Shown: in pieces, positions 1 through 64,000 of the stretch
Layout of the letters: each line of letters opens with the position of its first letter
Position numbering within the stretch: the first letter of the stretch is position 1
Source: Winogradskyella costae
Lineage (GTDB): Bacteria; Bacteroidota; Bacteroidia; Flavobacteriales; Flavobacteriaceae
Length of the DNA stretch: 64,000 nt
Reading direction: 5' to 3'
NCBI RefSeq assembly: GCF_013403865.1
Contig: NZ_JABFDK010000006.1
Span: 124,001-188,000 of the forward strand
The notes under the pieces: model-generated
Told to the model about the DNA's origin: nothing
Database searches by the model: none
The model's input: the letters and a program-made list of their open reading frames with translations, nothing else
Position numbers and translations under genes: made by a program

Positions 1-351
1 ACCAGGAGAAAACACTAAAGTTACGTTGGTTTTAATTCCTCTATCCGAAAAATACTTACACGCCTTAATACCATCTTTGATCATCGGTAATTTTACCACA
101 ATCTGATCGTGCAATTCTGCTAAGGCCTCACCTTCTCTTACCATACCTTCAAAATCTGTAGATATAACTTCTGCAGAAACATCTCCTTCTACAATATTAC
201 AGATATCCACATAATGTTTCATAATATTATCTGTTCCTGTAATGCCTTCTTTAGCCATTAACGATGGGTTTGTTGTAACACCATCTAAAATACCCATATC
301 TTGAGCGTCTTTAATCTGCTCTAGGTTTGCTGTATCGATAAAAAATTTCAT
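1..351 (-). CDS. fsa: Transaldolase-like fructose-6-phosphate aldolase, 3' part outside window
   Basis: The first 117 codons of a minus-strand gene whose end lies beyond base 1. The start ATG is at 349-351. The protein begins [14 protein letters not shown], and [14 protein letters not shown] follows; this is the N-terminus of the small (about 215 residue) transaldolase/fructose-6-phosphate aldolase family. The VVKLPM segment near residue 91 carries the lysine that forms the Schiff base in this family. The enzyme would act on sugar phosphates in the cytoplasm. Whether it is a transaldolase (tal) or a true fructose-6-phosphate aldolase (fsa) cannot be told from the N-terminal half. Confidence 0.88.
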
Positions 352-452
352 GTAATATGATTTTGAATTATTGTGTTTTTAGTTGTGGCGAATTTACGAC
401 TTTAAGCTCACATTTAAAGAAATGATTTTTCAGAATATATTAACAAAAACAT

Positions 453-874
453 CTAATTGACAATTATAGTAAACTCTTTTGAAGTAGAATAGGCACACAA
501 AGAATCTTCGTATTGCTCAGAATCTTCATCATAATACTCAGGTGGATCAACATAGAGTTAAACCTTAAATATAAAAGTTTCTGAAGTCCGTGCTGTTCAT
601 TCTATCAATAATGTTCTAAAATTAGTGAATGTCTCTAAACTTTAAACCATCTGGTAAGTCACCATAGATTTCATAGGTATAGCCATAATCATCGTCGTTA
701 GGCTCATTTCTAATTTCTGAAGTCAACTCTTCGTAATAGTAATTATTAACATAACCAACACCAAAAGATTTATTAGGTCTTTCGGGGCTTTTATTAATTA
801 TACACTCTATAATATCTTCGCACCCAAAGCATAAAAAACAAACTAAAATTAGGAAGCATTTTAAAACGTTTCAT
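453..874 (-). pseudogene. Decayed lipoprotein gene with Ig-like/cadherin-like domain
   Basis: No intact reading frame remains, but a minus-strand protein can be pieced together. MKRFK starts at 872-874. After a one-base shift near 859 comes a lipoprotein signal (CFLILVCFLCFGCED) and about 65 residues ending GDLPDGLKFRD. A second shift near 625-640 leads to ...TSETFIFKV and then VDPPEYYDED to the stop at 453-455. In-frame stops lie at 597-599 and 558-560. The pattern LPDGL ... T.SETFIFKV..VDPP resembles the 'putative Ig / dystroglycan-type cadherin' repeats of Bacteroidota surface proteins. With two frameshifts and two stops it is almost certainly dead, unless there are sequencing errors. Confidence 0.6.
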
Positions 875-918
875 TCTAGTTGATTTAGTTTTACAACTCA
901 AAAAACCTACCACAATCC

Positions 919-1722
919 CTACAACTTATAATGATTCATTAATAACTTCTCATAAGTTGAATCTGGAAGAATACGTTTTAAAACAATAGAAAACTTTTGC
1001 ATAAAGGCACCGACCTTATAATGGATTTTCGGTTTTTTAGTCTGAATGATTTTATAAATCGCTTCTGCCATTTGTTTAGGATCACTGCCACTATCCACGT
1101 GCTCGTCCATCATACTTAACGTTTTTCCGTACGTTGCTTTATAAGGAGAATCTTCTAAAGCAGGTGCATGGTAACGACCAGCAGCAATATTTGTAGCAAA
1201 ATCACCAGGAGCAACATTGGTCATATTAATATGAAACCCTTTCAATTCCATTCTAAAGGCTTCCGTAATTAACTCTAACGCCCCTTTACTGGCACTATAC
1301 ACACCTCTATAAGGTAAACCCATATAACCAGCAATTGAGGTAACATTTATAATTAAGCCAGAATTTTGCGCTCTCATCGCAGGCAAGACCGCCTTAATCA
1401 TATTTATGGGGCCAAATAAATTGGTTTCAAAATTGCGCTTAATTTCTACATCAGGAATCTCTTCTATTGGCCCAGTAATTCCTGCACCTGCATTATTTAA
1501 GAGTACATCTATTCGAGATTCGTGAGTTAGGATTTCTGCAACACAATTGGAAATCGTTTCAGGCTTTGTAACATCTAAAGCTACAATAGGAAATTTACTA
1601 TTAGGATACCTCTCAGGATTCCTGCTTGTGCCATAAACTTTAAATCCTTTGGTTTGAAGAAATTCACCAACCGATTTTCCTATTCCTGAAGAACCACCTG
1701 TTATTAATACAACTTTAGACAT
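919..1722 (-). CDS. Short-chain dehydrogenase/reductase (classical SDR)
   Basis: A 267-residue NAD(P)-dependent oxidoreductase of the classical SDR family. The Rossmann cofactor motif TGGSSGIG is at residues 8-15, NNAG at 76-79, the catalytic Ser in NVTS near 129, and the YxxxK pair is Y142/K146 in YSASK. The sequence lacks a signal peptide, so the protein is cytoplasmic. The C-terminal 60 residues (KKPKIHYKVGAF and beyond) are the usual lipid/steroid-type SDR tail found in flavobacterial homologues, but the substrate cannot be inferred. It is transcribed alone, between the decayed lipoprotein gene and the SRP RNA. Confidence 0.9.
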   Translation of the reverse strand: MSKVVLITGGSSGIGKSVGEFLQTKGFKVYGTSRNPERYPNSKFPIVALDVTKPETISNCVAEILTHESRIDVLLNNAGAGITGPIEEIPDVEIKRNFETNLFGPINMIKAVLPAMRAQNSGLIINVTSIAGYMGLPYRGVYSASKGALELITEAFRMELKGFHINMTNVAPGDFATNIAAGRYHAPALEDSPYKATYGKTLSMMDEHVDSGSDPKQMAEAIYKIIQTKKPKIHYKVGAFMQKFSIVLKRILPDSTYEKLLMNHYKL

Positions 1723-1867
1723 ACTGTTTTATAAATTATAATGTCGAAAATACAAATTCTGAAATTAGTAGACCTTTTAAGACTAGGCTAACCTCGATTA
1801 GAACCTACATAAACTGAAAAAATCTCGATTCGCCGAGGCGTTCAAGATTTGACTTTAGGGTACAAAA

Positions 1868-1966
1868 AAAGGCAAGCTACCTACATCACACCGCTACGAC
1901 CATTTACCTTTGCTGCGTTCCCGCCCTGGAGGATTCAACAGGAGCTGGTTGTGTAGGACTTGCCAG
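1868..1966 (-). ncRNA. ffs: Signal recognition particle RNA (small bacterial SRP RNA, 4.5S)
   Basis: On the minus strand the sequence folds into one long hairpin: CTGGCAAGTCCTACAC at the 5' end pairs with the complementary GTGATGTAGGTAGCTTGCC at the 3' end. The apex carries the conserved SRP domain IV signature GGGCGGGAACGCAGCAAAGG, with a GGAA tetraloop closed by GCG/CGC and the asymmetric AGCA bulge that Ffh binds. The length, about 98 nt, fits the small bacterial class. A run of seven T follows the 3' end (1864-1870) and acts as terminator. With Ffh this RNA targets membrane proteins to the translocon. Confidence 0.93.
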
Positions 1967-1969
1967 GTG

Positions 1970-1999
1970 CAAAGATACAATCTTTTAATACTTACGCAA
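1970..1999 (-). promoter_or_regulatory. Bacteroidota sigma-A promoter of the SRP RNA
   Basis: Reading the minus strand, TTG at 1997-1999 is followed after 19 bases by TATCTTTG at 1970-1977, just before the RNA 5' end. This is a full match to the known Bacteroidota consensus TTG-N19-TAnnTTTG and is the best promoter in the window. Confidence 0.8.
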
Positions 2000-2052
2000 T
2001 GATTTTAAACTGAATTTTATTTAATAACTTGCTGAAAATTCAAACAAACATT

Positions 2053-3081
2053 ATGCATATTTCTAAATATTTCATTCTCTTATCGTTAAGCTTAATTTTA
2101 TCTAATTGCGGTGAAACAAATGCTTCAAAAATTTCTAGTTTATCTATAAATACTTCCGTAAAATCTTTAATGCTTGGTGATACATTGAAGCTTTCAGTAG
2201 ATAATCCGAAGAATTTTGAAATTACTAAAGTTAGGTATCAGTTAAATGGTAAACCAGTTGATAGCATTAGTGTTTTAGACCAAGTTACTTTAGGTAAAAA
2301 AGAAATCACTGCAACGGTTAATTTTGATGGTAAGACAGAAACCTTAACTAAATCCGTTCAAATTTTTAATAACATCATTCCTTCTTACTACAAGTATGAA
2401 GTTATAAACACCTACCCTCACGATATTACATCATACACACAAGGTTTGGAATTTTACAATGGAGAATTATATGAAAGTACAGGACAAAGAGGAGAGTCTA
2501 AACTTAGAAAAGTAAATTTTGAAACAGGAGAGGTCTTAAAAAACATTAATTTAGATGACGCTCATTTTGGAGAGGGTCTTACCATTCTGAATGATAAAAT
2601 CTATCAATTAACTTGGCAAGCAGGTATTGGGTTTGTATACGATGTAAATACCTTTGAAAAATTAAACACATTTAATTACGGAACCAGTAAAGAAGGTTGG
2701 GGAATTTGTAATGATGGTACAACACTTTACAAATCCGATGGTACTGAGAAAATCTATTTATTAAACCCTGAAAATCTTAGTAAAAAAAGCCATATTGAAG
2801 TTTATACCGAAAGAGGCTTAATTCCTAATTTAAATGAAATGGAATGGATTAATGGTAAGATCTTCGCCAATTTGTATCAAAAAAATGGGGTGGCCATTAT
2901 AAATCCCAAAACAGGAGGTGTTGAAGGTGTTATTGATTTTAAACCGTTAAAAAAACTAGTGACGCAGCATCCTGAATTAGATGTTCTAAACGGTATTGCT
3001 TACCATCCAGAGCGTGAAACCATTTTTGTAACAGGAAAAAATTGGGACAAACTTTTTGAAGTTAAAATAATGAAACAATAA
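2053..3081 (+). CDS. Glutaminyl-peptide cyclotransferase, lipoprotein
   Basis: A 342-residue envelope protein. I chose ATG 2053 rather than the upstream TTG 2029 because it gives a proper lipoprotein signal, MHISKYFILLSLSLILSNC, with the lipid-attached Cys at residue 19. After an Ig-like linker (residues 30-105) comes a five-bladed propeller of the plant/bacterial glutamine cyclotransferase family: SYTQGLEF, GEGLTI, GWGICND, LNEMEWI and LNGIAYHP repeats are visible. The enzyme converts N-terminal glutamine of exported proteins to pyroglutamate. It is followed after 7 bases by the thioesterase gene, so the two are probably co-transcribed. Confidence 0.9.
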   Translation: MHISKYFILLSLSLILSNCGETNASKISSLSINTSVKSLMLGDTLKLSVDNPKNFEITKVRYQLNGKPVDSISVLDQVTLGKKEITATVNFDGKTETLTKSVQIFNNIIPSYYKYEVINTYPHDITSYTQGLEFYNGELYESTGQRGESKLRKVNFETGEVLKNINLDDAHFGEGLTILNDKIYQLTWQAGIGFVYDVNTFEKLNTFNYGTSKEGWGICNDGTTLYKSDGTEKIYLLNPENLSKKSHIEVYTERGLIPNLNEMEWINGKIFANLYQKNGVAIINPKTGGVEGVIDFKPLKKLVTQHPELDVLNGIAYHPERETIFVTGKNWDKLFEVKIMKQ

Positions 3082-3088
3082 TAGCACT

Positions 3089-3478
3089 GTGCACGTATTC
3101 GAAAAAACCATTACTGTTAACCAAGACGATATAGACGATCTTAACCATGTAAATAATGTACGTTATGTGCAATGGGTTCAAGATATAGCAAAAGATCATT
3201 GGCTCGCCTACGCTACAGAAGATATTTTAGAAACTTACTCATGGTTTTTAGTGAATCATTATATAGAGTATAAAAGTCCGGCACTACTTGGCGACCAACT
3301 ATTATTAAAAACATATGTCCCGAAAGTTGCAGGAGTCAGCACTATTAGACATGTAGAAATTATCGATATTAAAACTCAACAACTTATTGTAAGTTCTAAA
3401 GCAAAATGGTGTTTAATGAACTCTAAGACACAGCGCCCAACACGTATACCACCAGAAATTCGTGAACTTTTTAATTAA
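3089..3478 (+). CDS. Acyl-CoA thioesterase, hot-dog fold (4HBT family)
   Basis: A 129-residue single hot-dog domain starting at GTG 3089. The segment DDLNHVNNVRYVQW (residues 16-29) is the signature of the 4-hydroxybenzoyl-CoA thioesterase/FadM-YbgC group: the D/N at the start and N22-N23 line the active site. The family hydrolyses acyl-CoA or acyl-ACP thioesters in the cytoplasm. The exact chain specificity is unknown. It lies 7 bases after the cyclotransferase gene. No closer ATG start keeps the first beta strand, which supports the GTG. Confidence 0.88.
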   Translation: MHVFEKTITVNQDDIDDLNHVNNVRYVQWVQDIAKDHWLAYATEDILETYSWFLVNHYIEYKSPALLGDQLLLKTYVPKVAGVSTIRHVEIIDIKTQQLIVSSKAKWCLMNSKTQRPTRIPPEIRELFN

Positions 3479-3561
3479 CAGTTTATTAGGTTAAAGTTTT
3501 TTTAAAACGCAGATTGCTTTCAACTTAATCACTTTACTTTAACGCATCAATCAAATCAAGT

Positions 3562-4335
3562 ATGCGTAAAATTACTATTCTATTCTTTTTATTAGGTCTA
3601 CCTCTCTTACACTTTTCTCAAACTTTAAATGGAAAAGTATATGATGCTAGCGGAACCGTTAAAAATGTAAAAGTCTTTAACAAAACACAAAACCGAATTA
3701 CGATAACAAATAACAACGGTCAATTTAGCCTCGAAGCCAAAGTAACGGATACGATTTCTATTGAGTCCGTATTCTACCATCCCAAAACAGTAGCGTTACA
3801 AGCGTATCATTTTGATGGTACAGCCGTTTTTGAAATTAAAGAAATACTCACAGAACTCGATGAAGTTGAAATAAAAGCAGAACCAGAACAACCAGTTTTT
3901 GTAGAAGAGACTTATAATACGGAACTTAAAAATCTCATTCAGGAGGACATAAAGAATCATCCAGAAAAATACAAACCAGAAGTGGAGTCTTATGGTCCAG
4001 ATCTCTTTGCTATTATTGACTTAGTTGCTAATCTTCTTAAAAAGAAAGATAAATACATTGCAACTACGTACCAACCGATTACCTATACGCAAATGGACTC
4101 ATTGTTCAGTACAAGCTCATTTTTTAACACGCAATTATTAACTGATAATCTAAAAATTCCCGAAGGCAGAAAACATCTATTTTTCGATTATTGCGATGCC
4201 AAGAAAATTAGTTCGGAAATGCTTAAAGAAGAAAATAAAATGCAATTCCTAGAAGAGTTGGTCGTTAGTAGTCAGTTATTTTTAATTCTATTGGACGAAT
4301 ATGGAGATAAGAGCGTTAAGCAAAATAAGAATTAA
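3562..4335 (+). CDS. Exported protein with carboxypeptidase-regulatory-like domain
   Basis: A 257-residue protein with a cleavable signal peptide (MRKITILFFLLGLPLLHFSQ, cut after FSQ). Residues 21-100 form one CarboxypepD_reg-like beta-sandwich (LNGKVYDASGTVKNVKVFN ... TNNNGQFSLEAKVTD). The rest, helical and rich in charged residues, has no motif that I recognise. Similar proteins are common in Flavobacteriaceae, often annotated only by the N-terminal domain. It is probably periplasmic. The spacing of 83 bases to the gene before suggests its own expression or a loose operon. Confidence 0.75.
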   Translation: MRKITILFFLLGLPLLHFSQTLNGKVYDASGTVKNVKVFNKTQNRITITNNNGQFSLEAKVTDTISIESVFYHPKTVALQAYHFDGTAVFEIKEILTELDEVEIKAEPEQPVFVEETYNTELKNLIQEDIKNHPEKYKPEVESYGPDLFAIIDLVANLLKKKDKYIATTYQPITYTQMDSLFSTSSFFNTQLLTDNLKIPEGRKHLFFDYCDAKKISSEMLKEENKMQFLEELVVSSQLFLILLDEYGDKSVKQNKN

Positions 4336-4487
4336 CCACTTACATTCCTGACCACACTAACGTCTTATATCTTTACCATTGGATTTCTGATTATTCAGTA
4401 ATCATAATCTTCGCATATTTATACGTATCTATAATAAATCCTAACTTCAAAAGTTATATTTTTAAGCCTTAATTATATTTATCACTT

Positions 4488-6056
4488 ATGAAGCGATTGC
4501 TATCATTTTTACTTTGTTTTGGAATTTTATTATTTTGGAGTTCTTGTCGTAACGATTTCGAATTTACACCAAACAAAGGAAACCTTGGCTTTGCCAAAGA
4601 CACTATTTATTTAGACACTGTTTTTACTAATATTGGCTCTAGCACGTATAACTTAAAAGTGTACAATCGTAGTGATGATGATATTGTAATCCCGACCATA
4701 CAATTCGAAAATGGTGTGAATTCACGTTACCGTATGAATATCGATGGTACCACAGGATTAGAAGGTTTACAACAAGGAAAATTCTTCGAAGATGTAGAAT
4801 TATTAGCTAACGATAGTTTATTCATTTTTATTGAAACAACTATAGACATTTCTACATTAGGAGCCTTAGAGAATCAATTTTTATATACTGACAAAATTCT
4901 ATTTGATTCTGGAAACAACCAACAAAATGTTGATGTTGTGACCTTAGTTAAGGATGCTGTTTTTATATACCCAAGCAAAGATGACGTAACCGGTATTATT
5001 GAAACACTAAGCTTTGATGTTGATGGAGATGGTACACCAGACGAAACCACCTTACAAGGTCGTTTTCTAGAAGATGATGAACTAACCTTTACTAATGACA
5101 AACCATATGTTATTTATGGTTACGCTGGAGTTGGCGCAGGAAAAACCTTAACCATAGAAGCTGGTGCGAGAGTTCATTTTCATGCAGAATCAGGACTAAT
5201 GGTAACCAACAATGCCTCGTTAACTATAAATGGACAACTCAGCACAGATCAAGAAGCCTTAGAAAACGAAGTCATTTTAGAAGGTGATCGTTTAGAACCA
5301 CTTTACGAAGATATTCCTGGTCAATGGGGAACGATTTGGTTATTTAACGGAAGTGAAAACAATAGTATAAATTACGCAACCATTAAAAATGCGACCATTG
5401 GTGTGTTGTCTGAAGGCAATCAAGATGCACCTAACGATAAATTAACCATTACCAATTCTCAAATCTATAATGTGAGTAGTTTTGGAATATTAGGACGTGC
5501 AACCTCTATAACAGCAGAAAATGTAGTGATTAATAACGCTGGGCAATCCTCTTTTGCTGGAACATTTGGTGGGAAATACAATTTTACACACTGCACCATT
5601 GCTAACTATTGGAATAATAGTTTTAGACAATTCCCTGCCCTAATATTAAATGATTTTATTGTAGATGAAAACAATGCGGTTTTTACAAACAGTTTAACCG
5701 AAGCTAATTTTAATAACTGTATTATTTATGGTAATGATAACCCTGAGTTTTTACTAGAAAATGAAGGTGATGTCTTTAACTTTAAATTCACTAACTGCTT
5801 ATTGAGATTTGACAATAGTAACCTTCAAGGCAATGGTAATTATGATTTTGAGGATGCAACCTTTTATGTAAATAATGTATTTAATGAAATTCCTGACTTT
5901 GAAAATTCATCTAATAACATGATGCGAATTGGGAATGATTCCGAAGCTATAGGAATTGGTAATGCTGCTTTTTCTATACTAAATGATATTCTTGGATCAC
6001 CAAGATCTGGAGCAATAGATGTCGGCGCTTACAATCATACTACGTTTGAAGATTAA
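4488..6056 (+). CDS. Large lipoprotein with right-handed beta-helix
   Basis: A 522-residue lipoprotein: signal MKRLLSFLLCFGILLFWSSC with lipid Cys at 20. Residues 21-150 form a beta domain (KDTIYLDTVFTNIGSSTYNLKVYN), as in 'choice-of-anchor' modules. From about 200 on, short repeats of the type ITNSQIYNVSSFGILG, ITAENVVINNAGQ and TNSLTEANFNNCIIYG are typical of parallel beta-helix (PbH1-like) folds. The motif DVDGDGTPDETT near 186 is an acidic, calcium-loop-like stretch. It is probably surface-exposed or on the periplasmic face of the outer membrane. The substrate or partner is unknown. A strong bidirectional terminator follows. Confidence 0.75.
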   Translation: MKRLLSFLLCFGILLFWSSCRNDFEFTPNKGNLGFAKDTIYLDTVFTNIGSSTYNLKVYNRSDDDIVIPTIQFENGVNSRYRMNIDGTTGLEGLQQGKFFEDVELLANDSLFIFIETTIDISTLGALENQFLYTDKILFDSGNNQQNVDVVTLVKDAVFIYPSKDDVTGIIETLSFDVDGDGTPDETTLQGRFLEDDELTFTNDKPYVIYGYAGVGAGKTLTIEAGARVHFHAESGLMVTNNASLTINGQLSTDQEALENEVILEGDRLEPLYEDIPGQWGTIWLFNGSENNSINYATIKNATIGVLSEGNQDAPNDKLTITNSQIYNVSSFGILGRATSITAENVVINNAGQSSFAGTFGGKYNFTHCTIANYWNNSFRQFPALILNDFIVDENNAVFTNSLTEANFNNCIIYGNDNPEFLLENEGDVFNFKFTNCLLRFDNSNLQGNGNYDFEDATFYVNNVFNEIPDFENSSNNMMRIGNDSEAIGIGNAAFSILNDILGSPRSGAIDVGAYNHTTFED

Positions 6057-6090
6057 TTAGAACGTATACTCATTAATATAGTAGCATATA

Positions 6091-6124
6091 AAAAAGCCTT
6101 TCAAACTAAATTGAAAGGCTTTTT
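6091..6124. terminator. Bidirectional intrinsic terminator
   Basis: AAAAAGCCTTTCAA and TTGAAAGGCTTTT pair around a 6-nt loop, with A and T runs on both sides. It serves the beta-helix lipoprotein gene (+) and glyA (-), which converge here. Confidence 0.85.
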
Positions 6125-6158
6125 GAATATAAATTTCAACCTAAATGGTTTTTAATTT

Positions 6159-7433
6159 TTAAGCATTAAATAAAGCGCGTCCACCCATTAGTGTATTTAC
6201 TTTTTCAGCAACACCTGCTAAAACCGTTTCATTGTCATGGTTCGTTAAAGCTTCATCAACTAAGTCTACAATATATGGCATATCACTTTCTTTTAAACCT
6301 CTAGTGGTCACTGCGGCAGTACCTATTCTAATCCCAGATGTTACAAAAGGAGATTCGGTATCAAAAGGCACCATATTTTTGTTCACCGTAATATCTGCTT
6401 TTACTAAAGCGTTTTCAGCATCTTTACCAGTAATGTTTTTATTTCTAAGGTCAATTAACATCATATGGTTATCAGTTCCACCTGAAATTAAATTATAATC
6501 TTTAGCAACAAATGCTTTAGCCATAGCAGCTGCATTATGTTTTACTTGTAGCATGTAATGCATAAAGTTATCCGTTAAGGCTTCACCAAAAGCAATAGCT
6601 TTAGCAGCGATAATGTGTTCTAATGGACCTCCTTGGTTTCCTGGAAAAACCGCCGAGTCTAATAAACCCGACATCTTACGAAGATTACCATTCTTTAAAG
6701 TAATTCCGAACGGGTTATCAATATTTTCACCCATCATAATCATACCACCTCTTGGTCCTCTTAAGGTTTTATGGGTTGTTGTTGTAACAATATGGCAATG
6801 TGGCATTGGGTCACTTAAAATTCCTTTAGCAATTAACCCTGCTGGATGCGAAATATCCGCTAGTAAAACAGCACCAACACTATCAGCTACTTCTCTAAAC
6901 TTCGCAAAATCCATATCTCTAGAATAAGCAGAAGCACCAGCAATTATTAATTTTGGCTTTTCTTTTTGTGCCTGATCAGCTAACATATCGTAATCAATAA
7001 GCCCCGTATCTTTCTTAACACCATAAAATGTAGGACGGTATAATTTACCCGAAAAATTAACAGGAGATCCGTGAGTTAAGTGTCCACCATGAGACAAATC
7101 AAATCCTAAAATAGTATCTCCTGGACTTAAACATGCGTGGTATACAGCTGTGTTTGCTTGGCTTCCAGAATGCGGTTGCACGTTAACATATGCAGCACCA
7201 AATAAGGTTTTAGCACGATCAATAGCAATCTGCTCTACCTCATCAACAACCTCACAACCACCATAGTAGCGTTTACCAGGATACCCTTCAGCATATTTAT
7301 TAGTTAGTACAGAACCTGCAGCTTCCATAACTTGGTCGCTAACAAAATTTTCTGATGCTATTAATTCTATGCCATCTATTTGGCGTTCTTTTTCGGCTTT
7401 AATAAGTTCAAATATTTGTTCGTCGCGTTGCAT
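6159..7433 (-). CDS. glyA: Serine hydroxymethyltransferase
   Basis: A 424-residue PLP enzyme converting serine and tetrahydrofolate to glycine and 5,10-methylene-tetrahydrofolate, the main source of one-carbon units. Visible signatures are IELIASENF (22-30), YYGGCE (56-61), HSGSQAN (88-94), and [14 protein letters not shown] (217-230), in which K222 binds PLP. The length and ends match the bacterial family. It is divergent from fahA and converges with the beta-helix lipoprotein gene. Its start ATG is right behind a candidate TATTTTTG promoter element. Confidence 0.97.
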
Positions 7434-7458
7434 AAATAATGTGTTTGTTAAATCAATA

Positions 7459-7466
7459 CAAAAATA
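7459..7466 (-). promoter_or_regulatory. Candidate -7 element for glyA
   Basis: TATTTTTG on the minus strand, 26 bases before the glyA ATG, fits TAnnTTTG. A TTG lies 22 bases further up, longer than the usual 19, so only the -7 box is reasonably supported. In AT-rich DNA such octamers also occur by chance. Confidence 0.4.
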
Positions 7467-7543
7467 GTGAATACATTAGTTTAAATATCAAAAATTATGT
7501 AGGTTTGAATGAATTTAATGAACAATTAATCAACAATAACTCT

Positions 7544-8836
7544 ATGCCATTATCCGCTAACAATCCAGATCGTACCTCATGGTTACATGTCGGTAAAAAC
7601 TCAGATTTCCCAATTCAGAACATTCCTTTTGGTGTTTTCTTAACAAGAGACGACATTATAACGATTGGAACAAGAATTGGAGATACAGCAATTGATCTTG
7701 GTGCCTTACATCAATTAGGTTATTTTGAAGGAATTCCGTTAACGGATGATATTTTTCTTCAAGATACATTAAACGATTTTATAGCAGATGGTAGAAAAAC
7801 ATGGCGTTTAGTTAGAAATAGAATCGCTCAGATTTTTGATGCTGAAAATGAGGCTCTAAAAAATAATAACCCACATAAAGAAACTATTTTGTTTCGTTTA
7901 GATGAAATTGAAATGCAGTTACCGATTCAGGTTGGTGATTACACCGATTTCTACGCTAGTAAAGAACATGCTACAAATGTTGGTACTATGTTTAGAGACC
8001 CTGATAACGCATTAATGCCAAATTGGGTGCATATGCCAGTTGGGTACCATGGTCGTAGTTCATCTATTATCCCATCAGGAATTCCGATTCATCGTCCACA
8101 AGGACAAACTTTGCCAGAGGGCGCTAACGAGCCCGTGTTCGGCCCTTCAAAATTAGTAGATTTTGAATTAGAAATGGCGTTCATTACTACAGATGCTAAT
8201 GATTTAGGAGAACCTATTCCTATTGAAGAAACGGAAGAATATATCTTTGGGCTGGTTTTATTTAATGACTGGTCTGCTAGAGATATTCAGAAATGGGAAT
8301 ATGTACCCTTAGGACCATTTTTAGGAAAAAGCTTTGCATCATCAATGTCGCCTTGGATTGTTACTTTAGATGCTTTAGAACCATTTAGAACAGAAAGTCC
8401 TCAACAAAACCCTAAGCCTTTAGATTATTTACAAACAAAAGGAAAAAAGAGTTTTGATATTAATTTAGAAGTTGGTATTCAGCCAAAAGGTGCAAAAGAA
8501 ACAGTGGTTAGCAAATCTAACTTTAAATACATGTACTGGAATATGGCTCAGCAATTAGCGCATCATACGGTTAATGGCTGTCCTATTAATGCTGGTGATG
8601 TAATGGGAAGTGGTACGATTTCAGGACCAACTCCAGATTCATATGGTTCTATGTTAGAATTGAGCTGGAAAGGTACAAAACCTGTAAAAATGAAAGATGG
8701 CAGCGAGCGTAAATTTATCAATGATAACGATACTGTTATTATGAGAGGGTATTGCCAGAATGATGATATTCGAATTGGTTTCGGACAGGTTAAAACACAG
8801 TTATTACCTGTTTTTAATCCTAAGAAAAAGAAGTAA
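7544..8836 (+). CDS. fahA: Fumarylacetoacetase
   Basis: A 430-residue enzyme of the last step of tyrosine/homogentisate breakdown, cleaving fumarylacetoacetate to fumarate and acetoacetate. I place the start at ATG 7544 (MPLSANNPDRTSWLHV): the 35 in-frame residues before it are low-complexity and atypical, while SWLHVGKNSDFPIQNIPFGV matches the FAH N-terminal domain. Landmarks are DYTDFYASKEHATNVG (the catalytic His-containing loop and metal-binding Asp), GYHGRSSSI, the E.E metal ligands in FELEMAFIT, and NDWSARDIQKWEY. No other tyrosine pathway gene is near. A good terminator follows at 8861. Confidence 0.95.
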   Translation: MPLSANNPDRTSWLHVGKNSDFPIQNIPFGVFLTRDDIITIGTRIGDTAIDLGALHQLGYFEGIPLTDDIFLQDTLNDFIADGRKTWRLVRNRIAQIFDAENEALKNNNPHKETILFRLDEIEMQLPIQVGDYTDFYASKEHATNVGTMFRDPDNALMPNWVHMPVGYHGRSSSIIPSGIPIHRPQGQTLPEGANEPVFGPSKLVDFELEMAFITTDANDLGEPIPIEETEEYIFGLVLFNDWSARDIQKWEYVPLGPFLGKSFASSMSPWIVTLDALEPFRTESPQQNPKPLDYLQTKGKKSFDINLEVGIQPKGAKETVVSKSNFKYMYWNMAQQLAHHTVNGCPINAGDVMGSGTISGPTPDSYGSMLELSWKGTKPVKMKDGSERKFINDNDTVIMRGYCQNDDIRIGFGQVKTQLLPVFNPKKKK

Positions 8837-8860
8837 TTATAAGCGCATTTATATTTAAAG

Positions 8861-8894
8861 AAGACTAAAGTTAAATTACTTTGGTCTTTTTTTT
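8861..8894 (+). terminator. Intrinsic terminator after fahA
   Basis: AAGACTAAAGT (8861-8871) pairs with ACTTTGGTCTT (8878-8888) with one G-U pair and a 6-nt loop, followed by a T run. Confidence 0.85.
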
Positions 8895-8923
8895 GCTTCA
8901 AATTAAACACTATAAAACGGATT

Positions 8924-10609
8924 CTAAAATGGGGTTTCACAATTAAAACTAACCCAATCACCTTTCACAGGATGTTCAAAACCTAAAGTTTCTGCGTGAA
9001 GATGTAACCGATCTGAAACCGTACCATACAAATCATCACCAACAATAGGCATATTCAACCCTTTGTGATGTGCCGCATGCACTCTTAACTGATGTGTTCT
9101 ACCCGAAATTGGATAAAAATGGATTCTAGTTTTGTTATCTTTAACCTCAACTACTTCATATTTAGTAGTCGCTTTTTTACCGTGCTCATAGCAAACTAAC
9201 TGCCTAGGTCTATTATTTAAATCTACTCTAAGCGGTAAATCTACGGTTCCTTTTTTTGTTTTTAAAGTGCCGTCTAAAATCGCAACATAGCGCTTTTTTA
9301 CGGTACGATTAATAAATTGTTTTTGAAGCTTTTTATGCGTTCTTTCATTTTTTGCAACCAATAGCAAGCCTGAAGTAGACATATCTAAGCGATGCAACAA
9401 TAAAGGGCCTGTTGCCTCTGGCAAATACCTTTGCATTCTTGTTAAAACGGAATCTTTAATCGTTTTTCCTGGAACTGATAAAAACTCCTGCGGCTTATTA
9501 AGAACTAACAAAAAATCATCTTCGTAAATAATCTCTAGTTCGCCATCAAACTTGCCTGCTAATTCTATAGGGTTCGGCTCAACATCTAAACCTTGCATCA
9601 TATGTCCTAAAATCGGTTCGCATCGGCTGCGACAAGAAGGATAAAATTGCCCATGTTTCCTAACTTCTGCCGTGGGTGCAATTCCCCAATAAAATTCTGC
9701 CATAGCAATAGGCTTCATATTATGCGCATAAGCGTATTGAAACAATTTGGGAGCAGCGCATTCGCCTGCTGCTGCCGGTGGTTTTCCTAAGTCTGTGTCT
9801 TTAAAAATGGTGATTAAATCTTTTATTTCACCTTTGGCATTTAAGAATTTATACTGCTCGTGGATTTTCTTTTGTAAGCGAGCTGATAGTCTTTTTCGTT
9901 CTAACTTTAATGATTCAATAGGTTGAATTAATTTGGCTAAGTTTTGTTCTGCTTTTAGTACAACTGCCTCTAAGTCTAATTTTAAGTATTTTAAATTAAT
10001 ATTATTCTGAATGCTTTCTTGCTTCAAATTTTCAAAAAACAATTCTTTTTCTTCACTTGAGAGTCTACCCTCTGCTTCTACTCTACGTTGTTTTCTTAAT
10101 TGCTTCTCAGCTTTTGCATTCCTTTTAAAATCTTCGAGATTTTGGATGGTTTCAAGTTTTGTCTGTTTTAAGTTTAATTTGGCTTTCTCTAAATCAGGAT
10201 TTCGCTCTAAACTTTCAATTTTAGCTGTTAAACTGTTTACATAAGTTTCATTTTTTTTGTAAAAACCGTCTGTATCTAAAGTATCATAAATTGGTGGTAC
10301 AAATCCTTCAATATGGTTACTTTCTGCTAATTTTCCTGAAAAAGCAGTAATATAACCGAGTTGCCCTTGTTCAGTTTCAACAATCATAATACCAAACATC
10401 TTACCGATTCTTAAACCTTTCTTGTGGTCGTCTAGTCCAAAATTGTGTTCAAAATCTGTTTGAAAATTTAAATACGACTTAACCTCATCTGCCGCTGCAA
10501 TACAAAGCGAATGGGGAGTGTAATAAAACGGAAAGGTGAATTGGTTAGGAAGTGCTTCCAAAAGATGAGATTCTATAGTATGAAAATATCCGTTTTCTAT
10601 ACGAAACAT
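8924..10609 (-). CDS. RluA-family pseudouridine synthase with long N-terminal region
   Basis: A 561-residue protein. The C-terminal 220 residues are a RluA/RluD-type catalytic domain, with the active-site Asp in LLLHRLDMSTSGLLLVAK, plus SGRTHQLRVHAAHHKGL and GDDLYG. The first 340 residues hold a predicted coiled coil (KIESLERNPDLEKAKLNLKQ onward, highly charged) and the conserved block PPAAAGECAAPKLFQYA, a trait of one RluA subfamily. It should convert uridine to pseudouridine in rRNA or tRNA. I start it at ATG 10609 (MFRIENGYFHTIES): the 38 in-frame residues before it look non-coding and carry many rare Cys/Ser/Ile runs. Confidence 0.9.
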   Translation of the reverse strand: MFRIENGYFHTIESHLLEALPNQFTFPFYYTPHSLCIAAADEVKSYLNFQTDFEHNFGLDDHKKGLRIGKMFGIMIVETEQGQLGYITAFSGKLAESNHIEGFVPPIYDTLDTDGFYKKNETYVNSLTAKIESLERNPDLEKAKLNLKQTKLETIQNLEDFKRNAKAEKQLRKQRRVEAEGRLSSEEKELFFENLKQESIQNNINLKYLKLDLEAVVLKAEQNLAKLIQPIESLKLERKRLSARLQKKIHEQYKFLNAKGEIKDLITIFKDTDLGKPPAAAGECAAPKLFQYAYAHNMKPIAMAEFYWGIAPTAEVRKHGQFYPSCRSRCEPILGHMMQGLDVEPNPIELAGKFDGELEIIYEDDFLLVLNKPQEFLSVPGKTIKDSVLTRMQRYLPEATGPLLLHRLDMSTSGLLLVAKNERTHKKLQKQFINRTVKKRYVAILDGTLKTKKGTVDLPLRVDLNNRPRQLVCYEHGKKATTKYEVVEVKDNKTRIHFYPISGRTHQLRVHAAHHKGLNMPIVGDDLYGTVSDRLHLHAETLGFEHPVKGDWVSFNCETPF

Positions 10610-10834
10610 GAGCCTTTTATTGATTTGTAAAGGAACAAAAATCTTTATCGTTAATCCGTAAGATTCTAATTTTTTTTGGATTTGAATAGAGATGCAGCTG
10701 CATTGCAAAGCCTGTCGACTCATTAGTTTATCTTAAAAGCTTTCGAGATAAAAATCATTCTAAGTATCAAAAGTTTTTTTACTTTGGCATCATAATTGGA
10801 ATTACAGATTTATAACCACAAAAAACACAAGATT

Positions 10835-12019
10835 ATGAAAAAATTTTTACTCTTATCAGTCCTTGTTACGGTACTCGTATCTTGTAGTGCCAAAAAACAA
10901 ATTGAAAGCGCCATTAGCCAGGGAAATTATGACCACGCTATTTCTGAAGCTTTAGAAAAATTAGAAAATAATAAAGATAAAAATCGAAAGCAAGATTATA
11001 TTATAATGCTAGAGGATGCTTATAATAAAGTTTTAGACGAGAATCTACAAACGATAAAACATCTTAAAAAAGATGGCAATCCTGAGCAGTATAAAATTAT
11101 TTACAATATGTATTCGGATTTAGAAGCAAGGCAAGTTGCTATAAAACGCGTGATGCCTTTGCAAATAAATGGAAAAACGTTGCACCTAAAATTTAACGAT
11201 TACAGCTCTGAACTGGTTGATTATAGATACAAAACTTCTGATTATTTAATTAATCAAGGTATCGCACTTTTAGATTCTAACGACAAATATAACGCCAGAG
11301 AAGCACATGACATTTTTAGTTATATTGAACGTATTAATCCGAATTTTGAAGAAAACAGAAGTTTAATTACAGAAGCACATCAAAAAGGAATGGATTACGT
11401 ACATGTGTCTATTAAAAACCATACAGAACAAATAATTCCGCAACGTTTAGAATCAGAATTATTAGATTTTAACACCTATGGATTAAATCAATTCTGGACA
11501 ACTTACCATGCTAATACAGATAAAGCTATTAATTACGATTTTGCGATGCAATTACAATTAAAGCAAATAAATATTTCGCCAGAACGCATTAATGAACGTT
11601 TAGTAACTAGAGAACAAAATGTTGTAGATGGTTGGGAATACCTATTAGATAGAGCAGGAAATGTAAGGAAAGATAGCCTTGGTAATGATATAAAGATTGA
11701 CAAAATCATCAATGTAAAGGCACGCCTTATTGAAGTTGTACAAACTAAATCAGCTCAGCTTATTGCAGATGTCGTTTATACAGACCTAAAACACAATCAG
11801 ACTATTGATACATTTACAATAGATAGTGGTTATATTTTCGAAAATATATTTGGAACCTTTAAAGGAGATGAGCGTGCTTTAAATAATAGTGACAGAAACC
11901 TTATGAGACAAAGACAAATTCTGTTTCCAACCGATGAGCAGATGGTATTTGATACTGGTGAAGATCTTAAATTAAAACTAAAGGATATCATTAACTCCTA
12001 TAGTATAAGAGGCAGCTAA
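10835..12019 (+). CDS. Conserved lipoprotein of unknown function
   Basis: A 394-residue lipoprotein, signal MKKFLLLSVLVTVLVSC with lipid Cys at 17. I use ATG 10835 because the in-frame codons before it do not belong to a signal sequence. The N-terminal half is helical with TPR-like spacing (GNYDHAISEALEKLENN, KQDYIIMLEDAYNKVLDE), the rest mixed alpha/beta with a long lysine- and asparagine-rich tail. I recognise no catalytic motif. The type is frequent in Flavobacteriaceae and is probably periplasmic. A strong terminator follows directly, so it is a single-gene unit, divergent from the pseudouridine synthase gene. Confidence 0.8.
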   Translation: MKKFLLLSVLVTVLVSCSAKKQIESAISQGNYDHAISEALEKLENNKDKNRKQDYIIMLEDAYNKVLDENLQTIKHLKKDGNPEQYKIIYNMYSDLEARQVAIKRVMPLQINGKTLHLKFNDYSSELVDYRYKTSDYLINQGIALLDSNDKYNAREAHDIFSYIERINPNFEENRSLITEAHQKGMDYVHVSIKNHTEQIIPQRLESELLDFNTYGLNQFWTTYHANTDKAINYDFAMQLQLKQINISPERINERLVTREQNVVDGWEYLLDRAGNVRKDSLGNDIKIDKIINVKARLIEVVQTKSAQLIADVVYTDLKHNQTIDTFTIDSGYIFENIFGTFKGDERALNNSDRNLMRQRQILFPTDEQMVFDTGEDLKLKLKDIINSYSIRGS

Positions 12020-12042
12020 AATTGTTTCTATATTTATAAATT

Positions 12043-12090
12043 AAAACTCTCAGACTTTGCATATACATACTAAAGTCTGAGAGTTTTTTT
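12043..12090 (+). terminator. Intrinsic terminator
   Basis: AAAACTCTCAGACTTT (12043-12058) is perfectly complementary to AAAGTCTGAGAGTTTT at 12072-12087, followed by further T. A 13-nt loop. Confidence 0.88.
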
Positions 12091-12503
12091 ATGTTGTACT
12101 TTTCAAAATCTCAGATACAATAAGGCCTTTAAATTTTCATTTCTAGCATCAAAAAAAATATAACTTACCAAAAGACAATAATCTTATTTATAAATGATTA
12201 TTGCAATCCAATGACGATATGGAAGCTGAAATAGGTTTAAAATTATATTTGAACACTCTTTTAGTCAAAAGCAACTTTAACATATAGCTAAAAATCAAAT
12301 AATTACATCTAAGACAGTTAATACAAAATCTTTTAACGAAACTAAAGAAGTCTTACCTATATTTTTGTTTTTGTATTTTATATTTATTAAAATACATTTT
12401 TTCTATGTTAACCAAAATCATCGGACTTATAAGATTAGCTACTAAGCCCTCATAATAAACACCACACCAGAACAATCTCTCTTGTATTATTAAAATAGAA
12501 TCC
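12091..12503. other. Intergenic stretch without recognisable gene
   Basis: 413 very AT-rich bases between the 10835 lipoprotein terminator and the end of ytxJ. I see no ORF beyond about 22 codons, no tRNA-like or 6S-like fold, and only a small inverted repeat (AATAATC ... GATTATT, around 12177-12207). It may hold a degraded gene or nothing. Confidence 0.5.
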
Positions 12504-12890
12504 TTATATCAATTGAGCAAAATCCATTTCATTAATAGCACCATGAGATTCATGTGCCACAACTACTCCATTCTTTATAACTAAAAGTTGAGGTGATTGG
12601 TGCATCACTTGAAACTTATACCCAACTTCATTAGAAACATCTCTAAAACTTAGTAAGTCTAAATAATATAAATCTACATTCATTTCCAGATCGTATGCAG
12701 ACACAAATTGATTCATAACCATTCTACTAATTCCGCAACGTGTAGAGTGCTTAAATATCAGTTGCGCTTTGGTTTTAGACTTTTCTAGAATAATATCTAA
12801 TTGATCAATCGTATTTAAAGGCAACCACGGTAATACCTTCTCTTCTTTCGGCTCTGACGAACCGCTAAATAGTTTATTGAATAATCCCAT
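12504..12890 (-). CDS. ytxJ: Bacillithiol-system redox protein YtxJ
   Basis: A 128-residue thioredoxin-fold protein of the YtxJ/DUF2847 family. The start at ATG 12890 gives MGLFNKLFSG; codons further up are not conserved in type. The redox site is KHSTRCGISRM (residues 47-57), a single-cysteine C-G-x-S motif as in monothiol bacilliredoxin-like proteins, and the cis-Pro loop is SPQLLVI. Family knowledge links it to de-bacillithiolation of protein thiols in organisms that make bacillithiol; the chemistry has not been shown for this protein. It is divergent from clpB over a 358-base region. Confidence 0.88.
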   Translation of the reverse strand: MGLFNKLFSGSSEPKEEKVLPWLPLNTIDQLDIILEKSKTKAQLIFKHSTRCGISRMVMNQFVSAYDLEMNVDLYYLDLLSFRDVSNEVGYKFQVMHQSPQLLVIKNGVVVAHESHGAINEMDFAQLI

Positions 12891-12959
12891 ACTATAAATG
12901 TCGTATATAAACTCGAAACTTACAAGTCTCATCACTATATAAAATTAAAATAATGTAAA

Positions 12960-12987
12960 GTGACGTTTTTTCATGCATTGTAGGTTT
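12960..12987 (-). promoter_or_regulatory. Candidate ECF-sigma-type promoter toward ytxJ
   Basis: On the minus strand, AAACC (12983-12987) is followed after 17 bases by CGTCAC (12960-12965). An AAC -35 core and a CGTC -10 core at this spacing are the classical hallmarks of extracytoplasmic-function sigma promoters. The distance to the ytxJ start is about 70 bases. Confidence 0.35.
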
Positions 12988-13049
12988 TATTCATAAATTG
13001 AACGTCTATTTTTTTTCTATAGTTAATGGTTTTATAAATTATTTAAAAT

Positions 13050-13074
13050 AACACCTAAACAGTCAAAACGTCAC
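13050..13074 (+). promoter_or_regulatory. Candidate ECF-sigma-type promoter toward clpB
   Basis: AAC at 13050-13052 and CGTCAC at 13069-13074, 16 bases between. The -10 part AAAACGTCAC is an exact inverted copy of the minus-strand one at 12960-12969, so the two -10 regions point away from each other. Confidence 0.35.
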
Positions 13075-13105
13075 GCTAAAAAATACAAAATCAGTCATTT
13101 TGTCA
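13062..13105 (+). repeat. Two GTCA-N4-GTCA direct repeats before clpB
   Basis: GTCAAAACGTCA (13062-13073) and GTCATTTTGTCA (13094-13105) are the same GTCA-4-GTCA pattern, 32 bases apart, 145-190 bases before the clpB ATG. They could be operator half-sites for a stress regulator, or, for the first one, part of the candidate promoter. Confidence 0.4.
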
Positions 13106-13248
13106 TTTTTTTCTTACATTTTAAGAATGGTAAGATAATTGACTAGTGATATACAAATACAACAATTTATTAAACAATTTGGCTTTGGGTACATTAATAA
13201 CGTATAACTCAAGCCTCTGTTTATCAAACTATATAAAAACTTTATACG

Positions 13249-15855
13249 ATGAATTTTAATAATTATACCATTAAATCGCAAGAAGCCATTCAGCAAGCGC
13301 AGCAGCTCGCTCAAGGTTTTGGTCATCAGCAGATAGAGAACGAGCACTTTTTTAAGGCACTCTTTACGGTCGATGAAAATGTATTGCCTTTCTTACTTAA
13401 AAAGTTAAATGTCAATATACCAATGCTCCAACAAATTTTAGATAAAGACCTTGAAAGTTTCCCTAAAGTTTCTGGCGGAGATATTATGCTATCTAGAGAA
13501 GCTAGCAAAACGTTAAACGAAGCGTCTATCATCGCTAAAAAGATGAATGACGACTACGTTTCAATTGAACATCTCATTTTAGCCATTTTTAAATCTAAGA
13601 GTAAAATTGCTCAGATTCTAAAAGATCAAGGTGTTACTGAAAAAGGTTTAAATACTGCTATTGAAGAATTACGACAAGGTGATCGTGTTACTTCTCAAAG
13701 TCAAGAAGAAACTTACAATTCGCTAAATAAATATGCTAAGAACTTAAATCAACTAGCCCAAGATGGAAAGTTAGATCCTGTGATTGGTAGAGATGAGGAA
13801 ATTAGAAGAATACTTCAAATTTTATCACGTAGAACCAAAAATAACCCAATTTTAGTTGGTGAACCAGGTACAGGAAAAACTGCTATCGCAGAAGGTTTAG
13901 CACACAGAATTATCGATGGAGATATTCCAGAAAATCTAAAAGACAAGCAGATTTTCGCTTTGGATATGGGCGCCCTAATTGCGGGTGCAAAATTTAAAGG
14001 GGAATTTGAAGAGCGTTTAAAAGCCGTGATCAAAGAAGTAACAGAAAGTAACGGAGATATCGTTCTGTTTATAGACGAAATACACACACTTGTTGGTGCT
14101 GGTGGTGGACAAGGCGCTATGGATGCAGCTAACATTTTAAAACCTGCTTTAGCTCGTGGAGAATTAAGAGCCATTGGCGCAACGACTTTAGATGAATATC
14201 AAAAATATTTTGAAAAAGACAAAGCTCTAGAACGTCGTTTTCAAATGGTAAAAGTTGATGAACCAGATACCGAAAGTGCTATTTCTATTCTTCGAGGTAT
14301 TAAAGAAAAATATGAAGCACATCATAAAGTTCAAATTAAAGACGAAGCTATCATTGGTGCTGTAGAATTATCGCAACGCTACATAACCAATCGTTTTCTT
14401 CCAGACAAAGCTATCGATTTAATGGATGAAGCTGCTTCCAAATTACGAATGGAAATCAACTCTAAACCCGAAGAGTTAGACGTTTTAGATCGTAAAATTA
14501 TGCAATTGGAAATTGAACATGAAGCTATAAAACGTGAAAAGGACGAAACCAAGTTAAAAAGCTTAAAATCTGATTTGGCAAATCTCAAAGAAGAACGAAA
14601 CGAGCTAAACGCGAAATGGATGTCCGAAAAAGAAGTCGTTGATAACGTTCAGAACATAAAGGAAGAGATTGAAAACTATAAACTTGAAGCTGAACGCGCA
14701 GAGCGCGATGGTGATTACGGAAAGGTTGCTGAAATTAGATACGGAAAAATTAAAGATGCGACCGAAAAGCTTGAAAAATTCCAAAAGGATTTGGCAAAAC
14801 AGCAAAGTACATCTTTAATAAAGGAGGAAGTGACTTATGAAGATATTGCAGATGTTGTCGCAAAATGGACAGGAATTCCGGTAACCAAAATGCTTCAAAG
14901 CGATCGTGAGAAATTACTAAAACTTGAAGATGAATTACACAAACGTGTCGTTGGGCAAGAAGAAGCAATTGAAGCGGTGAGTGATGCTGTTCGTCGCTCT
15001 AGAGCCGGGTTACAAAATCCTAATAAACCAGTAGGAACCTTTTTGTTTTTAGGAACAACAGGTGTTGGTAAAACTGAGTTGGCAAAAGCATTAGCTGAAT
15101 ATTTGTTTGATGATGAAAATGCTATGACGCGTATTGACATGAGTGAATACCAAGAACGTCATGCTGTTAGTCGATTGGTTGGTGCACCTCCGGGATATGT
15201 TGGTTACGATGAAGGAGGTCAATTAACGGAGGCTGTTCGAAGAAAGCCATACTCAGTTATATTATTAGATGAGATTGAAAAAGCACATCCAGATACTTTC
15301 AATATTTTATTACAAGTCTTAGATGAAGGCCGTTTAACTGACAACAAAGGTAGAATTGCAGATTTCAAAAACACTATAATTATTATGACTTCTAATATGG
15401 GAAGTCAAATTATACAAGAGCGATTTGAAGCCACTAAAGATATTCCTTCAGCAATTGAAGCCGCAAAAGTCGATGTTTTAGCAGTATTAAAACAAAGTGT
15501 AAGACCTGAATTTTTAAACCGAATTGATGATATTATAATGTTTACACCTTTATCGAAAGAGAACATTTTATCTATAGTAGGTTTACAACTTAAAGGCATT
15601 ACTAAAATGATAGCTAAACAAGGCATTACGTTTGATGCTACATCAGAAGCTGTTAATTCTTTAGCAGATAAAGGTTATAATCCAGAATATGGAGCAAGAC
15701 CCGTAAAGCGCGTCATTCAAAAAGAAGTTTTAAATCAGTTAAGTAAAGAAATATTATCTGGTAGAGTAAACACTGATAGTATTATTTTACTCGACGAGTT
15801 TGATGGTCAACTTGTTTTTAGAAATCAAGGTAAATTAACAGTAGAGCGTATTTAA
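13249..15855 (+). CDS. clpB: ATP-dependent chaperone ClpB
   Basis: An 868-residue Hsp100 disaggregase, full length for the family. Order: N domain (1-145, two Clp repeats), NBD1 with Walker A GEPGTGKT (204-211) and Walker [14 protein letters not shown], coiled-coil middle domain (about 400-535, [16 protein letters not shown]), NBD2 with Walker A GTTGVGKT (602-609) and [12 protein letters not shown], and the C-terminal D2 small domain. It works with DnaK to pull proteins out of aggregates in the cytoplasm. No dnaK or grpE is nearby. It has a long upstream region with repeats that may carry heat or envelope-stress control, and a strong terminator. Confidence 0.98.
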
Positions 15856-15907
15856 AACAGTGTAACATTATAGGTATTATTATAGCCTATATAATGATTG
15901 GTTGGTT

Positions 15908-15957
15908 AAGAGCAATACAAATTTCAAGCATTTGAAAGGAGTATTGCTCTTCTTTTT
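15908..15957 (+). terminator. Intrinsic terminator after clpB
   Basis: AAGAGCAATAC (15908-15918) pairs with GTATTGCTCTT (15941-15951), followed by CTTTTTT. The loop of 22 bases is long. Confidence 0.75.
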
Positions 15958-16237
15958 TACCTTTTTGAAACTAATAAAATAGCATCGTAAAAAAAATCCT
16001 ACCAAACTGAATTTATATGGTCCTAGTAATTAAATAGTTTACGAGTTATTAACAATTATTCGACGAACGACATAATAAATTATTTTTTTTAACACTCCTT
16101 TTAACGGATTAATGACTAGTTTTGTCGAGCTATTTAATTCCAACACTACTTAAAATTTTTAATTAATAACTAGTAATCCCTCTACGTTGTAGATAATTAC
16201 TATAGCGAATTTATTTTATAACCCTACTTATAATAAA
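15958..16237. other. Intergenic region before deoC
   Basis: 280 AT-rich bases with several TAATTAAT-like stretches (16018-16030, 16157-16170). I see no clear TAnnTTTG box, no ORF of note and no RNA fold. The deoC promoter must lie here. Confidence 0.5.
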
Positions 16238-16900
16238 ATGAAATTGAATAGATACATAGACCACACTTTATTAAGTGCCTCTGCTACAGAAGCAGACATT
16301 TTGAAACTTTGCGAAGAAGCTTTAAAATACAATTTTTACTCCGTTTGTGTCAATAGCTGTTATGTTCCAATAGCAAAACAAGCCTTAGGAAGATCTGAAG
16401 TTAAAATTTGTACCGTCGTTGGTTTTCCTTTAGGAGCGATGTCTACTGAAGCAAAAATATTTGAAGCCAAATCGGCTATCGAGCAAGGTGCAACAGAAAT
16501 CGATATGGTCATAAATATTGGCCGTCTTAAAAGCAAAAATTATCTTGCTGTTCTCAAGGATATTAGTAAAATTAAAACTGCTATTGGCAATACAACGCTT
16601 AAAGTAATTTTAGAAATTAGTGAACTCTCAAAAAATGAAATCGTAAAAGCTTGCGAAATTTGTATTGATGCTAAAGCTGATTTTGTAAAAACATCTACTG
16701 GTTTTTCAAAAAGCGGAGCAACATTAACAGCTGTTAAAATTATGCGAAAAACAGTTAGAGATAAACTTAAAATAAAAGCCTCTGGTGGCATTAGAGATGC
16801 GGAAACTGCTCAAAAATATGTAGACATTGGAGTTGACCGAATTGGAGCTTCATCTGGAGTTGCCATGATGAATAATCTAATGTCAAACGCAGCATACTAA
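16238..16900 (+). CDS. deoC: Deoxyribose-phosphate aldolase
   Basis: A 220-residue class I aldolase that splits 2-deoxyribose-5-phosphate into glyceraldehyde-3-phosphate and acetaldehyde, in nucleoside salvage. The Schiff-base lysine is K151 in DFVKTSTGF. The proton-relay residues are D89 in TEIDMVINIG and K180 in KIKASGG. CTVVGFPLGAMSTEAK is the family signature. Its length is usual. The gene is 27 bases before deoD, so the two nucleoside catabolism steps are encoded side by side. Confidence 0.96.
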   Translation: MKLNRYIDHTLLSASATEADILKLCEEALKYNFYSVCVNSCYVPIAKQALGRSEVKICTVVGFPLGAMSTEAKIFEAKSAIEQGATEIDMVINIGRLKSKNYLAVLKDISKIKTAIGNTTLKVILEISELSKNEIVKACEICIDAKADFVKTSTGFSKSGATLTAVKIMRKTVRDKLKIKASGGIRDAETAQKYVDIGVDRIGASSGVAMMNNLMSNAAY

Positions 16901-16927
16901 TTAAAACACTTTGCTTAACTTTGTAGC

Positions 16928-17626
16928 ATGAGTGTACATATCGGAGCCGAAAAAGGCGAAATTGCAGAAACTATATTACTACCTGGAGACCCATTAAGAG
17001 CAAAATGGATTGCCGAAACATTTTTCGACGATCCATTTTGCTTTAATGAAGTTAGAGGTATGTTGGGTTATACTGGTACCTACCAAGGCAAACGTGTTTC
17101 TACAATGGGAACTGGTATGGGAGTGCCAAGTATATCAATATATGCCAACGAACTTATAACAGAATATGGCGTAAAAAACCTTATTAGGGTTGGTAGCGCT
17201 GGTTCTTACCAAAAGGAGGTAAAAATAAGAGATGTCGTTATAGCAATGGCGGCCTCATCTAACTCTGGTGTTAATGAACTACGCTTTGGAGGTGCTAATT
17301 TTGCGCCCACTGCGAGTTTCGACTTATTTATAAAAGCTACCGAGGCCGCTCGTACTAAAAACATTCCGATTAAAGCAGGTAACGTCTTATCGTCAGATAT
17401 CTTTTATGAGGATGATAAAGAAGCCTTTAAAAAATGGTCTAAATTCGGTGTATTGTGCGTAGAAATGGAAGCTGCTGGGCTATATACCGTAGCGGCTAAA
17501 CATAATGTTAATGCCCTAGCTCTTTTAACTATATCAGACTCTTTAGTCACAGGCGAAAGCACTACTAGTAAAGAGCGCGAAACGACTTTTAAAAGTATGA
17601 TAGAAATTGCTCTAGAATTAGCCTAA
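16928..17626 (+). CDS. deoD: Purine-nucleoside phosphorylase, DeoD type
   Basis: A 232-residue hexameric-type enzyme that splits purine (deoxy)nucleosides with phosphate. Signatures: [10 protein letters not shown] (18-26) with phosphate ligand R24, [21 protein letters not shown]43 and VGSAGS; the catalytic Asp is D204 in LTISDSL, numbered as in E. coli DeoD. Together with deoC it turns purine deoxynucleosides into central metabolites. A TAACTTTG box at 16916-16923 ends only four bases before the ATG, which would give a leaderless transcript if used, but there is no TTG at the right distance. Confidence 0.96.
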
Positions 17627-17706
17627 AATGATCCTATACTTGTTCGCATTATTCATGTTTATAATAGAAGTAGTAAATTAGCCTTATTTAACTAATCTAA
17701 TTCATT

Positions 17707-18219
17707 ATGCAGAAATTAATTCTACTAGTACTTATCTCGCTACTTTTCTTTTCATCTTGTGCTGAAAAATCAGAACAAAAGGAAAACGTCGCTACGTATT
17801 ATTTAATTAGACATGCTGAAAAAGAACGCATTGACAAAACAAACAAGAATCCCAACCTTAATAATATAGGATTGGAACGTGCCAAGAATTGGAGAAACCA
17901 TTTTAAAGACGTAAAGTTTGATGCCATCTATTCTACAGATTACAACAGAACAAAACAAACAGCTTTACCTACTGCACAAGCAAATAACATAGACATACAA
18001 CTTTATAGTCCTTCAGATATAAAATTTGAAGCATTCATAGAAAAAACTAAAGGGCAGACCGTATTAGTTGTTGGTCATAGTAATACAACTCCAAAGTTCG
18101 TAAATGGTTTGTTAGGCAATGAAAAATATGAAGATATTGAAGACGACAACAATGCTAATCTTTATATCGTGACCCTATCAAAAACAGGTAAGACTTCAAA
18201 ATTATCAGTTGTTAACTAA
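17707..18219 (+). CDS. Histidine-phosphatase (SixA/PGAM-like) lipoprotein
   Basis: A 170-residue lipoprotein (MQKLILLVLISLLFFSSC, lipid Cys 18). The histidine phosphatase fold is shown by YYLIRHAEKE (RHAEK at 35-39, phospho-acceptor His 36), IYSTDYNRTKQTA, and the second catalytic His in LVVGHSNTTP. An envelope-located phosphatase of unknown substrate. Its last 15 bases overlap tail to tail with the end of the gene on the other strand. It is 80 bases after deoD but probably a separate unit. Confidence 0.88.
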   Translation: MQKLILLVLISLLFFSSCAEKSEQKENVATYYLIRHAEKERIDKTNKNPNLNNIGLERAKNWRNHFKDVKFDAIYSTDYNRTKQTALPTAQANNIDIQLYSPSDIKFEAFIEKTKGQTVLVVGHSNTTPKFVNGLLGNEKYEDIEDDNNANLYIVTLSKTGKTSKLSVVN

Positions 18220-18990
18220 GTCCACTTTTATATTTTCGAGTTCTATTTTCGATAATAACTTTAGTTCATTTGCCTCAAAAGCCTTTGCTATATTTTCAAT
18301 TGGAATTGTAACGTCTTCAGTTTTATAATTGTTATAATCAACAAAGCGCAACCCCGTAATATAACGTTCATTATAAGCCTCTCTAAATCGCATACCTACA
18401 CCACTAACTTCGGCATATGAATACGCTAAATAATCAACTTTAAAAGTTTCTTTATTTACCCAATACACAAAAACATCTTCATAATCTTCACCTCCACCAT
18501 TTTCATTAAATGTTACTTTTATTTTGTGGTAATCCTTACCTTTAATTTGCTCACTTTCTAAAAGTGATTTATTAACAGCAGTATCATTTAAACCATAGGG
18601 CAATACAGAAAAATAGTGTACTGAATTTACTGACGCAGAATATACATCAGCAATGGAATCTTCAAGCTTTACAAAAGCATCGTTATGGTAACGCTCAAAC
18701 CCGACGTTACTCAACATATCAAAAGTAGAATCGCTGTCTTTTACTAAAACTCTAACTAACAAAAACTCATGGTTTTTCCGCAAAGCCTGGTAATAGGTAT
18801 CTCTAAATTCAAATTTCAAACTCGATTGGTTAAAACGTTCACCTCCAGAAACCGCAATAGATTTAGTAATAATTTCGTCTGCAGTTAACGTTTTTTGATT
18901 AATTTTATTATCTGTTGTGGTGGAGTTAGAATTCTCATTCTTACAACTATACAATAAAGCGATCAATAAGACAACTATATATTTTTTCAT
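18205..18990 (-). CDS. DUF6503-like lipoprotein
   Basis: A 261-residue lipoprotein starting at ATG 18990, signal MKKYIVVLLIALLYSC (lipid Cys 16). The upstream in-frame ATG would add only four residues. The sequence ADEIITKSIAVSGGERFNQ ... SLKFEFRDTYYQALR and YWVNKETFKVDYLAYSY resembles lipid- or ligand-carrying LolA-like beta-folds seen in DUF6503 proteins of Bacteroidota. No enzymatic motif is seen. The gene's end overlaps the phosphatase gene by 15 bases. Confidence 0.75.
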   Translation of the reverse strand: MKKYIVVLLIALLYSCKNENSNSTTTDNKINQKTLTADEIITKSIAVSGGERFNQSSLKFEFRDTYYQALRKNHEFLLVRVLVKDSDSTFDMLSNVGFERYHNDAFVKLEDSIADVYSASVNSVHYFSVLPYGLNDTAVNKSLLESEQIKGKDYHKIKVTFNENGGGEDYEDVFVYWVNKETFKVDYLAYSYAEVSGVGMRFREAYNERYITGLRFVDYNNYKTEDVTIPIENIAKAFEANELKLLSKIELENIKVDLVNN

Positions 18991-19115
18991 ATAAGACTTC
19001 ATTTATTTTTATTAAAGTCGTAAAACTAGAGATAAGATTACAATTAATACAAAGCATTAACGTAATATTAAAAACTTTGTTTCTTCAAAACTTTTTAACT
19101 TATAACTTTAAAAAC

Positions 19116-19123
19116 TATCTTTG
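19116..19123 (+). promoter_or_regulatory. -7 element TATCTTTG for smpB
   Basis: TATCTTTG ends six bases before the smpB ATG. The same octamer serves the SRP RNA. The -33 position reads TTT, not TTG. If used, the transcript would be nearly leaderless. Confidence 0.5.
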
Positions 19124-19129
19124 CCTCCC

Positions 19130-19588
19130 ATGCAAAAAAAGATTAACATACTAAATAAGAAAGCCAAATTTCAGTACGAGATATCAGATAAATATACGGC
19201 TGGAATTGTACTTACCGGAACTGAAATTAAATCCATAAGATCTAGCAAGGCATCTATTGCTGAAAGTTTTTGTGAATTTAATGACAAGGGTGAATTGTTT
19301 GTTATTAATATGACGGTTGAAGAATACAAATATGGTACCTATTACAACCACAGACCAAAAGCCGAACGTAAACTTTTACTTAATAAAAAAGAGCTTAAAA
19401 AACTGAAGAAAGAAATGGATGTAAAAGGTAATGCTATCATTCCTTTAAAATTATTTCTTAACGACAGAGGTTTGGCTAAGCTTATTATTGGATTAGGGAA
19501 AGGTAAAAAACTCTACGACAAACGCGAGACCATTAAAGATCGTGACAATAAGCGAAACTTAGATCGTATCAAAAAAGATTTCCGATAG
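19130..19588 (+). CDS. smpB: SsrA-binding protein
   Basis: A 152-residue partner of tmRNA in ribosome rescue. I use ATG 19130 rather than the TTG at 19121, which lies inside a promoter-like box. Family motifs: NKKAKFQYEI, GIVLTGTEIKSIR, YNHRPKAERKLLL, GLAKLIIGLGKGKKLYDKRET, and the basic C-terminal tail NLDRIKKDFR, which enters the decoding center. Its tmRNA gene (ssrA) is not in this window. The gene is 12 bases ahead of the SH3 protein gene. Confidence 0.97.
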   Translation: MQKKINILNKKAKFQYEISDKYTAGIVLTGTEIKSIRSSKASIAESFCEFNDKGELFVINMTVEEYKYGTYYNHRPKAERKLLLNKKELKKLKKEMDVKGNAIIPLKLFLNDRGLAKLIIGLGKGKKLYDKRETIKDRDNKRNLDRIKKDFR

Positions 19589-19600
19589 TACTTATTAGAA

Positions 19601-20437
19601 ATGAACAAGTTTATCATTGTATTTATTTTAGCATTAAACTTTAGCTTCGCTCAAGACAGCAACCATTTAGAAATTAACCAAGAGTTTAACATAGACCAAA
19701 TTGTATATTTATTTGGCGATAATGTAAAATTAAGACACTCTCCTTCTGTTGACTCTGATGTTGTTAAATTATTAACCATAGGAGAACCGCTAAGAATTAT
19801 AGAAAAGAGTTCTGAATCGTTTGTGTATAACGGCATAAACTCTCCATGGTATAAGGTAGAACATAATAACCAACACGGTTATGTTGTAGGTGGTTTAATT
19901 TCAATAGTAGAAAAGAAAGCTGATAATGTTAGATTTCTATTTGCTACAGAAATGGTTGAAGAGAAATTGTATATTATTACAAGGGCACTTATTACTTCTA
20001 AGACTGAATATTTTGAAAACAAATCAGAATTTCTTGGAAGCAATTACGGTTTTAAGATAAACCTCTATAATAATCGCGGTGTTAATAGCATTGATAATAT
20101 TCTATTTATTAATTACCTCCCAGAATCTTGTGGAGCAAATTCTGGCGGCTACTACCTCTTTCTAGACAGTAACAACCTATACAAAGCCATTGACGTTTTT
20201 TCTAGCGCAGATATTGGTTTTTGGGAATCAGAGAATTTAATTTTTCCTAATGATCCTAAAGGAGAAAAAGACAAAATAATTTATTTTCAGGAACATGGAC
20301 AATATTCAGAAATGGATAATCTTGAAAATGAACCTACTTGGGAGAAGTCTAGTATAACTGAAGTGAATTTAAAATGGGTTAACAACACGCTTCAACCCAA
20401 CCCTAAAACCATTACCGAAAATCTCAACAAAGAATAG
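19601..20437 (+). CDS. Exported SH3-domain protein
   Basis: A 278-residue protein with signal MNKFIIVFILALNFSFAQ (cut after FAQ). Residues 30-105 are a bacterial SH3 (SH3b) domain: NVKLRHSPSVDSDVVKLLTIGEPLRIIEK and SPWYKVEHNNQHGYVVGGLIS. The remaining 170 residues are beta-rich with no recognised domain. SH3b domains often bind peptidoglycan stem peptides; here no partner is evident. The gene follows smpB by 12 bases and may be co-transcribed with it, although no functional link is known. Confidence 0.75.
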   Translation: MNKFIIVFILALNFSFAQDSNHLEINQEFNIDQIVYLFGDNVKLRHSPSVDSDVVKLLTIGEPLRIIEKSSESFVYNGINSPWYKVEHNNQHGYVVGGLISIVEKKADNVRFLFATEMVEEKLYIITRALITSKTEYFENKSEFLGSNYGFKINLYNNRGVNSIDNILFINYLPESCGANSGGYYLFLDSNNLYKAIDVFSSADIGFWESENLIFPNDPKGEKDKIIYFQEHGQYSEMDNLENEPTWEKSSITEVNLKWVNNTLQPNPKTITENLNKE

Positions 20438-20553
20438 TCTTCAGCAACACTTTGTGTCTATGTCATATTGTTTTTTTGTGATTTTATTTAACCAAAAACG
20501 ATAATTTTAAGATTCCTATAACTTTTACATTCTATTTTTAGTCTAAGTTTGAT

Positions 20554-20580
20554 GCAACCTTTTGCAATTTATTTACGTCT
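20554..20580 (+). promoter_or_regulatory. Candidate ECF-sigma promoter before the DUF5686 gene
   Basis: GCAACC (20554-20559) and CGTCT (20576-20580) are 16 bases apart; TTATAATAC follows. An AAC core and CGTC core at this spacing are the standard ECF promoter form. The leader to the ATG at 20679 would be about 90 bases. Confidence 0.5.
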
Positions 20581-20678
20581 ATTATAATACGTAACACAAG
20601 AATTTTTCAACTTTAGGCACAAAATTTGTGAATTGAAGTGATATTCGAATCAAACTTTATTTTCATCAATCACTCTTT

Positions 20679-23144
20679 ATGACTAAAACACTACTCAGCG
20701 CCTTCCTTATTTGTATAACTACACTAGTGTCCGCACAAATCACTGGCAACATTACAGACCATAACAACGAACCGCTTCCATTTGTAAATATCTTAATCGA
20801 GAATACGTACAAAGGCACAACAAGTAATGACGATGGTTATTACGAACTTAATATTTCCTCGCCGCAAACTTATACTATTGTGTATAGCTATTTGGGTTAT
20901 AAAACGGTAAAAAAGACAGTTACAATCCATGAGTTTCCATATCAGTTAGATATAACGTTAACAGAAGAATCTGTTTCGTTAAACGAAGTACTGATTGATG
21001 CAGAAAATGATCCAGCCAATGCCATAATGCGTCAAGCCATTGCACAACGTAAAGCTAATCTTGATAAAATAAACTCTTTTAAGGCCGATTTCTATTCTAG
21101 AGGCTTAATTAAAATTAAGGATGCACCCGAAAAAATAATGGGTCAAGATGTTGGTGATTTAGGTGGTGGTTTAGATTCCACAAGAAGCGGAATCATCTAT
21201 TTATCGGAGACCATTTCTAAAATTCAATTTCTGAATCCCGATAAGCTTAAAGAAAAAATAACAGCATCAAAAATTAGTGGAGATAGCAATGGCTTTAGCT
21301 TTAATAGTGCTTTAGATGTCGACTTTAATTTTTATAATAACACCATTAGTTTTGGTAATGAAATTGTTTCACCTATTGCTAATAATGCCTTTGGTTATTA
21401 CCGTTATAAGCTTGAAGGTATATTTTACGACGACCGAGGCAACCTCATAAACAAAGTAAAAGTTATACCCAAACGTAAAAATGACCCTGTATTTTCTGGC
21501 TTCATTTATATTGTAGAAGATCAGTGGGATATTTTTGCTATTGAATTAGATATTACTGGTGTTCAAGCACGTATTCCTATGGTAGATGTCATTGCACTAC
21601 AACAGAGTTTTTCGTATTCTGAAGCTGATGATATTTGGGCTCAAATTTCGCAAAGTATCGATTTTAAATATGCACTTTTCGGCATTAAAGGTGAAGGTCG
21701 TTTTACGGCAGTTTACAGTAATTACGAATTTAATACTGGCCTTACCAGAAAAGATTTTAGTCGTGAAATCGTGGCTTACGAAAAAGAAGCAAACAAGAAA
21801 GATTCTATATTCTGGAATGCCGTTAGACCTGTACCTTTAACTGCTGAAGAACGTATAGATTACGTAAAAAAAGACAGTATTCAGATTCTACGCGAGTCTA
21901 AACCATACTTAGATTCTATAGATGCTGGAAGAAACAAATTTAAACTTAGTAGTATCTTAGGCTATACCTATCAGAATTCTCATAAAGATTATCGCTTAGG
22001 TTATGACATTCCATTATTAGGAGTGCAATTTAATACCGTTCAAGGTTATACGGCTAATGCGAATGTGTTTTATACAAAAAATTATGACGATTTTAAACGC
22101 TTTTTTAGAGCTAGTGGAAACATTCAATATGGATTTTCTGATGAACGTTTACGTGCAACAGGTGCGTTATTGTATAAATTCAACAGTATTAGTAATTCCT
22201 TTTTAAGGTTGTCTGGTGGCGTTTCTGCAGAACAATTTAATCCTTCGAATCCCATTTCTCCATTAATCAACTCCGTAAGCACACTCTTTTTTGAAGATAA
22301 TTACATGAAGCTATATGACAAGAGTTATGTTGCTTTAAATTATTCGGAAGAGCTATTTAACGGCTTCAGATTATATGCAGGTGTAAGTTATGAAAGACGA
22401 AAAGCACTTTTCAACACCACAGACCAAACATTTATTAATGAAGAGAACGATGTATATACGAGTAACAATCCTCTAGATGAAACTGCTTTTGGCATTGCGC
22501 CTTTTCAAACCCATAATATTATAAAAGCAAATATTGACGCACGTATTAATTTTGGACAAGAATACTTAAGCTATCCTGATGCTAAATACAATGTTGGTAA
22601 TGACGATTACCCAACCTTATATATAGGTTACGAAAAAGGATTTGGCGCCACCAATAGCGATTATAATTTTGATCAAATAAAAGCAAGCCTCATACAATCA
22701 TTTAACGTAAAAGACAAAGGTCGATTGATGTATAATCTAAAAGCCGGCACCTTTTTTAATGCCGATGATATTGCTTTTATGGATTACCAACATTTTAACG
22801 GTAACCAAACGCACGTTAGCACAGAAGGGAATTATACCAATGTGTTTAACAATCTAGATTATTACTCGGCGAGCACCAATGAGTCGTATTTTGAAGCACA
22901 TATAGAACACGATTTTAACGGCTTTTTACTCGGGAAAATGCCATTATTAAATAAGTTGAATTTTAACTTAGTCATTGGCGCACATGTATTAGCCACACCA
23001 GATTTTAAACCGTATCAGGAGTATTCCGTTGGTGTTGATAATATCGGTTGGGGAAAATGGAGATTCTTAAGAGTTGATTATTTGCGCTCTTACCAAAGCG
23101 GATTTCAGAGCGATGCTATTGTTTTTGGCTTGAAATTCTTTTAA
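20679..23144 (+). CDS. DUF5686 outer-membrane protein with carboxypeptidase-regulatory-like domain
   Basis: An 821-residue exported protein. Signal MTKTLLSAFLICITTLVSAQ. Residues 21-105 are a CarboxypepD_reg-like domain (ITGNITDHNNEPLPFVNILIENTYKGTTSNDDGYY), as in the N-terminus of SusC/TonB-dependent proteins, followed by the DUF5686 region, whose alternating beta-strands and C-terminal aromatic residue (LKFF) suggest an outer-membrane beta-barrel. No TonB box or plug domain can be seen. Such proteins are common single genes in Flavobacteriaceae; function unknown. It is nine bases ahead of the NTF2-like gene and behind a possible ECF promoter. Confidence 0.85.
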   Translation: MTKTLLSAFLICITTLVSAQITGNITDHNNEPLPFVNILIENTYKGTTSNDDGYYELNISSPQTYTIVYSYLGYKTVKKTVTIHEFPYQLDITLTEESVSLNEVLIDAENDPANAIMRQAIAQRKANLDKINSFKADFYSRGLIKIKDAPEKIMGQDVGDLGGGLDSTRSGIIYLSETISKIQFLNPDKLKEKITASKISGDSNGFSFNSALDVDFNFYNNTISFGNEIVSPIANNAFGYYRYKLEGIFYDDRGNLINKVKVIPKRKNDPVFSGFIYIVEDQWDIFAIELDITGVQARIPMVDVIALQQSFSYSEADDIWAQISQSIDFKYALFGIKGEGRFTAVYSNYEFNTGLTRKDFSREIVAYEKEANKKDSIFWNAVRPVPLTAEERIDYVKKDSIQILRESKPYLDSIDAGRNKFKLSSILGYTYQNSHKDYRLGYDIPLLGVQFNTVQGYTANANVFYTKNYDDFKRFFRASGNIQYGFSDERLRATGALLYKFNSISNSFLRLSGGVSAEQFNPSNPISPLINSVSTLFFEDNYMKLYDKSYVALNYSEELFNGFRLYAGVSYERRKALFNTTDQTFINEENDVYTSNNPLDETAFGIAPFQTHNIIKANIDARINFGQEYLSYPDAKYNVGNDDYPTLYIGYEKGFGATNSDYNFDQIKASLIQSFNVKDKGRLMYNLKAGTFFNADDIAFMDYQHFNGNQTHVSTEGNYTNVFNNLDYYSASTNESYFEAHIEHDFNGFLLGKMPLLNKLNFNLVIGAHVLATPDFKPYQEYSVGVDNIGWGKWRFLRVDYLRSYQSGFQSDAIVFGLKFF

Positions 23145-23153
23145 TTTTACACC

Positions 23154-23672
23154 ATGAAAAACACTTTTTTAATTCTAATATTTTCGATTTCTTTTAGCGT
23201 CATAGCTCAAGAAAAGAAAGACTACACTTCTAAAGTCGCCACCATAGACAGTACAATAGCCACCTTATACTCTGTAATTTCTGGAGATAAAGGAAAAGCT
23301 CGCAACTGGGAATTATTTAAGCATTTATTTAGAGAAGATGCTAAACTTATTCCAATAGGAAAAAAAGATAAAAAAACAACGGTGCGTTACATGTCAACAG
23401 AAGATTATATTAAAACCTCCGGACAATGGTTAGTAGAGAATGGATTTCATGAAATTGAAATAAAACGAGAAACACAAACTTTTGGAGACTTTGCACACGT
23501 TTTTAGTACTTACGAATCTTACAATAGTAAAGACGATGATACTCCGTTTATACGTGGAATTAATAGTATTCAATTATTTAATGATGGTACGCGTTGGTGG
23601 ATTATTAATTTATATTGGAAACAAGAATCTAAAGAAATTCCTATTCCTGAAACTTATTTACCTAAACAGTAG
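23154..23672 (+). CDS. Exported NTF2/SnoaL-like protein
   Basis: A 172-residue protein with signal MKNTFLILIFSISFSVIAQ. The mature part has the cone-shaped NTF2-like pattern: IATLYSVISGDKGKARNWELFKHLF, then FGDFAHVFSTYESY, GINSIQLFNDGTRWWIINLYW. The family holds enzymes and binding proteins alike, and no catalytic Asp/His dyad can be assigned here. It starts nine bases after the DUF5686 gene and is most likely in the same transcript. Confidence 0.75.
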   Translation: MKNTFLILIFSISFSVIAQEKKDYTSKVATIDSTIATLYSVISGDKGKARNWELFKHLFREDAKLIPIGKKDKKTTVRYMSTEDYIKTSGQWLVENGFHEIEIKRETQTFGDFAHVFSTYESYNSKDDDTPFIRGINSIQLFNDGTRWWIINLYWKQESKEIPIPETYLPKQ

Positions 23673-23693
23673 TTTAAATAGTACCTTACGTTA

Positions 23694-23739
23694 GTTCGAG
23701 TGAATTTCAAGAGGTACGACCGAAATTTGTATCGAGAAC
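23694..23739. repeat. REP-like imperfect palindrome
   Basis: GTTCGAGTGAATTTC (23694-23708) is largely complementary to GAAATTTGTATCGAGAAC (23722-23739) around a 13-base loop. The stem has a bulge. It sits in the noncoding gap after the NTF2-like gene, with no T tail. Its look (TTCGAGTG ... ATCGAGAAC) recalls short repeated intergenic palindromes of flavobacterial genomes; there is no second copy in this window. Confidence 0.4.
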
Positions 23740-23810
23740 CTTGATAGCCTTTTTCCAACAATTAACATATTTTTTAAAATTACTAAAATTGTAAATAGCA
23801 TATTTACGAA

Positions 23811-24194
23811 GTGAAAATTTCAAATTACATAAAACAGCTGACCTCTATCCTATCCATAATTGGGTTGGTTGTGCTATTGATTTTTTCCCCTTGTAAAGTC
23901 CGAAATTCTATTCAAGAGGTTTTTGAAACTTCCAAAACAGAAGTTTCAAACAAAAGCATATCGTCTCTAAAAAATGGCAGTTGTGATATTTCTATTGATA
24001 CAGAAACGATAATTTCAACAGCTAATCAGAGCCTTCAACTTTCGCAAGCTATTTTAATAAAGCACAAGCAATTTAATATTAAAACGGCTTCACTTGCTGA
24101 TAGACCTATAACACAATATTACAATGCTAGAGCCGAAATTCCGCCTTTAGCTCCATACTATATTCTCTTTCAAAATAATAAAGCATATCTATAA
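23811..24194 (+). CDS. Small membrane-anchored protein of unknown function
   Basis: A 127-residue protein starting at GTG 23811. One hydrophobic segment (residues 10-28, LTSILSIIGLVVLLIFSPC) is probably an N-terminal anchor; the remaining 100 residues are polar, with QSLQLSQAILIKHKQFNIK and a C-terminal AEIPPLAPYYILFQNNKAYL. I recognise no family. The PLAPYYILF end resembles proteins lying next to DoxX-type genes in flavobacteria, and here a DoxD-DoxA gene follows after 72 bases. No ATG is available. Confidence 0.6.
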   Translation: MKISNYIKQLTSILSIIGLVVLLIFSPCKVRNSIQEVFETSKTEVSNKSISSLKNGSCDISIDTETIISTANQSLQLSQAILIKHKQFNIKTASLADRPITQYYNARAEIPPLAPYYILFQNNKAYL

Positions 24195-24266
24195 CTAATT
24201 TTCTTCACACCTAAGTCTAGCATTCTAGCTAGTAGAAAATTATTACTCACATTATAGATATACAAC

Positions 24267-25280
24267 ATGAATTTACATATTAAAAACGATTCGGGTTTCT
24301 TAGCCCTTGCAGTCAGAATGGTCATCGGTTGGACGTATTTTTCTGCATTTTTTAGACGCACCATTTTAGCCAACAAATTAGATCCAGAATTACCCGGTTA
24401 TATCGGCGAAAAGTTTAACCACTTTCTACCGAATGCTTTAGGCATAAAACCTATTATTCAATATTTAGTAGAAAATCCAGATATACTATACTATAATATG
24501 GTCGCATTTACCATTATTGAGGGCATCGTAGGCCTATTCATTATATTCGGATTATTCACCAGATTAATGAGTATTGGAGTCTTTGGATTGGCTATGGGAA
24601 TCCTTTTAGGTTCGGGTTGGATTGGCACCACCTGCTTAGATGAATGGCAAATTGGAGTGCTTGGTATTGCCACTGGTTTTGTTTTATTCTTAACAGGAAG
24701 CGGACGATTTTCTTTAGATAATTATTTCATGAATAAGAATGTCGCTTTTACTAAAAAGAAATGGTTTGCTTGGTTAGGTTCTGGCTTACATCCTATTAAA
24801 GACAGTCTATTTGGTAAAGTTGTAATTGTGAGTTCATTTTTTATATTAGGACTAACCCTTTATACAAATCAAGTGTTTCATGGTGGACTTTGGGGAACTT
24901 TGCACAACAAATCTGTAAAACCTAAACTTGAAATTACGGAAGGAAAATTGGATAAAAACGGACTTTCTTTTGATGTTTTTAGAGTTGAAGGTGTTGATGT
25001 TTATGGAGCTTGGATTATTGGTATAGAACTTAAAGATAAGAACGGCAATGTGGTTATAAACTATACTCAAAATCAGTTGGCCAACTTACCTGAACATGTT
25101 ATAGAGAATTATTATATCGCGAAAATAAAACCTAGTAAACACAGTTTAATTGTACCATTAGGTGCCAAAGCTAAAATGAAATTCAAGACTTCCGAACTTC
25201 AGAATTTACCAAGTGGTAATTACACCATAAAAATGACAGATATTAGTGGAGCTAGTTGGGAACACCAAATAACCAAATAG
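24267..25280 (+). CDS. Fused DoxD-DoxA protein (thiosulfate:quinone oxidoreductase-like)
   Basis: A 337-residue membrane protein. The first 200 residues hold four to five transmembrane helices of the DoxX/DoxD type (ALAVRMVIGWTYFSAFFRR, IIEGIVGLFIIFGLFTRL, IGVLGIATGFVLFLTGSGR, VVIVSSFFILGLTLYT). From about residue 205 a soluble DoxA-like beta domain follows (GGLWGTLHNKSVKP, VYGAWIIGIELKDKNGNVV, SGNYTIKMTD). In Acidianus the DoxD and DoxA subunits form thiosulfate:quinone oxidoreductase; here they are one chain. Whether this protein oxidises thiosulfate is not shown by the sequence. A terminator follows at 25296. Confidence 0.82.
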   Translation: MNLHIKNDSGFLALAVRMVIGWTYFSAFFRRTILANKLDPELPGYIGEKFNHFLPNALGIKPIIQYLVENPDILYYNMVAFTIIEGIVGLFIIFGLFTRLMSIGVFGLAMGILLGSGWIGTTCLDEWQIGVLGIATGFVLFLTGSGRFSLDNYFMNKNVAFTKKKWFAWLGSGLHPIKDSLFGKVVIVSSFFILGLTLYTNQVFHGGLWGTLHNKSVKPKLEITEGKLDKNGLSFDVFRVEGVDVYGAWIIGIELKDKNGNVVINYTQNQLANLPEHVIENYYIAKIKPSKHSLIVPLGAKAKMKFKTSELQNLPSGNYTIKMTDISGASWEHQITK

Positions 25281-25295
25281 CACAGTTATGAAAAC

Positions 25296-25339
25296 AACTC
25301 CTAAAATTATGGCTTTTCGCTATTCGTTTTAGGAGTTTT
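25296..25339 (+). terminator. Intrinsic terminator after the DoxDA gene
   Basis: AACTCCTAAAA (25296-25306) pairs perfectly with TTTTAGGAGTT (25327-25337), followed by TTATTTT. The loop is 20 bases. Confidence 0.8.
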
Positions 25340-25426
25340 ATTTTCAAAAAACAAATCTCAGATTTAAGTGATGTTTATTTTTAAGTGTTTATTTTTATGG
25401 CAATCACTAAATGACACCAAGCTTCC

Positions 25427-26701
25427 ATGCCGAAATTTAAAAATCAAATCCTTATTATCTTAGTTTTGGCTAGTGTTTCATGTATACAACATAAAAAGAA
25501 AGATATATTAGAAAAATCATCTGCGACTTCAAACTCGGGACTCCAACTAGGTATAATAGATACAATATATTCCAAAATGCTCAACCAAGAGCGAGAACTT
25601 ATTATCTATATTCCGGAGAGCGCAAAAGACCCTAACAGGAAAAGAAAACAGTATCCAGTAGTTTATTTGTTGGATGGTCGTTATAATTTTGTTCCGTTTG
25701 TGGGAATGCTGAAACAGTATAGTGAAATGCATGATACTAAAATCCTACCTGAAATGATTGTAGTAGGCATATCTAATATTAATAATGAAAGCCGAATGAT
25801 GGATTTCTCTCCAACTACAGCAGGAAAACCAAAACAGTTTGGAGGAGGATCTCAGTTTCTAGAATTTATAAAAACTGAACTATTTCCCTATATAGAGCAA
25901 AATTATTCAGGTGCTCAACACCGAACAATTATTGGACACTCTTTTGGAGGTTTAGTCGTTATGCATGCGCTAACCAAGCATCCCGAAATGTTTGATAATT
26001 ATTTATTGATAGATGGCAGTCTTTATTTTGACAATAACCTTTTCCTAAACAATCCAACTTATAGTTTAAAGGGAAAGCATTTTCAAAATAAAAATCTTTA
26101 TATAGCTATTGCAAATACGGCCACTTATGGAAGTACTCTTGAAAGTATAAAAAAAGACACCATTAACGCTAATAAATATGTGCGTCATTCCTTAGACCTT
26201 GTTGATCAAATAAATTATTCTGATACGAACTTGAATATGGGTTGGAAATATTATAATAACGATACTCACGGAAGTACGGCATATTTAGCTCAACTAGACG
26301 GTTTACGTTTTTTTTATTCTTGGTTTGAATTTAAAGAAGAGCACAAATACCGTAGCAAATTTTTTGTACCCGAAATTAGTGATGATCACTTTGCTAGTTT
26401 AACAAAAAAACATTTTAATAGGGTATCACAAAATTTAGGTTATACGTTTAAACCTGATAAAAATTGGGTTAGTAGTAATGCTAGTATGCTGCTTAACTAT
26501 CATAAATTACCTGAACAAGCACGTGAAAATTATGAACTTAATATTGAATATTATCCCAATAGACCGAGCGTTTTTAAAGATTTAGCTGACTTTTACTTAT
26601 TACAAAACGATACTGTTCACGCAAAAAAATACTATACTAAAACTCTTGAATTAGAAAATAATCCTAATGTTCAGAGTATCTTAACAGCACTAGAAAATTA
26701 A
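25427..26701 (+). CDS. Secreted esterase (alpha/beta hydrolase, ferri-siderophore esterase type) with TPR-like tail
   Basis: A 424-residue lipoprotein (MPKFKNQILIILVLASVSC, Cys 19). It belongs to the putative esterase family (esterase D/IroE/BesA type): YPVVYLLDGRYNF, the nucleophile S172 in TIIGHSFGGLV, and a catalytic His candidate in NNDTHGSTAY. The last 90 residues are TPR-like helices (NYELNIEYYPNRPSVFKDLADFY, NDTVHAKKYYTKTLEL). It would act on esters outside the inner membrane. The next gene, another hydrolase, starts 14 bases after it. Confidence 0.88.
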   Translation: MPKFKNQILIILVLASVSCIQHKKKDILEKSSATSNSGLQLGIIDTIYSKMLNQERELIIYIPESAKDPNRKRKQYPVVYLLDGRYNFVPFVGMLKQYSEMHDTKILPEMIVVGISNINNESRMMDFSPTTAGKPKQFGGGSQFLEFIKTELFPYIEQNYSGAQHRTIIGHSFGGLVVMHALTKHPEMFDNYLLIDGSLYFDNNLFLNNPTYSLKGKHFQNKNLYIAIANTATYGSTLESIKKDTINANKYVRHSLDLVDQINYSDTNLNMGWKYYNNDTHGSTAYLAQLDGLRFFYSWFEFKEEHKYRSKFFVPEISDDHFASLTKKHFNRVSQNLGYTFKPDKNWVSSNASMLLNYHKLPEQARENYELNIEYYPNRPSVFKDLADFYLLQNDTVHAKKYYTKTLELENNPNVQSILTALEN

Positions 26702-26715
26702 AAATCCATTGAATT

Positions 26716-28557
26716 ATGATCATCTCACCAAAATCCATTTCAACTTTAATTATTGCGTTGTCAATTTCAATCATAAGTTGCGCCCAAAACACCACAGAAA
26801 AAACAACACCTATTTTTAAAGATGGAGAAGCTCAAATTGTTGAAGCTTTTAGTGATACAAATAAATGGATTCGACACGATTTATGGGTCGAAACAGAATT
26901 TGACACTGATGGAGATGGCAAACCAGATCGTATGCATGTCGCCGTAACGCGACCAGAGCAAACAGAAACTGAAGATCTAAAACTACCGATAATCTATGTT
27001 ACTAGCCCTTATTTTGCAGGAGTTGCTGCAGATTTACCAGGAGTGATGTGGGATGTTGAAATAGAATTAGGAGAATCGGCAAAAGAACGCGTTCATCCTG
27101 AAGTCACCAGAAGAGGTCACCGACCAATTATTTCTAATTCGCACTTAAGAAAATGGGTACCTAGAGGTTATATCGTAGTTCATTCTTCATCACCAGGAAC
27201 TGGTTTATCTGATGGAGCACCAACTATAGGAGGAGAAAATGAATCTTTAGCTCCAAAAGCAGTAATCGATTGGCTATGTGGCAGAGCAAAAGGTTACACC
27301 GAGCGTGAAGGAACCGAAGAAGTAGAAGCTTATTGGTCTACAGGAAAAGTGGGAATGACAGGCACATCCTATAACGGCACTTTACCTCTAGCAGCTGCAA
27401 CGACAGGAGTTGAAGGTTTAGAAGCTATTATTCCTATTGCGCCAAATACCTCGTATTATCATTATTACCGTTCTAATGGCTTAGTACGTTCGCCTGGTGG
27501 TTATTTAGGTGAAGATATTGATGTCCTTTATGATTTTGTACATAGTGGGAAAGAAGAAAACAGGCCATATAATAACGAAACCATAAGAGATACCGAAATG
27601 AAAAACGGTATGGATAGAGAAACTGGCGATTATAATGAATTTTGGGAAGGACGAGATTACTTAAACCAAATGGATAACATGAAAGCTGCTTTATTGATGT
27701 CTCATGGTTTTAACGATTGGAATGTGATGCCTGTGCATAGTTACCGCATTTACAAAGCCGCAAAAGAAAAAGGCCTACCAACTCAGATTTACTATCACCA
27801 AAATGGCCATGGTGGACCACCTCCAACGTCTATGATGAATAAATGGTTTACAAAGTATCTTCATGGTATTGACAATGGTGTTGAGAACGCGGAGAATAAA
27901 TCTTATATTGTTAGAGAATATGATGATCCACAAGAACCAACAGCTTATAAAGATTATCCAAATCCTGAAGCTTCAGATGTTTCTTTAAATTTAACATATG
28001 GCGGCACATCCATTGGTGGCTTAACACTGAACAAAGTTCCGGTGGCAGGCGAAATGCTTTCAGATGACGCCTCAATTTCAGGAAGTGAACTTGCACAAGC
28101 TACAAATTCAAAAAACAGATTACTATATGTTACTCCTAAATTGAAAGAAGATCTTCACATTTCTGGTATCCCACAAGTCACCATTACATTAGCCAGCAGT
28201 AAACCAGCAGCCAATTTATCGGTTTGGTTGGTCTCGTTACCTTGGCAAGAAGGAAAAGATGTAAAGATTACGGATAACATCATTACAAGAGGATGGGCAG
28301 ACCCTAAAAATCACAAATCGCTAACTAAAGAGGAAAATTTAGTCATAGGAAAAGATTATACGATAACTTTCGATTTACAACCTGATGATCAAATTATAAA
28401 AGCAGGACAACAAATTGGCTTAATGATATTTTCAAGCGACAAAGAATTTACATTACATCCAAAACCAGGTACTGAACTGATGATACATTTAGGAAGTACT
28501 AAATTAACATTACCAATTGTTGGAGGGAAAGGAGCTTTTACGAAGGCAACGCATTAG
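26716..28557 (+). CDS. CocE/NonD-type hydrolase, X-Pro dipeptidyl-peptidase (S15)-like lipoprotein
   Basis: A 613-residue lipoprotein (MIISPKSISTLIIALSISIISC, Cys 22). The alpha/beta hydrolase core shows GYIVVHSSSPGTGLSDG, the nucleophile S218 in VGMTGTSYNGTLP, D334 in SHGFNDWNV, and H365 in QNGHGGPP. The C-terminal jelly-roll domain common to CocE/S15 enzymes follows (NLSVWLVSLPWQ, GQQIGLMIFSS). DTDGDGKPDR at residues 63-72 looks like a calcium-binding loop. Probable role: release of dipeptides or cleavage of amides or esters in the periplasm. Co-transcribed with the esterase in front of it. Confidence 0.9.
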   Translation: MIISPKSISTLIIALSISIISCAQNTTEKTTPIFKDGEAQIVEAFSDTNKWIRHDLWVETEFDTDGDGKPDRMHVAVTRPEQTETEDLKLPIIYVTSPYFAGVAADLPGVMWDVEIELGESAKERVHPEVTRRGHRPIISNSHLRKWVPRGYIVVHSSSPGTGLSDGAPTIGGENESLAPKAVIDWLCGRAKGYTEREGTEEVEAYWSTGKVGMTGTSYNGTLPLAAATTGVEGLEAIIPIAPNTSYYHYYRSNGLVRSPGGYLGEDIDVLYDFVHSGKEENRPYNNETIRDTEMKNGMDRETGDYNEFWEGRDYLNQMDNMKAALLMSHGFNDWNVMPVHSYRIYKAAKEKGLPTQIYYHQNGHGGPPPTSMMNKWFTKYLHGIDNGVENAENKSYIVREYDDPQEPTAYKDYPNPEASDVSLNLTYGGTSIGGLTLNKVPVAGEMLSDDASISGSELAQATNSKNRLLYVTPKLKEDLHISGIPQVTITLASSKPAANLSVWLVSLPWQEGKDVKITDNIITRGWADPKNHKSLTKEENLVIGKDYTITFDLQPDDQIIKAGQQIGLMIFSSDKEFTLHPKPGTELMIHLGSTKLTLPIVGGKGAFTKATH

Positions 28558-28612
28558 TCTAATTTAAATTTTTAAAAGAGGATTGAGATTTAATAATTAT
28601 AGCATATATAAA

Positions 28613-29149
28613 ATGAAGAATCACTTAGCCATTTTGCTACTATTAATTTTAGCATTCAGTTGCTCTAAAAATGATTTTGAAGACACTAAACTGTATATAG
28701 AATTTGACAAAGAGACATATCAATCCAATGATAACTTTGAATTAACAGTCCGTATTGTACCAATCGAAGCGGAAAAAACTATTAGGCTCTATAAAAATCT
28801 AAATAATTTCGAAATTTCATTTTTATCAAAAGCTGAACATCTTGGGTTAACTCAGGATTTAAAAAAACATTTTATTGAAGGACCTAGTTTAACAGGAGAT
28901 GATAGTGAGTATATAGATAACTATACCATATCAAAGGAAAATCCATTAAAAAAAACGTTTTTAGGCACTATTACTGAAACGGAAAAAGAAATAGTGATTG
29001 ATATACCAGAATTGAAAATAAAGAATAAAATAGACAAAAAATATCTGCTCGATAATCCAAGTATATTAATTATGGGAAGCTGCAGAACAGTTTACGGGAT
29101 TGAAGGTAACCCTTTTGAATCGACAGAAATAAAAATAAAAGTGGAATAG
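28613..29149 (+). CDS. Small lipoprotein of unknown function
   Basis: A 178-residue lipoprotein starting at ATG 28613 (MKNHLAILLLLILAFSC, Cys 17). The mature part (KLYIEFDKETYQSNDNFELTVRIVPIEAEKTIRLYKN) has the alternating pattern of an Ig-like or fibronectin-like beta sandwich, and no enzyme motif. It stands 55 bases after the S15-like hydrolase gene, same strand; possibly part of that transcript. Not recognised as a named family. Confidence 0.7.
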   Translation: MKNHLAILLLLILAFSCSKNDFEDTKLYIEFDKETYQSNDNFELTVRIVPIEAEKTIRLYKNLNNFEISFLSKAEHLGLTQDLKKHFIEGPSLTGDDSEYIDNYTISKENPLKKTFLGTITETEKEIVIDIPELKIKNKIDKKYLLDNPSILIMGSCRTVYGIEGNPFESTEIKIKVE

Positions 29150-29285
29150 AATGCGTACTACAATACCGTAATGTCAATACTATTGATTTTTCAACTTTTA
29201 AACCGACTTTCAAATCAAGTCTTAATTCTTAATTTTTGATTCTTTATTCTAAAGGCTAAGCACACTAAATTCTTAAAATAAAAAC

Positions 29286-29927
29286 CTAATTCTTATCCTC
29301 TAACATTGGTACAAATCTAAAATCGCCAAATTCATGTTTTTCAAACTCTTTTGGTCCTTTTCTAATAAACATAGTCATGACTTGCACAGCATCTCCAACA
29401 GGAATCACAAGACGTCCTCCAATAGCTAATTGACTTAAAAGCGGATTAGGAACATAAGGTGCACCTGCTGTTACAATTATACTTTGAAACGGAGCCTCAG
29501 CTGGTAAACCTTTATAACCATCGCCAAATATGAGACTTTTTGCTCTGTAACCCAATTTAGGTAAAAACTTCGAGGTTTTCTTAAAGAGTTCTTGTTGACG
29601 CTCAATACTATAAACTTTTGCACCCAGTTCTAATAATACAGCGGTTTGATAACCACTACCAGTTCCTATTTCTAAAACTTTATCTCCTGGTTTAACTTGT
29701 AACAATTCAGATTGAAAAGCCACAGTATAAGGTTGAGAAATTGTTTGGTCTGCAGCAATAGGAAACGCTTTATCTTGGTATGCATGATCTATAAATCCTG
29801 AATCCATAAACAAATGCCTCGGGATTTTACCAATAGCTTTTAAAACAGCTTTATCTTTTATGTCTTTATTAATAAGAGTTTCAACGAGTTGTTGGCGCAT
29901 CCCTTGATGCTTAAATGTATCTTTCAA
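29286..29927 (-). CDS. pcm: Protein-L-isoaspartate O-methyltransferase
   Basis: A 213-residue AdoMet-dependent repair enzyme that methylates isoaspartate in aged proteins. Motifs: KIPRHLFMD, DQTISQPYTVAFQ, and the AdoMet loop VLEIGTGSGYQTAVLLELG, with IIVTAGAP and RLVIPVGD. I choose the TTG at 29925-29927, which gives LKDTFKHQGMRQQL and the usual family length; an in-frame ATG at 29958-29960 would add eleven residues that do not look like the family. A further ATG inside (MRQQL) would lose part of the first helix. Confidence 0.93.
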   Translation of the reverse strand: MKDTFKHQGMRQQLVETLINKDIKDKAVLKAIGKIPRHLFMDSGFIDHAYQDKAFPIAADQTISQPYTVAFQSELLQVKPGDKVLEIGTGSGYQTAVLLELGAKVYSIERQQELFKKTSKFLPKLGYRAKSLIFGDGYKGLPAEAPFQSIIVTAGAPYVPNPLLSQLAIGGRLVIPVGDAVQVMTMFIRKGPKEFEKHEFGDFRFVPMLEDKN

Positions 29928-30215
29928 AGCGTAGTTTAGTTTAAGGTAAAAATACTTCAAAAAAACGCAAACTTCAAATTCAAGATACTTGATTTTTTTT
30001 CAAAGAGAGACAAATTTCAGATGGTTAGGCAAGTCTAAAAACGTATATCACATAGTTGATTAACTAAACCTTAAATGGTTAAGTTTTCTAATTCGCTTTT
30101 TCCGCATACCCCCTTATTTTGTACATCTGTAACGTATCAAAAAAAATCAGGCTAAGACCTTATCAATTTCGCAGTATTTTACATTTACTTTTTTCAATTT
30201 CTGAACGAAAACGAC

Positions 30216-30223
30216 TATTTTTG
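30216..30223 (+). promoter_or_regulatory. Candidate -7 element before the Gfo/Idh gene
   Basis: TATTTTTG ends 16 bases before ATG 30240 and fits TAnnTTTG. There is no TTG about 19 bases above it, so support is only partial. Confidence 0.4.
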
Positions 30224-30239
30224 TTAAAAACAGAAAAAC

Positions 30240-31199
30240 ATGCTAAAAGCTGGAGTTCTTGGTGCCGGTCACCTTGGAAAAATACATTTGAGATTACTTA
30301 ACCAATCCAATAAATATGACCTTGTTGGTTTTTATGATGCAGATGCCGAAAATGCAAAACGCGTTGTAGACGAGTTTGGTTATACCTATTTTGATTCCAT
30401 AGATGATTTAATTGATGCTGTAGATATCGTTGATATTGTCACTCCTACCCTTTCTCATTATGATTGTGCCAAGCAAGCCATCAAAAAAGGTAAACATATC
30501 TTTATCGAAAAACCAATAACAAATACGGTTGAAGAAGCTGAAACCATTAGAACTTTAGTTGCTGAACACGGAGTTAAAGGTCAAGTTGGTCATGTTGAGC
30601 GTTTTAACCCTGCATTCATTGGAGTTAAAGATCAGATTAAAAATCCAATGTTTATAGAATGTCATAGGCTTGCTGAATTTAATCCTAGAGGTACAGATGT
30701 GCCAGTGGTTTTAGATTTAATGATTCATGATATTGATATTATTTTAAGTGTTGTAAATTCTACAGTGAAACAAATTTCAGCAAGTGGAGTTTCTGTTGTT
30801 AGTGACACACCAGATATTGCCAATGCACGTATTGAGTTTAAAAATGGTTGTGTAGCGAATTTAACCGCGAGCAGAATTTCATTAAAAAATATGCGTAAAA
30901 CACGATTCTTTCAAAAAGATGCTTATATCTCAGTCGATTTTTTAGAAAAGAAATGTGAAGTGGTTAAAATGAAAGATGCACCAGATAATCCTGGTGATTT
31001 TGATATGATTCTTCAAAATGCTGAAGGCATTAAAAAACAAATCTATTTTGACAATCCAGATATCGCCAACAACAACGCTATTTTAGATGAACTCGAAACG
31101 TTTGCAGATGCCATTAATAACAACACGAAGCCAATTGTGACGCTTCATGACGGTACTGAAGCATTGCGCGTAGCAAACATGATTATTAATCAGTTTTAA
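30240..31199 (+). CDS. Gfo/Idh/MocA-family oxidoreductase
   Basis: A 319-residue NAD(P)-dependent oxidoreductase. The N-terminal Rossmann motif is VLGAGHLGKIH (6-16), and the family signature is HIFIEKP with E90-K91-P92. The C-terminal alpha/beta domain includes GHVERFNPAF, the DLMIHDIDI stretch and GTEALRVANMI. It is close to the UDP-GlcNAc/biliverdin-reductase-like subgroup, but the substrate is unknown. It starts a long plus-strand run; hbd follows after 57 bases. Confidence 0.9.
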   Translation: MLKAGVLGAGHLGKIHLRLLNQSNKYDLVGFYDADAENAKRVVDEFGYTYFDSIDDLIDAVDIVDIVTPTLSHYDCAKQAIKKGKHIFIEKPITNTVEEAETIRTLVAEHGVKGQVGHVERFNPAFIGVKDQIKNPMFIECHRLAEFNPRGTDVPVVLDLMIHDIDIILSVVNSTVKQISASGVSVVSDTPDIANARIEFKNGCVANLTASRISLKNMRKTRFFQKDAYISVDFLEKKCEVVKMKDAPDNPGDFDMILQNAEGIKKQIYFDNPDIANNNAILDELETFADAINNNTKPIVTLHDGTEALRVANMIINQF

Positions 31200-31256
31200 T
31201 TCGCCTTTAATGATTAACAGATACCTGTTTTTACAGGAATAAAAATTAAAAATTCA

Positions 31257-32147
31257 ATGAAAAATATAGCAGTTATAGGTGCAGGAACCATGGGAAATGG
31301 TATTGCGCATACCTTTGCACAATCAGGATTTAACGTTCAACTTATTGATATTAGTGAAGACTCTTTAAAACGAGGCATGGATACCATTTCTAGAAATTTA
31401 GACAGAATGGTCGCTAAAGAAAAAATAAGCGAGACTGATAAATCGACTACTTTAGGAAACATTACAACATTCACAAGTACTGAAGACGGTGTAAAAAATG
31501 CTGATTTAGTCGTTGAAGCAGCCACAGAAAACATCGATTTAAAATTAAAAATATTTAAACAACTCGACGAGGTTTGTGATGAAAACACCATTTTAGCAAC
31601 TAACACCTCCTCTATTTCAATTACTCAAATTGCAGCTGTAACATCACGACCAGAGAAAGTTATAGGCATGCACTTTATGAATCCTGTACCAATTATGAAA
31701 TTGGTAGAAATCATTAGAGGTTATAGCACTAGTGATGATGTCACCACAACTATTATGGAGCTCTCAAAAACTTTAGGTAAAGTACCAACAGAAGTTAACG
31801 ATTATCCAGGTTTTGTTGCCAACCGTATTTTAATGCCAATGATAAACGAATCAATAGAAACCCTTTACAATGGAGTTGCAGGTGTTGCTGAGATTGATAC
31901 CGTTATGAAATTAGGCATGGCACATCCAATGGGACCGTTACAACTTGCTGATTTTATTGGTTTAGATATCTGTTTATCTATTCTTAATGTGATGTACGAT
32001 GGCTTCAAGAATCCAAAATACGCACCATGCCCTCTATTAGTTAATATGGTAATGGCAGGAAAATTAGGTGTGAAATCTGGAGAAGGTTTTTATGATTATT
32101 CAGAAAGTCGAAAGGCTGAGAAGGTTGCTGGTCAGTTTTTGAAGTAA
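31257..32147 (+). CDS. hbd: 3-Hydroxybutyryl-CoA dehydrogenase
   Basis: A 296-residue dehydrogenase that interconverts acetoacetyl-CoA and 3-hydroxybutyryl-CoA. The NAD motif is VIGAGTMGNGIA (8-15), the catalytic His is H139 in VIGMHFMNPVP with its partner E151 in KLVEIIRG, and the C-terminal domain has GFVANRILMPMINE, GMAHPMGPLQLADFIGLD and SGEGFYDY. It is of typical length. The gene ends with TAA overlapping the first base of the AAAAGTGTAAAG repeat that starts the following inverted-repeat element. Confidence 0.95.
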   Translation: MKNIAVIGAGTMGNGIAHTFAQSGFNVQLIDISEDSLKRGMDTISRNLDRMVAKEKISETDKSTTLGNITTFTSTEDGVKNADLVVEAATENIDLKLKIFKQLDEVCDENTILATNTSSISITQIAAVTSRPEKVIGMHFMNPVPIMKLVEIIRGYSTSDDVTTTIMELSKTLGKVPTEVNDYPGFVANRILMPMINESIETLYNGVAGVAEIDTVMKLGMAHPMGPLQLADFIGLDICLSILNVMYDGFKNPKYAPCPLLVNMVMAGKLGVKSGEGFYDYSESRKAEKVAGQFLK

Positions 32148-32180
32148 AAAGTGTAAAGGCTGAAGTGTGAAGTGTGAAGT
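32147..32180 (+). repeat. Left inverted repeat of the four-helix-bundle element
   Basis: AAAAGTGTAAAG (32147-32158) is the exact inverse complement of CTTTACACTTTT at 32634-32645. It continues into GAAGTGTGAAGTGTGAAG, an 8-base tandem (GAAGTGT) that weakly matches the inner part of the right repeat. Confidence 0.6.
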
Positions 32181-32255
32181 AAGATTACTCAATTAATACA
32201 GTAATTAATGAAAGTATAAGACTTAATAGCTTACAAGAAAGGTTTTAAATTAGCA

Positions 32256-32579
32256 ATGGATATATTTCATCTTTCTAAGAAATTTCCTAAAGAAGAAACG
32301 TATTCACTTACGAATCAAATAAGAAGATGCTCTCGTAGTGTTTGCGCTAATTTATCTGAAGCCTATAGAAAGCGACGATATCCGAAACATTTTATTAGTA
32401 AACTTACAGATTGTGATGCTGAAAATGGAGAAACACAAACTTGGCTAGAATTTGCTTTAGCTTGTGATTATATTTCAAATGAGACCTATAACAACTTACT
32501 GAAAGAATCACAAGACATAGCTAATCTCATAAATTATATGATATTGAATCCTAACAAATTCGGTTCAAAAGAATCTTAA
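32256..32579 (+). CDS. Four-helix-bundle protein (S23/23S rRNA intervening-sequence family), N-terminus interrupted
   Basis: The open frame from ATG 32256 gives 107 residues of the four-helix-bundle family (TIGR02436 type; also called 23S rRNA intervening-sequence proteins): MDIFHLSKKFPKEETYSLTN, SVCANLSEAYRKRR, ETQTWLEFALACDYI. The reading frame in fact continues 16 codons upstream to ATG 32208: M-K-V-stop-D-L-I-A-Y-K-K-G-F-K-L-A, matching the usual N-terminus except for TAA at 32217-32219. So the gene either starts internally and is short, or has lost its proper start. Function is unknown in free-standing copies. No 23S rRNA gene is near. Confidence 0.75.
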   Translation: MDIFHLSKKFPKEETYSLTNQIRRCSRSVCANLSEAYRKRRYPKHFISKLTDCDAENGETQTWLEFALACDYISNETYNNLLKESQDIANLINYMILNPNKFGSKES

Positions 32580-32611
32580 CATAAAGTAAAATTACATAAA
32601 TAAGAACTATT

Positions 32612-32648
32612 ACTTATTACTCAACACTTTTCACTTTACACTTTTCAC
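32612..32648 (-). repeat. Right inverted repeat of the four-helix-bundle element
   Basis: CTTTACACTTTT (32634-32645), embedded in CAACACTTTTCACTTTACAC, mirrors the left copy at 32147-32158. It ends just before the DUF1015 gene start at 32657. Confidence 0.6.
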
Positions 32649-32656
32649 TAAAAAAA

Positions 32657-33895
32657 ATGCCCAAAATAATCCCATTTAAAGCGGTAAGACCAACCAGAGC
32701 AATCGTTGGCCTCGTTGCAGCACGTCCTTATCAAAGTTATACGATTGATGAGCGCGAATCACGAATGGCTTATAATCCTTACAGTTTTCTTCATATTGTG
32801 AATCCTGGTTACAAATACGACCAAGAAGTGATAGGTGAAGAACGCTATAAACTCGTAAAGAATAGATATTCTGAATTTAAAGAGGACGGTATTTTTGTTC
32901 AAGATATAAAACCGTCCTTTTATGTGTATAAAATTGTGAATCGGCATGGCCAAGAATTCAACGGTATTGTAGCAGCGACAAGTGCTGAAGATTACGAAAA
33001 TGACCTCATAAGAAAACATGAAGATACGATTGCCAAACGTGAAGAAACCTTTAAAAGCTACTTACAAACCGTTGGCTTTAATGCCGAACCTGTTTTATTA
33101 ACTTATCCTGATAACACTGTAATTGCTAGCATTATAAATGATACTCAAAAAGGGCATGCTGAGTTCGAATTTACAATGACGTATAGAGACACGCATTATT
33201 TATGGAAAATAGATGCTGATGATACTATTGCAACCATTCAAAAAGAATTCGAAAAAATGAAAACGGTTTATATTGCTGATGGTCATCACAGATCAGCTTC
33301 ATCTTATCTTTTATACAAAGATGAAAAAGCAAAGAACTCTAATCATAACGGCAGTGAGTCTTATAACTTTTTTATGTCGTATTTAATTCCAGAATCGGAT
33401 TTAGTGATTCATGAATTTAATAGATTAATAAAAGGCTTAAACGGTTTAACAAAAAAGGAATTCTTAATAAAACTAGATGCGTCCTATCGTATTGAAAACA
33501 GAGGGTTAATACCCTATAAGCCTTCTAAACCACATCATTTCAGCATGTATTTGGATGGTGAATTTTATTCACTTTACTTAAGAAAATCCGAATACAATTT
33601 CAAAACGGCATTAGACCAATTAGATGCACAGTTATTATATACAACAATTCTGCAGTCTATTTTAGGAATTAACGATTTACGACATGATAATCGAATTTCA
33701 TACGTCAATGGCCAACATGACATGATAACCATCAAAAGTAGCGTAGATAGTGGTGACTATACCGTTGGCTTTGGGATGTGTCCTTCTAATGTTGAACAAA
33801 TGAAACAGATTGCAGACGAGGGTTTAACCATGCCTCCCAAAAGTACTTATATTTTACCAAAGCTGCGAAGTGGAATTACGATTTATGAATATTAA
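32657..33895 (+). CDS. DUF1015 domain-containing protein
   Basis: A 412-residue cytoplasmic protein of the DUF1015 family: IIPFKAVRPTRAIVGLVAARPYQSY at the start, the run RYKLVKNRYSEFKEDGIFVQD, and the family's hallmark IADGHHRSASSYLLY (D208-G209-H210-H211-R212). No function is established. In Bacteroidota it is often near serine or one-carbon genes; here it follows hbd and the four-helix-bundle element. The D-G-H-H-R motif resembles the nucleotide-binding motif of the ParB/Srx fold, but I cannot confirm the relation. Confidence 0.88.
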   Translation: MPKIIPFKAVRPTRAIVGLVAARPYQSYTIDERESRMAYNPYSFLHIVNPGYKYDQEVIGEERYKLVKNRYSEFKEDGIFVQDIKPSFYVYKIVNRHGQEFNGIVAATSAEDYENDLIRKHEDTIAKREETFKSYLQTVGFNAEPVLLTYPDNTVIASIINDTQKGHAEFEFTMTYRDTHYLWKIDADDTIATIQKEFEKMKTVYIADGHHRSASSYLLYKDEKAKNSNHNGSESYNFFMSYLIPESDLVIHEFNRLIKGLNGLTKKEFLIKLDASYRIENRGLIPYKPSKPHHFSMYLDGEFYSLYLRKSEYNFKTALDQLDAQLLYTTILQSILGINDLRHDNRISYVNGQHDMITIKSSVDSGDYTVGFGMCPSNVEQMKQIADEGLTMPPKSTYILPKLRSGITIYEY

Positions 33896-33972
33896 AATAT
33901 GCCTCGTTTTTTTATTGCTAAGTCATCTTTGTTCTATAACTTTACTTTAAATAGCTTTACAATACTATTCCA

Positions 33973-34632
33973 ATGAATATTCAAGAAAATCTTAATCACA
34001 TAAAATCAACCTTACCTGCGCAGGTTACGCTCGTGGCCGTTTCTAAAACAAAACCGATAAGTGATTTAATGGAGGCTTACAACACTGGCCAGCGTATTTT
34101 TGGAGAAAACAAAATCCAAGAAATGGCAGACAAATATGCCGAAATGCCAAAAGATATAGAATGGCACATGATAGGTCATGTTCAGCGAAATAAGGTAAAA
34201 TATATGGCTGAATTTGTAAGTCTAATTCATGGTGTAGAAAGCTTCAAATTATTGAAAGAAATCAATAAACAAGCAAAAAAACATGACAGAATAATAGACT
34301 GCTTACTTCAAATTAAAATCGCTGAGGAAGATAGTAAATTTGGTATGTCTGCTTCGGATGCTTCTGCCCTTTTACAGTCTGATGAGTTTTCAGAATTAAA
34401 AAACATTAGCATTGTTGGCGTTATGGGAATGGCGACTTTTACAAAAGACATGACGCAAGTGGAAAGCGAATTTAAATTCCTAAAACACACATTTACAGAG
34501 CTTAAAGCTACAAACCCAAAACTAAAAACGATAAGTATGGGAATGAGTGGAGATTACCAATTAGCAATTGACTGCGGAAGTACTATGGTTCGGGTAGGAA
34601 GTAGTATCTTTGGGTCTAGAAACTATAATTAA
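33973..34632 (+). CDS. yggS: YggS-family PLP-binding protein
   Basis: A 219-residue single-domain PLP barrel (YggS/PROSC). The Schiff-base lysine is K25 in TLVAVSKTKP. Also seen are GENKIQEM, WHMIGHVQRNKVKY, LLQIKIAEEDSKFGM, and SMGMSGDYQLAIDCGSTMVRVGSSIFG at the C-terminus. It keeps the cellular PLP pool in balance and has no known catalysis. The C-terminal motif IFGSRNY is complete. It is single; the fusion exonuclease starts 80 bases later. Confidence 0.95.
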   Translation: MNIQENLNHIKSTLPAQVTLVAVSKTKPISDLMEAYNTGQRIFGENKIQEMADKYAEMPKDIEWHMIGHVQRNKVKYMAEFVSLIHGVESFKLLKEINKQAKKHDRIIDCLLQIKIAEEDSKFGMSASDASALLQSDEFSELKNISIVGVMGMATFTKDMTQVESEFKFLKHTFTELKATNPKLKTISMGMSGDYQLAIDCGSTMVRVGSSIFGSRNYN

Positions 34633-34712
34633 TTAGTTCTCAGTCGCATTAGCTCCCGAGAGCTTTTAATATCAGTTTTCAGTTGAGAACTAAACATTAA
34701 AAACGATACAAC

Positions 34713-36077
34713 ATTTACGCAATACTAGACATAGAAACCACTGGTGGAAAGTTCAATGAAGAAGGAATTACAGAAATTGCAATCTACCAGTTTGACGGCC
34801 ATAAAGTAACAGATCAATTCATTTCATTAGTTAATCCGGAACGAGAGATTCAACCCTTTGTTGTTAATCTTACAGGTATTAATTCCAACATGCTTAAAAA
34901 TGCACCAAAGTTTTATGAGGTGGCCAAACGCATAGTTGAGATTACTGAAGATTGCATTATAGTCGCTCATAATTCTTCCTTTGACTATAGGATCCTTAAA
35001 ACTGAATTTAAACGTTTAGGCTTTCCATTTAAAAGAAAAACACTTTGTACTGTTGAGCTGTCTCAACAACTCATTCCCGATATGCCCTCGTACAGCTTAG
35101 GCAAACTAACGCGTGCCTTAGGAATTCCGATGAGCGATAGACATAGAGCTAATGGTGATGCTATGGCTACAGTAAAGCTATTTAAAATGTTACTCAACAA
35201 GGATCTAGACAAGGTTATAGTAAAGGATGCCATTAAGATTGAAAAAAAATCGAATATCGCACCCAATCTAAAAGATATCATAGAAGAATTGCCTTCAGAT
35301 ACTGGAGTGTATTACATTCACAATGTAAACGGCGAAATCATTTACATTGGTAAAAGTAATAATATTAGAAAGCGAATTATACAGCATTTCACAGGAACAA
35401 ATTCAAAGTCTAAAAAAATTCAAAGATTAGTTAGTACGGTCACTTATGAAAAAACAGGAAGTGAATTAGCTGCTTTATTAAAGGAAAGTGCTGAAATAAA
35501 AGCAAATAAACCTATTTTTAATAGAGCCCTACGACGTACTGTTTTTACACACGCCTTATACAGTTCTACCGACGACAATGGCTATGTCAATCTTTTTATC
35601 GATAAATCTAATAGAGAAGACACACCTATTACAACATTTAGTAATAGAGCTAGTGCTAAAAATTTTATGTTTAAAGCCGCAGAAGATTATAATTTGTGTC
35701 AAAAACTTACGGATTTGTACGACACTAAAACAAGTTGTTTTAAATATGAAGTAAAAGAATGTCACGGAGCCTGCATTAATGAAGAGCCTACCGTGACTTA
35801 TAATGAAAGAGTTCATTCGCTTATAGAAAAATACAGCTACGCTAATAAAAACATGCTTATCATTGATAAAGGTCGTGATATTGAAGAGAAAAGTGTGTTT
35901 TTAATTGAAAATGGTATTTTTAAAGGGATGGGATTTTTTGACTTAAACTATCAGATAAATAATAGATCTATATTGACGTCCCTTATAACTCCTATGGAAA
36001 ATAATAGGGATACAAAGCATATCATTCAGAGTTATATGAGAAGAAATAAAAGACTCAAAATTATTGATTTAAACTAA
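34713..36077 (+). CDS. DEDDh exonuclease fused to GIY-YIG nuclease domain (ATT start inferred)
   Basis: 454 residues if read from ATT 34713. The exonuclease (DnaQ/epsilon-type) part has motif I YAILDIETTG (D6, E8), D91 in HNSSFDYR, and H144 and D149 in DRHRANGDA: all five DEDDh residues. From about 198 a UvrC-like GIY-YIG domain follows (GVYYI ... IIYIGKSNNIRKRI ... ELAALLKESAEIKANKP). The frame is open from a TAA at 34698-34700, yet contains no ATG, GTG or TTG before ATG 34890; that start would remove motif I. So a rare ATT start, or a lost start codon, is likely. The Exo plus GIY-YIG pairing is known from bacterial DnaQ-like repair proteins. Confidence 0.85.
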   Translation: MYAILDIETTGGKFNEEGITEIAIYQFDGHKVTDQFISLVNPEREIQPFVVNLTGINSNMLKNAPKFYEVAKRIVEITEDCIIVAHNSSFDYRILKTEFKRLGFPFKRKTLCTVELSQQLIPDMPSYSLGKLTRALGIPMSDRHRANGDAMATVKLFKMLLNKDLDKVIVKDAIKIEKKSNIAPNLKDIIEELPSDTGVYYIHNVNGEIIYIGKSNNIRKRIIQHFTGTNSKSKKIQRLVSTVTYEKTGSELAALLKESAEIKANKPIFNRALRRTVFTHALYSSTDDNGYVNLFIDKSNREDTPITTFSNRASAKNFMFKAAEDYNLCQKLTDLYDTKTSCFKYEVKECHGACINEEPTVTYNERVHSLIEKYSYANKNMLIIDKGRDIEEKSVFLIENGIFKGMGFFDLNYQINNRSILTSLITPMENNRDTKHIIQSYMRRNKRLKIIDLN

Positions 36078-36082
36078 AATAT

Positions 36083-38029
36083 ATGATTTATAGATTTACA
36101 ATTGTAGCACTATTAATTACTTTTTTAGGTTTCTCACAAGATTATAATGTGGCGATGACCGTTACTAAAAGTGATTTAGAACTCAACTCTTATTCTAAAG
36201 ACTCTACAGCAAACGCCTTAGTTATATATGATTACGGAAATAGTTTTATAGATGAAGAAAGCTTTTGGTTAAGATTTCAAACCGAACAAAAGATTAAAAT
36301 TTTAAGAACAGAAGGCATTGATAGAGGCCAATTTGAGGTTCAACTTTACAAAGGAAAATCCTCTAAAGAAAAAATTGAAAATATAAAAGGCACAACCTAT
36401 AACTTAGAAAATGGTAAAATCGTAAAAACACATTTAACGAAAGCAGCCATTTTTTTAGAGGAAAACGAAAACTACACATTAGTTAAATTTGTTTTGCCTA
36501 ATGTAAAAGTAGGAAGTGTAATCACCGTAAGCTACGAAACACAGTCTCGATTTACAACTAAATATCAACCATGGTTTTTTCAAGGTAACGATCCTGTTTT
36601 ATACAGTGAATACAATACAAGTATTCCTGCTAATTATGAATACCATAAAAAACTTGTGGGCAACATTCCTTTGGACACGCATGATTTAAGTATAAAAAGA
36701 AATTGTTTAGTACTTGGATATGGAGCAAGCGCAGACTGTACTATTTCTAAATTCATCATGAAAAACATTCCTGCTTACAAACCTGAAGATTATACAACCA
36801 CTGCTCTAAATTATATTTCTAGAGTAGAATATGAGATGAGTGTTTTTAAGACGTTTGATGGTAAAATTGATGAAATGTCTAAAACATGGAAAGACGTTGA
36901 TAAAGAGCTAAAAATTGACTCCGATTTTGGCGGACAAATCAGTAAAAAAAGTCTCGTAAAAGGTATTTTACCCGATTCTATTTCTTCCATTTCTGATAAT
37001 CTTACAAAAGCAAAATCGATTTACAAGCATATTATTAATAACTATAAATGGAATGGGAAATTTGACCGCCATGATGTTTCTGTAAAAACACTGACCAAAG
37101 AAAAAGTAGGTAGCGCATTCGAAATGAATCTATTACTAGAGAACCTCTTGTCCAGTGAAGATATTAAGGTCTTTCCTATTTTAATGTCTACTAGAGGAAA
37201 TGGTTTAGCTACGAAAGTATATCCTGTACTCACGGACTTTAACTATGTAATAGTGAAAGCCATAATAGATGATGAAGTTTATTTTTTAGATGCCACAGAC
37301 CCTTACCTAGCCTATGGAGAATTACCCTTTAGAGCTTTAAATCAATATGGACGACTAATGGATTTTGAAGATGGTAGTTATTGGGAAGACATTACCGTTA
37401 AAGATTTTTCTATGCGAATACATCGTGTTGCGCTCTCTTCTTTAGAAGATGAACAATTAATTGGTAATATTCAAAGTACATTTAGAGGTTACCATTCTCA
37501 CAATCCTAAACAACGATACGACGAGAACCCAATTACTTATTTAGATAAAAAAATAAACAACCATACAGATATAACCATTGATAACCATGAAGTTATAAAT
37601 TTCAATACCTCTGAGTCAAGTTTTAATGAGCGAATGGATATTGTTCTTGAACCCGAATTTATTGGTAATAAAATATATTTGAATCCGTTTATCATTAAAT
37701 TTTTTGAAAAAAATCCTTTTCAACTTCAGGAAAGAACCTACCCTATCGATTTTGGTTATAAAGACATTTATAACTATAGTATGAAAATAAATCTTAATGA
37801 AAATTTAAAAGTTCTCGAAATTCCAAAGGCTGTTAATTATGCATTACCGAATCACTCTGGTAATCTTATATTTAATGCAGAGCTACAAAATAACGAGCTT
37901 ATACTTTATTTTAAAGTTACATTTAGCCTGCCAATTTATCCGGCTGAATATTATCCGTACTTAAAGTCGTTTATGGATAAAGTTGTCGAACTTCAAAACA
38001 ACACTGTTATTGTTTTAGAAAAACAATGA
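36083..38029 (+). CDS. Exported DUF3857/transglutaminase-like protein
   Basis: A 648-residue protein with signal MIYRFTIVALLITFLGFSQ. Residues 30-230 are DUF3857 (ALVIYDYGNSFIDEESFWLRFQTEQKIKILRTEGID), and 300-420 are a transglutaminase-like domain. In the latter the usual catalytic Cys is Ser (KEKVGSAFEMNLLLENLL) and the His position is not visible (FNYVIVKAII), while the Asp remains in YFLDATDP. It is therefore probably a non-catalytic binding or structural protein. The remainder is a DUF2569-like beta tail. It is six bases after the exonuclease fusion and 24 before the channel. Confidence 0.85.
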   Translation: MIYRFTIVALLITFLGFSQDYNVAMTVTKSDLELNSYSKDSTANALVIYDYGNSFIDEESFWLRFQTEQKIKILRTEGIDRGQFEVQLYKGKSSKEKIENIKGTTYNLENGKIVKTHLTKAAIFLEENENYTLVKFVLPNVKVGSVITVSYETQSRFTTKYQPWFFQGNDPVLYSEYNTSIPANYEYHKKLVGNIPLDTHDLSIKRNCLVLGYGASADCTISKFIMKNIPAYKPEDYTTTALNYISRVEYEMSVFKTFDGKIDEMSKTWKDVDKELKIDSDFGGQISKKSLVKGILPDSISSISDNLTKAKSIYKHIINNYKWNGKFDRHDVSVKTLTKEKVGSAFEMNLLLENLLSSEDIKVFPILMSTRGNGLATKVYPVLTDFNYVIVKAIIDDEVYFLDATDPYLAYGELPFRALNQYGRLMDFEDGSYWEDITVKDFSMRIHRVALSSLEDEQLIGNIQSTFRGYHSHNPKQRYDENPITYLDKKINNHTDITIDNHEVINFNTSESSFNERMDIVLEPEFIGNKIYLNPFIIKFFEKNPFQLQERTYPIDFGYKDIYNYSMKINLNENLKVLEIPKAVNYALPNHSGNLIFNAELQNNELILYFKVTFSLPIYPAEYYPYLKSFMDKVVELQNNTVIVLEKQ

Positions 38030-38053
38030 TTTAACTTTTCGTACATTTAGAAT

Positions 38054-38950
38054 ATGGAATCGAACAAGAAATATACCTGGAAATCGATACTTCACGAAGT
38101 TATCTATGAAGCGGATACCCCCTCTGGAAAGCTTTTTGACATATTATTGTTGGTATTTATTATGCTCAGTATCGTTTTGGTAATGTTAGAGAGTGTGGTG
38201 AGTATTGATAGAGAGTACCATAGACTTTTATATATTGGAGAATGGATTGTTACCATATTATTTTCTGTTGAATACATTTTAAGAATTGTTTCTGTAAAAA
38301 AGCCGCTAAAATATATTTTTAGTCCTTTCGGAATTATCGATTTCTTATCAACCATACCAATGTATTTATCGTTCTTCTTTGTGGGCTCCCAAGCATTGGT
38401 AACTCTAAGAGCTTTGCGATTGCTTAGGGTCTTTAGAATTTTAAAATTAGCACGATACCTAGGCGCTTCTAACCAACTCAAAGATTCGATAATTGCGAGT
38501 CGTGTAAAAATTATGGTCTTTTTATTTGCCGTTATGATCTCTTCGGTAATCTTTGGTACCATTATGTATTTAGTCGAAGGAGAAGCTAACGGTTTTGATA
38601 ATATTCCCAAAAGTGTGTATTGGTGTGTCGTTACACTTACAACTGTTGGCTTTGGAGATATAGCACCACAAACTGCACTAGGTCAATTAATCACAACATT
38701 TATAATGATATTAGGTTATGGCATTATCGCTGTACCCACAGGAATTGTATCCGCAGAGTATGTTAAAACTAGTCAAAAAGCTGATAAAGAAAATGAAGCT
38801 TTAGAGCAAAATAATAAGGCAGCAATTAAGCCAAAACAAGATAATATAACGATCGATCTCAACTCGCAACACTGCGATTACTGTAATGTTTCAAACCATA
38901 GAGACAATGCTGATTTTTGTTATAATTGCGGACACCCTCTTCATCATTAA
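38054..38950 (+). CDS. Voltage-gated-type K+ channel with C-terminal zinc ribbon
   Basis: A 298-residue six-helix channel. S1-S3 lie at about 27-50, 60-82 and 90-110; S4 is LRALRLLRVFRILK (R119, R122, R125, R128, K131); S5 is 152-175; the pore filter is TTVGFGD (TVGFGD at 197-202), a K+ type with F for Y; S6 is 210-235. At the C-terminus a zinc ribbon follows: C274 and C277 in HCDYCN, C289 and C292 in FCYNCGHP. This cytosolic metal-binding tail is not standard for bacterial Kv channels. In the same run as the DUF3857 gene and miaA. Confidence 0.9.
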   Translation: MESNKKYTWKSILHEVIYEADTPSGKLFDILLLVFIMLSIVLVMLESVVSIDREYHRLLYIGEWIVTILFSVEYILRIVSVKKPLKYIFSPFGIIDFLSTIPMYLSFFFVGSQALVTLRALRLLRVFRILKLARYLGASNQLKDSIIASRVKIMVFLFAVMISSVIFGTIMYLVEGEANGFDNIPKSVYWCVVTLTTVGFGDIAPQTALGQLITTFIMILGYGIIAVPTGIVSAEYVKTSQKADKENEALEQNNKAAIKPKQDNITIDLNSQHCDYCNVSNHRDNADFCYNCGHPLHH

Positions 38951-38965
38951 ATTACAGATATTGTA

Positions 38966-39883
38966 ATGTCTAAAAAGTTCCAAAACTATATAATTGCCAT
39001 TGTTGGTCCGACTGCCATTGGTAAAACCGCTTTAAGTATAAAACTAGCGCAACATTTTAATTCTGAAATTATATCTGCAGATTCTCGTCAATTCTTTAAG
39101 GAAATGGCTATCGGAACAGCTGTACCTTCCGATGAAGAACTAAAGGCTGCTTCACATCACTTTATTCAACATAAATCAGTTAAAGAACCTTTTAATGTTG
39201 GTGATTTTGAACGTGATGCCATTTCAAAAATTGAAGAATTACATCAAAACAACCCGACTGTGATTATTGTTGGAGGTTCTGGCCTTTATGTTAAAGCAGT
39301 AACTATGGGTTTAGATTATTTTCCTGATGTAGATCCTACTATTAGAACGACCCTAAATCTTCAATTAGAAAGTGAAGGCTTATTACCTTTACAAGAACAA
39401 TTGCAAAGTTTAGATCAGGAGGCTTACAACAGTATTGCGATAGATAATCCCAAACGTGTGATTAGAGCTTTAGAAATTTGTATCGGAACTGGTAAACCGT
39501 ATTCTTCCTTTCTAACTAACTCTGAAAAGGATAGAGGATTTAAAACCATTCAAATCGGACTTAATGCAGACCGTTCTATTATCTATGATAGAATTAATCA
39601 ACGTGTAGATATAATGATTGCAAACGGTCTATTAAAAGAAGCTAAAGCATTATTACCTTATAAAAGTCTCAATGCACTAAACACGGTGGGTTACAAAGAG
39701 TTGTTTGCTTATTTTGAGGGCGAATTCACTTTAGAATTTGCCATTTCTGAAATCAAAAAAAATACCAGACGTTTCGCAAAAAGACAACTCACGTGGTTCA
39801 GAAAAGACGAGTCCATTACTTGGTTTGATTATGAAACTGACGTTGAAGACATCTTAAACTACATACACACTCAAATTGAGTGA
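38966..39883 (+). CDS. miaA: tRNA dimethylallyltransferase
   Basis: A 305-residue enzyme that puts the dimethylallyl group on A37 of tRNAs reading UNN codons. The P-loop is GPTAIGKT (14-21); also SADSRQFFKEMAIGTA, DYFPDVDPT and QIGLNADRSIIYDRINQRVD. The residues NTRRFAKRQLTWFRKD form the conserved tRNA-contact helix. It begins 15 bases after the channel gene. A bidirectional terminator stands behind it. Confidence 0.96.
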   Translation: MSKKFQNYIIAIVGPTAIGKTALSIKLAQHFNSEIISADSRQFFKEMAIGTAVPSDEELKAASHHFIQHKSVKEPFNVGDFERDAISKIEELHQNNPTVIIVGGSGLYVKAVTMGLDYFPDVDPTIRTTLNLQLESEGLLPLQEQLQSLDQEAYNSIAIDNPKRVIRALEICIGTGKPYSSFLTNSEKDRGFKTIQIGLNADRSIIYDRINQRVDIMIANGLLKEAKALLPYKSLNALNTVGYKELFAYFEGEFTLEFAISEIKKNTRRFAKRQLTWFRKDESITWFDYETDVEDILNYIHTQIE

Positions 39884-39903
39884 TACACAAACTATATTAA
39901 AAC

Positions 39904-39935
39904 AAAACATCCAACTCAATGAGTTGGATGTTTTT
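39904..39935. terminator. Bidirectional intrinsic terminator
   Basis: AAAACATCCAACTC (39904-39917) pairs with GAGTTGGATGTTTTT (39921-39935) around AAT. It separates miaA (+) and the response-regulator gene (-), which converge. Confidence 0.88.
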
Positions 39936-39950
39936 ATATAAAGAACAAAC

Positions 39951-40658
39951 TTATTTATTATTAATTACTAATCTGAAGCCTTCACCATGAATATTCAAAA
40001 TCTCAACATTTGGATCTGGTTTTAAATATTTACGTAATTTTGCTATATATACATCCATACTTCTAGATGTAAAATAATTGTCATCCCTCCAAATTTTTGT
40101 TAATGCTAATTCTCTCGGCATTAAATCATTTTCATGTAATGCTAACAAACGTAATAATTCATTTTCTTTTGGTGATAGTTTAGATGGTTCACCTCCGTCA
40201 AACTTAAGGAAACGCAATTTAGAGTTTAAATCAAAACGACCAATCTTAAATTCGAATTGCTTACTATCTGCAACAGTATCTTTTGCCTTACGTTGCATTA
40301 TAGCTTTAATTTTCATCAATAAAACCTCACTATCAAAAGGCTTATTTAAATAATCATCTGCCCCTACTTTATAGCCTTTGAGTACATCCTCTTTCATGGC
40401 TTTCGCCGTTAAGAACACAATAGGCACATCTTCATTTTTTTCTCTAATCTCTTTGGCGAGTGTAAAACCATCTTTGTAAGGCATCATAACGTCTAAAATA
40501 CAAAGATCATAATCGTCCTTTTTGAACTTCTCAAAACCTTCCATACCATTTTTGGCATGTACTACGTCGTAATCGTTCATCATTAAATAATCTTTTAAAA
40601 CAGTTCCAAAATTTGGATCGTCTTCTACCAAAAGAATTTTTTTATTTTGCTCTTCCAT
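39951..40658 (-). CDS. rprY: Response regulator, OmpR/RprY type
   Basis: A 235-residue DNA-binding response regulator. The receiver domain has the acidic pair in LLVEDDPNFG, phospho-acceptor D56 in CILDVMMP, T84 and K106 in FLTAKAM and NKPFDSEVL. The winged-helix effector domain includes SPKENELLRLLALHENDLMPRE and SRSMDVYIAKLRKYL, followed by IHGEGFRLV. The gene lies 9 bases after its kinase. The resemblance of the pair to the Bacteroides RprX/RprY proteins is good in length and order; the regulon is unknown. It may control its own operon through the palindrome at 42271. Confidence 0.93.
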   Translation of the reverse strand: MEEQNKKILLVEDDPNFGTVLKDYLMMNDYDVVHAKNGMEGFEKFKKDDYDLCILDVMMPYKDGFTLAKEIREKNEDVPIVFLTAKAMKEDVLKGYKVGADDYLNKPFDSEVLLMKIKAIMQRKAKDTVADSKQFEFKIGRFDLNSKLRFLKFDGGEPSKLSPKENELLRLLALHENDLMPRELALTKIWRDDNYFTSRSMDVYIAKLRKYLKPDPNVEILNIHGEGFRLVINNK

Positions 40659-40667
40659 AATTCGTTT

Positions 40668-42236
40668 TTATGATATTAACGGCATCTTTATTATAAAAGT
40701 ACTGCCTTTTCCTTTTTCACTTTCTACTGATATATGACCCTGATGGTCTTCTACAATCTTTTTAACATATGCTAAACCTAATCCGTGTCCTTTTACATTG
40801 TGCACGTTTCCTGTATGTTCTCTATAAAACTTTTCGAACACTCGTTTTGCAACGGCTTTAGACATTCCGTTACCTTGGTCAGCTATTTTCACAATGATAT
40901 TGTTTCCTACATTTTCGGTATACACATCTATTTTTGGTGCATTGTCCGAATATTTAATAGCATTATCCAATACATTAACAATAACATTAGTAAAGTGTGT
41001 ATCGTTGGCCAAAACTGATGTTTGGTCTGCTTTTAAATGCGTTTTTACGTAACCCTTTCTATCTTCAACAATCAACTCTACGTGTGTAATAGCATCTTCG
41101 ACTAAGTCGTGTAAGTCTATACGTTCCTTACTAATATTAAGCTCATTTTTATCTAGCTTAGAAATACGCAATACATTTTCTACTTGTGCATGCATACGCT
41201 TATTCTCCTCTTTTATCATTCCTAAATAACGTAACACCTTTTCTTGGTCATTAATTATTTTAGGGTTTTTAATAGAGTCTAAAGCCAAATTAATAGTGGC
41301 AATTGGTGTTTTAAACTCATGCGTCATATTATTAATAAAATCCGTTTTTATCTGTGATATTTGACGTTGCCTTATTAACTGATATATAGCACTGGTATAA
41401 GCAATAATTATAATACCTGTAAATATTATTGAAAGAATAATCATCCAAAATATTGATGATATTAAATACTTCTTTCTTTCAGGAAAATCAATCCAAAGAT
41501 TGTAACTGCTTTCATTATTGTTATCTAAAAATATTTTAATGCCATGAGCATCTGGTGTCATTTCAAAATTTTGAGACTGTACTTTGGTTGCAAGATCATT
41601 ATCATAAATGGCAAATTCAAAATCTAAACTTACCCCTTCATCTTCTAATTCACGTCTTAAAAAAGTTTCAACCTGAGTTGCTGTAACACGATTATAAACC
41701 AATTTATCTTTTAATAAATCTTTAAAAGAATCTGAATAAAACTGCTTCTCAAAAGCATTTAAAGATGAATATTCTCTTATTCTAGTTTCTGGGTCTATTC
41801 GCCTTACACCATCTATAGTTGTAATATTATAAGTCTCGGTAATACGCTCACTATATAATTTACTGATACTAAAACTATCTGCATCGATCTCGTTAAACAA
41901 GGAAGGCACTTTAAAACGCTCTTCTAAAACCGTATTACGATGTACTATGGTCTTATCATTAACATCATCATCTTCTGCTATTAACAATTGTTTAATGATG
42001 GAAGAATCCATCTTATTCTCTTTGTTTAGATACGGTCCTATTTTATCGAAATAATTTCTAAGTTCATATTCCTCAATAGCTTTAGAAACATAACTTAGCG
42101 AACGCTTTACACTAAACGTAAAGTTTTTATCCTCATTAATTATACTGTTATTTATAAAAAATGACTGCACAAAAATAATTCCAATGAGAGATAAACTCAT
42201 TAAAACTATCAATAACACAAATAGCTTTTTGCTCAT
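40668..42236 (-). CDS. rprX: Sensor histidine kinase, RprX type
   Basis: A 522-residue membrane kinase. TM1 is about 5-27, TM2 about 259-281, and between them lies a 230-residue periplasmic sensor domain with no recognised fold. The phosphorylated His is H306 in NNMTHEFKTPIATI. The ATPase part has the N box NVLDNAIKYSDNAP, G box IADQGNGMSKA and HGLGLAYVKKIVEDHQG. It phosphorylates the regulator next to it. A TAAATTTG box lies just before the ATG (42241-42248). Confidence 0.93.
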   Translation of the reverse strand: MSKKLFVLLIVLMSLSLIGIIFVQSFFINNSIINEDKNFTFSVKRSLSYVSKAIEEYELRNYFDKIGPYLNKENKMDSSIIKQLLIAEDDDVNDKTIVHRNTVLEERFKVPSLFNEIDADSFSISKLYSERITETYNITTIDGVRRIDPETRIREYSSLNAFEKQFYSDSFKDLLKDKLVYNRVTATQVETFLRRELEDEGVSLDFEFAIYDNDLATKVQSQNFEMTPDAHGIKIFLDNNNESSYNLWIDFPERKKYLISSIFWMIILSIIFTGIIIIAYTSAIYQLIRQRQISQIKTDFINNMTHEFKTPIATINLALDSIKNPKIINDQEKVLRYLGMIKEENKRMHAQVENVLRISKLDKNELNISKERIDLHDLVEDAITHVELIVEDRKGYVKTHLKADQTSVLANDTHFTNVIVNVLDNAIKYSDNAPKIDVYTENVGNNIIVKIADQGNGMSKAVAKRVFEKFYREHTGNVHNVKGHGLGLAYVKKIVEDHQGHISVESEKGKGSTFIIKMPLIS

Positions 42237-42240
42237 CAGT

Positions 42241-42248
42241 CAAATTTA
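42241..42248 (-). promoter_or_regulatory. Candidate -7 element for rprX-rprY
   Basis: TAAATTTG, minus strand, ends 4 bases before the rprX ATG. It matches TAnnTTTG but would make a leaderless transcript, and there is no TTG at 19 bases. Weak. Confidence 0.3.
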
Positions 42249-42270
42249 ACATTTTAACATTTAGTATAAA

Positions 42271-42285
42271 TTAGGTTTAACCTAA
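42271..42285. promoter_or_regulatory. Perfect 15-bp palindrome before rprX
   Basis: TTAGGTT-T-AACCTAA. The symmetrical half-sites in the 72-base gap between coaE and rprX suggest a regulator-binding site. Confidence 0.4.
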
Positions 42286-42308
42286 CGTTAACAAATGAAA
42301 GTAGATAA

Positions 42309-42896
42309 TTAACGTTTTAGTATTTTAAGTAGCATATTATGAATATTTAGCGCTTGCTTCTTAGCTTCTTGCAGGTTATTATTAACAATAACAAAGTCAG
42401 ATTTTGCTATTTTGTCTTCATCAGACCATTGATTTTTCATAATAGCCTTAACTTTTTCTTTTGAAACATTGTCTCGTTTCATAACGCGTTGCGTTCTTAG
42501 ATCTTCGTCTGCAACAACTGTTATTATATAATTGTATTGGTTTTGTAAATTGTTTTCAAAAATAATGGCTACTTCCTTTATAACGTATTCCGCATCTTGA
42601 TTATTAAGCCACTGTTTAAAATGCGCTCCAACTTTAGGATGCACTACAGCATTCATTTTAGAGAGTAGAGTTTTATCATTAAAAATTTTTGAAGCCAAAT
42701 AGGGTCTATTCAATGTGCCATTGACATACGCCTCTTCCCCAAACAATTTTATCAGCTTTCGCTGAATGATTTTTGAATTGTTCATTAGTTTTTTTGCTTC
42801 ATCATCGGCAATATATACAGGGACACCGAATGATTTAAAATATTCTAATATAGTGGATTTACCACTCCCAATTCCGCCTGTTAATCCTACTATCAT
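42309..42896 (-). CDS. coaE: Dephospho-CoA kinase
   Basis: A 195-residue kinase that adds the 3' phosphate in the last step of CoA synthesis. The P-loop is GLTGGIGSGKST (4-15), followed by the DDEAKKLM stretch, and VVADEDLRTQRVMKRDN in the lid region. Of usual length. It starts two bases after the ybbR-like gene, with which it is very likely translated together. The gene for the other CoA steps, coaBC, lies at 53347. Confidence 0.95.
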   Translation of the reverse strand: MIVGLTGGIGSGKSTILEYFKSFGVPVYIADDEAKKLMNNSKIIQRKLIKLFGEEAYVNGTLNRPYLASKIFNDKTLLSKMNAVVHPKVGAHFKQWLNNQDAEYVIKEVAIIFENNLQNQYNYIITVVADEDLRTQRVMKRDNVSKEKVKAIMKNQWSDEDKIAKSDFVIVNNNLQEAKKQALNIHNMLLKILKR

Positions 42897-42898
42897 AA

Positions 42899-43861
42899 CT
42901 AGAGTTCAATAAAATCTATTTGTTTTTGCTTTATATTGACATGTTTTATAAAACTTGGCTGCTTTACCACTTTTGGTATTAAAAAAGTTTGATTGTCTTC
43001 TAATTCAGCATAATTACATTCCACTTTAAAGTCTAAAGCTTTTATGGCGTCATAATTTTCTAAATCTACATAATATGAAAGCGTAACAGTTTTAGGAAAA
43101 TAATTAATTACAATAGTTTTTGGCTGATTAGTAATTACAATTGGCACCTCTATTATGCCTTCGGTAAACCGTGTAACATTACCGGACACCTCTAATGTTT
43201 TTGGAAACACTTCCACATGTTGGTAATCAGAAACATCTAACCTCACAATATGTTGAATATCACTTTTTATATCATTTAATACCAACTCTTCTGTAGTAAT
43301 AGCCTTTATTTTATTCACCTCTTCTAACGGCCCAACAACTTTTACGCTGTCTATGTTAAAACGAAATTCACCTTTTAAATCGTAACCAATAGCATAATTA
43401 ATGGTTTTTTTAAATGTAACAGGAACAATCTTTGAAGCTCTTTTTGAGTACGCGATTAAGAGTGTATCAGGCATCAAAGAAATGACCTCATAAGCACTAC
43501 CTAATTGACTCTCAATAAGATATTTATGCTTTACAACATCGAACACAAAATTGTTAGACTTTAAAGTCACATCACTTTTTGCATTGATATCTAACGTCTT
43601 AGAGTTGTTAAATATAAAAGGCATTAAGGAAAATCCTTTTGCTTCTACGTAGGCGTTAATATAGTTCGCAGAATCGTTCTTTACGAGTATCTCATCAGCA
43701 ACATTAACTAAATTTACTTTTAATTCTATAGTTTGCTTATAGTCGTTCGATAATTTAGAGAAAATTAAAAATACAAATGCAACTACGAAAAACAGCGTAA
43801 ACAGTTTAACGTTTTTCTTTTTTAAATGGTGCAATATATTTTCGTTCTTTTTTGAAGCCAT
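42899..43861 (-). CDS. YbbR/CdaR-like domain protein
   Basis: A 320-residue protein with one N-terminal membrane anchor (residues 17-34, VKLFTLFFVVAFVFLIFSKL) and YbbR-like beta repeats outside, visible at VPVTFKKTINYAIGYDLKGEFRFNIDSVKVVG and VPIVITNQPKTIVIN. In Firmicutes YbbR (CdaR) regulates the c-di-AMP cyclase CdaA; in Bacteroidota the gene sits next to coaE, and its role is not known. No cdaA is seen here. It starts eight bases after the glycosyltransferase gene. Confidence 0.88.
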   Translation of the reverse strand: MASKKNENILHHLKKKNVKLFTLFFVVAFVFLIFSKLSNDYKQTIELKVNLVNVADEILVKNDSANYINAYVEAKGFSLMPFIFNNSKTLDINAKSDVTLKSNNFVFDVVKHKYLIESQLGSAYEVISLMPDTLLIAYSKRASKIVPVTFKKTINYAIGYDLKGEFRFNIDSVKVVGPLEEVNKIKAITTEELVLNDIKSDIQHIVRLDVSDYQHVEVFPKTLEVSGNVTRFTEGIIEVPIVITNQPKTIVINYFPKTVTLSYYVDLENYDAIKALDFKVECNYAELEDNQTFLIPKVVKQPSFIKHVNIKQKQIDFIEL

Positions 43862-43868
43862 TTTGAAT

Positions 43869-44870
43869 TTAAAAAAATAATTGAGGAAAAGATTCTTCAG
43901 GTTTTCTTCCTAAGATAACCAAATTAAAAGTAGATTTCAAAAATCCATAGCCATATCCAAAAAATTGAACAAAAACGGCCAACAAAGCTTGAAATGCAAC
44001 ACTTAAATTTCGATTTGTAATTAATGCTAATATGAATGCTAAAGCGAAATATAATCCATAGAAATATAATAGCAGATGTATATGAAGTATAGCCATAAAG
44101 ACGGAAACTATAAAACCCAAACTAAATACTGTAGGAAACCAATACACTATACTTTTAGAATTTGGATGCCACTGATTGAGAATAGGTCTAACCATACCAA
44201 ATTTATAAACTTGTTTATAAAATTTAGACCACGATATTCGTCGTTTATGATACACAAAAGCAGTTTCAATTAAGGTCGTTTTAAATCCTAATTTTTGTAA
44301 TCGTAAGGATAAATCTGGATCTTCGCCGGGATGAATTTTACCAAATCCACCTGATGCCAAAAACGCTTTCTTAGACAAACCCATATTAAAACTTCGTGGC
44401 TGAAAGTCTTCTACATTTTGCTTTCCTCCTCTTATACCTCCTGTGGTTATAAAAGAAGTCATCGCAAAATTTATAGCTTTCTGAAGATTAGAAAACGAAC
44501 TATGAGCCGCATCCGGACCACCAAAACAATCATAAAATGACGCCTCTAAAAACGTTTTCACTTCTGATAAATAATTAGAAGGCAATAGCACATCGGAATC
44601 TAAAATGATAAAATAATTTCCTTTAGCCTTTTCCATACCATAATTCCTAGAATCTCCTGGTCCTGAATTAGGCTTAAAATGATAAGATATATTTAATTCA
44701 TTATTAAATTCATTAACTACATTCTCTGATGTCTCGGTTGAGCCATCTTCTACAATTACAATTTCATAGGTATGCTGACCTTCAAAATTTGAAAAACTTT
44801 CTAAAAGTTCTTTAATCTCGTTTGGTCTGTTATAAACAGGAATAATAAATGAAAAATTAATGGCCTTCAT
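43869..44870 (-). CDS. Glycosyltransferase family 2 with C-terminal membrane helices
   Basis: A 333-residue GT-A type transferase. The N-terminal FSFIIPVYNRPNEIKELLESF and VIVEDGSTE show the nucleotide-binding half, IILDSDVLLP the metal-binding DxD-like motif (DSD), and GGFGKIHPGEDPDLSLR the ED acceptor-base region. Two or three hydrophobic segments at about 245-305 anchor it in the membrane. It would add a sugar to a lipid- or surface-linked acceptor. First gene of the series ending in rprY. Upstream it is separated by a terminator from the T9SS cargo gene. Confidence 0.9.
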   Translation of the reverse strand: MKAINFSFIIPVYNRPNEIKELLESFSNFEGQHTYEIVIVEDGSTETSENVVNEFNNELNISYHFKPNSGPGDSRNYGMEKAKGNYFIILDSDVLLPSNYLSEVKTFLEASFYDCFGGPDAAHSSFSNLQKAINFAMTSFITTGGIRGGKQNVEDFQPRSFNMGLSKKAFLASGGFGKIHPGEDPDLSLRLQKLGFKTTLIETAFVYHKRRISWSKFYKQVYKFGMVRPILNQWHPNSKSIVYWFPTVFSLGFIVSVFMAILHIHLLLYFYGLYFALAFILALITNRNLSVAFQALLAVFVQFFGYGYGFLKSTFNLVILGRKPEESFPQLFF

Positions 44871-44980
44871 AAGTTACAAAGGTAAATAAACCAAACGCAA
44901 TTTTTAACAGTTACTGTCGCTTAAAATAAAGTTAAAACTCGGAAATATATAGAACAGAGTTTTGTTGATTTTAGTGCATA

Positions 44981-45006
44981 AAAAAGCCGCTAAAATAGCG
45001 GCTTTT
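44981..45006 (-). terminator. Intrinsic terminator after the first T9SS cargo gene
   Basis: AAAAAGCCGCT and AGCGGCTTTT pair around AAAAT; in the minus direction a T tail follows. The stem core is the same as the one at 47850-47876. Confidence 0.85.
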
Positions 45007-45750
45007 AAAATTATGTAGTTAATAAGCTTATTGCTTAATCACTCTAATTGTTTCTGTAACGTTAGCTATAGTTACTTTAACAAAATAAGCACCTATTGCC
45101 ATGTTAGACATATCTAAATCACTATCAACAGCATTAGGATTAGTTCTTAATACTTCTTGACCTAGCATATTATACATTGCTACCTGCTCTATCGTGTTCT
45201 GAGCGTTTAAAGTTAATGTATTTTTAACTGGGTTTGGATAGTATGTGAAAGCAGCTTCGCTTTCGTAGTTAATAGTACTTAATACTTGGTTAGTAGAGAT
45301 ATCTAAACAAAATGAACCTTGTCTAATATCACTATAACCATCTACTTGTACATAATATGTTTCACCAACTGTTACTGCTAAATCTGTAATTAGAGAATTC
45401 CAAGAAGATCCATTTGACAAAATTGTAACTCCTTCATCTTGACTACAATCCATTTCCACTAAACTACCTGGCATACCTGAATAAACAGCTAATTCAGAAT
45501 CTAGTAATGTACCACCTGTAAAGTCTGTAGAAACATCAACGCTAGCAACACCTGCAGGAACAGTAAAAGTAAACCAAACATCATTATTTGCTGTTGCATC
45601 TTGAAAACACTCTCCTACTGTCTCTCCTGAGTCAGTTGCAGACAAATTAGTTGCATTAGTATTTGTGCCATCGCAATATCCTTCATCAACTGTAATTGCT
45701 ATTGCAGTAGCAATATCGTCATTTACAGGAGGGCATGCTAGTTGTGTTAA
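44981..45750 (-). repeat. Duplicated PPC/sorting-domain module with terminator, copy 1
   Basis: On the DNA level the region from the terminator through the last 230 codons of the 868-residue gene is highly similar to the matching region of the 466-residue gene (47850-48620). The two copies are separated by the unique part of the first gene. Confidence 0.75.
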
Positions 45751-47634
45751 AGCATCACTTGTTTGTACACAATTTCCATCATTTATATCTGATATTGTTA
45801 TTATCACATCCGTAGCATTTACATATGGACCAAATGTTAGCATTGTTGCTCCTGTTGCTGATTGAGCGGCGCTACCTTGATCGTCAGTTACAGTAACAGC
45901 AGTAGCTGTTCCCATATCTGTAATATCTACTTCGATATTAAATCCACCACTAGTACCACAATCACTAACTACAGTATATGTAGCCGTTGCATTGGCACAA
46001 GTGTTTTCTGTAATATCTAAAGTGTAACCCACAGAATTTGGTGTTGCGAATGTAGAAATCACAATATAATATGTAGTTCCTCCAACAACATCTACACCTT
46101 CAATACCTCTATCAGCACTACCACTAGAACCTGCAAAACCTACACAAGCCGTTGCTTCATCCGTAGGACATCCATCCAATAAATGAATAGCAGACCACGT
46201 AGCTGTTAATTCTGTTAAATCTAAATTAATATTAGCATCTGCGCTTGGTGTATATGTATACACAACGTCATTTCCACTTAAATAATTAGCATTACAAACA
46301 CTATCACCATTCCCGAAAAAATTAGTGTAATTAACAGTATCGTCTGTAGTGTTATATGGCAAAGTGTTTATAACAATTGGGTTTGCACAATCGTCACCAG
46401 GAACTGCTAAACGTGCTGTAACCGTTAACACACCCGATGGATTAGTCGTTGCATCCCATGCGCCTTCAAAACCTCCATACATATAAGGACCTGCGTTCAA
46501 AGTAAAACGACTCGCATAATAATAAGTTCCCTCGGTTAAACCAAGATCTTGCATAGCTACAGCAAATTGATCGTTGTTATTTCCTCCCTCTTCAGAGAAA
46601 AATGGTGCAATTTCCCAAGTCCAACCTGTACCAGATGGATCTGTATCTGTATCACTGTAACCAATCCACGCCTCAATACCTGCTGCTGCACCTGTAGTAG
46701 TGTCAGTTAAACCAGCTTCGTATACTTGTGCAAAAACCAATTGGTCAGCCGCTTCATTTTCAGGAAATGTTAATGTAGCAGGCCATTGTAAGTTATAATA
46801 ATCTAATGTATTTGCTGCGGTTGGGCAGAAATCCAAAACTGAGTCTAACACAACATCACACGTATCCTCATTTTCATTTTCAAGCGTTAATACCACTGGT
46901 GTTCCTGCTGGAAATGGACCAACCGTAACCTCACCTGTTTCAGTCACCATTGTTGAAGCAACACCTGCATCGTTAGTGATTTCAAGATTTGCAGAACTAC
47001 CTAAATCAGTAACATCTACTATAATAGAAAACTGTGAATTATCACAATCGTCAACGGCAACTGCGCTAGCAAATTCAGCAGCATAACAAGAAGGAACTGT
47101 ATCACTTACAAAATCATCCACACCTAAACGATCTCTATCTGTCCCTGTTGCTCTTATAGCTACATAAACAGTTTGTCCTACATAAGCACTTAAGTCAAAT
47201 TCTTTCTGCTCCCAAGAACCTGCAATTGCTAATTCTTCTGTTTGTAAAACAACACTAAAATCTGTATCTAAAGTATTTGATGCTGTGGATAGTCTCACCT
47301 CGTAAGGTTCTAAAAAGCCACTATTCAAAGATCTAACATAAAATGATACTCTATCATTTACACCTGCAGTAACAGTAATAGCTGGAGCGATTAAATAATC
47401 GTCATGTGCTACAGCATCATATTGAATTCTAGCAATATTAGTTCCAGAAAATGCAGAAGCACCTTGATTAAATATTGTCCAACCATCAACACCGCTCTCA
47501 CCGACTCCTCCTAAGTTAATAACATTCCAACCAACGGGTAAGTCAGTACTTGCATCAAAATTCTCGGTAAATTGCGCATTAGACTGCCAGCAAAAGGCAA
47601 CGAATGCAAATAACATTAATGTAATTTTCTTCAT
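45028..47634 (-). CDS. T9SS type A cargo protein with choice-of-anchor J and PPC-like domains
   Basis: An 868-residue secreted protein. Signal MKKITLMLFAFVAFCWQSNAQ. Residues 22-190 form a MAM/choice-of-anchor J (cleaved-adhesin-like) domain (FTENFDASTDLPVGWNVINLGG, SFYVRSLNSGFLEPYEVRL). Later beta domains include repeated cysteine-bearing units (VAVDDCDNSQFSIIVDVTDLG, TYTVVSDCGTSGGFNIEVDITDMG) and pre-peptidase-C (PPC)-like domains (VVYTYTPSADANINLDLTEL; NDVWFTFTVPAGVASVDVS). The last 75 residues are the T9SS type A sorting domain (FTYYPNPVKNTLTLNAQ ... GAYFVKVTIANVTETIRVIKQ). It is cell-surface or extracellular. It is a close partner of the gene at 47902, sharing its final third. Confidence 0.9.
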   Translation of the reverse strand: MKKITLMLFAFVAFCWQSNAQFTENFDASTDLPVGWNVINLGGVGESGVDGWTIFNQGASAFSGTNIARIQYDAVAHDDYLIAPAITVTAGVNDRVSFYVRSLNSGFLEPYEVRLSTASNTLDTDFSVVLQTEELAIAGSWEQKEFDLSAYVGQTVYVAIRATGTDRDRLGVDDFVSDTVPSCYAAEFASAVAVDDCDNSQFSIIVDVTDLGSSANLEITNDAGVASTMVTETGEVTVGPFPAGTPVVLTLENENEDTCDVVLDSVLDFCPTAANTLDYYNLQWPATLTFPENEAADQLVFAQVYEAGLTDTTTGAAAGIEAWIGYSDTDTDPSGTGWTWEIAPFFSEEGGNNNDQFAVAMQDLGLTEGTYYYASRFTLNAGPYMYGGFEGAWDATTNPSGVLTVTARLAVPGDDCANPIVINTLPYNTTDDTVNYTNFFGNGDSVCNANYLSGNDVVYTYTPSADANINLDLTELTATWSAIHLLDGCPTDEATACVGFAGSSGSADRGIEGVDVVGGTTYYIVISTFATPNSVGYTLDITENTCANATATYTVVSDCGTSGGFNIEVDITDMGTATAVTVTDDQGSAAQSATGATMLTFGPYVNATDVIITISDINDGNCVQTSDALTQLACPPVNDDIATAIAITVDEGYCDGTNTNATNLSATDSGETVGECFQDATANNDVWFTFTVPAGVASVDVSTDFTGGTLLDSELAVYSGMPGSLVEMDCSQDEGVTILSNGSSWNSLITDLAVTVGETYYVQVDGYSDIRQGSFCLDISTNQVLSTINYESEAAFTYYPNPVKNTLTLNAQNTIEQVAMYNMLGQEVLRTNPNAVDSDLDMSNMAIGAYFVKVTIANVTETIRVIKQ

Positions 47635-47849
47635 ATAAAATATATTTTAGTTAGTAATTCTTTAAAAATATGTTAATTATTCATATAAATCTGAGGTTTA
47701 ACTTTCAAATCGTTTAAATGCAAAAAAAAACGTTTAGCACTAAACCATCTATTTAATTTTAAAACGTCTAACATTTGAACTTGATTTTTTTTTTATTTTC
47801 AACGCTATAAATATGGCATAACTTAGAGATTCAATAGAGTCTAAAACAA

Positions 47850-47876
47850 AAAGAAGCCGCTAAAATTAGCGGCTTC
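47850..47876 (-). terminator. Intrinsic terminator after the second T9SS cargo gene
   Basis: GAAGCCGCTAA (47853-47863) pairs with TAGCGGCTTC (47867-47876). On the minus strand it is followed by CTTTTTGTTTT. The stem sequence matches the terminator at 44981. Confidence 0.85.
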
Positions 47877-48620
47877 CTGTATTTAATAAAGTGTTTAATG
47901 CTTATTGCTTAATCACTCTTATTGTTTCTGTCACATTTGCTATAGTTACTTTAATAAAGTAAGCACCTGTTGCCAAGTTAGACATATCTAAATCACTATC
48001 TACAGCATTAGGAGTAGCTCCTAATACTTCTTGACCTAGCATATTATACATTGCAACCTGCTCTATTGTGTTCTGAGCATTTAATGTTAATGTATTTTTA
48101 ACTGGGTTTGGATAGTAAGTGAAAGCAGATTCACTTTCGTAGTTAACAGTACTTAATACTTGGTTAGTAGAAATATCTAAGCAAAACGTTCCTGTTTGCG
48201 TAGTATAACCATCTACTTGTACATAGTAAGTTTCTCCAACAGTTACAGCTAAATCTGTAATTAACGAATTGTAAGTATTCCCATTAGATAAAACAGTAGT
48301 ACCTTCATCTTGACTACAACCAATTTCTACTAAATTACCTGGAATACCAGAATAAACTGCTAATTCAGTATCTGTTAATGTTCCTCCTGTAAAATCAGTA
48401 GAAACATCTACACTTGCTACATCTGCAGGAACGGTAAATGTAAACCAAACATCACTAAGCGCCTCTGTACCTTGAAAACAAGATCCAAATGCTTCAGCAG
48501 AACCTGATGTTTGAATATTATTTGCATTAGTATTTGTACCATCACAAAATCCTTCATCTACAGTAATTGCTATGGCTGCAGCAATGTCGTCATTGACAGG
48601 AAATACAAATGTGACAAATG
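47850..48620 (-). repeat. Duplicated PPC/sorting-domain module with terminator, copy 2
   Basis: Second copy of the module at 44981-45750, in the 3' half of the 466-residue gene. The 5' leaders are alike as well: 47635-47680 against 49303-49350. Confidence 0.75.
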
Positions 48621-49302
48621 TTTGTTCTGCACAATCAATTGATGCCCCTACACTGTTAAATGGTGTAATAGTTACATAATACGTAGTACCTTCTAATAAC
48701 GCACCAATATTAGTCGTAGTAACATTACCTAATGTTTCAGAATAAACATCTGATAATCCAGAGGCAGTTCCTACAGCTACATCATAACCATCAACTATGC
48801 CGGAAGCTTCTGACCATGAAATATCACCTTCTAAAAATACATTTTCAGTTGCAGATAACATAGCATCACACGATGGTGGACTAGATGCATCAAAGCTAAC
48901 TAATAAATCTATATCAAAAAATATTACATCAAAATAACCGTCAAGATCATTCGAAGTAAGCGTTATAGTAGAAAAACCCGTAACATCTAAGCCGTTAAAG
49001 TCAGCATCACATCCAGCAGGAATAGTTGTTCCGTCTGAGGCACCACCTATAACTGCTAAATCAAAATCATACCAATCCCCACAATAAGTTGTACCACCTG
49101 TTGCACTATTAAAGTGAACAGTAAATGTAGCTAATGAAATAGCTGTAATTGGGTCAGCACCATTAACAGTAATATCTGCGCTGTTAATTGTAAGGACAAC
49201 CGCGTCATTATCTACTCCTGTAGTACCGAAATTTTGAATGACCTGAGAAAATCCTAGTAAGGATAGTCCAAAAAATAAAATTGAGAATGTAATTTTTTTC
49301 AT
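47902..49302 (-). CDS. T9SS type A cargo protein with fibronectin III-like and PPC-like domains
   Basis: A 466-residue secreted protein. Signal MKKITFSILFFGLSLLGFSQ. Residues 25-135 are a beta domain (VVLTINSADITVNGADPITAI), and 144-232 a fibronectin type III-like module (ISWSEASGIVDGYDVAVG, TTYYVTITPFNSVGAS). From 235 on come a PPC-like domain (SDVWFTFTVPADVASVDVSTDF) and the T9SS type A sorting tail, nearly the same as in the 868-residue neighbour: about seven substitutions in the last 77 residues. The extracellular ligand is unknown. Confidence 0.9.
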   Translation of the reverse strand: MKKITFSILFFGLSLLGFSQVIQNFGTTGVDNDAVVLTINSADITVNGADPITAISLATFTVHFNSATGGTTYCGDWYDFDLAVIGGASDGTTIPAGCDADFNGLDVTGFSTITLTSNDLDGYFDVIFFDIDLLVSFDASSPPSCDAMLSATENVFLEGDISWSEASGIVDGYDVAVGTASGLSDVYSETLGNVTTTNIGALLEGTTYYVTITPFNSVGASIDCAEQTFVTFVFPVNDDIAAAIAITVDEGFCDGTNTNANNIQTSGSAEAFGSCFQGTEALSDVWFTFTVPADVASVDVSTDFTGGTLTDTELAVYSGIPGNLVEIGCSQDEGTTVLSNGNTYNSLITDLAVTVGETYYVQVDGYTTQTGTFCLDISTNQVLSTVNYESESAFTYYPNPVKNTLTLNAQNTIEQVAMYNMLGQEVLGATPNAVDSDLDMSNLATGAYFIKVTIANVTETIRVIKQ

Positions 49303-49472
49303 AAAAATATATTTAAGTTAGTAATTCTCTAAAAATATGTTAAATCTTTAGAACATTGTTAGCTTTAACTATTCAATCGTTAAGATACATATATTAACGA
49401 CAAAAAACATTACTTTAAATCTGTAAGTAATTTCAACCAATAGAACATTTCGTATTCATTAACTTGTAATTA

Positions 49473-49507
49473 AAAAAAAGCCTTTACATTAAATTAATGT
49501 AAAGGCT
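49473..49507 (-). terminator. Intrinsic terminator after fabI
   Basis: AGCCTTTACATT and AATGTAAAGGCT pair perfectly. On the minus strand a run of eight T follows. Confidence 0.88.
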
Positions 49508-49533
49508 CTATTATTCTTCAGTATTTAAAATCT

Positions 49534-50355
49534 TTATTGCTGCTTATCAATAAAGGTCTCCAAAACAACGTCACTAACACCCATATTACTAAATCCGCCA
49601 TCATTATAAAGATTTTGAAGTGTGACGCGTTTAGTTAAGTCACTAAATAAGGTAATTGTATAATTAGCACAATCCATAGCTGTAGCATTTCCTAGGGGAG
49701 ACATTTTTTCTGCATATGCGATAAAGCCGTCAAAGCCTTTAACACCTGTCCCAGCAGTTGTTGGTGTTGGTGATTGCGAAATAGTGTTGACCCGTACTTT
49801 TTTATCTCTACCAAAGAAATAGCCAAAACTACGCGCCACACTTTCTAAATAGGCTTTATTATCTGCCATATCATTATAATCTGGGAACACACGTTGTGCT
49901 GCCATATAGGTTAAGGCTACAATACTTCCCCATTCATTCATAGCATCTGCTTTATAAAGCGTTTGCATAACTTTATGAAACGACATTGCAGAAACATCGG
50001 TTCCTTTTTGTGTCCAAGCATAGTTTTGATCCGTATAATGTTTTCCTTTTCTTACATTTATAGACATACCAATAGAATGTAATACAAAATCTATTTTGCC
50101 TCCTAGAATTTCCATAGACTGCGCTACAAGATTTTGTAAATCTTCTTCTGAAGTTGCATCTGCAGGAATAATTTGAGAACCTGTCTGCTTAGCTAATTCA
50201 TCTATTTGTCCCATTCGTATAGAAACTGGTGCGTTAGTTAATACAAAAGTTCCTCCTTCTTCATGGACACGTATAGCTGTTTTCCAAGCAATAGAGTTTT
50301 CGTCTAAAGCTCCAAATATGATTCCTCTCTTTCCTTTAAGTAAGTTGTATGACAT
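49534..50355 (-). CDS. fabI: Enoyl-[acyl-carrier-protein] reductase (NADH), FabI
   Basis: A 273-residue SDR-type enzyme doing the last reduction of each fatty acid elongation round. The start is ATG 50355 (MSYNLLKGKRGIIFGALDENSIAW); the 13 residues before it are not part of the family. The catalytic Tyr/Lys set is in LTYMAAQRVFPDYNDMADNKAYLE, with the spacing of E. coli FabI, and FVLHSIG and VRVNTISQSPTPTTAG are cofactor and substrate loops. Cytoplasmic. It is the last gene of the long minus-strand block that begins near 57294. Confidence 0.95.
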   Translation of the reverse strand: MSYNLLKGKRGIIFGALDENSIAWKTAIRVHEEGGTFVLTNAPVSIRMGQIDELAKQTGSQIIPADATSEEDLQNLVAQSMEILGGKIDFVLHSIGMSINVRKGKHYTDQNYAWTQKGTDVSAMSFHKVMQTLYKADAMNEWGSIVALTYMAAQRVFPDYNDMADNKAYLESVARSFGYFFGRDKKVRVNTISQSPTPTTAGTGVKGFDGFIAYAEKMSPLGNATAMDCANYTITLFSDLTKRVTLQNLYNDGGFSNMGVSDVVLETFIDKQQ

Positions 50356-50406
50356 GTTTACACTATTTTTAGTTGATAGTTTGTTGAATTGCAAAGATTT
50401 AACGTG

Positions 50407-50667
50407 TTAATCTGTTCTGATATTGAGGTCGTCTATAATACGATCCCATTCATCTACCCAATTTCCGTCTTTGTATATGATAACGCCAAATTTTTTGTGG
50501 TAATATTTGTCCCCATTTTCTAACGTTTGATTCTCTGGAAAAATATAATCTGGAACACATTCACCATTAATAATGACATGCTTTACATCGCATGGGTCTT
50601 CATTATCTGCGCAAGCTAAAAACAAAAAACTCCCTATAAACAATATAATTGCAAAATAGTGTTTCAT
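50407..50667 (-). CDS. Small lipoprotein of unknown function
   Basis: An 86-residue lipoprotein: MKHYFAIILFIGSFLFLAC, Cys 19 is lipidated. The mature 67 residues contain two further cysteines (DPCDVKHVIINGECVPDYIF), which could form a disulfide, and a W-rich end (KDGNWVDEWDRIIDD). I know no family. It lies 51 bases before fabI and 13 after recN on the same strand. Confidence 0.65.
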   Translation of the reverse strand: MKHYFAIILFIGSFLFLACADNEDPCDVKHVIINGECVPDYIFPENQTLENGDKYYHKKFGVIIYKDGNWVDEWDRIIDDLNIRTD

Positions 50668-50680
50668 CTATTTAATTAAA

Positions 50681-52333
50681 TCAGTTTAACAATTGTTTCG
50701 CGTGTGCCATGGCAGAATCTGTAATTGTTAGACCTCCTAGCATTTGCGCGACTTCAACTATGCGTTCTTCTTCGTTTAATTTTTTAAGTTGCGTGTGCGT
50801 AATATCGTCAATATCTGTTTTAAACACTTTAAAATGCGCATTCCCTTTTGCTGCAATTTGAGGTAAATGCGTAATTGTAAACACTTGCATTTTATGACTC
50901 ATTTGCTTCATGATTTCGCCCATTTTATTTGAAATCTCACCTGAAACTCCGGTGTCAATTTCATCAAACATTATAGAGGGTAGCTGAATATACTCTGCCA
51001 AAATAGATTTAATAGCTAGCATAATACGAGATAATTCCCCACCAGACGCTGACTTTTTAAGTTCATTAAAGCTAGAACCTTTATTAGCCATAAATAAAAA
51101 CTGTAAGCTGTCTTTTCCGTTTTTTACAAATTGTTTCGTTGGTTCTAAATCCACTTTAAACCTAGCATTTGGCATCCCCAACTCAGTAAGAATAGCCTCT
51201 AACTTAGATACAAATATTGGAATTACTTTTTTTCTATTCTTTGAAATCTTTAAAGCAATTTGATTTAATTTTTCGTTAGCTTTTAAAATCTCTTGTTCTT
51301 TATCTAATATGGTTTGATCTAAACTTTCAGTATCATTTATTTTAGATTGTAAATCGACCTTAATAACAATTAAGTCTTCAATCTCTGAAACGGAATGCTT
51401 TTGAAATAGATTGTTTACAATTTGAAGTTTACTATTAATACGTTCTAATTCTTGTGGGTCTGTGGATAAATTATCTTCTAGGTTATCAATTTCTATAAGC
51501 ACATCATCTAGTTCAATTCCAACACTAATGATACGTTCTTTTAAAGACTCGTAAGGTTTACCAAAAGTTGCAATTTTTGATAGTTCTTGTTTTGCTGTAT
51601 TAATCTGATCTATGACACCTAGTCCTTCTGCATCTAATATAGCTTTCGTACTACTGAGCTTCTCACCAATGATTTCTACATTGTTAAGCTCTTCGTATTG
51701 ATTTTCTAAATCTTCGAGATTAATTTTCTCTAAATTAACTTCATTTAATTCATTAGATAAAAACAGATTATAATCGTACTCTTTTATCAATTCAGCTTTA
51801 GATAATTTCAATTCATCTAAAGTTTTTTGAAGTTTTTTAAATACACTCAATTCCTTAGAAAAGGCTTCTAAATTCAATTTATTATCCGCTAAAGCATCAA
51901 TCACCTTAAACTGATAATCGTCTTGCGTTAACTGTTGTGTTTGGTGTTGCGAATGAATATCAATTAAATAGCTACTTAACGCTACTAAACTCTCTAAGGT
52001 TACGGGAGTATCATTGATAAACGCTCTAGACTTTCCAGATGCTAAAATTTCTCTTCTAATAATAGTGTGCACGTCATAATCTAAATCTAGAGTTTTAAAT
52101 AGTGCCTTTAGATCGTAATTGGCAATATCAAAAGCAGCTTCTATAATGCATTTTTCTTCTGCAGTTTTCACCTGACTTAAATCGGCACGTTTCCCTAAAA
52201 CTAAGGATAAACCACCTAATAAGATAGACTTACCTGCACCTGTTTCTCCTGTAATAATAGTTAAACCATTATTAAAAGATACGTTTAACTCATCGATGAG
52301 TGCGTAATTTTTTATGTAAAGTGATGTTAACAA
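50681..52333 (-). CDS. recN: DNA repair protein RecN
   Basis: A 550-residue SMC-like ATPase for double-strand break repair. Walker A is IITGETGAGKSILLGG (core 29-36), the long coiled coil covers about 150-360 (LEDLENQYEELNNVEIIGEKLS), the ABC signature is SASGGELSRIMLAIK, and Walker B is PSIMFDEIDTGVSGEIS. A TAATTTTG box lies 22 bases before the ATG. The genes before it (porD, coaBC, rpoZ, bamD) are the common flavobacterial order. Confidence 0.96.
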   Translation of the reverse strand: MLTSLYIKNYALIDELNVSFNNGLTIITGETGAGKSILLGGLSLVLGKRADLSQVKTAEEKCIIEAAFDIANYDLKALFKTLDLDYDVHTIIRREILASGKSRAFINDTPVTLESLVALSSYLIDIHSQHQTQQLTQDDYQFKVIDALADNKLNLEAFSKELSVFKKLQKTLDELKLSKAELIKEYDYNLFLSNELNEVNLEKINLEDLENQYEELNNVEIIGEKLSSTKAILDAEGLGVIDQINTAKQELSKIATFGKPYESLKERIISVGIELDDVLIEIDNLEDNLSTDPQELERINSKLQIVNNLFQKHSVSEIEDLIVIKVDLQSKINDTESLDQTILDKEQEILKANEKLNQIALKISKNRKKVIPIFVSKLEAILTELGMPNARFKVDLEPTKQFVKNGKDSLQFLFMANKGSSFNELKKSASGGELSRIMLAIKSILAEYIQLPSIMFDEIDTGVSGEISNKMGEIMKQMSHKMQVFTITHLPQIAAKGNAHFKVFKTDIDDITHTQLKKLNEEERIVEVAQMLGGLTITDSAMAHAKQLLN

Positions 52334-52354
52334 GCGCTTAAATTTATTGTATTA

Positions 52355-52362
52355 CAAAATTA
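52355..52362 (-). promoter_or_regulatory. Candidate -7 element for recN
   Basis: TAATTTTG on the minus strand, 22 bases before the recN ATG, matches TAnnTTTG. No TTG is found at the proper distance. Confidence 0.4.
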
Positions 52363-52466
52363 AGTTTTTAAGGCTAAGTATTATGAAATAATAGTGGAAA
52401 TATGTTTGAGCTATTAAAGCACCTCGGCTTGATGCAATGACTTAAAATACAGAATATAAATAAAGA

Positions 52467-53354
52467 TTAATACTTAATATTTCTCCACTTTTGAGAATGC
52501 ATTGGTGCAATCCTATTTAAGATATCCATTGCATCTGTAATATTAACGCTTGGTCCACCAGAAAGAATATCCATTATTTCATTTGCTTTGGCATCAAAGA
52601 ACACACGCATTAAGAATGAATTTGGTCTTGCTCTATGCACTTTTTGTAAAGCATCTAAAACAGAAATTATTTGAGCCTTTCCTTCTTTTGGACCTTCACT
52701 CATAATATCTAAACCTTCAATATGATATTCATACATCGCTAATCTCATATTTTTAAAAGAAGGAGACATTAGATTATCTATTAAAGCAAAACGCGACTGT
52801 AAGCCGTCTTCTAATTTCCAACCCTGACCATTAAGTTGTTGTGAGTAGCTCGCTATAGTTTGCGCTTGACTGAAATACTCATCACCTCCATTAAGCTCAA
52901 ACGTATCTGCATCTATTCCTAAAATCATATAGACATGAAATGACAACACCGAAATTAAGTTAGACTCAAACTGACTTTCATTAAAAACTAAATTCTGAAA
53001 TTCTAAATATTCAAAATTAAAGTTTCTATCATTATAGTTATAAACAGGCGAACTGTACGTTGAATTAAAAATTGGTCTAGAAGAAGACACCTGAATCGAC
53101 GCTGAAAACAAATTATTATTTTGTTCTGTTACATTAATTACCATACTACAATTAATGCGCTCTTGTTGACCATAATTATTTTTAGTCCACTTCGTATTAT
53201 TTACAAATTCTGTAAGTTGACTCCCCAAGGTTTTAAATAAAATGTCATTTTCAGCTCCTGTTTGTTGTGCTATAACGGATACCGTACAGTTTAATTCTTG
53301 AGAAAATGTTACTGAGGTTATTAAAAAAGCAAATAATAAAATTAGGTTACGCAT
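52467..53354 (-). CDS. porD: Type IX secretion accessory protein PorD (DUF4835)
   Basis: A 295-residue exported protein, signal MRNLILLFAFLITSVTFSQ, cut after FSQ. The mature part fits DUF4835: ELNCTVSVIAQQTGAENDILFKTLGSQLTEFVNNTKWT, MVINVTEQ, LISVLSFHVYMILGIDADTF and the C-terminal MDILNRIAPMHSQKWRNIKY. The family is called PorD and is linked to T9SS, which fits with the two T9SS cargo genes in this window. Its first codons overlap the end of coaBC by 8 bases, a conserved order in flavobacteria. Confidence 0.85.
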   Translation of the reverse strand: MRNLILLFAFLITSVTFSQELNCTVSVIAQQTGAENDILFKTLGSQLTEFVNNTKWTKNNYGQQERINCSMVINVTEQNNNLFSASIQVSSSRPIFNSTYSSPVYNYNDRNFNFEYLEFQNLVFNESQFESNLISVLSFHVYMILGIDADTFELNGGDEYFSQAQTIASYSQQLNGQGWKLEDGLQSRFALIDNLMSPSFKNMRLAMYEYHIEGLDIMSEGPKEGKAQIISVLDALQKVHRARPNSFLMRVFFDAKANEIMDILSGGPSVNITDAMDILNRIAPMHSQKWRNIKY

Positions 53355-54558
53355 GGGTTTGTTTTAATATAAGGTGCATTAAATCTTTAGCAACATCTGC
53401 TTTTGATTTTAATTCATTTTCAATAACATCGTTAGAAGACGTTATAAATGTAACTTTATTTGTTGACACTCCAAAACCCGCACCTTTATCTTGTAATGAA
53501 TTTAAAACAATAAGATCTAAATTCTTCGTTTTCAGTTTTCCTTTAGCGTGTTCTAATTCGTTATTGGTTTCTAGAGCAAACCCAACTAAATATTGATCTT
53601 TTTTTATCTCACCAAGGGATTTTAAAATATCCTTAGTTTTTTCTAACTCAATACTAAACGTTATTTCTTTCTTTTTTATTTTCTGATCAGCAACATTTCT
53701 TGGTCTATAATCAGCGACTGCAGCTGAAAGAATAGCAATGTTTGAAGTGTTGAAATGCTTATGCACTTCATTATACATCTCTTCTGCAGTTATTACAGGT
53801 TTAACCGTAACAAGGTGATGTGCGATTTCTTGATGTGTTGGACCTGTTACTAAAGTAACCTCAGCTCCCAAGTTGGACGCAGCCCGTGCTATTTCAAAGC
53901 CCATTTTCCCGCTAGAATGATTGCCAATAAAACGTACAGGATCTATGGCTTCGTAAGTTGGACCGGCAGTTATTAATACACGTTTCCCTCTTAAAGGTAA
54001 CTTATCCAAAATATCATTTTCAATAAAATCAACGATTTCTTCTGGTTCTGCCATACGTCCTTCTCCAATTAAACCACTTGCAAGTTCGCCGGTTCCGGCA
54101 GGAATGAGTTTATTTCCGAAAGCGATTAATGTTTTAAAAGAAGTTCTAGTAGAATCGTGCTTATACATATCCAAATCCATTGCAGGTGCAAAATAAATCG
54201 GACATTTAGCAGAAAGGTATGTTGCTAGAAGTATATTATCGCAAACACCATTTGCCATTTTAGCCATTGTGTTTGCTGTAGCTGGTGCAATCACAAAAAG
54301 GTCTGCCCAAAGGCCTAAATCGACATGGTTATTCCATATTTGGTTATCATCTTCTTCATTTATAAAAGAAGAATACACCGGATGTTTTGATAGTGTAGAA
54401 AGCGTAAGTGGAGTTACAAACTCTTTAGAAGCAGGCGTCATAACGACTTTAACGTTAGCGCCTGCTTTTATGAATAATCTGACTAAATTAGCAGATTTAT
54501 AAGCGGCAATACCAGCAGTAATGCCCAATAAAATATTCTTATCCTTTAGAATAGACAT
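53347..54558 (-). CDS. coaBC: Bifunctional phosphopantothenoylcysteine decarboxylase / phosphopantothenate-cysteine ligase
   Basis: A 403-residue enzyme carrying two CoA synthesis steps. The N-terminal flavoprotein half (CoaC) has GITAGIAAYKSANLVR, the catalytic His in NHVDLGLWADLFVIAPATANTMAKMANG, and FAPAMDLDMY. The C-terminal half (CoaB) has GKRVLITAGPTYEAIDPVRFIGNHSSGKMG, AAVADYRP and a lysine in KIKKKE. The order, downstream of rpoZ by 14 bases and overlapping porD by 8, is a tight operon. Confidence 0.95.
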   Translation of the reverse strand: MSILKDKNILLGITAGIAAYKSANLVRLFIKAGANVKVVMTPASKEFVTPLTLSTLSKHPVYSSFINEEDDNQIWNNHVDLGLWADLFVIAPATANTMAKMANGVCDNILLATYLSAKCPIYFAPAMDLDMYKHDSTRTSFKTLIAFGNKLIPAGTGELASGLIGEGRMAEPEEIVDFIENDILDKLPLRGKRVLITAGPTYEAIDPVRFIGNHSSGKMGFEIARAASNLGAEVTLVTGPTHQEIAHHLVTVKPVITAEEMYNEVHKHFNTSNIAILSAAVADYRPRNVADQKIKKKEITFSIELEKTKDILKSLGEIKKDQYLVGFALETNNELEHAKGKLKTKNLDLIVLNSLQDKGAGFGVSTNKVTFITSSNDVIENELKSKADVAKDLMHLILKQTHA

Positions 54559-54572
54559 CTAAGGCTTAAAAT

Positions 54573-54899
54573 TTATGGTTGAGGATCCTCAGTATTTCTG
54601 TGATAGATCTTATTATCTAACCACTCCTTAACAGCTAATGCATGTGGCTTTGGTAATTTTTCGTAAAACTTAGAAACTTCAATTTGCTCTTTGTTTTCAA
54701 AAATCTCTTCTAGACTATCATTATATGTAGCAAACTCTTCTAGTTTGTCTATTAACTCACGTCTAATGTCTGTATTAATTTGTTCTGCACGTCTAGAAAT
54801 AACAGAAATTGCCTCATAGATATTATCTGTTGGAGCATCTATTTCATTTCTGTTGTAAGTTACTGTACTTACTGGTGCATCTGTCTTTTTTAAATCCAT
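54573..54899 (-). CDS. rpoZ: RNA polymerase omega subunit, Bacteroidota type
   Basis: A 108-residue protein. NIYEAISVISRRAEQINTDIRRELIDKLEEFATY matches the RpoZ core helices; the C-terminal EIFENKEQIEVSKFYEKLPKPHALAVKEW is characteristic of the Bacteroidota version, which differs from the E. coli form. It helps assemble and stabilise the polymerase. It stands between bamD and coaBC, the usual position. Confidence 0.88.
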   Translation of the reverse strand: MDLKKTDAPVSTVTYNRNEIDAPTDNIYEAISVISRRAEQINTDIRRELIDKLEEFATYNDSLEEIFENKEQIEVSKFYEKLPKPHALAVKEWLDNKIYHRNTEDPQP

Positions 54900-54910
54900 C
54901 GTTATAATGT

Positions 54911-55711
54911 TTAACTTTTAGTCGTAAACGTATTTAATTGTTCTTGTAATTCTTCATTCATAACAGTAGCCGCTTCCATATATTCTGATTCTGGATATGC
55001 TTTCTGTAATACTTTATAATATCCTATAGCATCTTTTAAACGCTTTTCTTTTAAATAATCAATACTTAAAACAGCTAAATTGTAAGCTGAATCAAATCTG
55101 TAATAAATCGCATCAGTTTTTAAAGTAGCCCCAGGGAATTCAAGTAAAAAGTTATTAAACGATTTAATTGAAGCTCTATATTCTCTAATTAAATTGTACT
55201 GTTTTGCTATTTCAAAAGCTTTCTTTTCTAATTTAAAATCTAATTCTTTAACTAGTTCATTGGCTTCTGCTAAATACTGAGAATTCGGATATTCATTAAC
55301 AAAAATTTGAAACTTCTCTATGGCCTCAATCGTTTCCTTCTGTTCTTTAGAATACGCAGGAGAATTATGATAATATCCTTTCGCAGCTAAAAAAGCAGCT
55401 TGTTCGGCTTTTTCACTTTTAGGGTAAATATCTGTGAATTTATCGAAATGAAAACTTGCTTCGTAATAGGTTCCTAATTGGTAAGAACACATCGCATGCA
55501 TAAATGTTATTTTTTCAGCTTGGGGTTTTCCTCTATATTGTTGAAGGATTTGATCCAACAATCTATAAGATTTATTCCACTTTTCAGCGTCATAAAGTTC
55601 TGTAGCCAATTCAAATTTTGCAGCAGTATCTTCAGATTTCAGTGTTTTCTGAAAATCACTACAAGATATAAATAGAATACTGATAAGTAGTATGTAAAGT
55701 CCTCTTTTCAT
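54911..55711 (-). CDS. bamD: Outer-membrane assembly lipoprotein BamD
   Basis: A 266-residue lipoprotein (MKRGLYILLISILFISC, Cys 17) with five TPR-like helix pairs: ATELYDAEKWNKSYRLLDQILQQYRGKP, FHFDKFTDIYPKSEKAEQAAFLAAKGYY, FVNEYPNSQYLAEANEL, FLLEFPGATLKTDAIYYRF, YKVLQKAYPESEYMEAA. It works with BamA to insert outer-membrane proteins. The gene has a 180-base region behind dapA and a TACTTTTG box at 55801, so the bamD-rpoZ-coaBC-porD part may have its own promoter. Confidence 0.93.
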   Translation of the reverse strand: MKRGLYILLISILFISCSDFQKTLKSEDTAAKFELATELYDAEKWNKSYRLLDQILQQYRGKPQAEKITFMHAMCSYQLGTYYEASFHFDKFTDIYPKSEKAEQAAFLAAKGYYHNSPAYSKEQKETIEAIEKFQIFVNEYPNSQYLAEANELVKELDFKLEKKAFEIAKQYNLIREYRASIKSFNNFLLEFPGATLKTDAIYYRFDSAYNLAVLSIDYLKEKRLKDAIGYYKVLQKAYPESEYMEAATVMNEELQEQLNTFTTKS

Positions 55712-55800
55712 GTGGTCACTTTAATTGCTTCGCATCTGTCAAATGGAATTTGCTATTAAACATTAATAACAAGCTCATTTTCTAAATTTTAAACAGAATG

Positions 55801-55808
55801 CAAAAGTA
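55801..55808 (-). promoter_or_regulatory. Candidate -7 element for the bamD operon
   Basis: TACTTTTG on the minus strand, 89 bases before the bamD ATG, inside the 180-base gap. Fits TAnnTTTG; a TTG lies 24 bases above, too far for the standard form. Confidence 0.45.
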
Positions 55809-55891
55809 AGCATTATTAACGGATTTAAAAAACAATTATTGTTAGCTAAATTAAGCGTTGCATCTAGGGTGAACACCTATTTATATTAAGT

Positions 55892-56776
55892 TTAACTTTT
55901 CCCTAAAGTTTTTAACTCTGATTTAATGTTTGCTTTTAATTGATCTGTAGCTTCAACAAGAGGTAAACGCACGTGAGATTCTGAAATTTCTAAAGCGTTT
56001 AAAACTGCTTTTATACCTGAAGGATTATTTTCAGAGAAAATGAGTCCAGTAATTGGCATTAACTTAAAATGAATATCGTAAGCCTCCTTTGCTTTACCTG
56101 CAATCCCCAAGCGAATCATTTCAGAAAACTCTTTAGGCAAAGCCTGTCCTATAACAGAAATAACACCAGAACCACCAGCTAAGGCGACACCTAAAGCCAA
56201 GTCGTCATCACCAGATAACACTAAGAAATCTGAAGGCTTAGTTCTTAATAATTCTAAATATTGATGTACATTGTTTCCTGCCTCTTTTACTGCAACAATA
56301 TTATCGCAATCTCTTGCTAACCTCAACGTCGTTTCAGGAGACATGTTAGATGCTGTTCTACCTGGCACATTATATAAAATAATTGGTAATGGACTTACAG
56401 CAGAAATGGCTTTAAAATGTTGATAAATTCCTTCTTGTGTTGGTTTACTATAATATGGAGAAACTGACAAAACACCATCAATAGCAGAAAAATCTGTTGA
56501 CTTAATTTCTTCAATAACATTTGCAGTATTATTGCCACCAATACCTAAAACTAATGGTAATCTTCCGTTATTAATTTTAGCAATAAATGAGATTAATTGC
56601 TTTTTCTCTTCTGAAGTAACGGTAACACTCTCTCCTGTTGTTCCACTAATCACTAAATACTCTGTGCCGTTAGCAATGTTATACTCTACTAAACGCTCTA
56701 ACGCATCAAAATCGATGCTTAAATCTGCGTTAAAAGGTGTGATTAATGCCACACCTGTTCCTAAAAATTTAGTCAT
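55892..56776 (-). CDS. dapA: 4-Hydroxy-tetrahydrodipicolinate synthase
   Basis: A 294-residue class I aldolase at the branch to lysine and diaminopimelate: condensation of pyruvate and aspartate semialdehyde. The Schiff-base lysine is K164 in IVAVKEAGN, Y135 in LYNVPGRT, and GTTGES (45-50) is the carboxylate loop. Its start overlaps the stop of the gene before it (TAATG), which shows translational coupling. Confidence 0.96.
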   Translation of the reverse strand: MTKFLGTGVALITPFNADLSIDFDALERLVEYNIANGTEYLVISGTTGESVTVTSEEKKQLISFIAKINNGRLPLVLGIGGNNTANVIEEIKSTDFSAIDGVLSVSPYYSKPTQEGIYQHFKAISAVSPLPIILYNVPGRTASNMSPETTLRLARDCDNIVAVKEAGNNVHQYLELLRTKPSDFLVLSGDDDLALGVALAGGSGVISVIGQALPKEFSEMIRLGIAGKAKEAYDIHFKLMPITGLIFSENNPSGIKAVLNALEISESHVRLPLVEATDQLKANIKSELKTLGKS

Positions 56777-57294
56777 TATAATTTATTTAAAATATTTAAG
56801 TATTTCTTTAGTTCTTGTTTAAAAATATTGATATCCCTTAATTCTACATCTATAATTAAATCGTATAAACGCTCGTCTACTGCACTGATGCCAACTTTAA
56901 AGTTCGCTTTAGACGCAGCCGTCATAAGATTTAGTTGTAATACTTCATTTTTAAAAAAGCAAATAAGCATGTCATAAGGTTCATTGATAAAAGCTTCTAA
57001 GTCGTGATTTTTTATTTTTCCTTTCCAACCAAAATCTTTTGGACTAAAATGTACATTCCATTTATTGTGCTCTAATTTATTGTCTAATGTAAAAGCTATA
57101 ATTTTATGCTTTGGTGACATTAAACCTAGTTCTTTAAAATAAACTCTAAACACTTCAAACTCATGAAATTCATTAGCATTAAGAAGTACCGCAACTGTTT
57201 TTATTTTATCATTATTAACAGTCGCTTGACGTTTATCCAATAAAGTATTGACATATTTTCGATTCGATTTTTCTTTAAATGCTTTCAAAATCAT
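56776..57294 (-). CDS. DUF6913-type conserved flavobacterial protein
   Basis: A 172-residue cytoplasmic protein: MILKAFKEKSNRKYVNTLLDKRQATVNND, then a Rossmann-like core (VAVLLNANEFHEFEVFRVYFKEL, KIIAFTLDNKLEHNKWNVHFSPKDFGWKGKI, YDMLICFFKNEVLQLNLMTAASKANFKVGIS). No catalytic motif known. The gene is always found next to dapA in this family of organisms, which is the only clue. Its last base is shared with the dapA start (TAATG). Confidence 0.75.
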   Translation of the reverse strand: MILKAFKEKSNRKYVNTLLDKRQATVNNDKIKTVAVLLNANEFHEFEVFRVYFKELGLMSPKHKIIAFTLDNKLEHNKWNVHFSPKDFGWKGKIKNHDLEAFINEPYDMLICFFKNEVLQLNLMTAASKANFKVGISAVDERLYDLIIDVELRDINIFKQELKKYLNILNKL

Positions 57295-57365
57295 TTACCT
57301 TTAGCCTTTGTGCAAATTTAATAAAAGCACTTACATTTTATTATAAACTTCTTATAAGTTATTCA

Positions 57366-58124
57366 ATGACTAGTAAACATATTCTAAAACTCTGTTTATT
57401 GTTGCTCATTTTTTCTTGTGCATCATCAAGTATTTCAAAAATTGAAGGCAAACGAATCGTTATTGATGAGAGCCTAAACCCTAATAAAGCTATAGAAGAC
57501 TTTATAACTCCTTATAGACTTCATGTTAATAAAGACATGGATAGTATTATTTCTTATGCACCACAAACTTATTCTAAATCTGATGGTGAATTTAATACGG
57601 CCATTGGAAATTTAATGGCTGATGCGGTTTATAACGAAAGTAACCCTGTATTTATGCAACAATCTCAAAAAAATATTGATTTTGTTTTACTTAATCATGG
57701 TGGTATACGTGCGATATTATCTAAAGGAAATGTAACAACCAGAACGGCCTATGAAATTATGCCTTTTGAAAATTCTGTGGTTGTCGCTGCTCTTAAAGGC
57801 GAGCAGATTAATGAAATGATGCTTTATTTATCTCAAGCAAAACGTGCACACCCTGTATCTCACCAATTGCAATTAACTTTAGATAAAAATTCTGAAGTTC
57901 GCTCGGCTACGGTTAACGGAAAACCAATAGATGTTAATAAAACATACTATATAGCTACTAATGACTACCTCTTCAACGGAGGTGATGGCATGGACTTTTT
58001 TCAAACCAATGAAGGTCTCTATGTGTTAAATTATAAAATTAGAAATGTATTAATTGATAACTTTAAAAAGACCGACACATTGAATCCTAAACAAGATCAA
58101 CGTTTTATAAAATTAAAAGATTAA
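57366..58124 (+). CDS. 5'-Nucleotidase, C-terminal domain as a separate lipoprotein
   Basis: A 252-residue lipoprotein: start ATG 57366 (MTSKHILKLCLLLLIFSC, Cys 18); the 29 in-frame residues above are not a signal. The sequence is the substrate-binding domain of UshA/5'-nucleotidase alone: YSKSDGEFNTAIGNLMADAVYNE, VLLNHGGIRAILSKGNVTTRTAYEIMPFENSVV, and DYLFNGGDGMDFF (adenine-stacking Phe). The catalytic metallophosphatase domain is on the next gene, three bases on. Confidence 0.9.
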   Translation: MTSKHILKLCLLLLIFSCASSSISKIEGKRIVIDESLNPNKAIEDFITPYRLHVNKDMDSIISYAPQTYSKSDGEFNTAIGNLMADAVYNESNPVFMQQSQKNIDFVLLNHGGIRAILSKGNVTTRTAYEIMPFENSVVVAALKGEQINEMMLYLSQAKRAHPVSHQLQLTLDKNSEVRSATVNGKPIDVNKTYYIATNDYLFNGGDGMDFFQTNEGLYVLNYKIRNVLIDNFKKTDTLNPKQDQRFIKLKD

Positions 58125-58127
58125 GAC

Positions 58128-59042
58128 ATGAAAAGAATACAATTTATTCAAAAATCGACAGCTGCTACAGTTTTAGCTAGTGTGGGAGGTTTAGGTTTAC
58201 AATCTTTTAGTGCGCCTAAAACGAAAAAAATTACAATTTTACATACTAACGACGTACATAGTCACATTGATCCTTTTGGGCCTGAGGATGGAAGAAACGC
58301 TAATAAAGGTGGCGTGGCAAGACGAGCAACATTAGTGGAGTCGATTAGGCTAGAAAACCCTAATACGTTATTATTAGATGCTGGAGATATTTTTCAAGGC
58401 ACACCTTATTTTAATTATTATGGCGGTGAATTAGAATTTAAACTAATGAGCATGTTAAAATATGATGTTGCAACCATTGGTAATCATGATTTTGATAATG
58501 GTATCGATGGACTTTATGCTCAAATTCCGCACGCCGACTTCGAATTTGTATCTGCGAATTATGACTTCTCGAATACTGTAATGGATACGCACGTTAAACC
58601 CTATAAAATTATTATTAAGAACGGTATAAAAATCGGCATATTTGGTTTAGGTATTCAACTTGATGGCTTAGTAAATAAAGACATGTATAAGGAAACTATT
58701 TACCGCAACCCTATTGAGATAGCACAAGACATGTCTCACATATTAAAAAAAGAACAGTCTTGTGATTTGGTCATTTGCTTGTCTCATATCGGTTATGAAT
58801 ACAAGAATGATCCAAATAAAGTAAGTGACATCACTTTAGCAAGAGCAACTAAAGATATCGATTTAATTATAGGAGGACACACTCATACTTTCCTTCCAAA
58901 ACCAACTATAGAAACAAATAGTATAGGTAAAAACGTTTTGGTAAACCAAGTGGGTTGTTTTGGTTTATATCTTGGTAAAATTGACTTTTATTTTGAACCA
59001 GGTAAAGACGTTACGGCAGAAGGAGCTTCGATTATAGTTTAA
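58128..59042 (+). CDS. 5'-Nucleotidase, N-terminal metallophosphatase as a separate protein
   Basis: A 304-residue exported metallophosphatase. The N-terminal MKRIQFIQKSTAATVLASVGGLGLQ looks like a Tat-like or Sec signal. The two-metal site is ILHTNDVHSHID (D42, H44), LLLDAGDIFQG, IGNHDFDNG, ICLSHIG and GGHTHTFL. It lacks the C-terminal nucleotide-specificity domain, which the preceding gene encodes. Together they would release phosphate and nucleosides from nucleotides in the periplasm. Confidence 0.92.
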   Translation: MKRIQFIQKSTAATVLASVGGLGLQSFSAPKTKKITILHTNDVHSHIDPFGPEDGRNANKGGVARRATLVESIRLENPNTLLLDAGDIFQGTPYFNYYGGELEFKLMSMLKYDVATIGNHDFDNGIDGLYAQIPHADFEFVSANYDFSNTVMDTHVKPYKIIIKNGIKIGIFGLGIQLDGLVNKDMYKETIYRNPIEIAQDMSHILKKEQSCDLVICLSHIGYEYKNDPNKVSDITLARATKDIDLIIGGHTHTFLPKPTIETNSIGKNVLVNQVGCFGLYLGKIDFYFEPGKDVTAEGASIIV

Positions 59043-59090
59043 TTGAAGCGCTTAAGCTTAAGCATTATCATTTAGCCTTTTTTAATCAAT

Positions 59091-59831
59091 CTAATCTATA
59101 ATCTCGTCTGTATAAGCCAGTGTTGGCTCAGTGACTGCATGTTGCGATTGTGAGTAATAAAAAATAAATGCAACCACTAAAAAAGAAGAATAAACATACC
59201 CCAAGTTAGAGTTAGCTTCACTCAAAATATAATAATACGCTAACTGAATAATCTCCGAGAACACAATAAAAATGGAGCCTAACAAAAACAACATGGATTT
59301 GTTATTGTTTCTATACATATAGTTGATGAGTGCAAACGATAGCAATATCATTATTATAGCATTATAGGTATATTCTAAAGCGTATTCATAATAGCTAAAT
59401 GAACTTTCAGTAGTGCTTGATATCAATGTCACACAAAAAACATCTAGAATCACTAATATAATTATAGGAATAGTTAATTGTGAAAATACCGCCCTGAAGT
59501 TTAAAGGAATAAAAACTTTAACAATGAGCAATGTATAAGAAATAATACTAAGAATGTTTACAATAAAATATAAATAATCGATTTCACCAGCCGGTACTCG
59601 CGTACGAAACCAAGCCAAAAAACCTAGGACTTGTGCCGCTGTAAAAACAATTAAAAACAATATAAATAACTTTGATTTATCCTTTGTCCACCCCACGTAT
59701 AGCCAAGTGAGCAAAATAAAAGCAACTGCACTTACGGCATCGCCTTCTATCTCCATAGCCCCCCCCTGAAGTATTATGTAGCCGATACCCAATAGCAAGA
59801 GTACTAGCTTTAAAATTTTCTTTACTAACAT
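59091..59831 (-). CDS. Multi-pass membrane protein of unknown function
   Basis: A 246-residue hydrophobic protein with about eight predicted transmembrane segments (for example LVLLLLGIGYIILQGGA, AVAFILLTWLYVGW, LFILFLIVFTAAQVLGFLAWF, LTIPIIILVILDVFCVTLI). No conserved charged motif. The count and size resemble YhhN-like lysoplasmalogenases, but the sequence does not decide it. It has a TATATTTG box 23 bases before the ATG and converges with the 5'-nucleotidase genes. Confidence 0.7.
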   Translation of the reverse strand: MLVKKILKLVLLLLGIGYIILQGGAMEIEGDAVSAVAFILLTWLYVGWTKDKSKLFILFLIVFTAAQVLGFLAWFRTRVPAGEIDYLYFIVNILSIISYTLLIVKVFIPLNFRAVFSQLTIPIIILVILDVFCVTLISSTTESSFSYYEYALEYTYNAIIMILLSFALINYMYRNNNKSMLFLLGSIFIVFSEIIQLAYYYILSEANSNLGYVYSSFLVVAFIFYYSQSQHAVTEPTLAYTDEIID

Positions 59832-59854
59832 TAATCTTCCCTTATTAACTTAAG

Positions 59855-59862
59855 CAAATATA
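59855..59862 (-). promoter_or_regulatory. Candidate -7 element for the membrane protein gene
   Basis: TATATTTG on the minus strand, matching TAnnTTTG, 23 bases before ATG 59831. No TTG at the standard distance. Confidence 0.4.
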
Positions 59863-59931
59863 AACTTTTTTTACATATAAACGTTAAAATCATGCATTTA
59901 ATCGAATTAAAAGCACCTTTCTTGTAAGAAT

Positions 59932-62597
<2,666 letters not shown>

Positions 62598-62598
62598 A

Positions 62599-63474
62599 CT
62601 ATACTTTTACACCTTTCAACATCCTAAAATTTTCATTTAAGTCTTTCAACAACATTACATCTTTAAAATTAGCATCAGTTAATAAGGCTTTTGTTTCTTC
62701 TCCAAGATATTGATTAATTTCAAAATATAACTGTCCGTTTGGTTTCAACTTATCAATCGCAAAATTTGTAATGGCTTTATAAAATAACAATGGGTTATCA
62801 TCTTCTACAAACAAAGCTAAATGTGGTTCATTATCTAGAACATTAGACTGAATTTCAACTTTTTCTAAATTTCTAACATACGGTGGATTAGACACCAAGA
62901 TATCAAATTTTAAATTTTCAAAAAACAAATTCCAGGTAGGCGCGTTTAAAATGTCTGCTTCAATAAATGTGATATTTGCGTTATTTAACTCTGCATTTTT
63001 TTTAGCTACTTTTATAGCATCCTTACTTACGTCTAAAGCATACACTTTCGCATTTGGTAAGTTTTTAGCCAGTGAAATTGCGATACAACCAGAACCTGTT
63101 CCAATATCTAGAACGTTAATCTGATGAGATAATGGATTTTCTTTTTTAGAATTTGCAATAATAAGAGCCACGAGTTCTTCTGTTTCTTGTCTTGGAATCA
63201 AAACATTCTCATTCACCTTAAACGGTAATCCATAAAACTCTGTGTCTCCTAATATATATTGTATGGGTTTTTGCTGCTTTAAATATTCTAATGTCTTAAA
63301 AAAAGTATCGGTTTCAGATTTAGTGATTGCTAATTTTGGCTCTAACGTCAATTGAACTCTTGGTACATTCAAATAATGCTCTGTACACAAATAGAAGAAA
63401 CTATCTACTTCATGTTTACCATAAACAGCATCTAATTCTATGTGAAATATATGTTGAAGCTCTTTTAATACCAT
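62599..63474 (-). CDS. prmC: Release factor glutamine methyltransferase
   Basis: A 291-residue AdoMet enzyme that methylates the Gln of the GGQ motif in release factors. The N-terminal part holds PIQYILGDTEFYGLPFKVNENVLIPRQETEELV; the AdoMet loop is NVLDIGTGSGCIAISLA, and the catalytic NPPY is in ILVSNPPYVRNLEKVE. Full length. It starts three bases after the GNAT gene stop. Confidence 0.95.
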   Translation of the reverse strand: MVLKELQHIFHIELDAVYGKHEVDSFFYLCTEHYLNVPRVQLTLEPKLAITKSETDTFFKTLEYLKQQKPIQYILGDTEFYGLPFKVNENVLIPRQETEELVALIIANSKKENPLSHQINVLDIGTGSGCIAISLAKNLPNAKVYALDVSKDAIKVAKKNAELNNANITFIEADILNAPTWNLFFENLKFDILVSNPPYVRNLEKVEIQSNVLDNEPHLALFVEDDNPLLFYKAITNFAIDKLKPNGQLYFEINQYLGEETKALLTDANFKDVMLLKDLNENFRMLKGVKV

Positions 63475-63477
63475 AAC

Positions 63478-63969
63478 CTAAAACTCTTTAAGCATCCAAA
63501 CCGTACAAGAATAATGACCTGTATTTCCCATAGGTTTTTCTAAATTTTCAAAACCTACTTTTCTGTAGAGTTTACGTGCATCTTCCATATAGGGCAAGGT
63601 CTCTAAATAGCAATGCGAAAAACCTGCTTGCTTGGCAAAGTCCAAACATTTTTTCATCATTTTAGACCCTAAGCCTTTACCTCTTGCTTCTGGCATAAAA
63701 TACATTTTCTGTAACTCGCACACATTGCCTTCATAATTATCTAATGGCGAAATTCCAGCTCCTCCAATAATGTCATCGCCATTTACAACGACAAAATAAG
63801 CTTTCATAGGTTCATTGTAAGTAGCTGTCATACAGTCTAAAGCTATATCTTCATAAGCTGTTCCCACTTTTGGAACACCCATTTCAATTAAAACACTCCG
63901 AATTGCTTTAGCAATTTTAGGATTGTCCTTGGCTTCAATTTCTCGAATAACAATAGTATCTTTACGCAC
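63478..63969 (-). CDS. GNAT-family N-acetyltransferase
   Basis: A 163-residue GNAT fold protein: IVIREIEAKDNPKIAKAIRSVLIEMGVP, VCELQKMYFMPEARGKGLGSKMMKK (acetyl-CoA P-loop R-G-K-G-L-G), YLETLPYMEDARKLYRKVGFE. I chose the GTG at 63967-63969 (MRKDTIVIREI); the frame stays open to the window edge through a TTG at 63994-63996, so a start outside cannot be excluded. The substrate is unknown; the family acetylates many amines. It precedes prmC by three bases. Confidence 0.85.
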   Translation of the reverse strand: MRKDTIVIREIEAKDNPKIAKAIRSVLIEMGVPKVGTAYEDIALDCMTATYNEPMKAYFVVVNGDDIIGGAGISPLDNYEGNVCELQKMYFMPEARGKGLGSKMMKKCLDFAKQAGFSHCYLETLPYMEDARKLYRKVGFENLEKPMGNTGHYSCTVWMLKEF

Positions 63970-64000
63970 TGAATTAACTTTTTTAGAAGACACCAAAAAT

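Follow-up and report, generated by a model that had tools for sequence, protein, structure and literature searches.

Intervening sequences (IVSs) of 23S rRNA can carry a four-helix S23/IVP-type ORF between complementary ends that are able to form a stem. MITEs, or non-autonomous transposons, are small units with inverted ends, and the STRR sequences of cyanobacteria are heptamer repeats. To our knowledge, free-standing genes of the PF05635 family (23S-rRNA-intervening-sequence protein) have no known function. The accessible part of PMC4990558 describes a 428-nt IVS in the 23S rRNA of Coxiella burnetii whose ORF is preceded by tandem heptameric repeats and whose terminal stem is cut by RNase III; the ORF is said there to undergo reductive evolution. 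Small 23S rRNA IVSs without an ORF exist beside ORF-bearing ones, according to the available part of PMC2672173; the string “heptam-” is absent from its main text. The available part of PMC4679880 describes intergenic arrays of TAACTGA and related heptamers, which it also reports for a small number of Bacteroidetes, adding that two of these have other heptamers too; “23S”, “S23”, and “four helix” are absent from the main text of that paper. Our literature search, in which most subscription papers and all preprints were out of reach, found no paper linking free-standing PF05635 genes to inverted heptad arms.

We analyzed a PF05635 gene in the window, that is, the whole 64-kb stretch of DNA under study. 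The gene lies between two co-directional ORFs, which, following the first reading of the window, we take to be hbd and DUF1015. The features of the locus are as follows.

31257..32147, + strand: upstream co-directional ORF, putative hbd (ORF call)
32142..32183, + strand: 5′ arm, heptads AAGTAAA, AAGTGTA, AAGGCTG, AAGTGTG, AAGTGTG, AAGTAAG (by reading)
32147-32158, + strand: left copy of a perfect 12-bp inverted repeat, AAAAGTGTAAAG (exact match)
32208..32255, + strand: N-terminal part of the family frame from ATG 32208, interrupted by TAA at 32217-32219
32256..32579, + strand: PF05635 / TIGR02436 four-helix-bundle gene, 107 aa if the start is ATG 32256
32611..32649, + strand: 3′ arm, heptads TACTTAT, TACTCAA, CACTTTT, CACTTTA, CACTTTT and a final CACT (by reading)
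32634-32645, − strand: right copy of the 12-bp inverted repeat, CTTTACACTTTT, complement of the left copy (exact match)
32657..33895, + strand: downstream co-directional ORF, putative DUF1015 (ORF call)

The preliminary description of this locus reported a four-helix-bundle gene enclosed by a perfect 12-bp inverted repeat with weaker matches further inside, and a frame reaching back to ATG 32208 through a TAA. Our analysis confirmed the repeat, the gene, and the interrupted frame, and revealed that the weaker matches are 7-bp tandem repeats: the 12-bp repeat is the best-matching stretch within two degenerate 7-bp arrays. TRF identified (AAGTGTG)4.6 with period 7 at 32149-32180 in the left arm and (CACTTTT)3.6 with period 7 at 32625-32649 in the right arm, and an inverted-repeat search extended the 12-bp pair to 67-nt arms with a 72% match (32129-32195 / 32597-32663). 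By reading, the left array starts on the last codons of hbd, whose stop codon overlaps the left 12-mer copy by one base, and the right array stops 7 nt short of the start codon that follows. The repeat had been proposed for a search of the whole genome; an exact search located the 12-mer in two places only of the 4.13 Mb, namely the two arms. A lag-7 scan of the 64 kb returned two stretches, 29217-29250 and 32153-32184, with the window's right arm below that level, while at lags 5, 6, 8-11, and 13 no stretch of the 64 kb passed, nor did any in five base shuffles. The stretch at 29217-29250 is a second 7-bp array, TCTTAAT-like with 4.4 copies, in the space that separates two convergent ORFs, and no PF05635 match was found there. 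A target-site duplication was looked for at the window unit and none was recognisable; four empty hbd-DUF1015 junctions have 3-nt gaps (AAA, GTA, AAA, AAA) with A-rich edges, at which a duplication is indistinguishable. Rfam returned three matches within 31800-33000, all below gathering scores and none ribosomal.

The 107-aa product was assigned to PF05635 (E 9.8e-27; 93.7 bits against a curated cut-off of 33.8) and TIGR02436 (E 1.2e-26; 93.1 bits against 24). It has a weak profile likeness to bAvd, the accessory protein of diversity-generating retroelements, below both curated cut-offs (PF22296, 32.8 bits against 40; NF033474, 27.2 against 80). The window genome contains six PF05635 matches, one of them with an inner TAG (L023, G000:C11:499849-500139). 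PF05635 genes were found in 42 of the 60 genomes searched, the window genome counted in, and in 157 of 198 sampled genomes of its phylum, often in multiple copies.

The window unit resembles a 23S rRNA IVS in having a four-helix S23/IVP-type ORF inside complementary ends able to form a stem, and its length, about 0.5 kb, is similar to that of the Coxiella burnetii IVS. In contrast, it lies between protein-coding ORFs and not inside a 23S rRNA gene, its type of arm word varies by site, its protein is under purifying selection, and its excision is putative. Small ORF-less IVSs parallel the gene-less arm arrays discussed below but occupy another location (PMC2672173, as far as available). TAACTGA-type arrays are intergenic tandem heptamers like the window arms, but are described as direct repeats, with one indirect in the main genome (PMC4679880, available part). 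The unit is MITE-like in its inverted ends, its presence or absence at the junction, and its apparent exchange as a whole; it is unlike a MITE in that its copies have no common end sequence, no recognisable target-site duplication, and no near-identical dispersed copies, and in that its gene is conserved. An Rfam scan of 20 PF05635 loci placed none within 23S rRNA and returned nothing relevant, so that the link to rRNA IVSs draws on the protein family, the layout, and one paper. Taken as a whole, the window unit is probably a free-standing IVS-type element, composed of a PF05635 gene and inverted 7-bp arrays and seated between two same-direction genes.

Matching inverted heptad arms recur around most PF05635 genes examined. 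In the genus of the window, we scored strict base pairing between the two flanks of a locus, comparing its own flanks with those of other sites, for 96 PF05635 loci from 33 genomes; this set combined 10 initial loci, six loci of the window genome, and 80 picked among the matches listed, and so was not random. Clustering of the flanks gave 27 sites. Mean complementarity was 16.4 within loci against 9.4 across sites, with 75 of the 96 loci and 22 of the 27 sites above the cross-site 95th percentile. Under strict pairing, the own partner ranked first in 65 loci, and 21 loci were without clear arms. For 46 genes of the window, the same score averaged 9.7 and reached 15.5 at most. A first score that allowed G.U pairs (own 49.3, cross 35.6), under which the own partner beat all cross partners in 39 of 96 loci and 12 of 27 sites, separated poorly and was given up for strict pairing.

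The wider scan of titled genome records covered the best 80 of at least 591 PF05635 matches, 79 of which were usable. Many of these records are metagenome bins whose taxon is possibly misassigned; by title, the best 80 of at least 591 are mostly Bacteroidota, together with Clostridia, Anaerolineae, KSB1, Gracilibacteria, Gottesmanbacteria, and others. Own pairing in this selection was 20.2 against 9.7 across loci, 60 of the 79 exceeding the 95th percentile and 19 lacking clear arms, and the dominant period of the 59 strong-arm loci was 7 in 43 and 8 in 11. Thirty further loci from a phylum search scored 17.2 against 10.0; their own 95th percentile was exceeded by 20, a score of 12.5 by 23, and one of 14.2 by 18, so that, depending on the threshold, 7 to 12 of them were without clear arms. 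The levels of 12.5 and 14.2 were exceeded by 3 and 1 of 30 loci of a control family, PF02575, and by 32 and 22 of 40 PF05635 loci from nine many-copy genomes. Within matched arms, identity was 0.45-0.58 at lags 7 and 14 in the 96-, 79-, and 30-locus sets and 0.19-0.33 at other lags, except for lag 8 in the 30-locus set (0.40, 0.43). The lag-7 excess was smaller over whole flanks than inside arms, both in the 96 loci (0.36 against about 0.29) and in the comparison of the 30 loci with PF02575 (0.32-0.33). These sets bear on the reading that chance inverted repeats flank an ordinary gene: the sequence is AT-rich and a 12-bp match by itself is modest, but the 12-mer is confined to its two places in the genome, and three locus sets, compared across sites and with a control family, all show the layout, which makes chance extremely improbable.

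The arm word usually differs between sites (TTAGATT, GGTGATG, CAGTCTT, TTAGCTT, and GACGGAA are among those of the genus set), and related sites may have one word in common. The own arm partner beat that of the orthologue in 9 of 13 multi-member sites, 4 of these with p < 0.05 by permutations that ignore sequence kinship, while at sites 1, 8, 10, and 11 the arms paired no better with their own partner. The most closely related proteins at different sites mostly have similar arm words, with exceptions such as L021-L117, whose arms are unlike. Over 51 clustered sites, words tracked protein kinship weakly (Mantel r 0.10, p 0.018), a signal that comes from 13 close site pairs; with one locus per site, the genus set gave no signal (0.029, p 0.35). 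A stronger value in the wider set (0.183) was set aside because it included loci of one site. We also considered whether arms are seeded by their target. The 5′ arm was slightly more similar to the last 24 nt of its own upstream ORF than to those at other sites (7.07 against 6.30, p 0.004), while the 3′ arm had no likeness to the start of the next ORF (5.97 against 5.99); target seeding is therefore not claimed.

Most of the units sit between co-directional genes. In a mechanical ORF count over 176 loci, an ORF on the same strand lay directly upstream in 166, downstream in 154, and on both sides in 148; opposite-strand ORFs lay upstream in 15 and downstream in 52. By a different counting method, 20 of 51 of the window's own genes had same-strand neighbors on both sides. 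The junctions used include groES-groEL and thrB-thrC, as identified by sequence reading and not by annotation, and some PF05635 sites are common to named genomes of other genera. In the window genome, the groES-groEL gap (L245; G000:C11, after 350467) reads as gene-less heptad arms with an AGC word; several relatives likewise have gene-less arms there, and G017 (L232) has a PF05635 gene. Nineteen gene-less groES-groEL gaps of 40-250 nt paired weakly (own 9.9, cross 8.4), so that the arms in these gaps are a matter of reading. Another palindromic repeat, GGAATC...GATTCC-like, was read in the groES-groEL gaps of other relatives (L234, L239, L241, L244, and L250), as if several element types use this junction.

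The hbd-DUF1015 junction was compared in 37 genomes of the genus, including that of the window: 11 carry the gene, 8 a different and longer insert, and 18 a short junction of 3 to 240 nt. The 11 genes form one clade (support 99/95), and 27 site labels on the protein tree require 27 changes, the minimum being 26. Median omega among the 11 orthologues was 0.076, from the 44 of 55 pairs with defined dS, many of which are near saturation; for the window and G032 it was 0.07 (dN 0.021, dS 0.323). The gene at this junction is thus under purifying selection and long-resident. Its presence and absence on the host tree take 4 changes, which is compatible with losses as well as with repeated gains. The junctions L033, L036, L038, L042, L044, L045, L048, and L050 hold the different insert, of 629-705 nt, which contains a putative M23-type peptidase gene where it was read.

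The short junction of L031 reads as a gene-less heptad hairpin, that of L034 keeps the apparent 3′ end of the gene and the right arm, and L036, one of the eight longer-insert junctions, has seven AAAGTGT repeats. Reading of the sequences thus indicates that gene-less arm pairs may exist at junctions where relatives carry the gene. Among all same-genome pairs of copies, none was near-identical (identity at most 0.65 among 155 pairs and 0.75 among another 75).

These results alter the preliminary view of the locus as a small insertion, perhaps a non-autonomous mobile unit: neither a recent insertion nor an ordinary MITE is supported. Occupation of one junction in 11 of 37 genomes by a single clade with low omega speaks against a recent insertion, and the lack of near-identical same-genome pairs, together with end words that differ by site, speaks against a MITE. 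That view was to fall if relatives lacking the gene kept both repeats, or if the gene was an old, fixed member of the cluster: a few such relatives do keep arm-like arrays (L031, L036), and at this junction the gene proved to be old without being fixed. The proposal that the gene is decaying or starts inside held insofar as the window copy looks lesioned. The closest orthologue, the sister copy of G032 (L026), is intact, its frame being open where the window has TAA, and the window's nonsense codon therefore looks recent. It is also possible that the TAA is an assembly error; G011 likewise has an inner stop at this junction. The window copy no longer has the normal N-terminus; either it is in decay or it starts at ATG 32256.

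Purifying selection and long residence at particular junctions would also be expected if the PF05635 protein were a domesticated operon regulator, with the heptad arrays in transcript or DNA as its putative binding sites. Structures of relatives have been solved (2gsc, 2rld), and the title of the 2gsc paper, as given in the reference list of PMC10053308, mentions five four-helix bundles. We consider this role improbable: arm words usually differ between sites, yet the family core is in common, arm-like arrays occur without the gene (L031, L036, and the groES-groEL gaps), and 26 of 37 genus genomes lack the gene at hbd-DUF1015.

Between lineages with agreeing flanks, arms and gene changed as one. 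The host tree pairs the window with G005 (91/92) and G032 with G014 (91/67); the element tree instead pairs the window with G032 and places G005 with G014, G002, and G018. Per 75 nt, the flanks on both sides were 0.81-1.00 identical between G032 and G014, against 0.58 in the element, and the flanks were likewise 0.81-1.00 between the window and G005, against 0.63; the elements of the window and G032 are 0.90 identical. Between the window and G005, identity in the last 75 nt of hbd (0.84) is lower than in the remaining flank, and the exchanged piece therefore has no sharp boundary. Both arm words switch jointly at this junction (own 22.5, other 15.4; p 0.001 by permutation, kinship ignored). 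Co-evolution of the arms in place was considered as a cause, and was rejected since the host tree and the identity profile indicate that the unit was exchanged as a whole. The joint change is most simply explained by cassette exchange; alternatively, related elements may have inserted twice at this junction. Together with the similar words around most close proteins at different sites, the joint change upholds the earlier view of arms and gene as one unit.

As an IVS-type element, the unit would be transcribed together with its neighbor genes, and its arms would form a long stem closed by a loop that contains the gene, like the stem of 23S rRNA IVSs in which RNase III cuts. Heptad slippage and arm-to-arm pairing would keep the two arrays of each site alike; heptamers have been proposed to be favored by slippage (Mrazek 2007, as cited in the available part of PMC4679880). 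In the predicted RNA fold of the unit, the two arms are paired with each other (z -3.25; as good in 1 of 100 shuffles), and the prevailing gene orientation argues for life as RNA. In a wobble test on the sense strand, G.T and A.C mismatches numbered 87 and 130 (27.2 and 31.4 site-weighted) in the genus arms and 60 and 84 in the wider set (expected 56 and 65), with no G.T excess. Selection for RNA pairing is therefore without support, and the pairing of the arms may be kept by DNA-level processes such as slippage.

This result bears on a possible but rather unlikely alternative in which the arms act as DNA, either as terminal inverted repeats or hairpins for rare mobilisation by a putative enzyme or as exchange seats, with the RNA stem as a by-product. 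Besides the lack of G.U bias, this alternative would account for the cassette exchange, the weak tracking of protein kinship by the arm words, and the G-richness of the strand reading into the element at both ends, a symmetry expected of terminal repeats: the 5′ arm had G>C in 53 and G<C in 3 of 59 loci of the wider set, and in 16 and 1 of 18 further loci. A symmetric DNA element would not need the co-orientation of the gene with both neighbors in 148 of 176 loci, and near-identical copies within one genome are missing while words usually differ from site to site. We favor the IVS-type element.

The recurrent layout suggests that an element resembling the insertions of ribosomal RNA genes has been overlooked. 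On balance, we are inclined to extend this to the family: most PF05635 genes across bacteria may be carried by a single class of element that has gone unrecognised. Such an element would be a heptad-armed intervening sequence in mRNA junctions, with inverted arrays of a site-drifting 7-letter word; it would pass between lineages as a cassette and be reducible to its arms, with the rRNA IVS as a special case that landed in 23S rRNA. A common heptad-arm architecture would turn PF05635 genes from orphans into a testable element linked to rRNA intervening sequences. The heptad-armed units would also offer a natural case in which to study how paired tandem arrays in inverted orientation stay matched while their word drifts.
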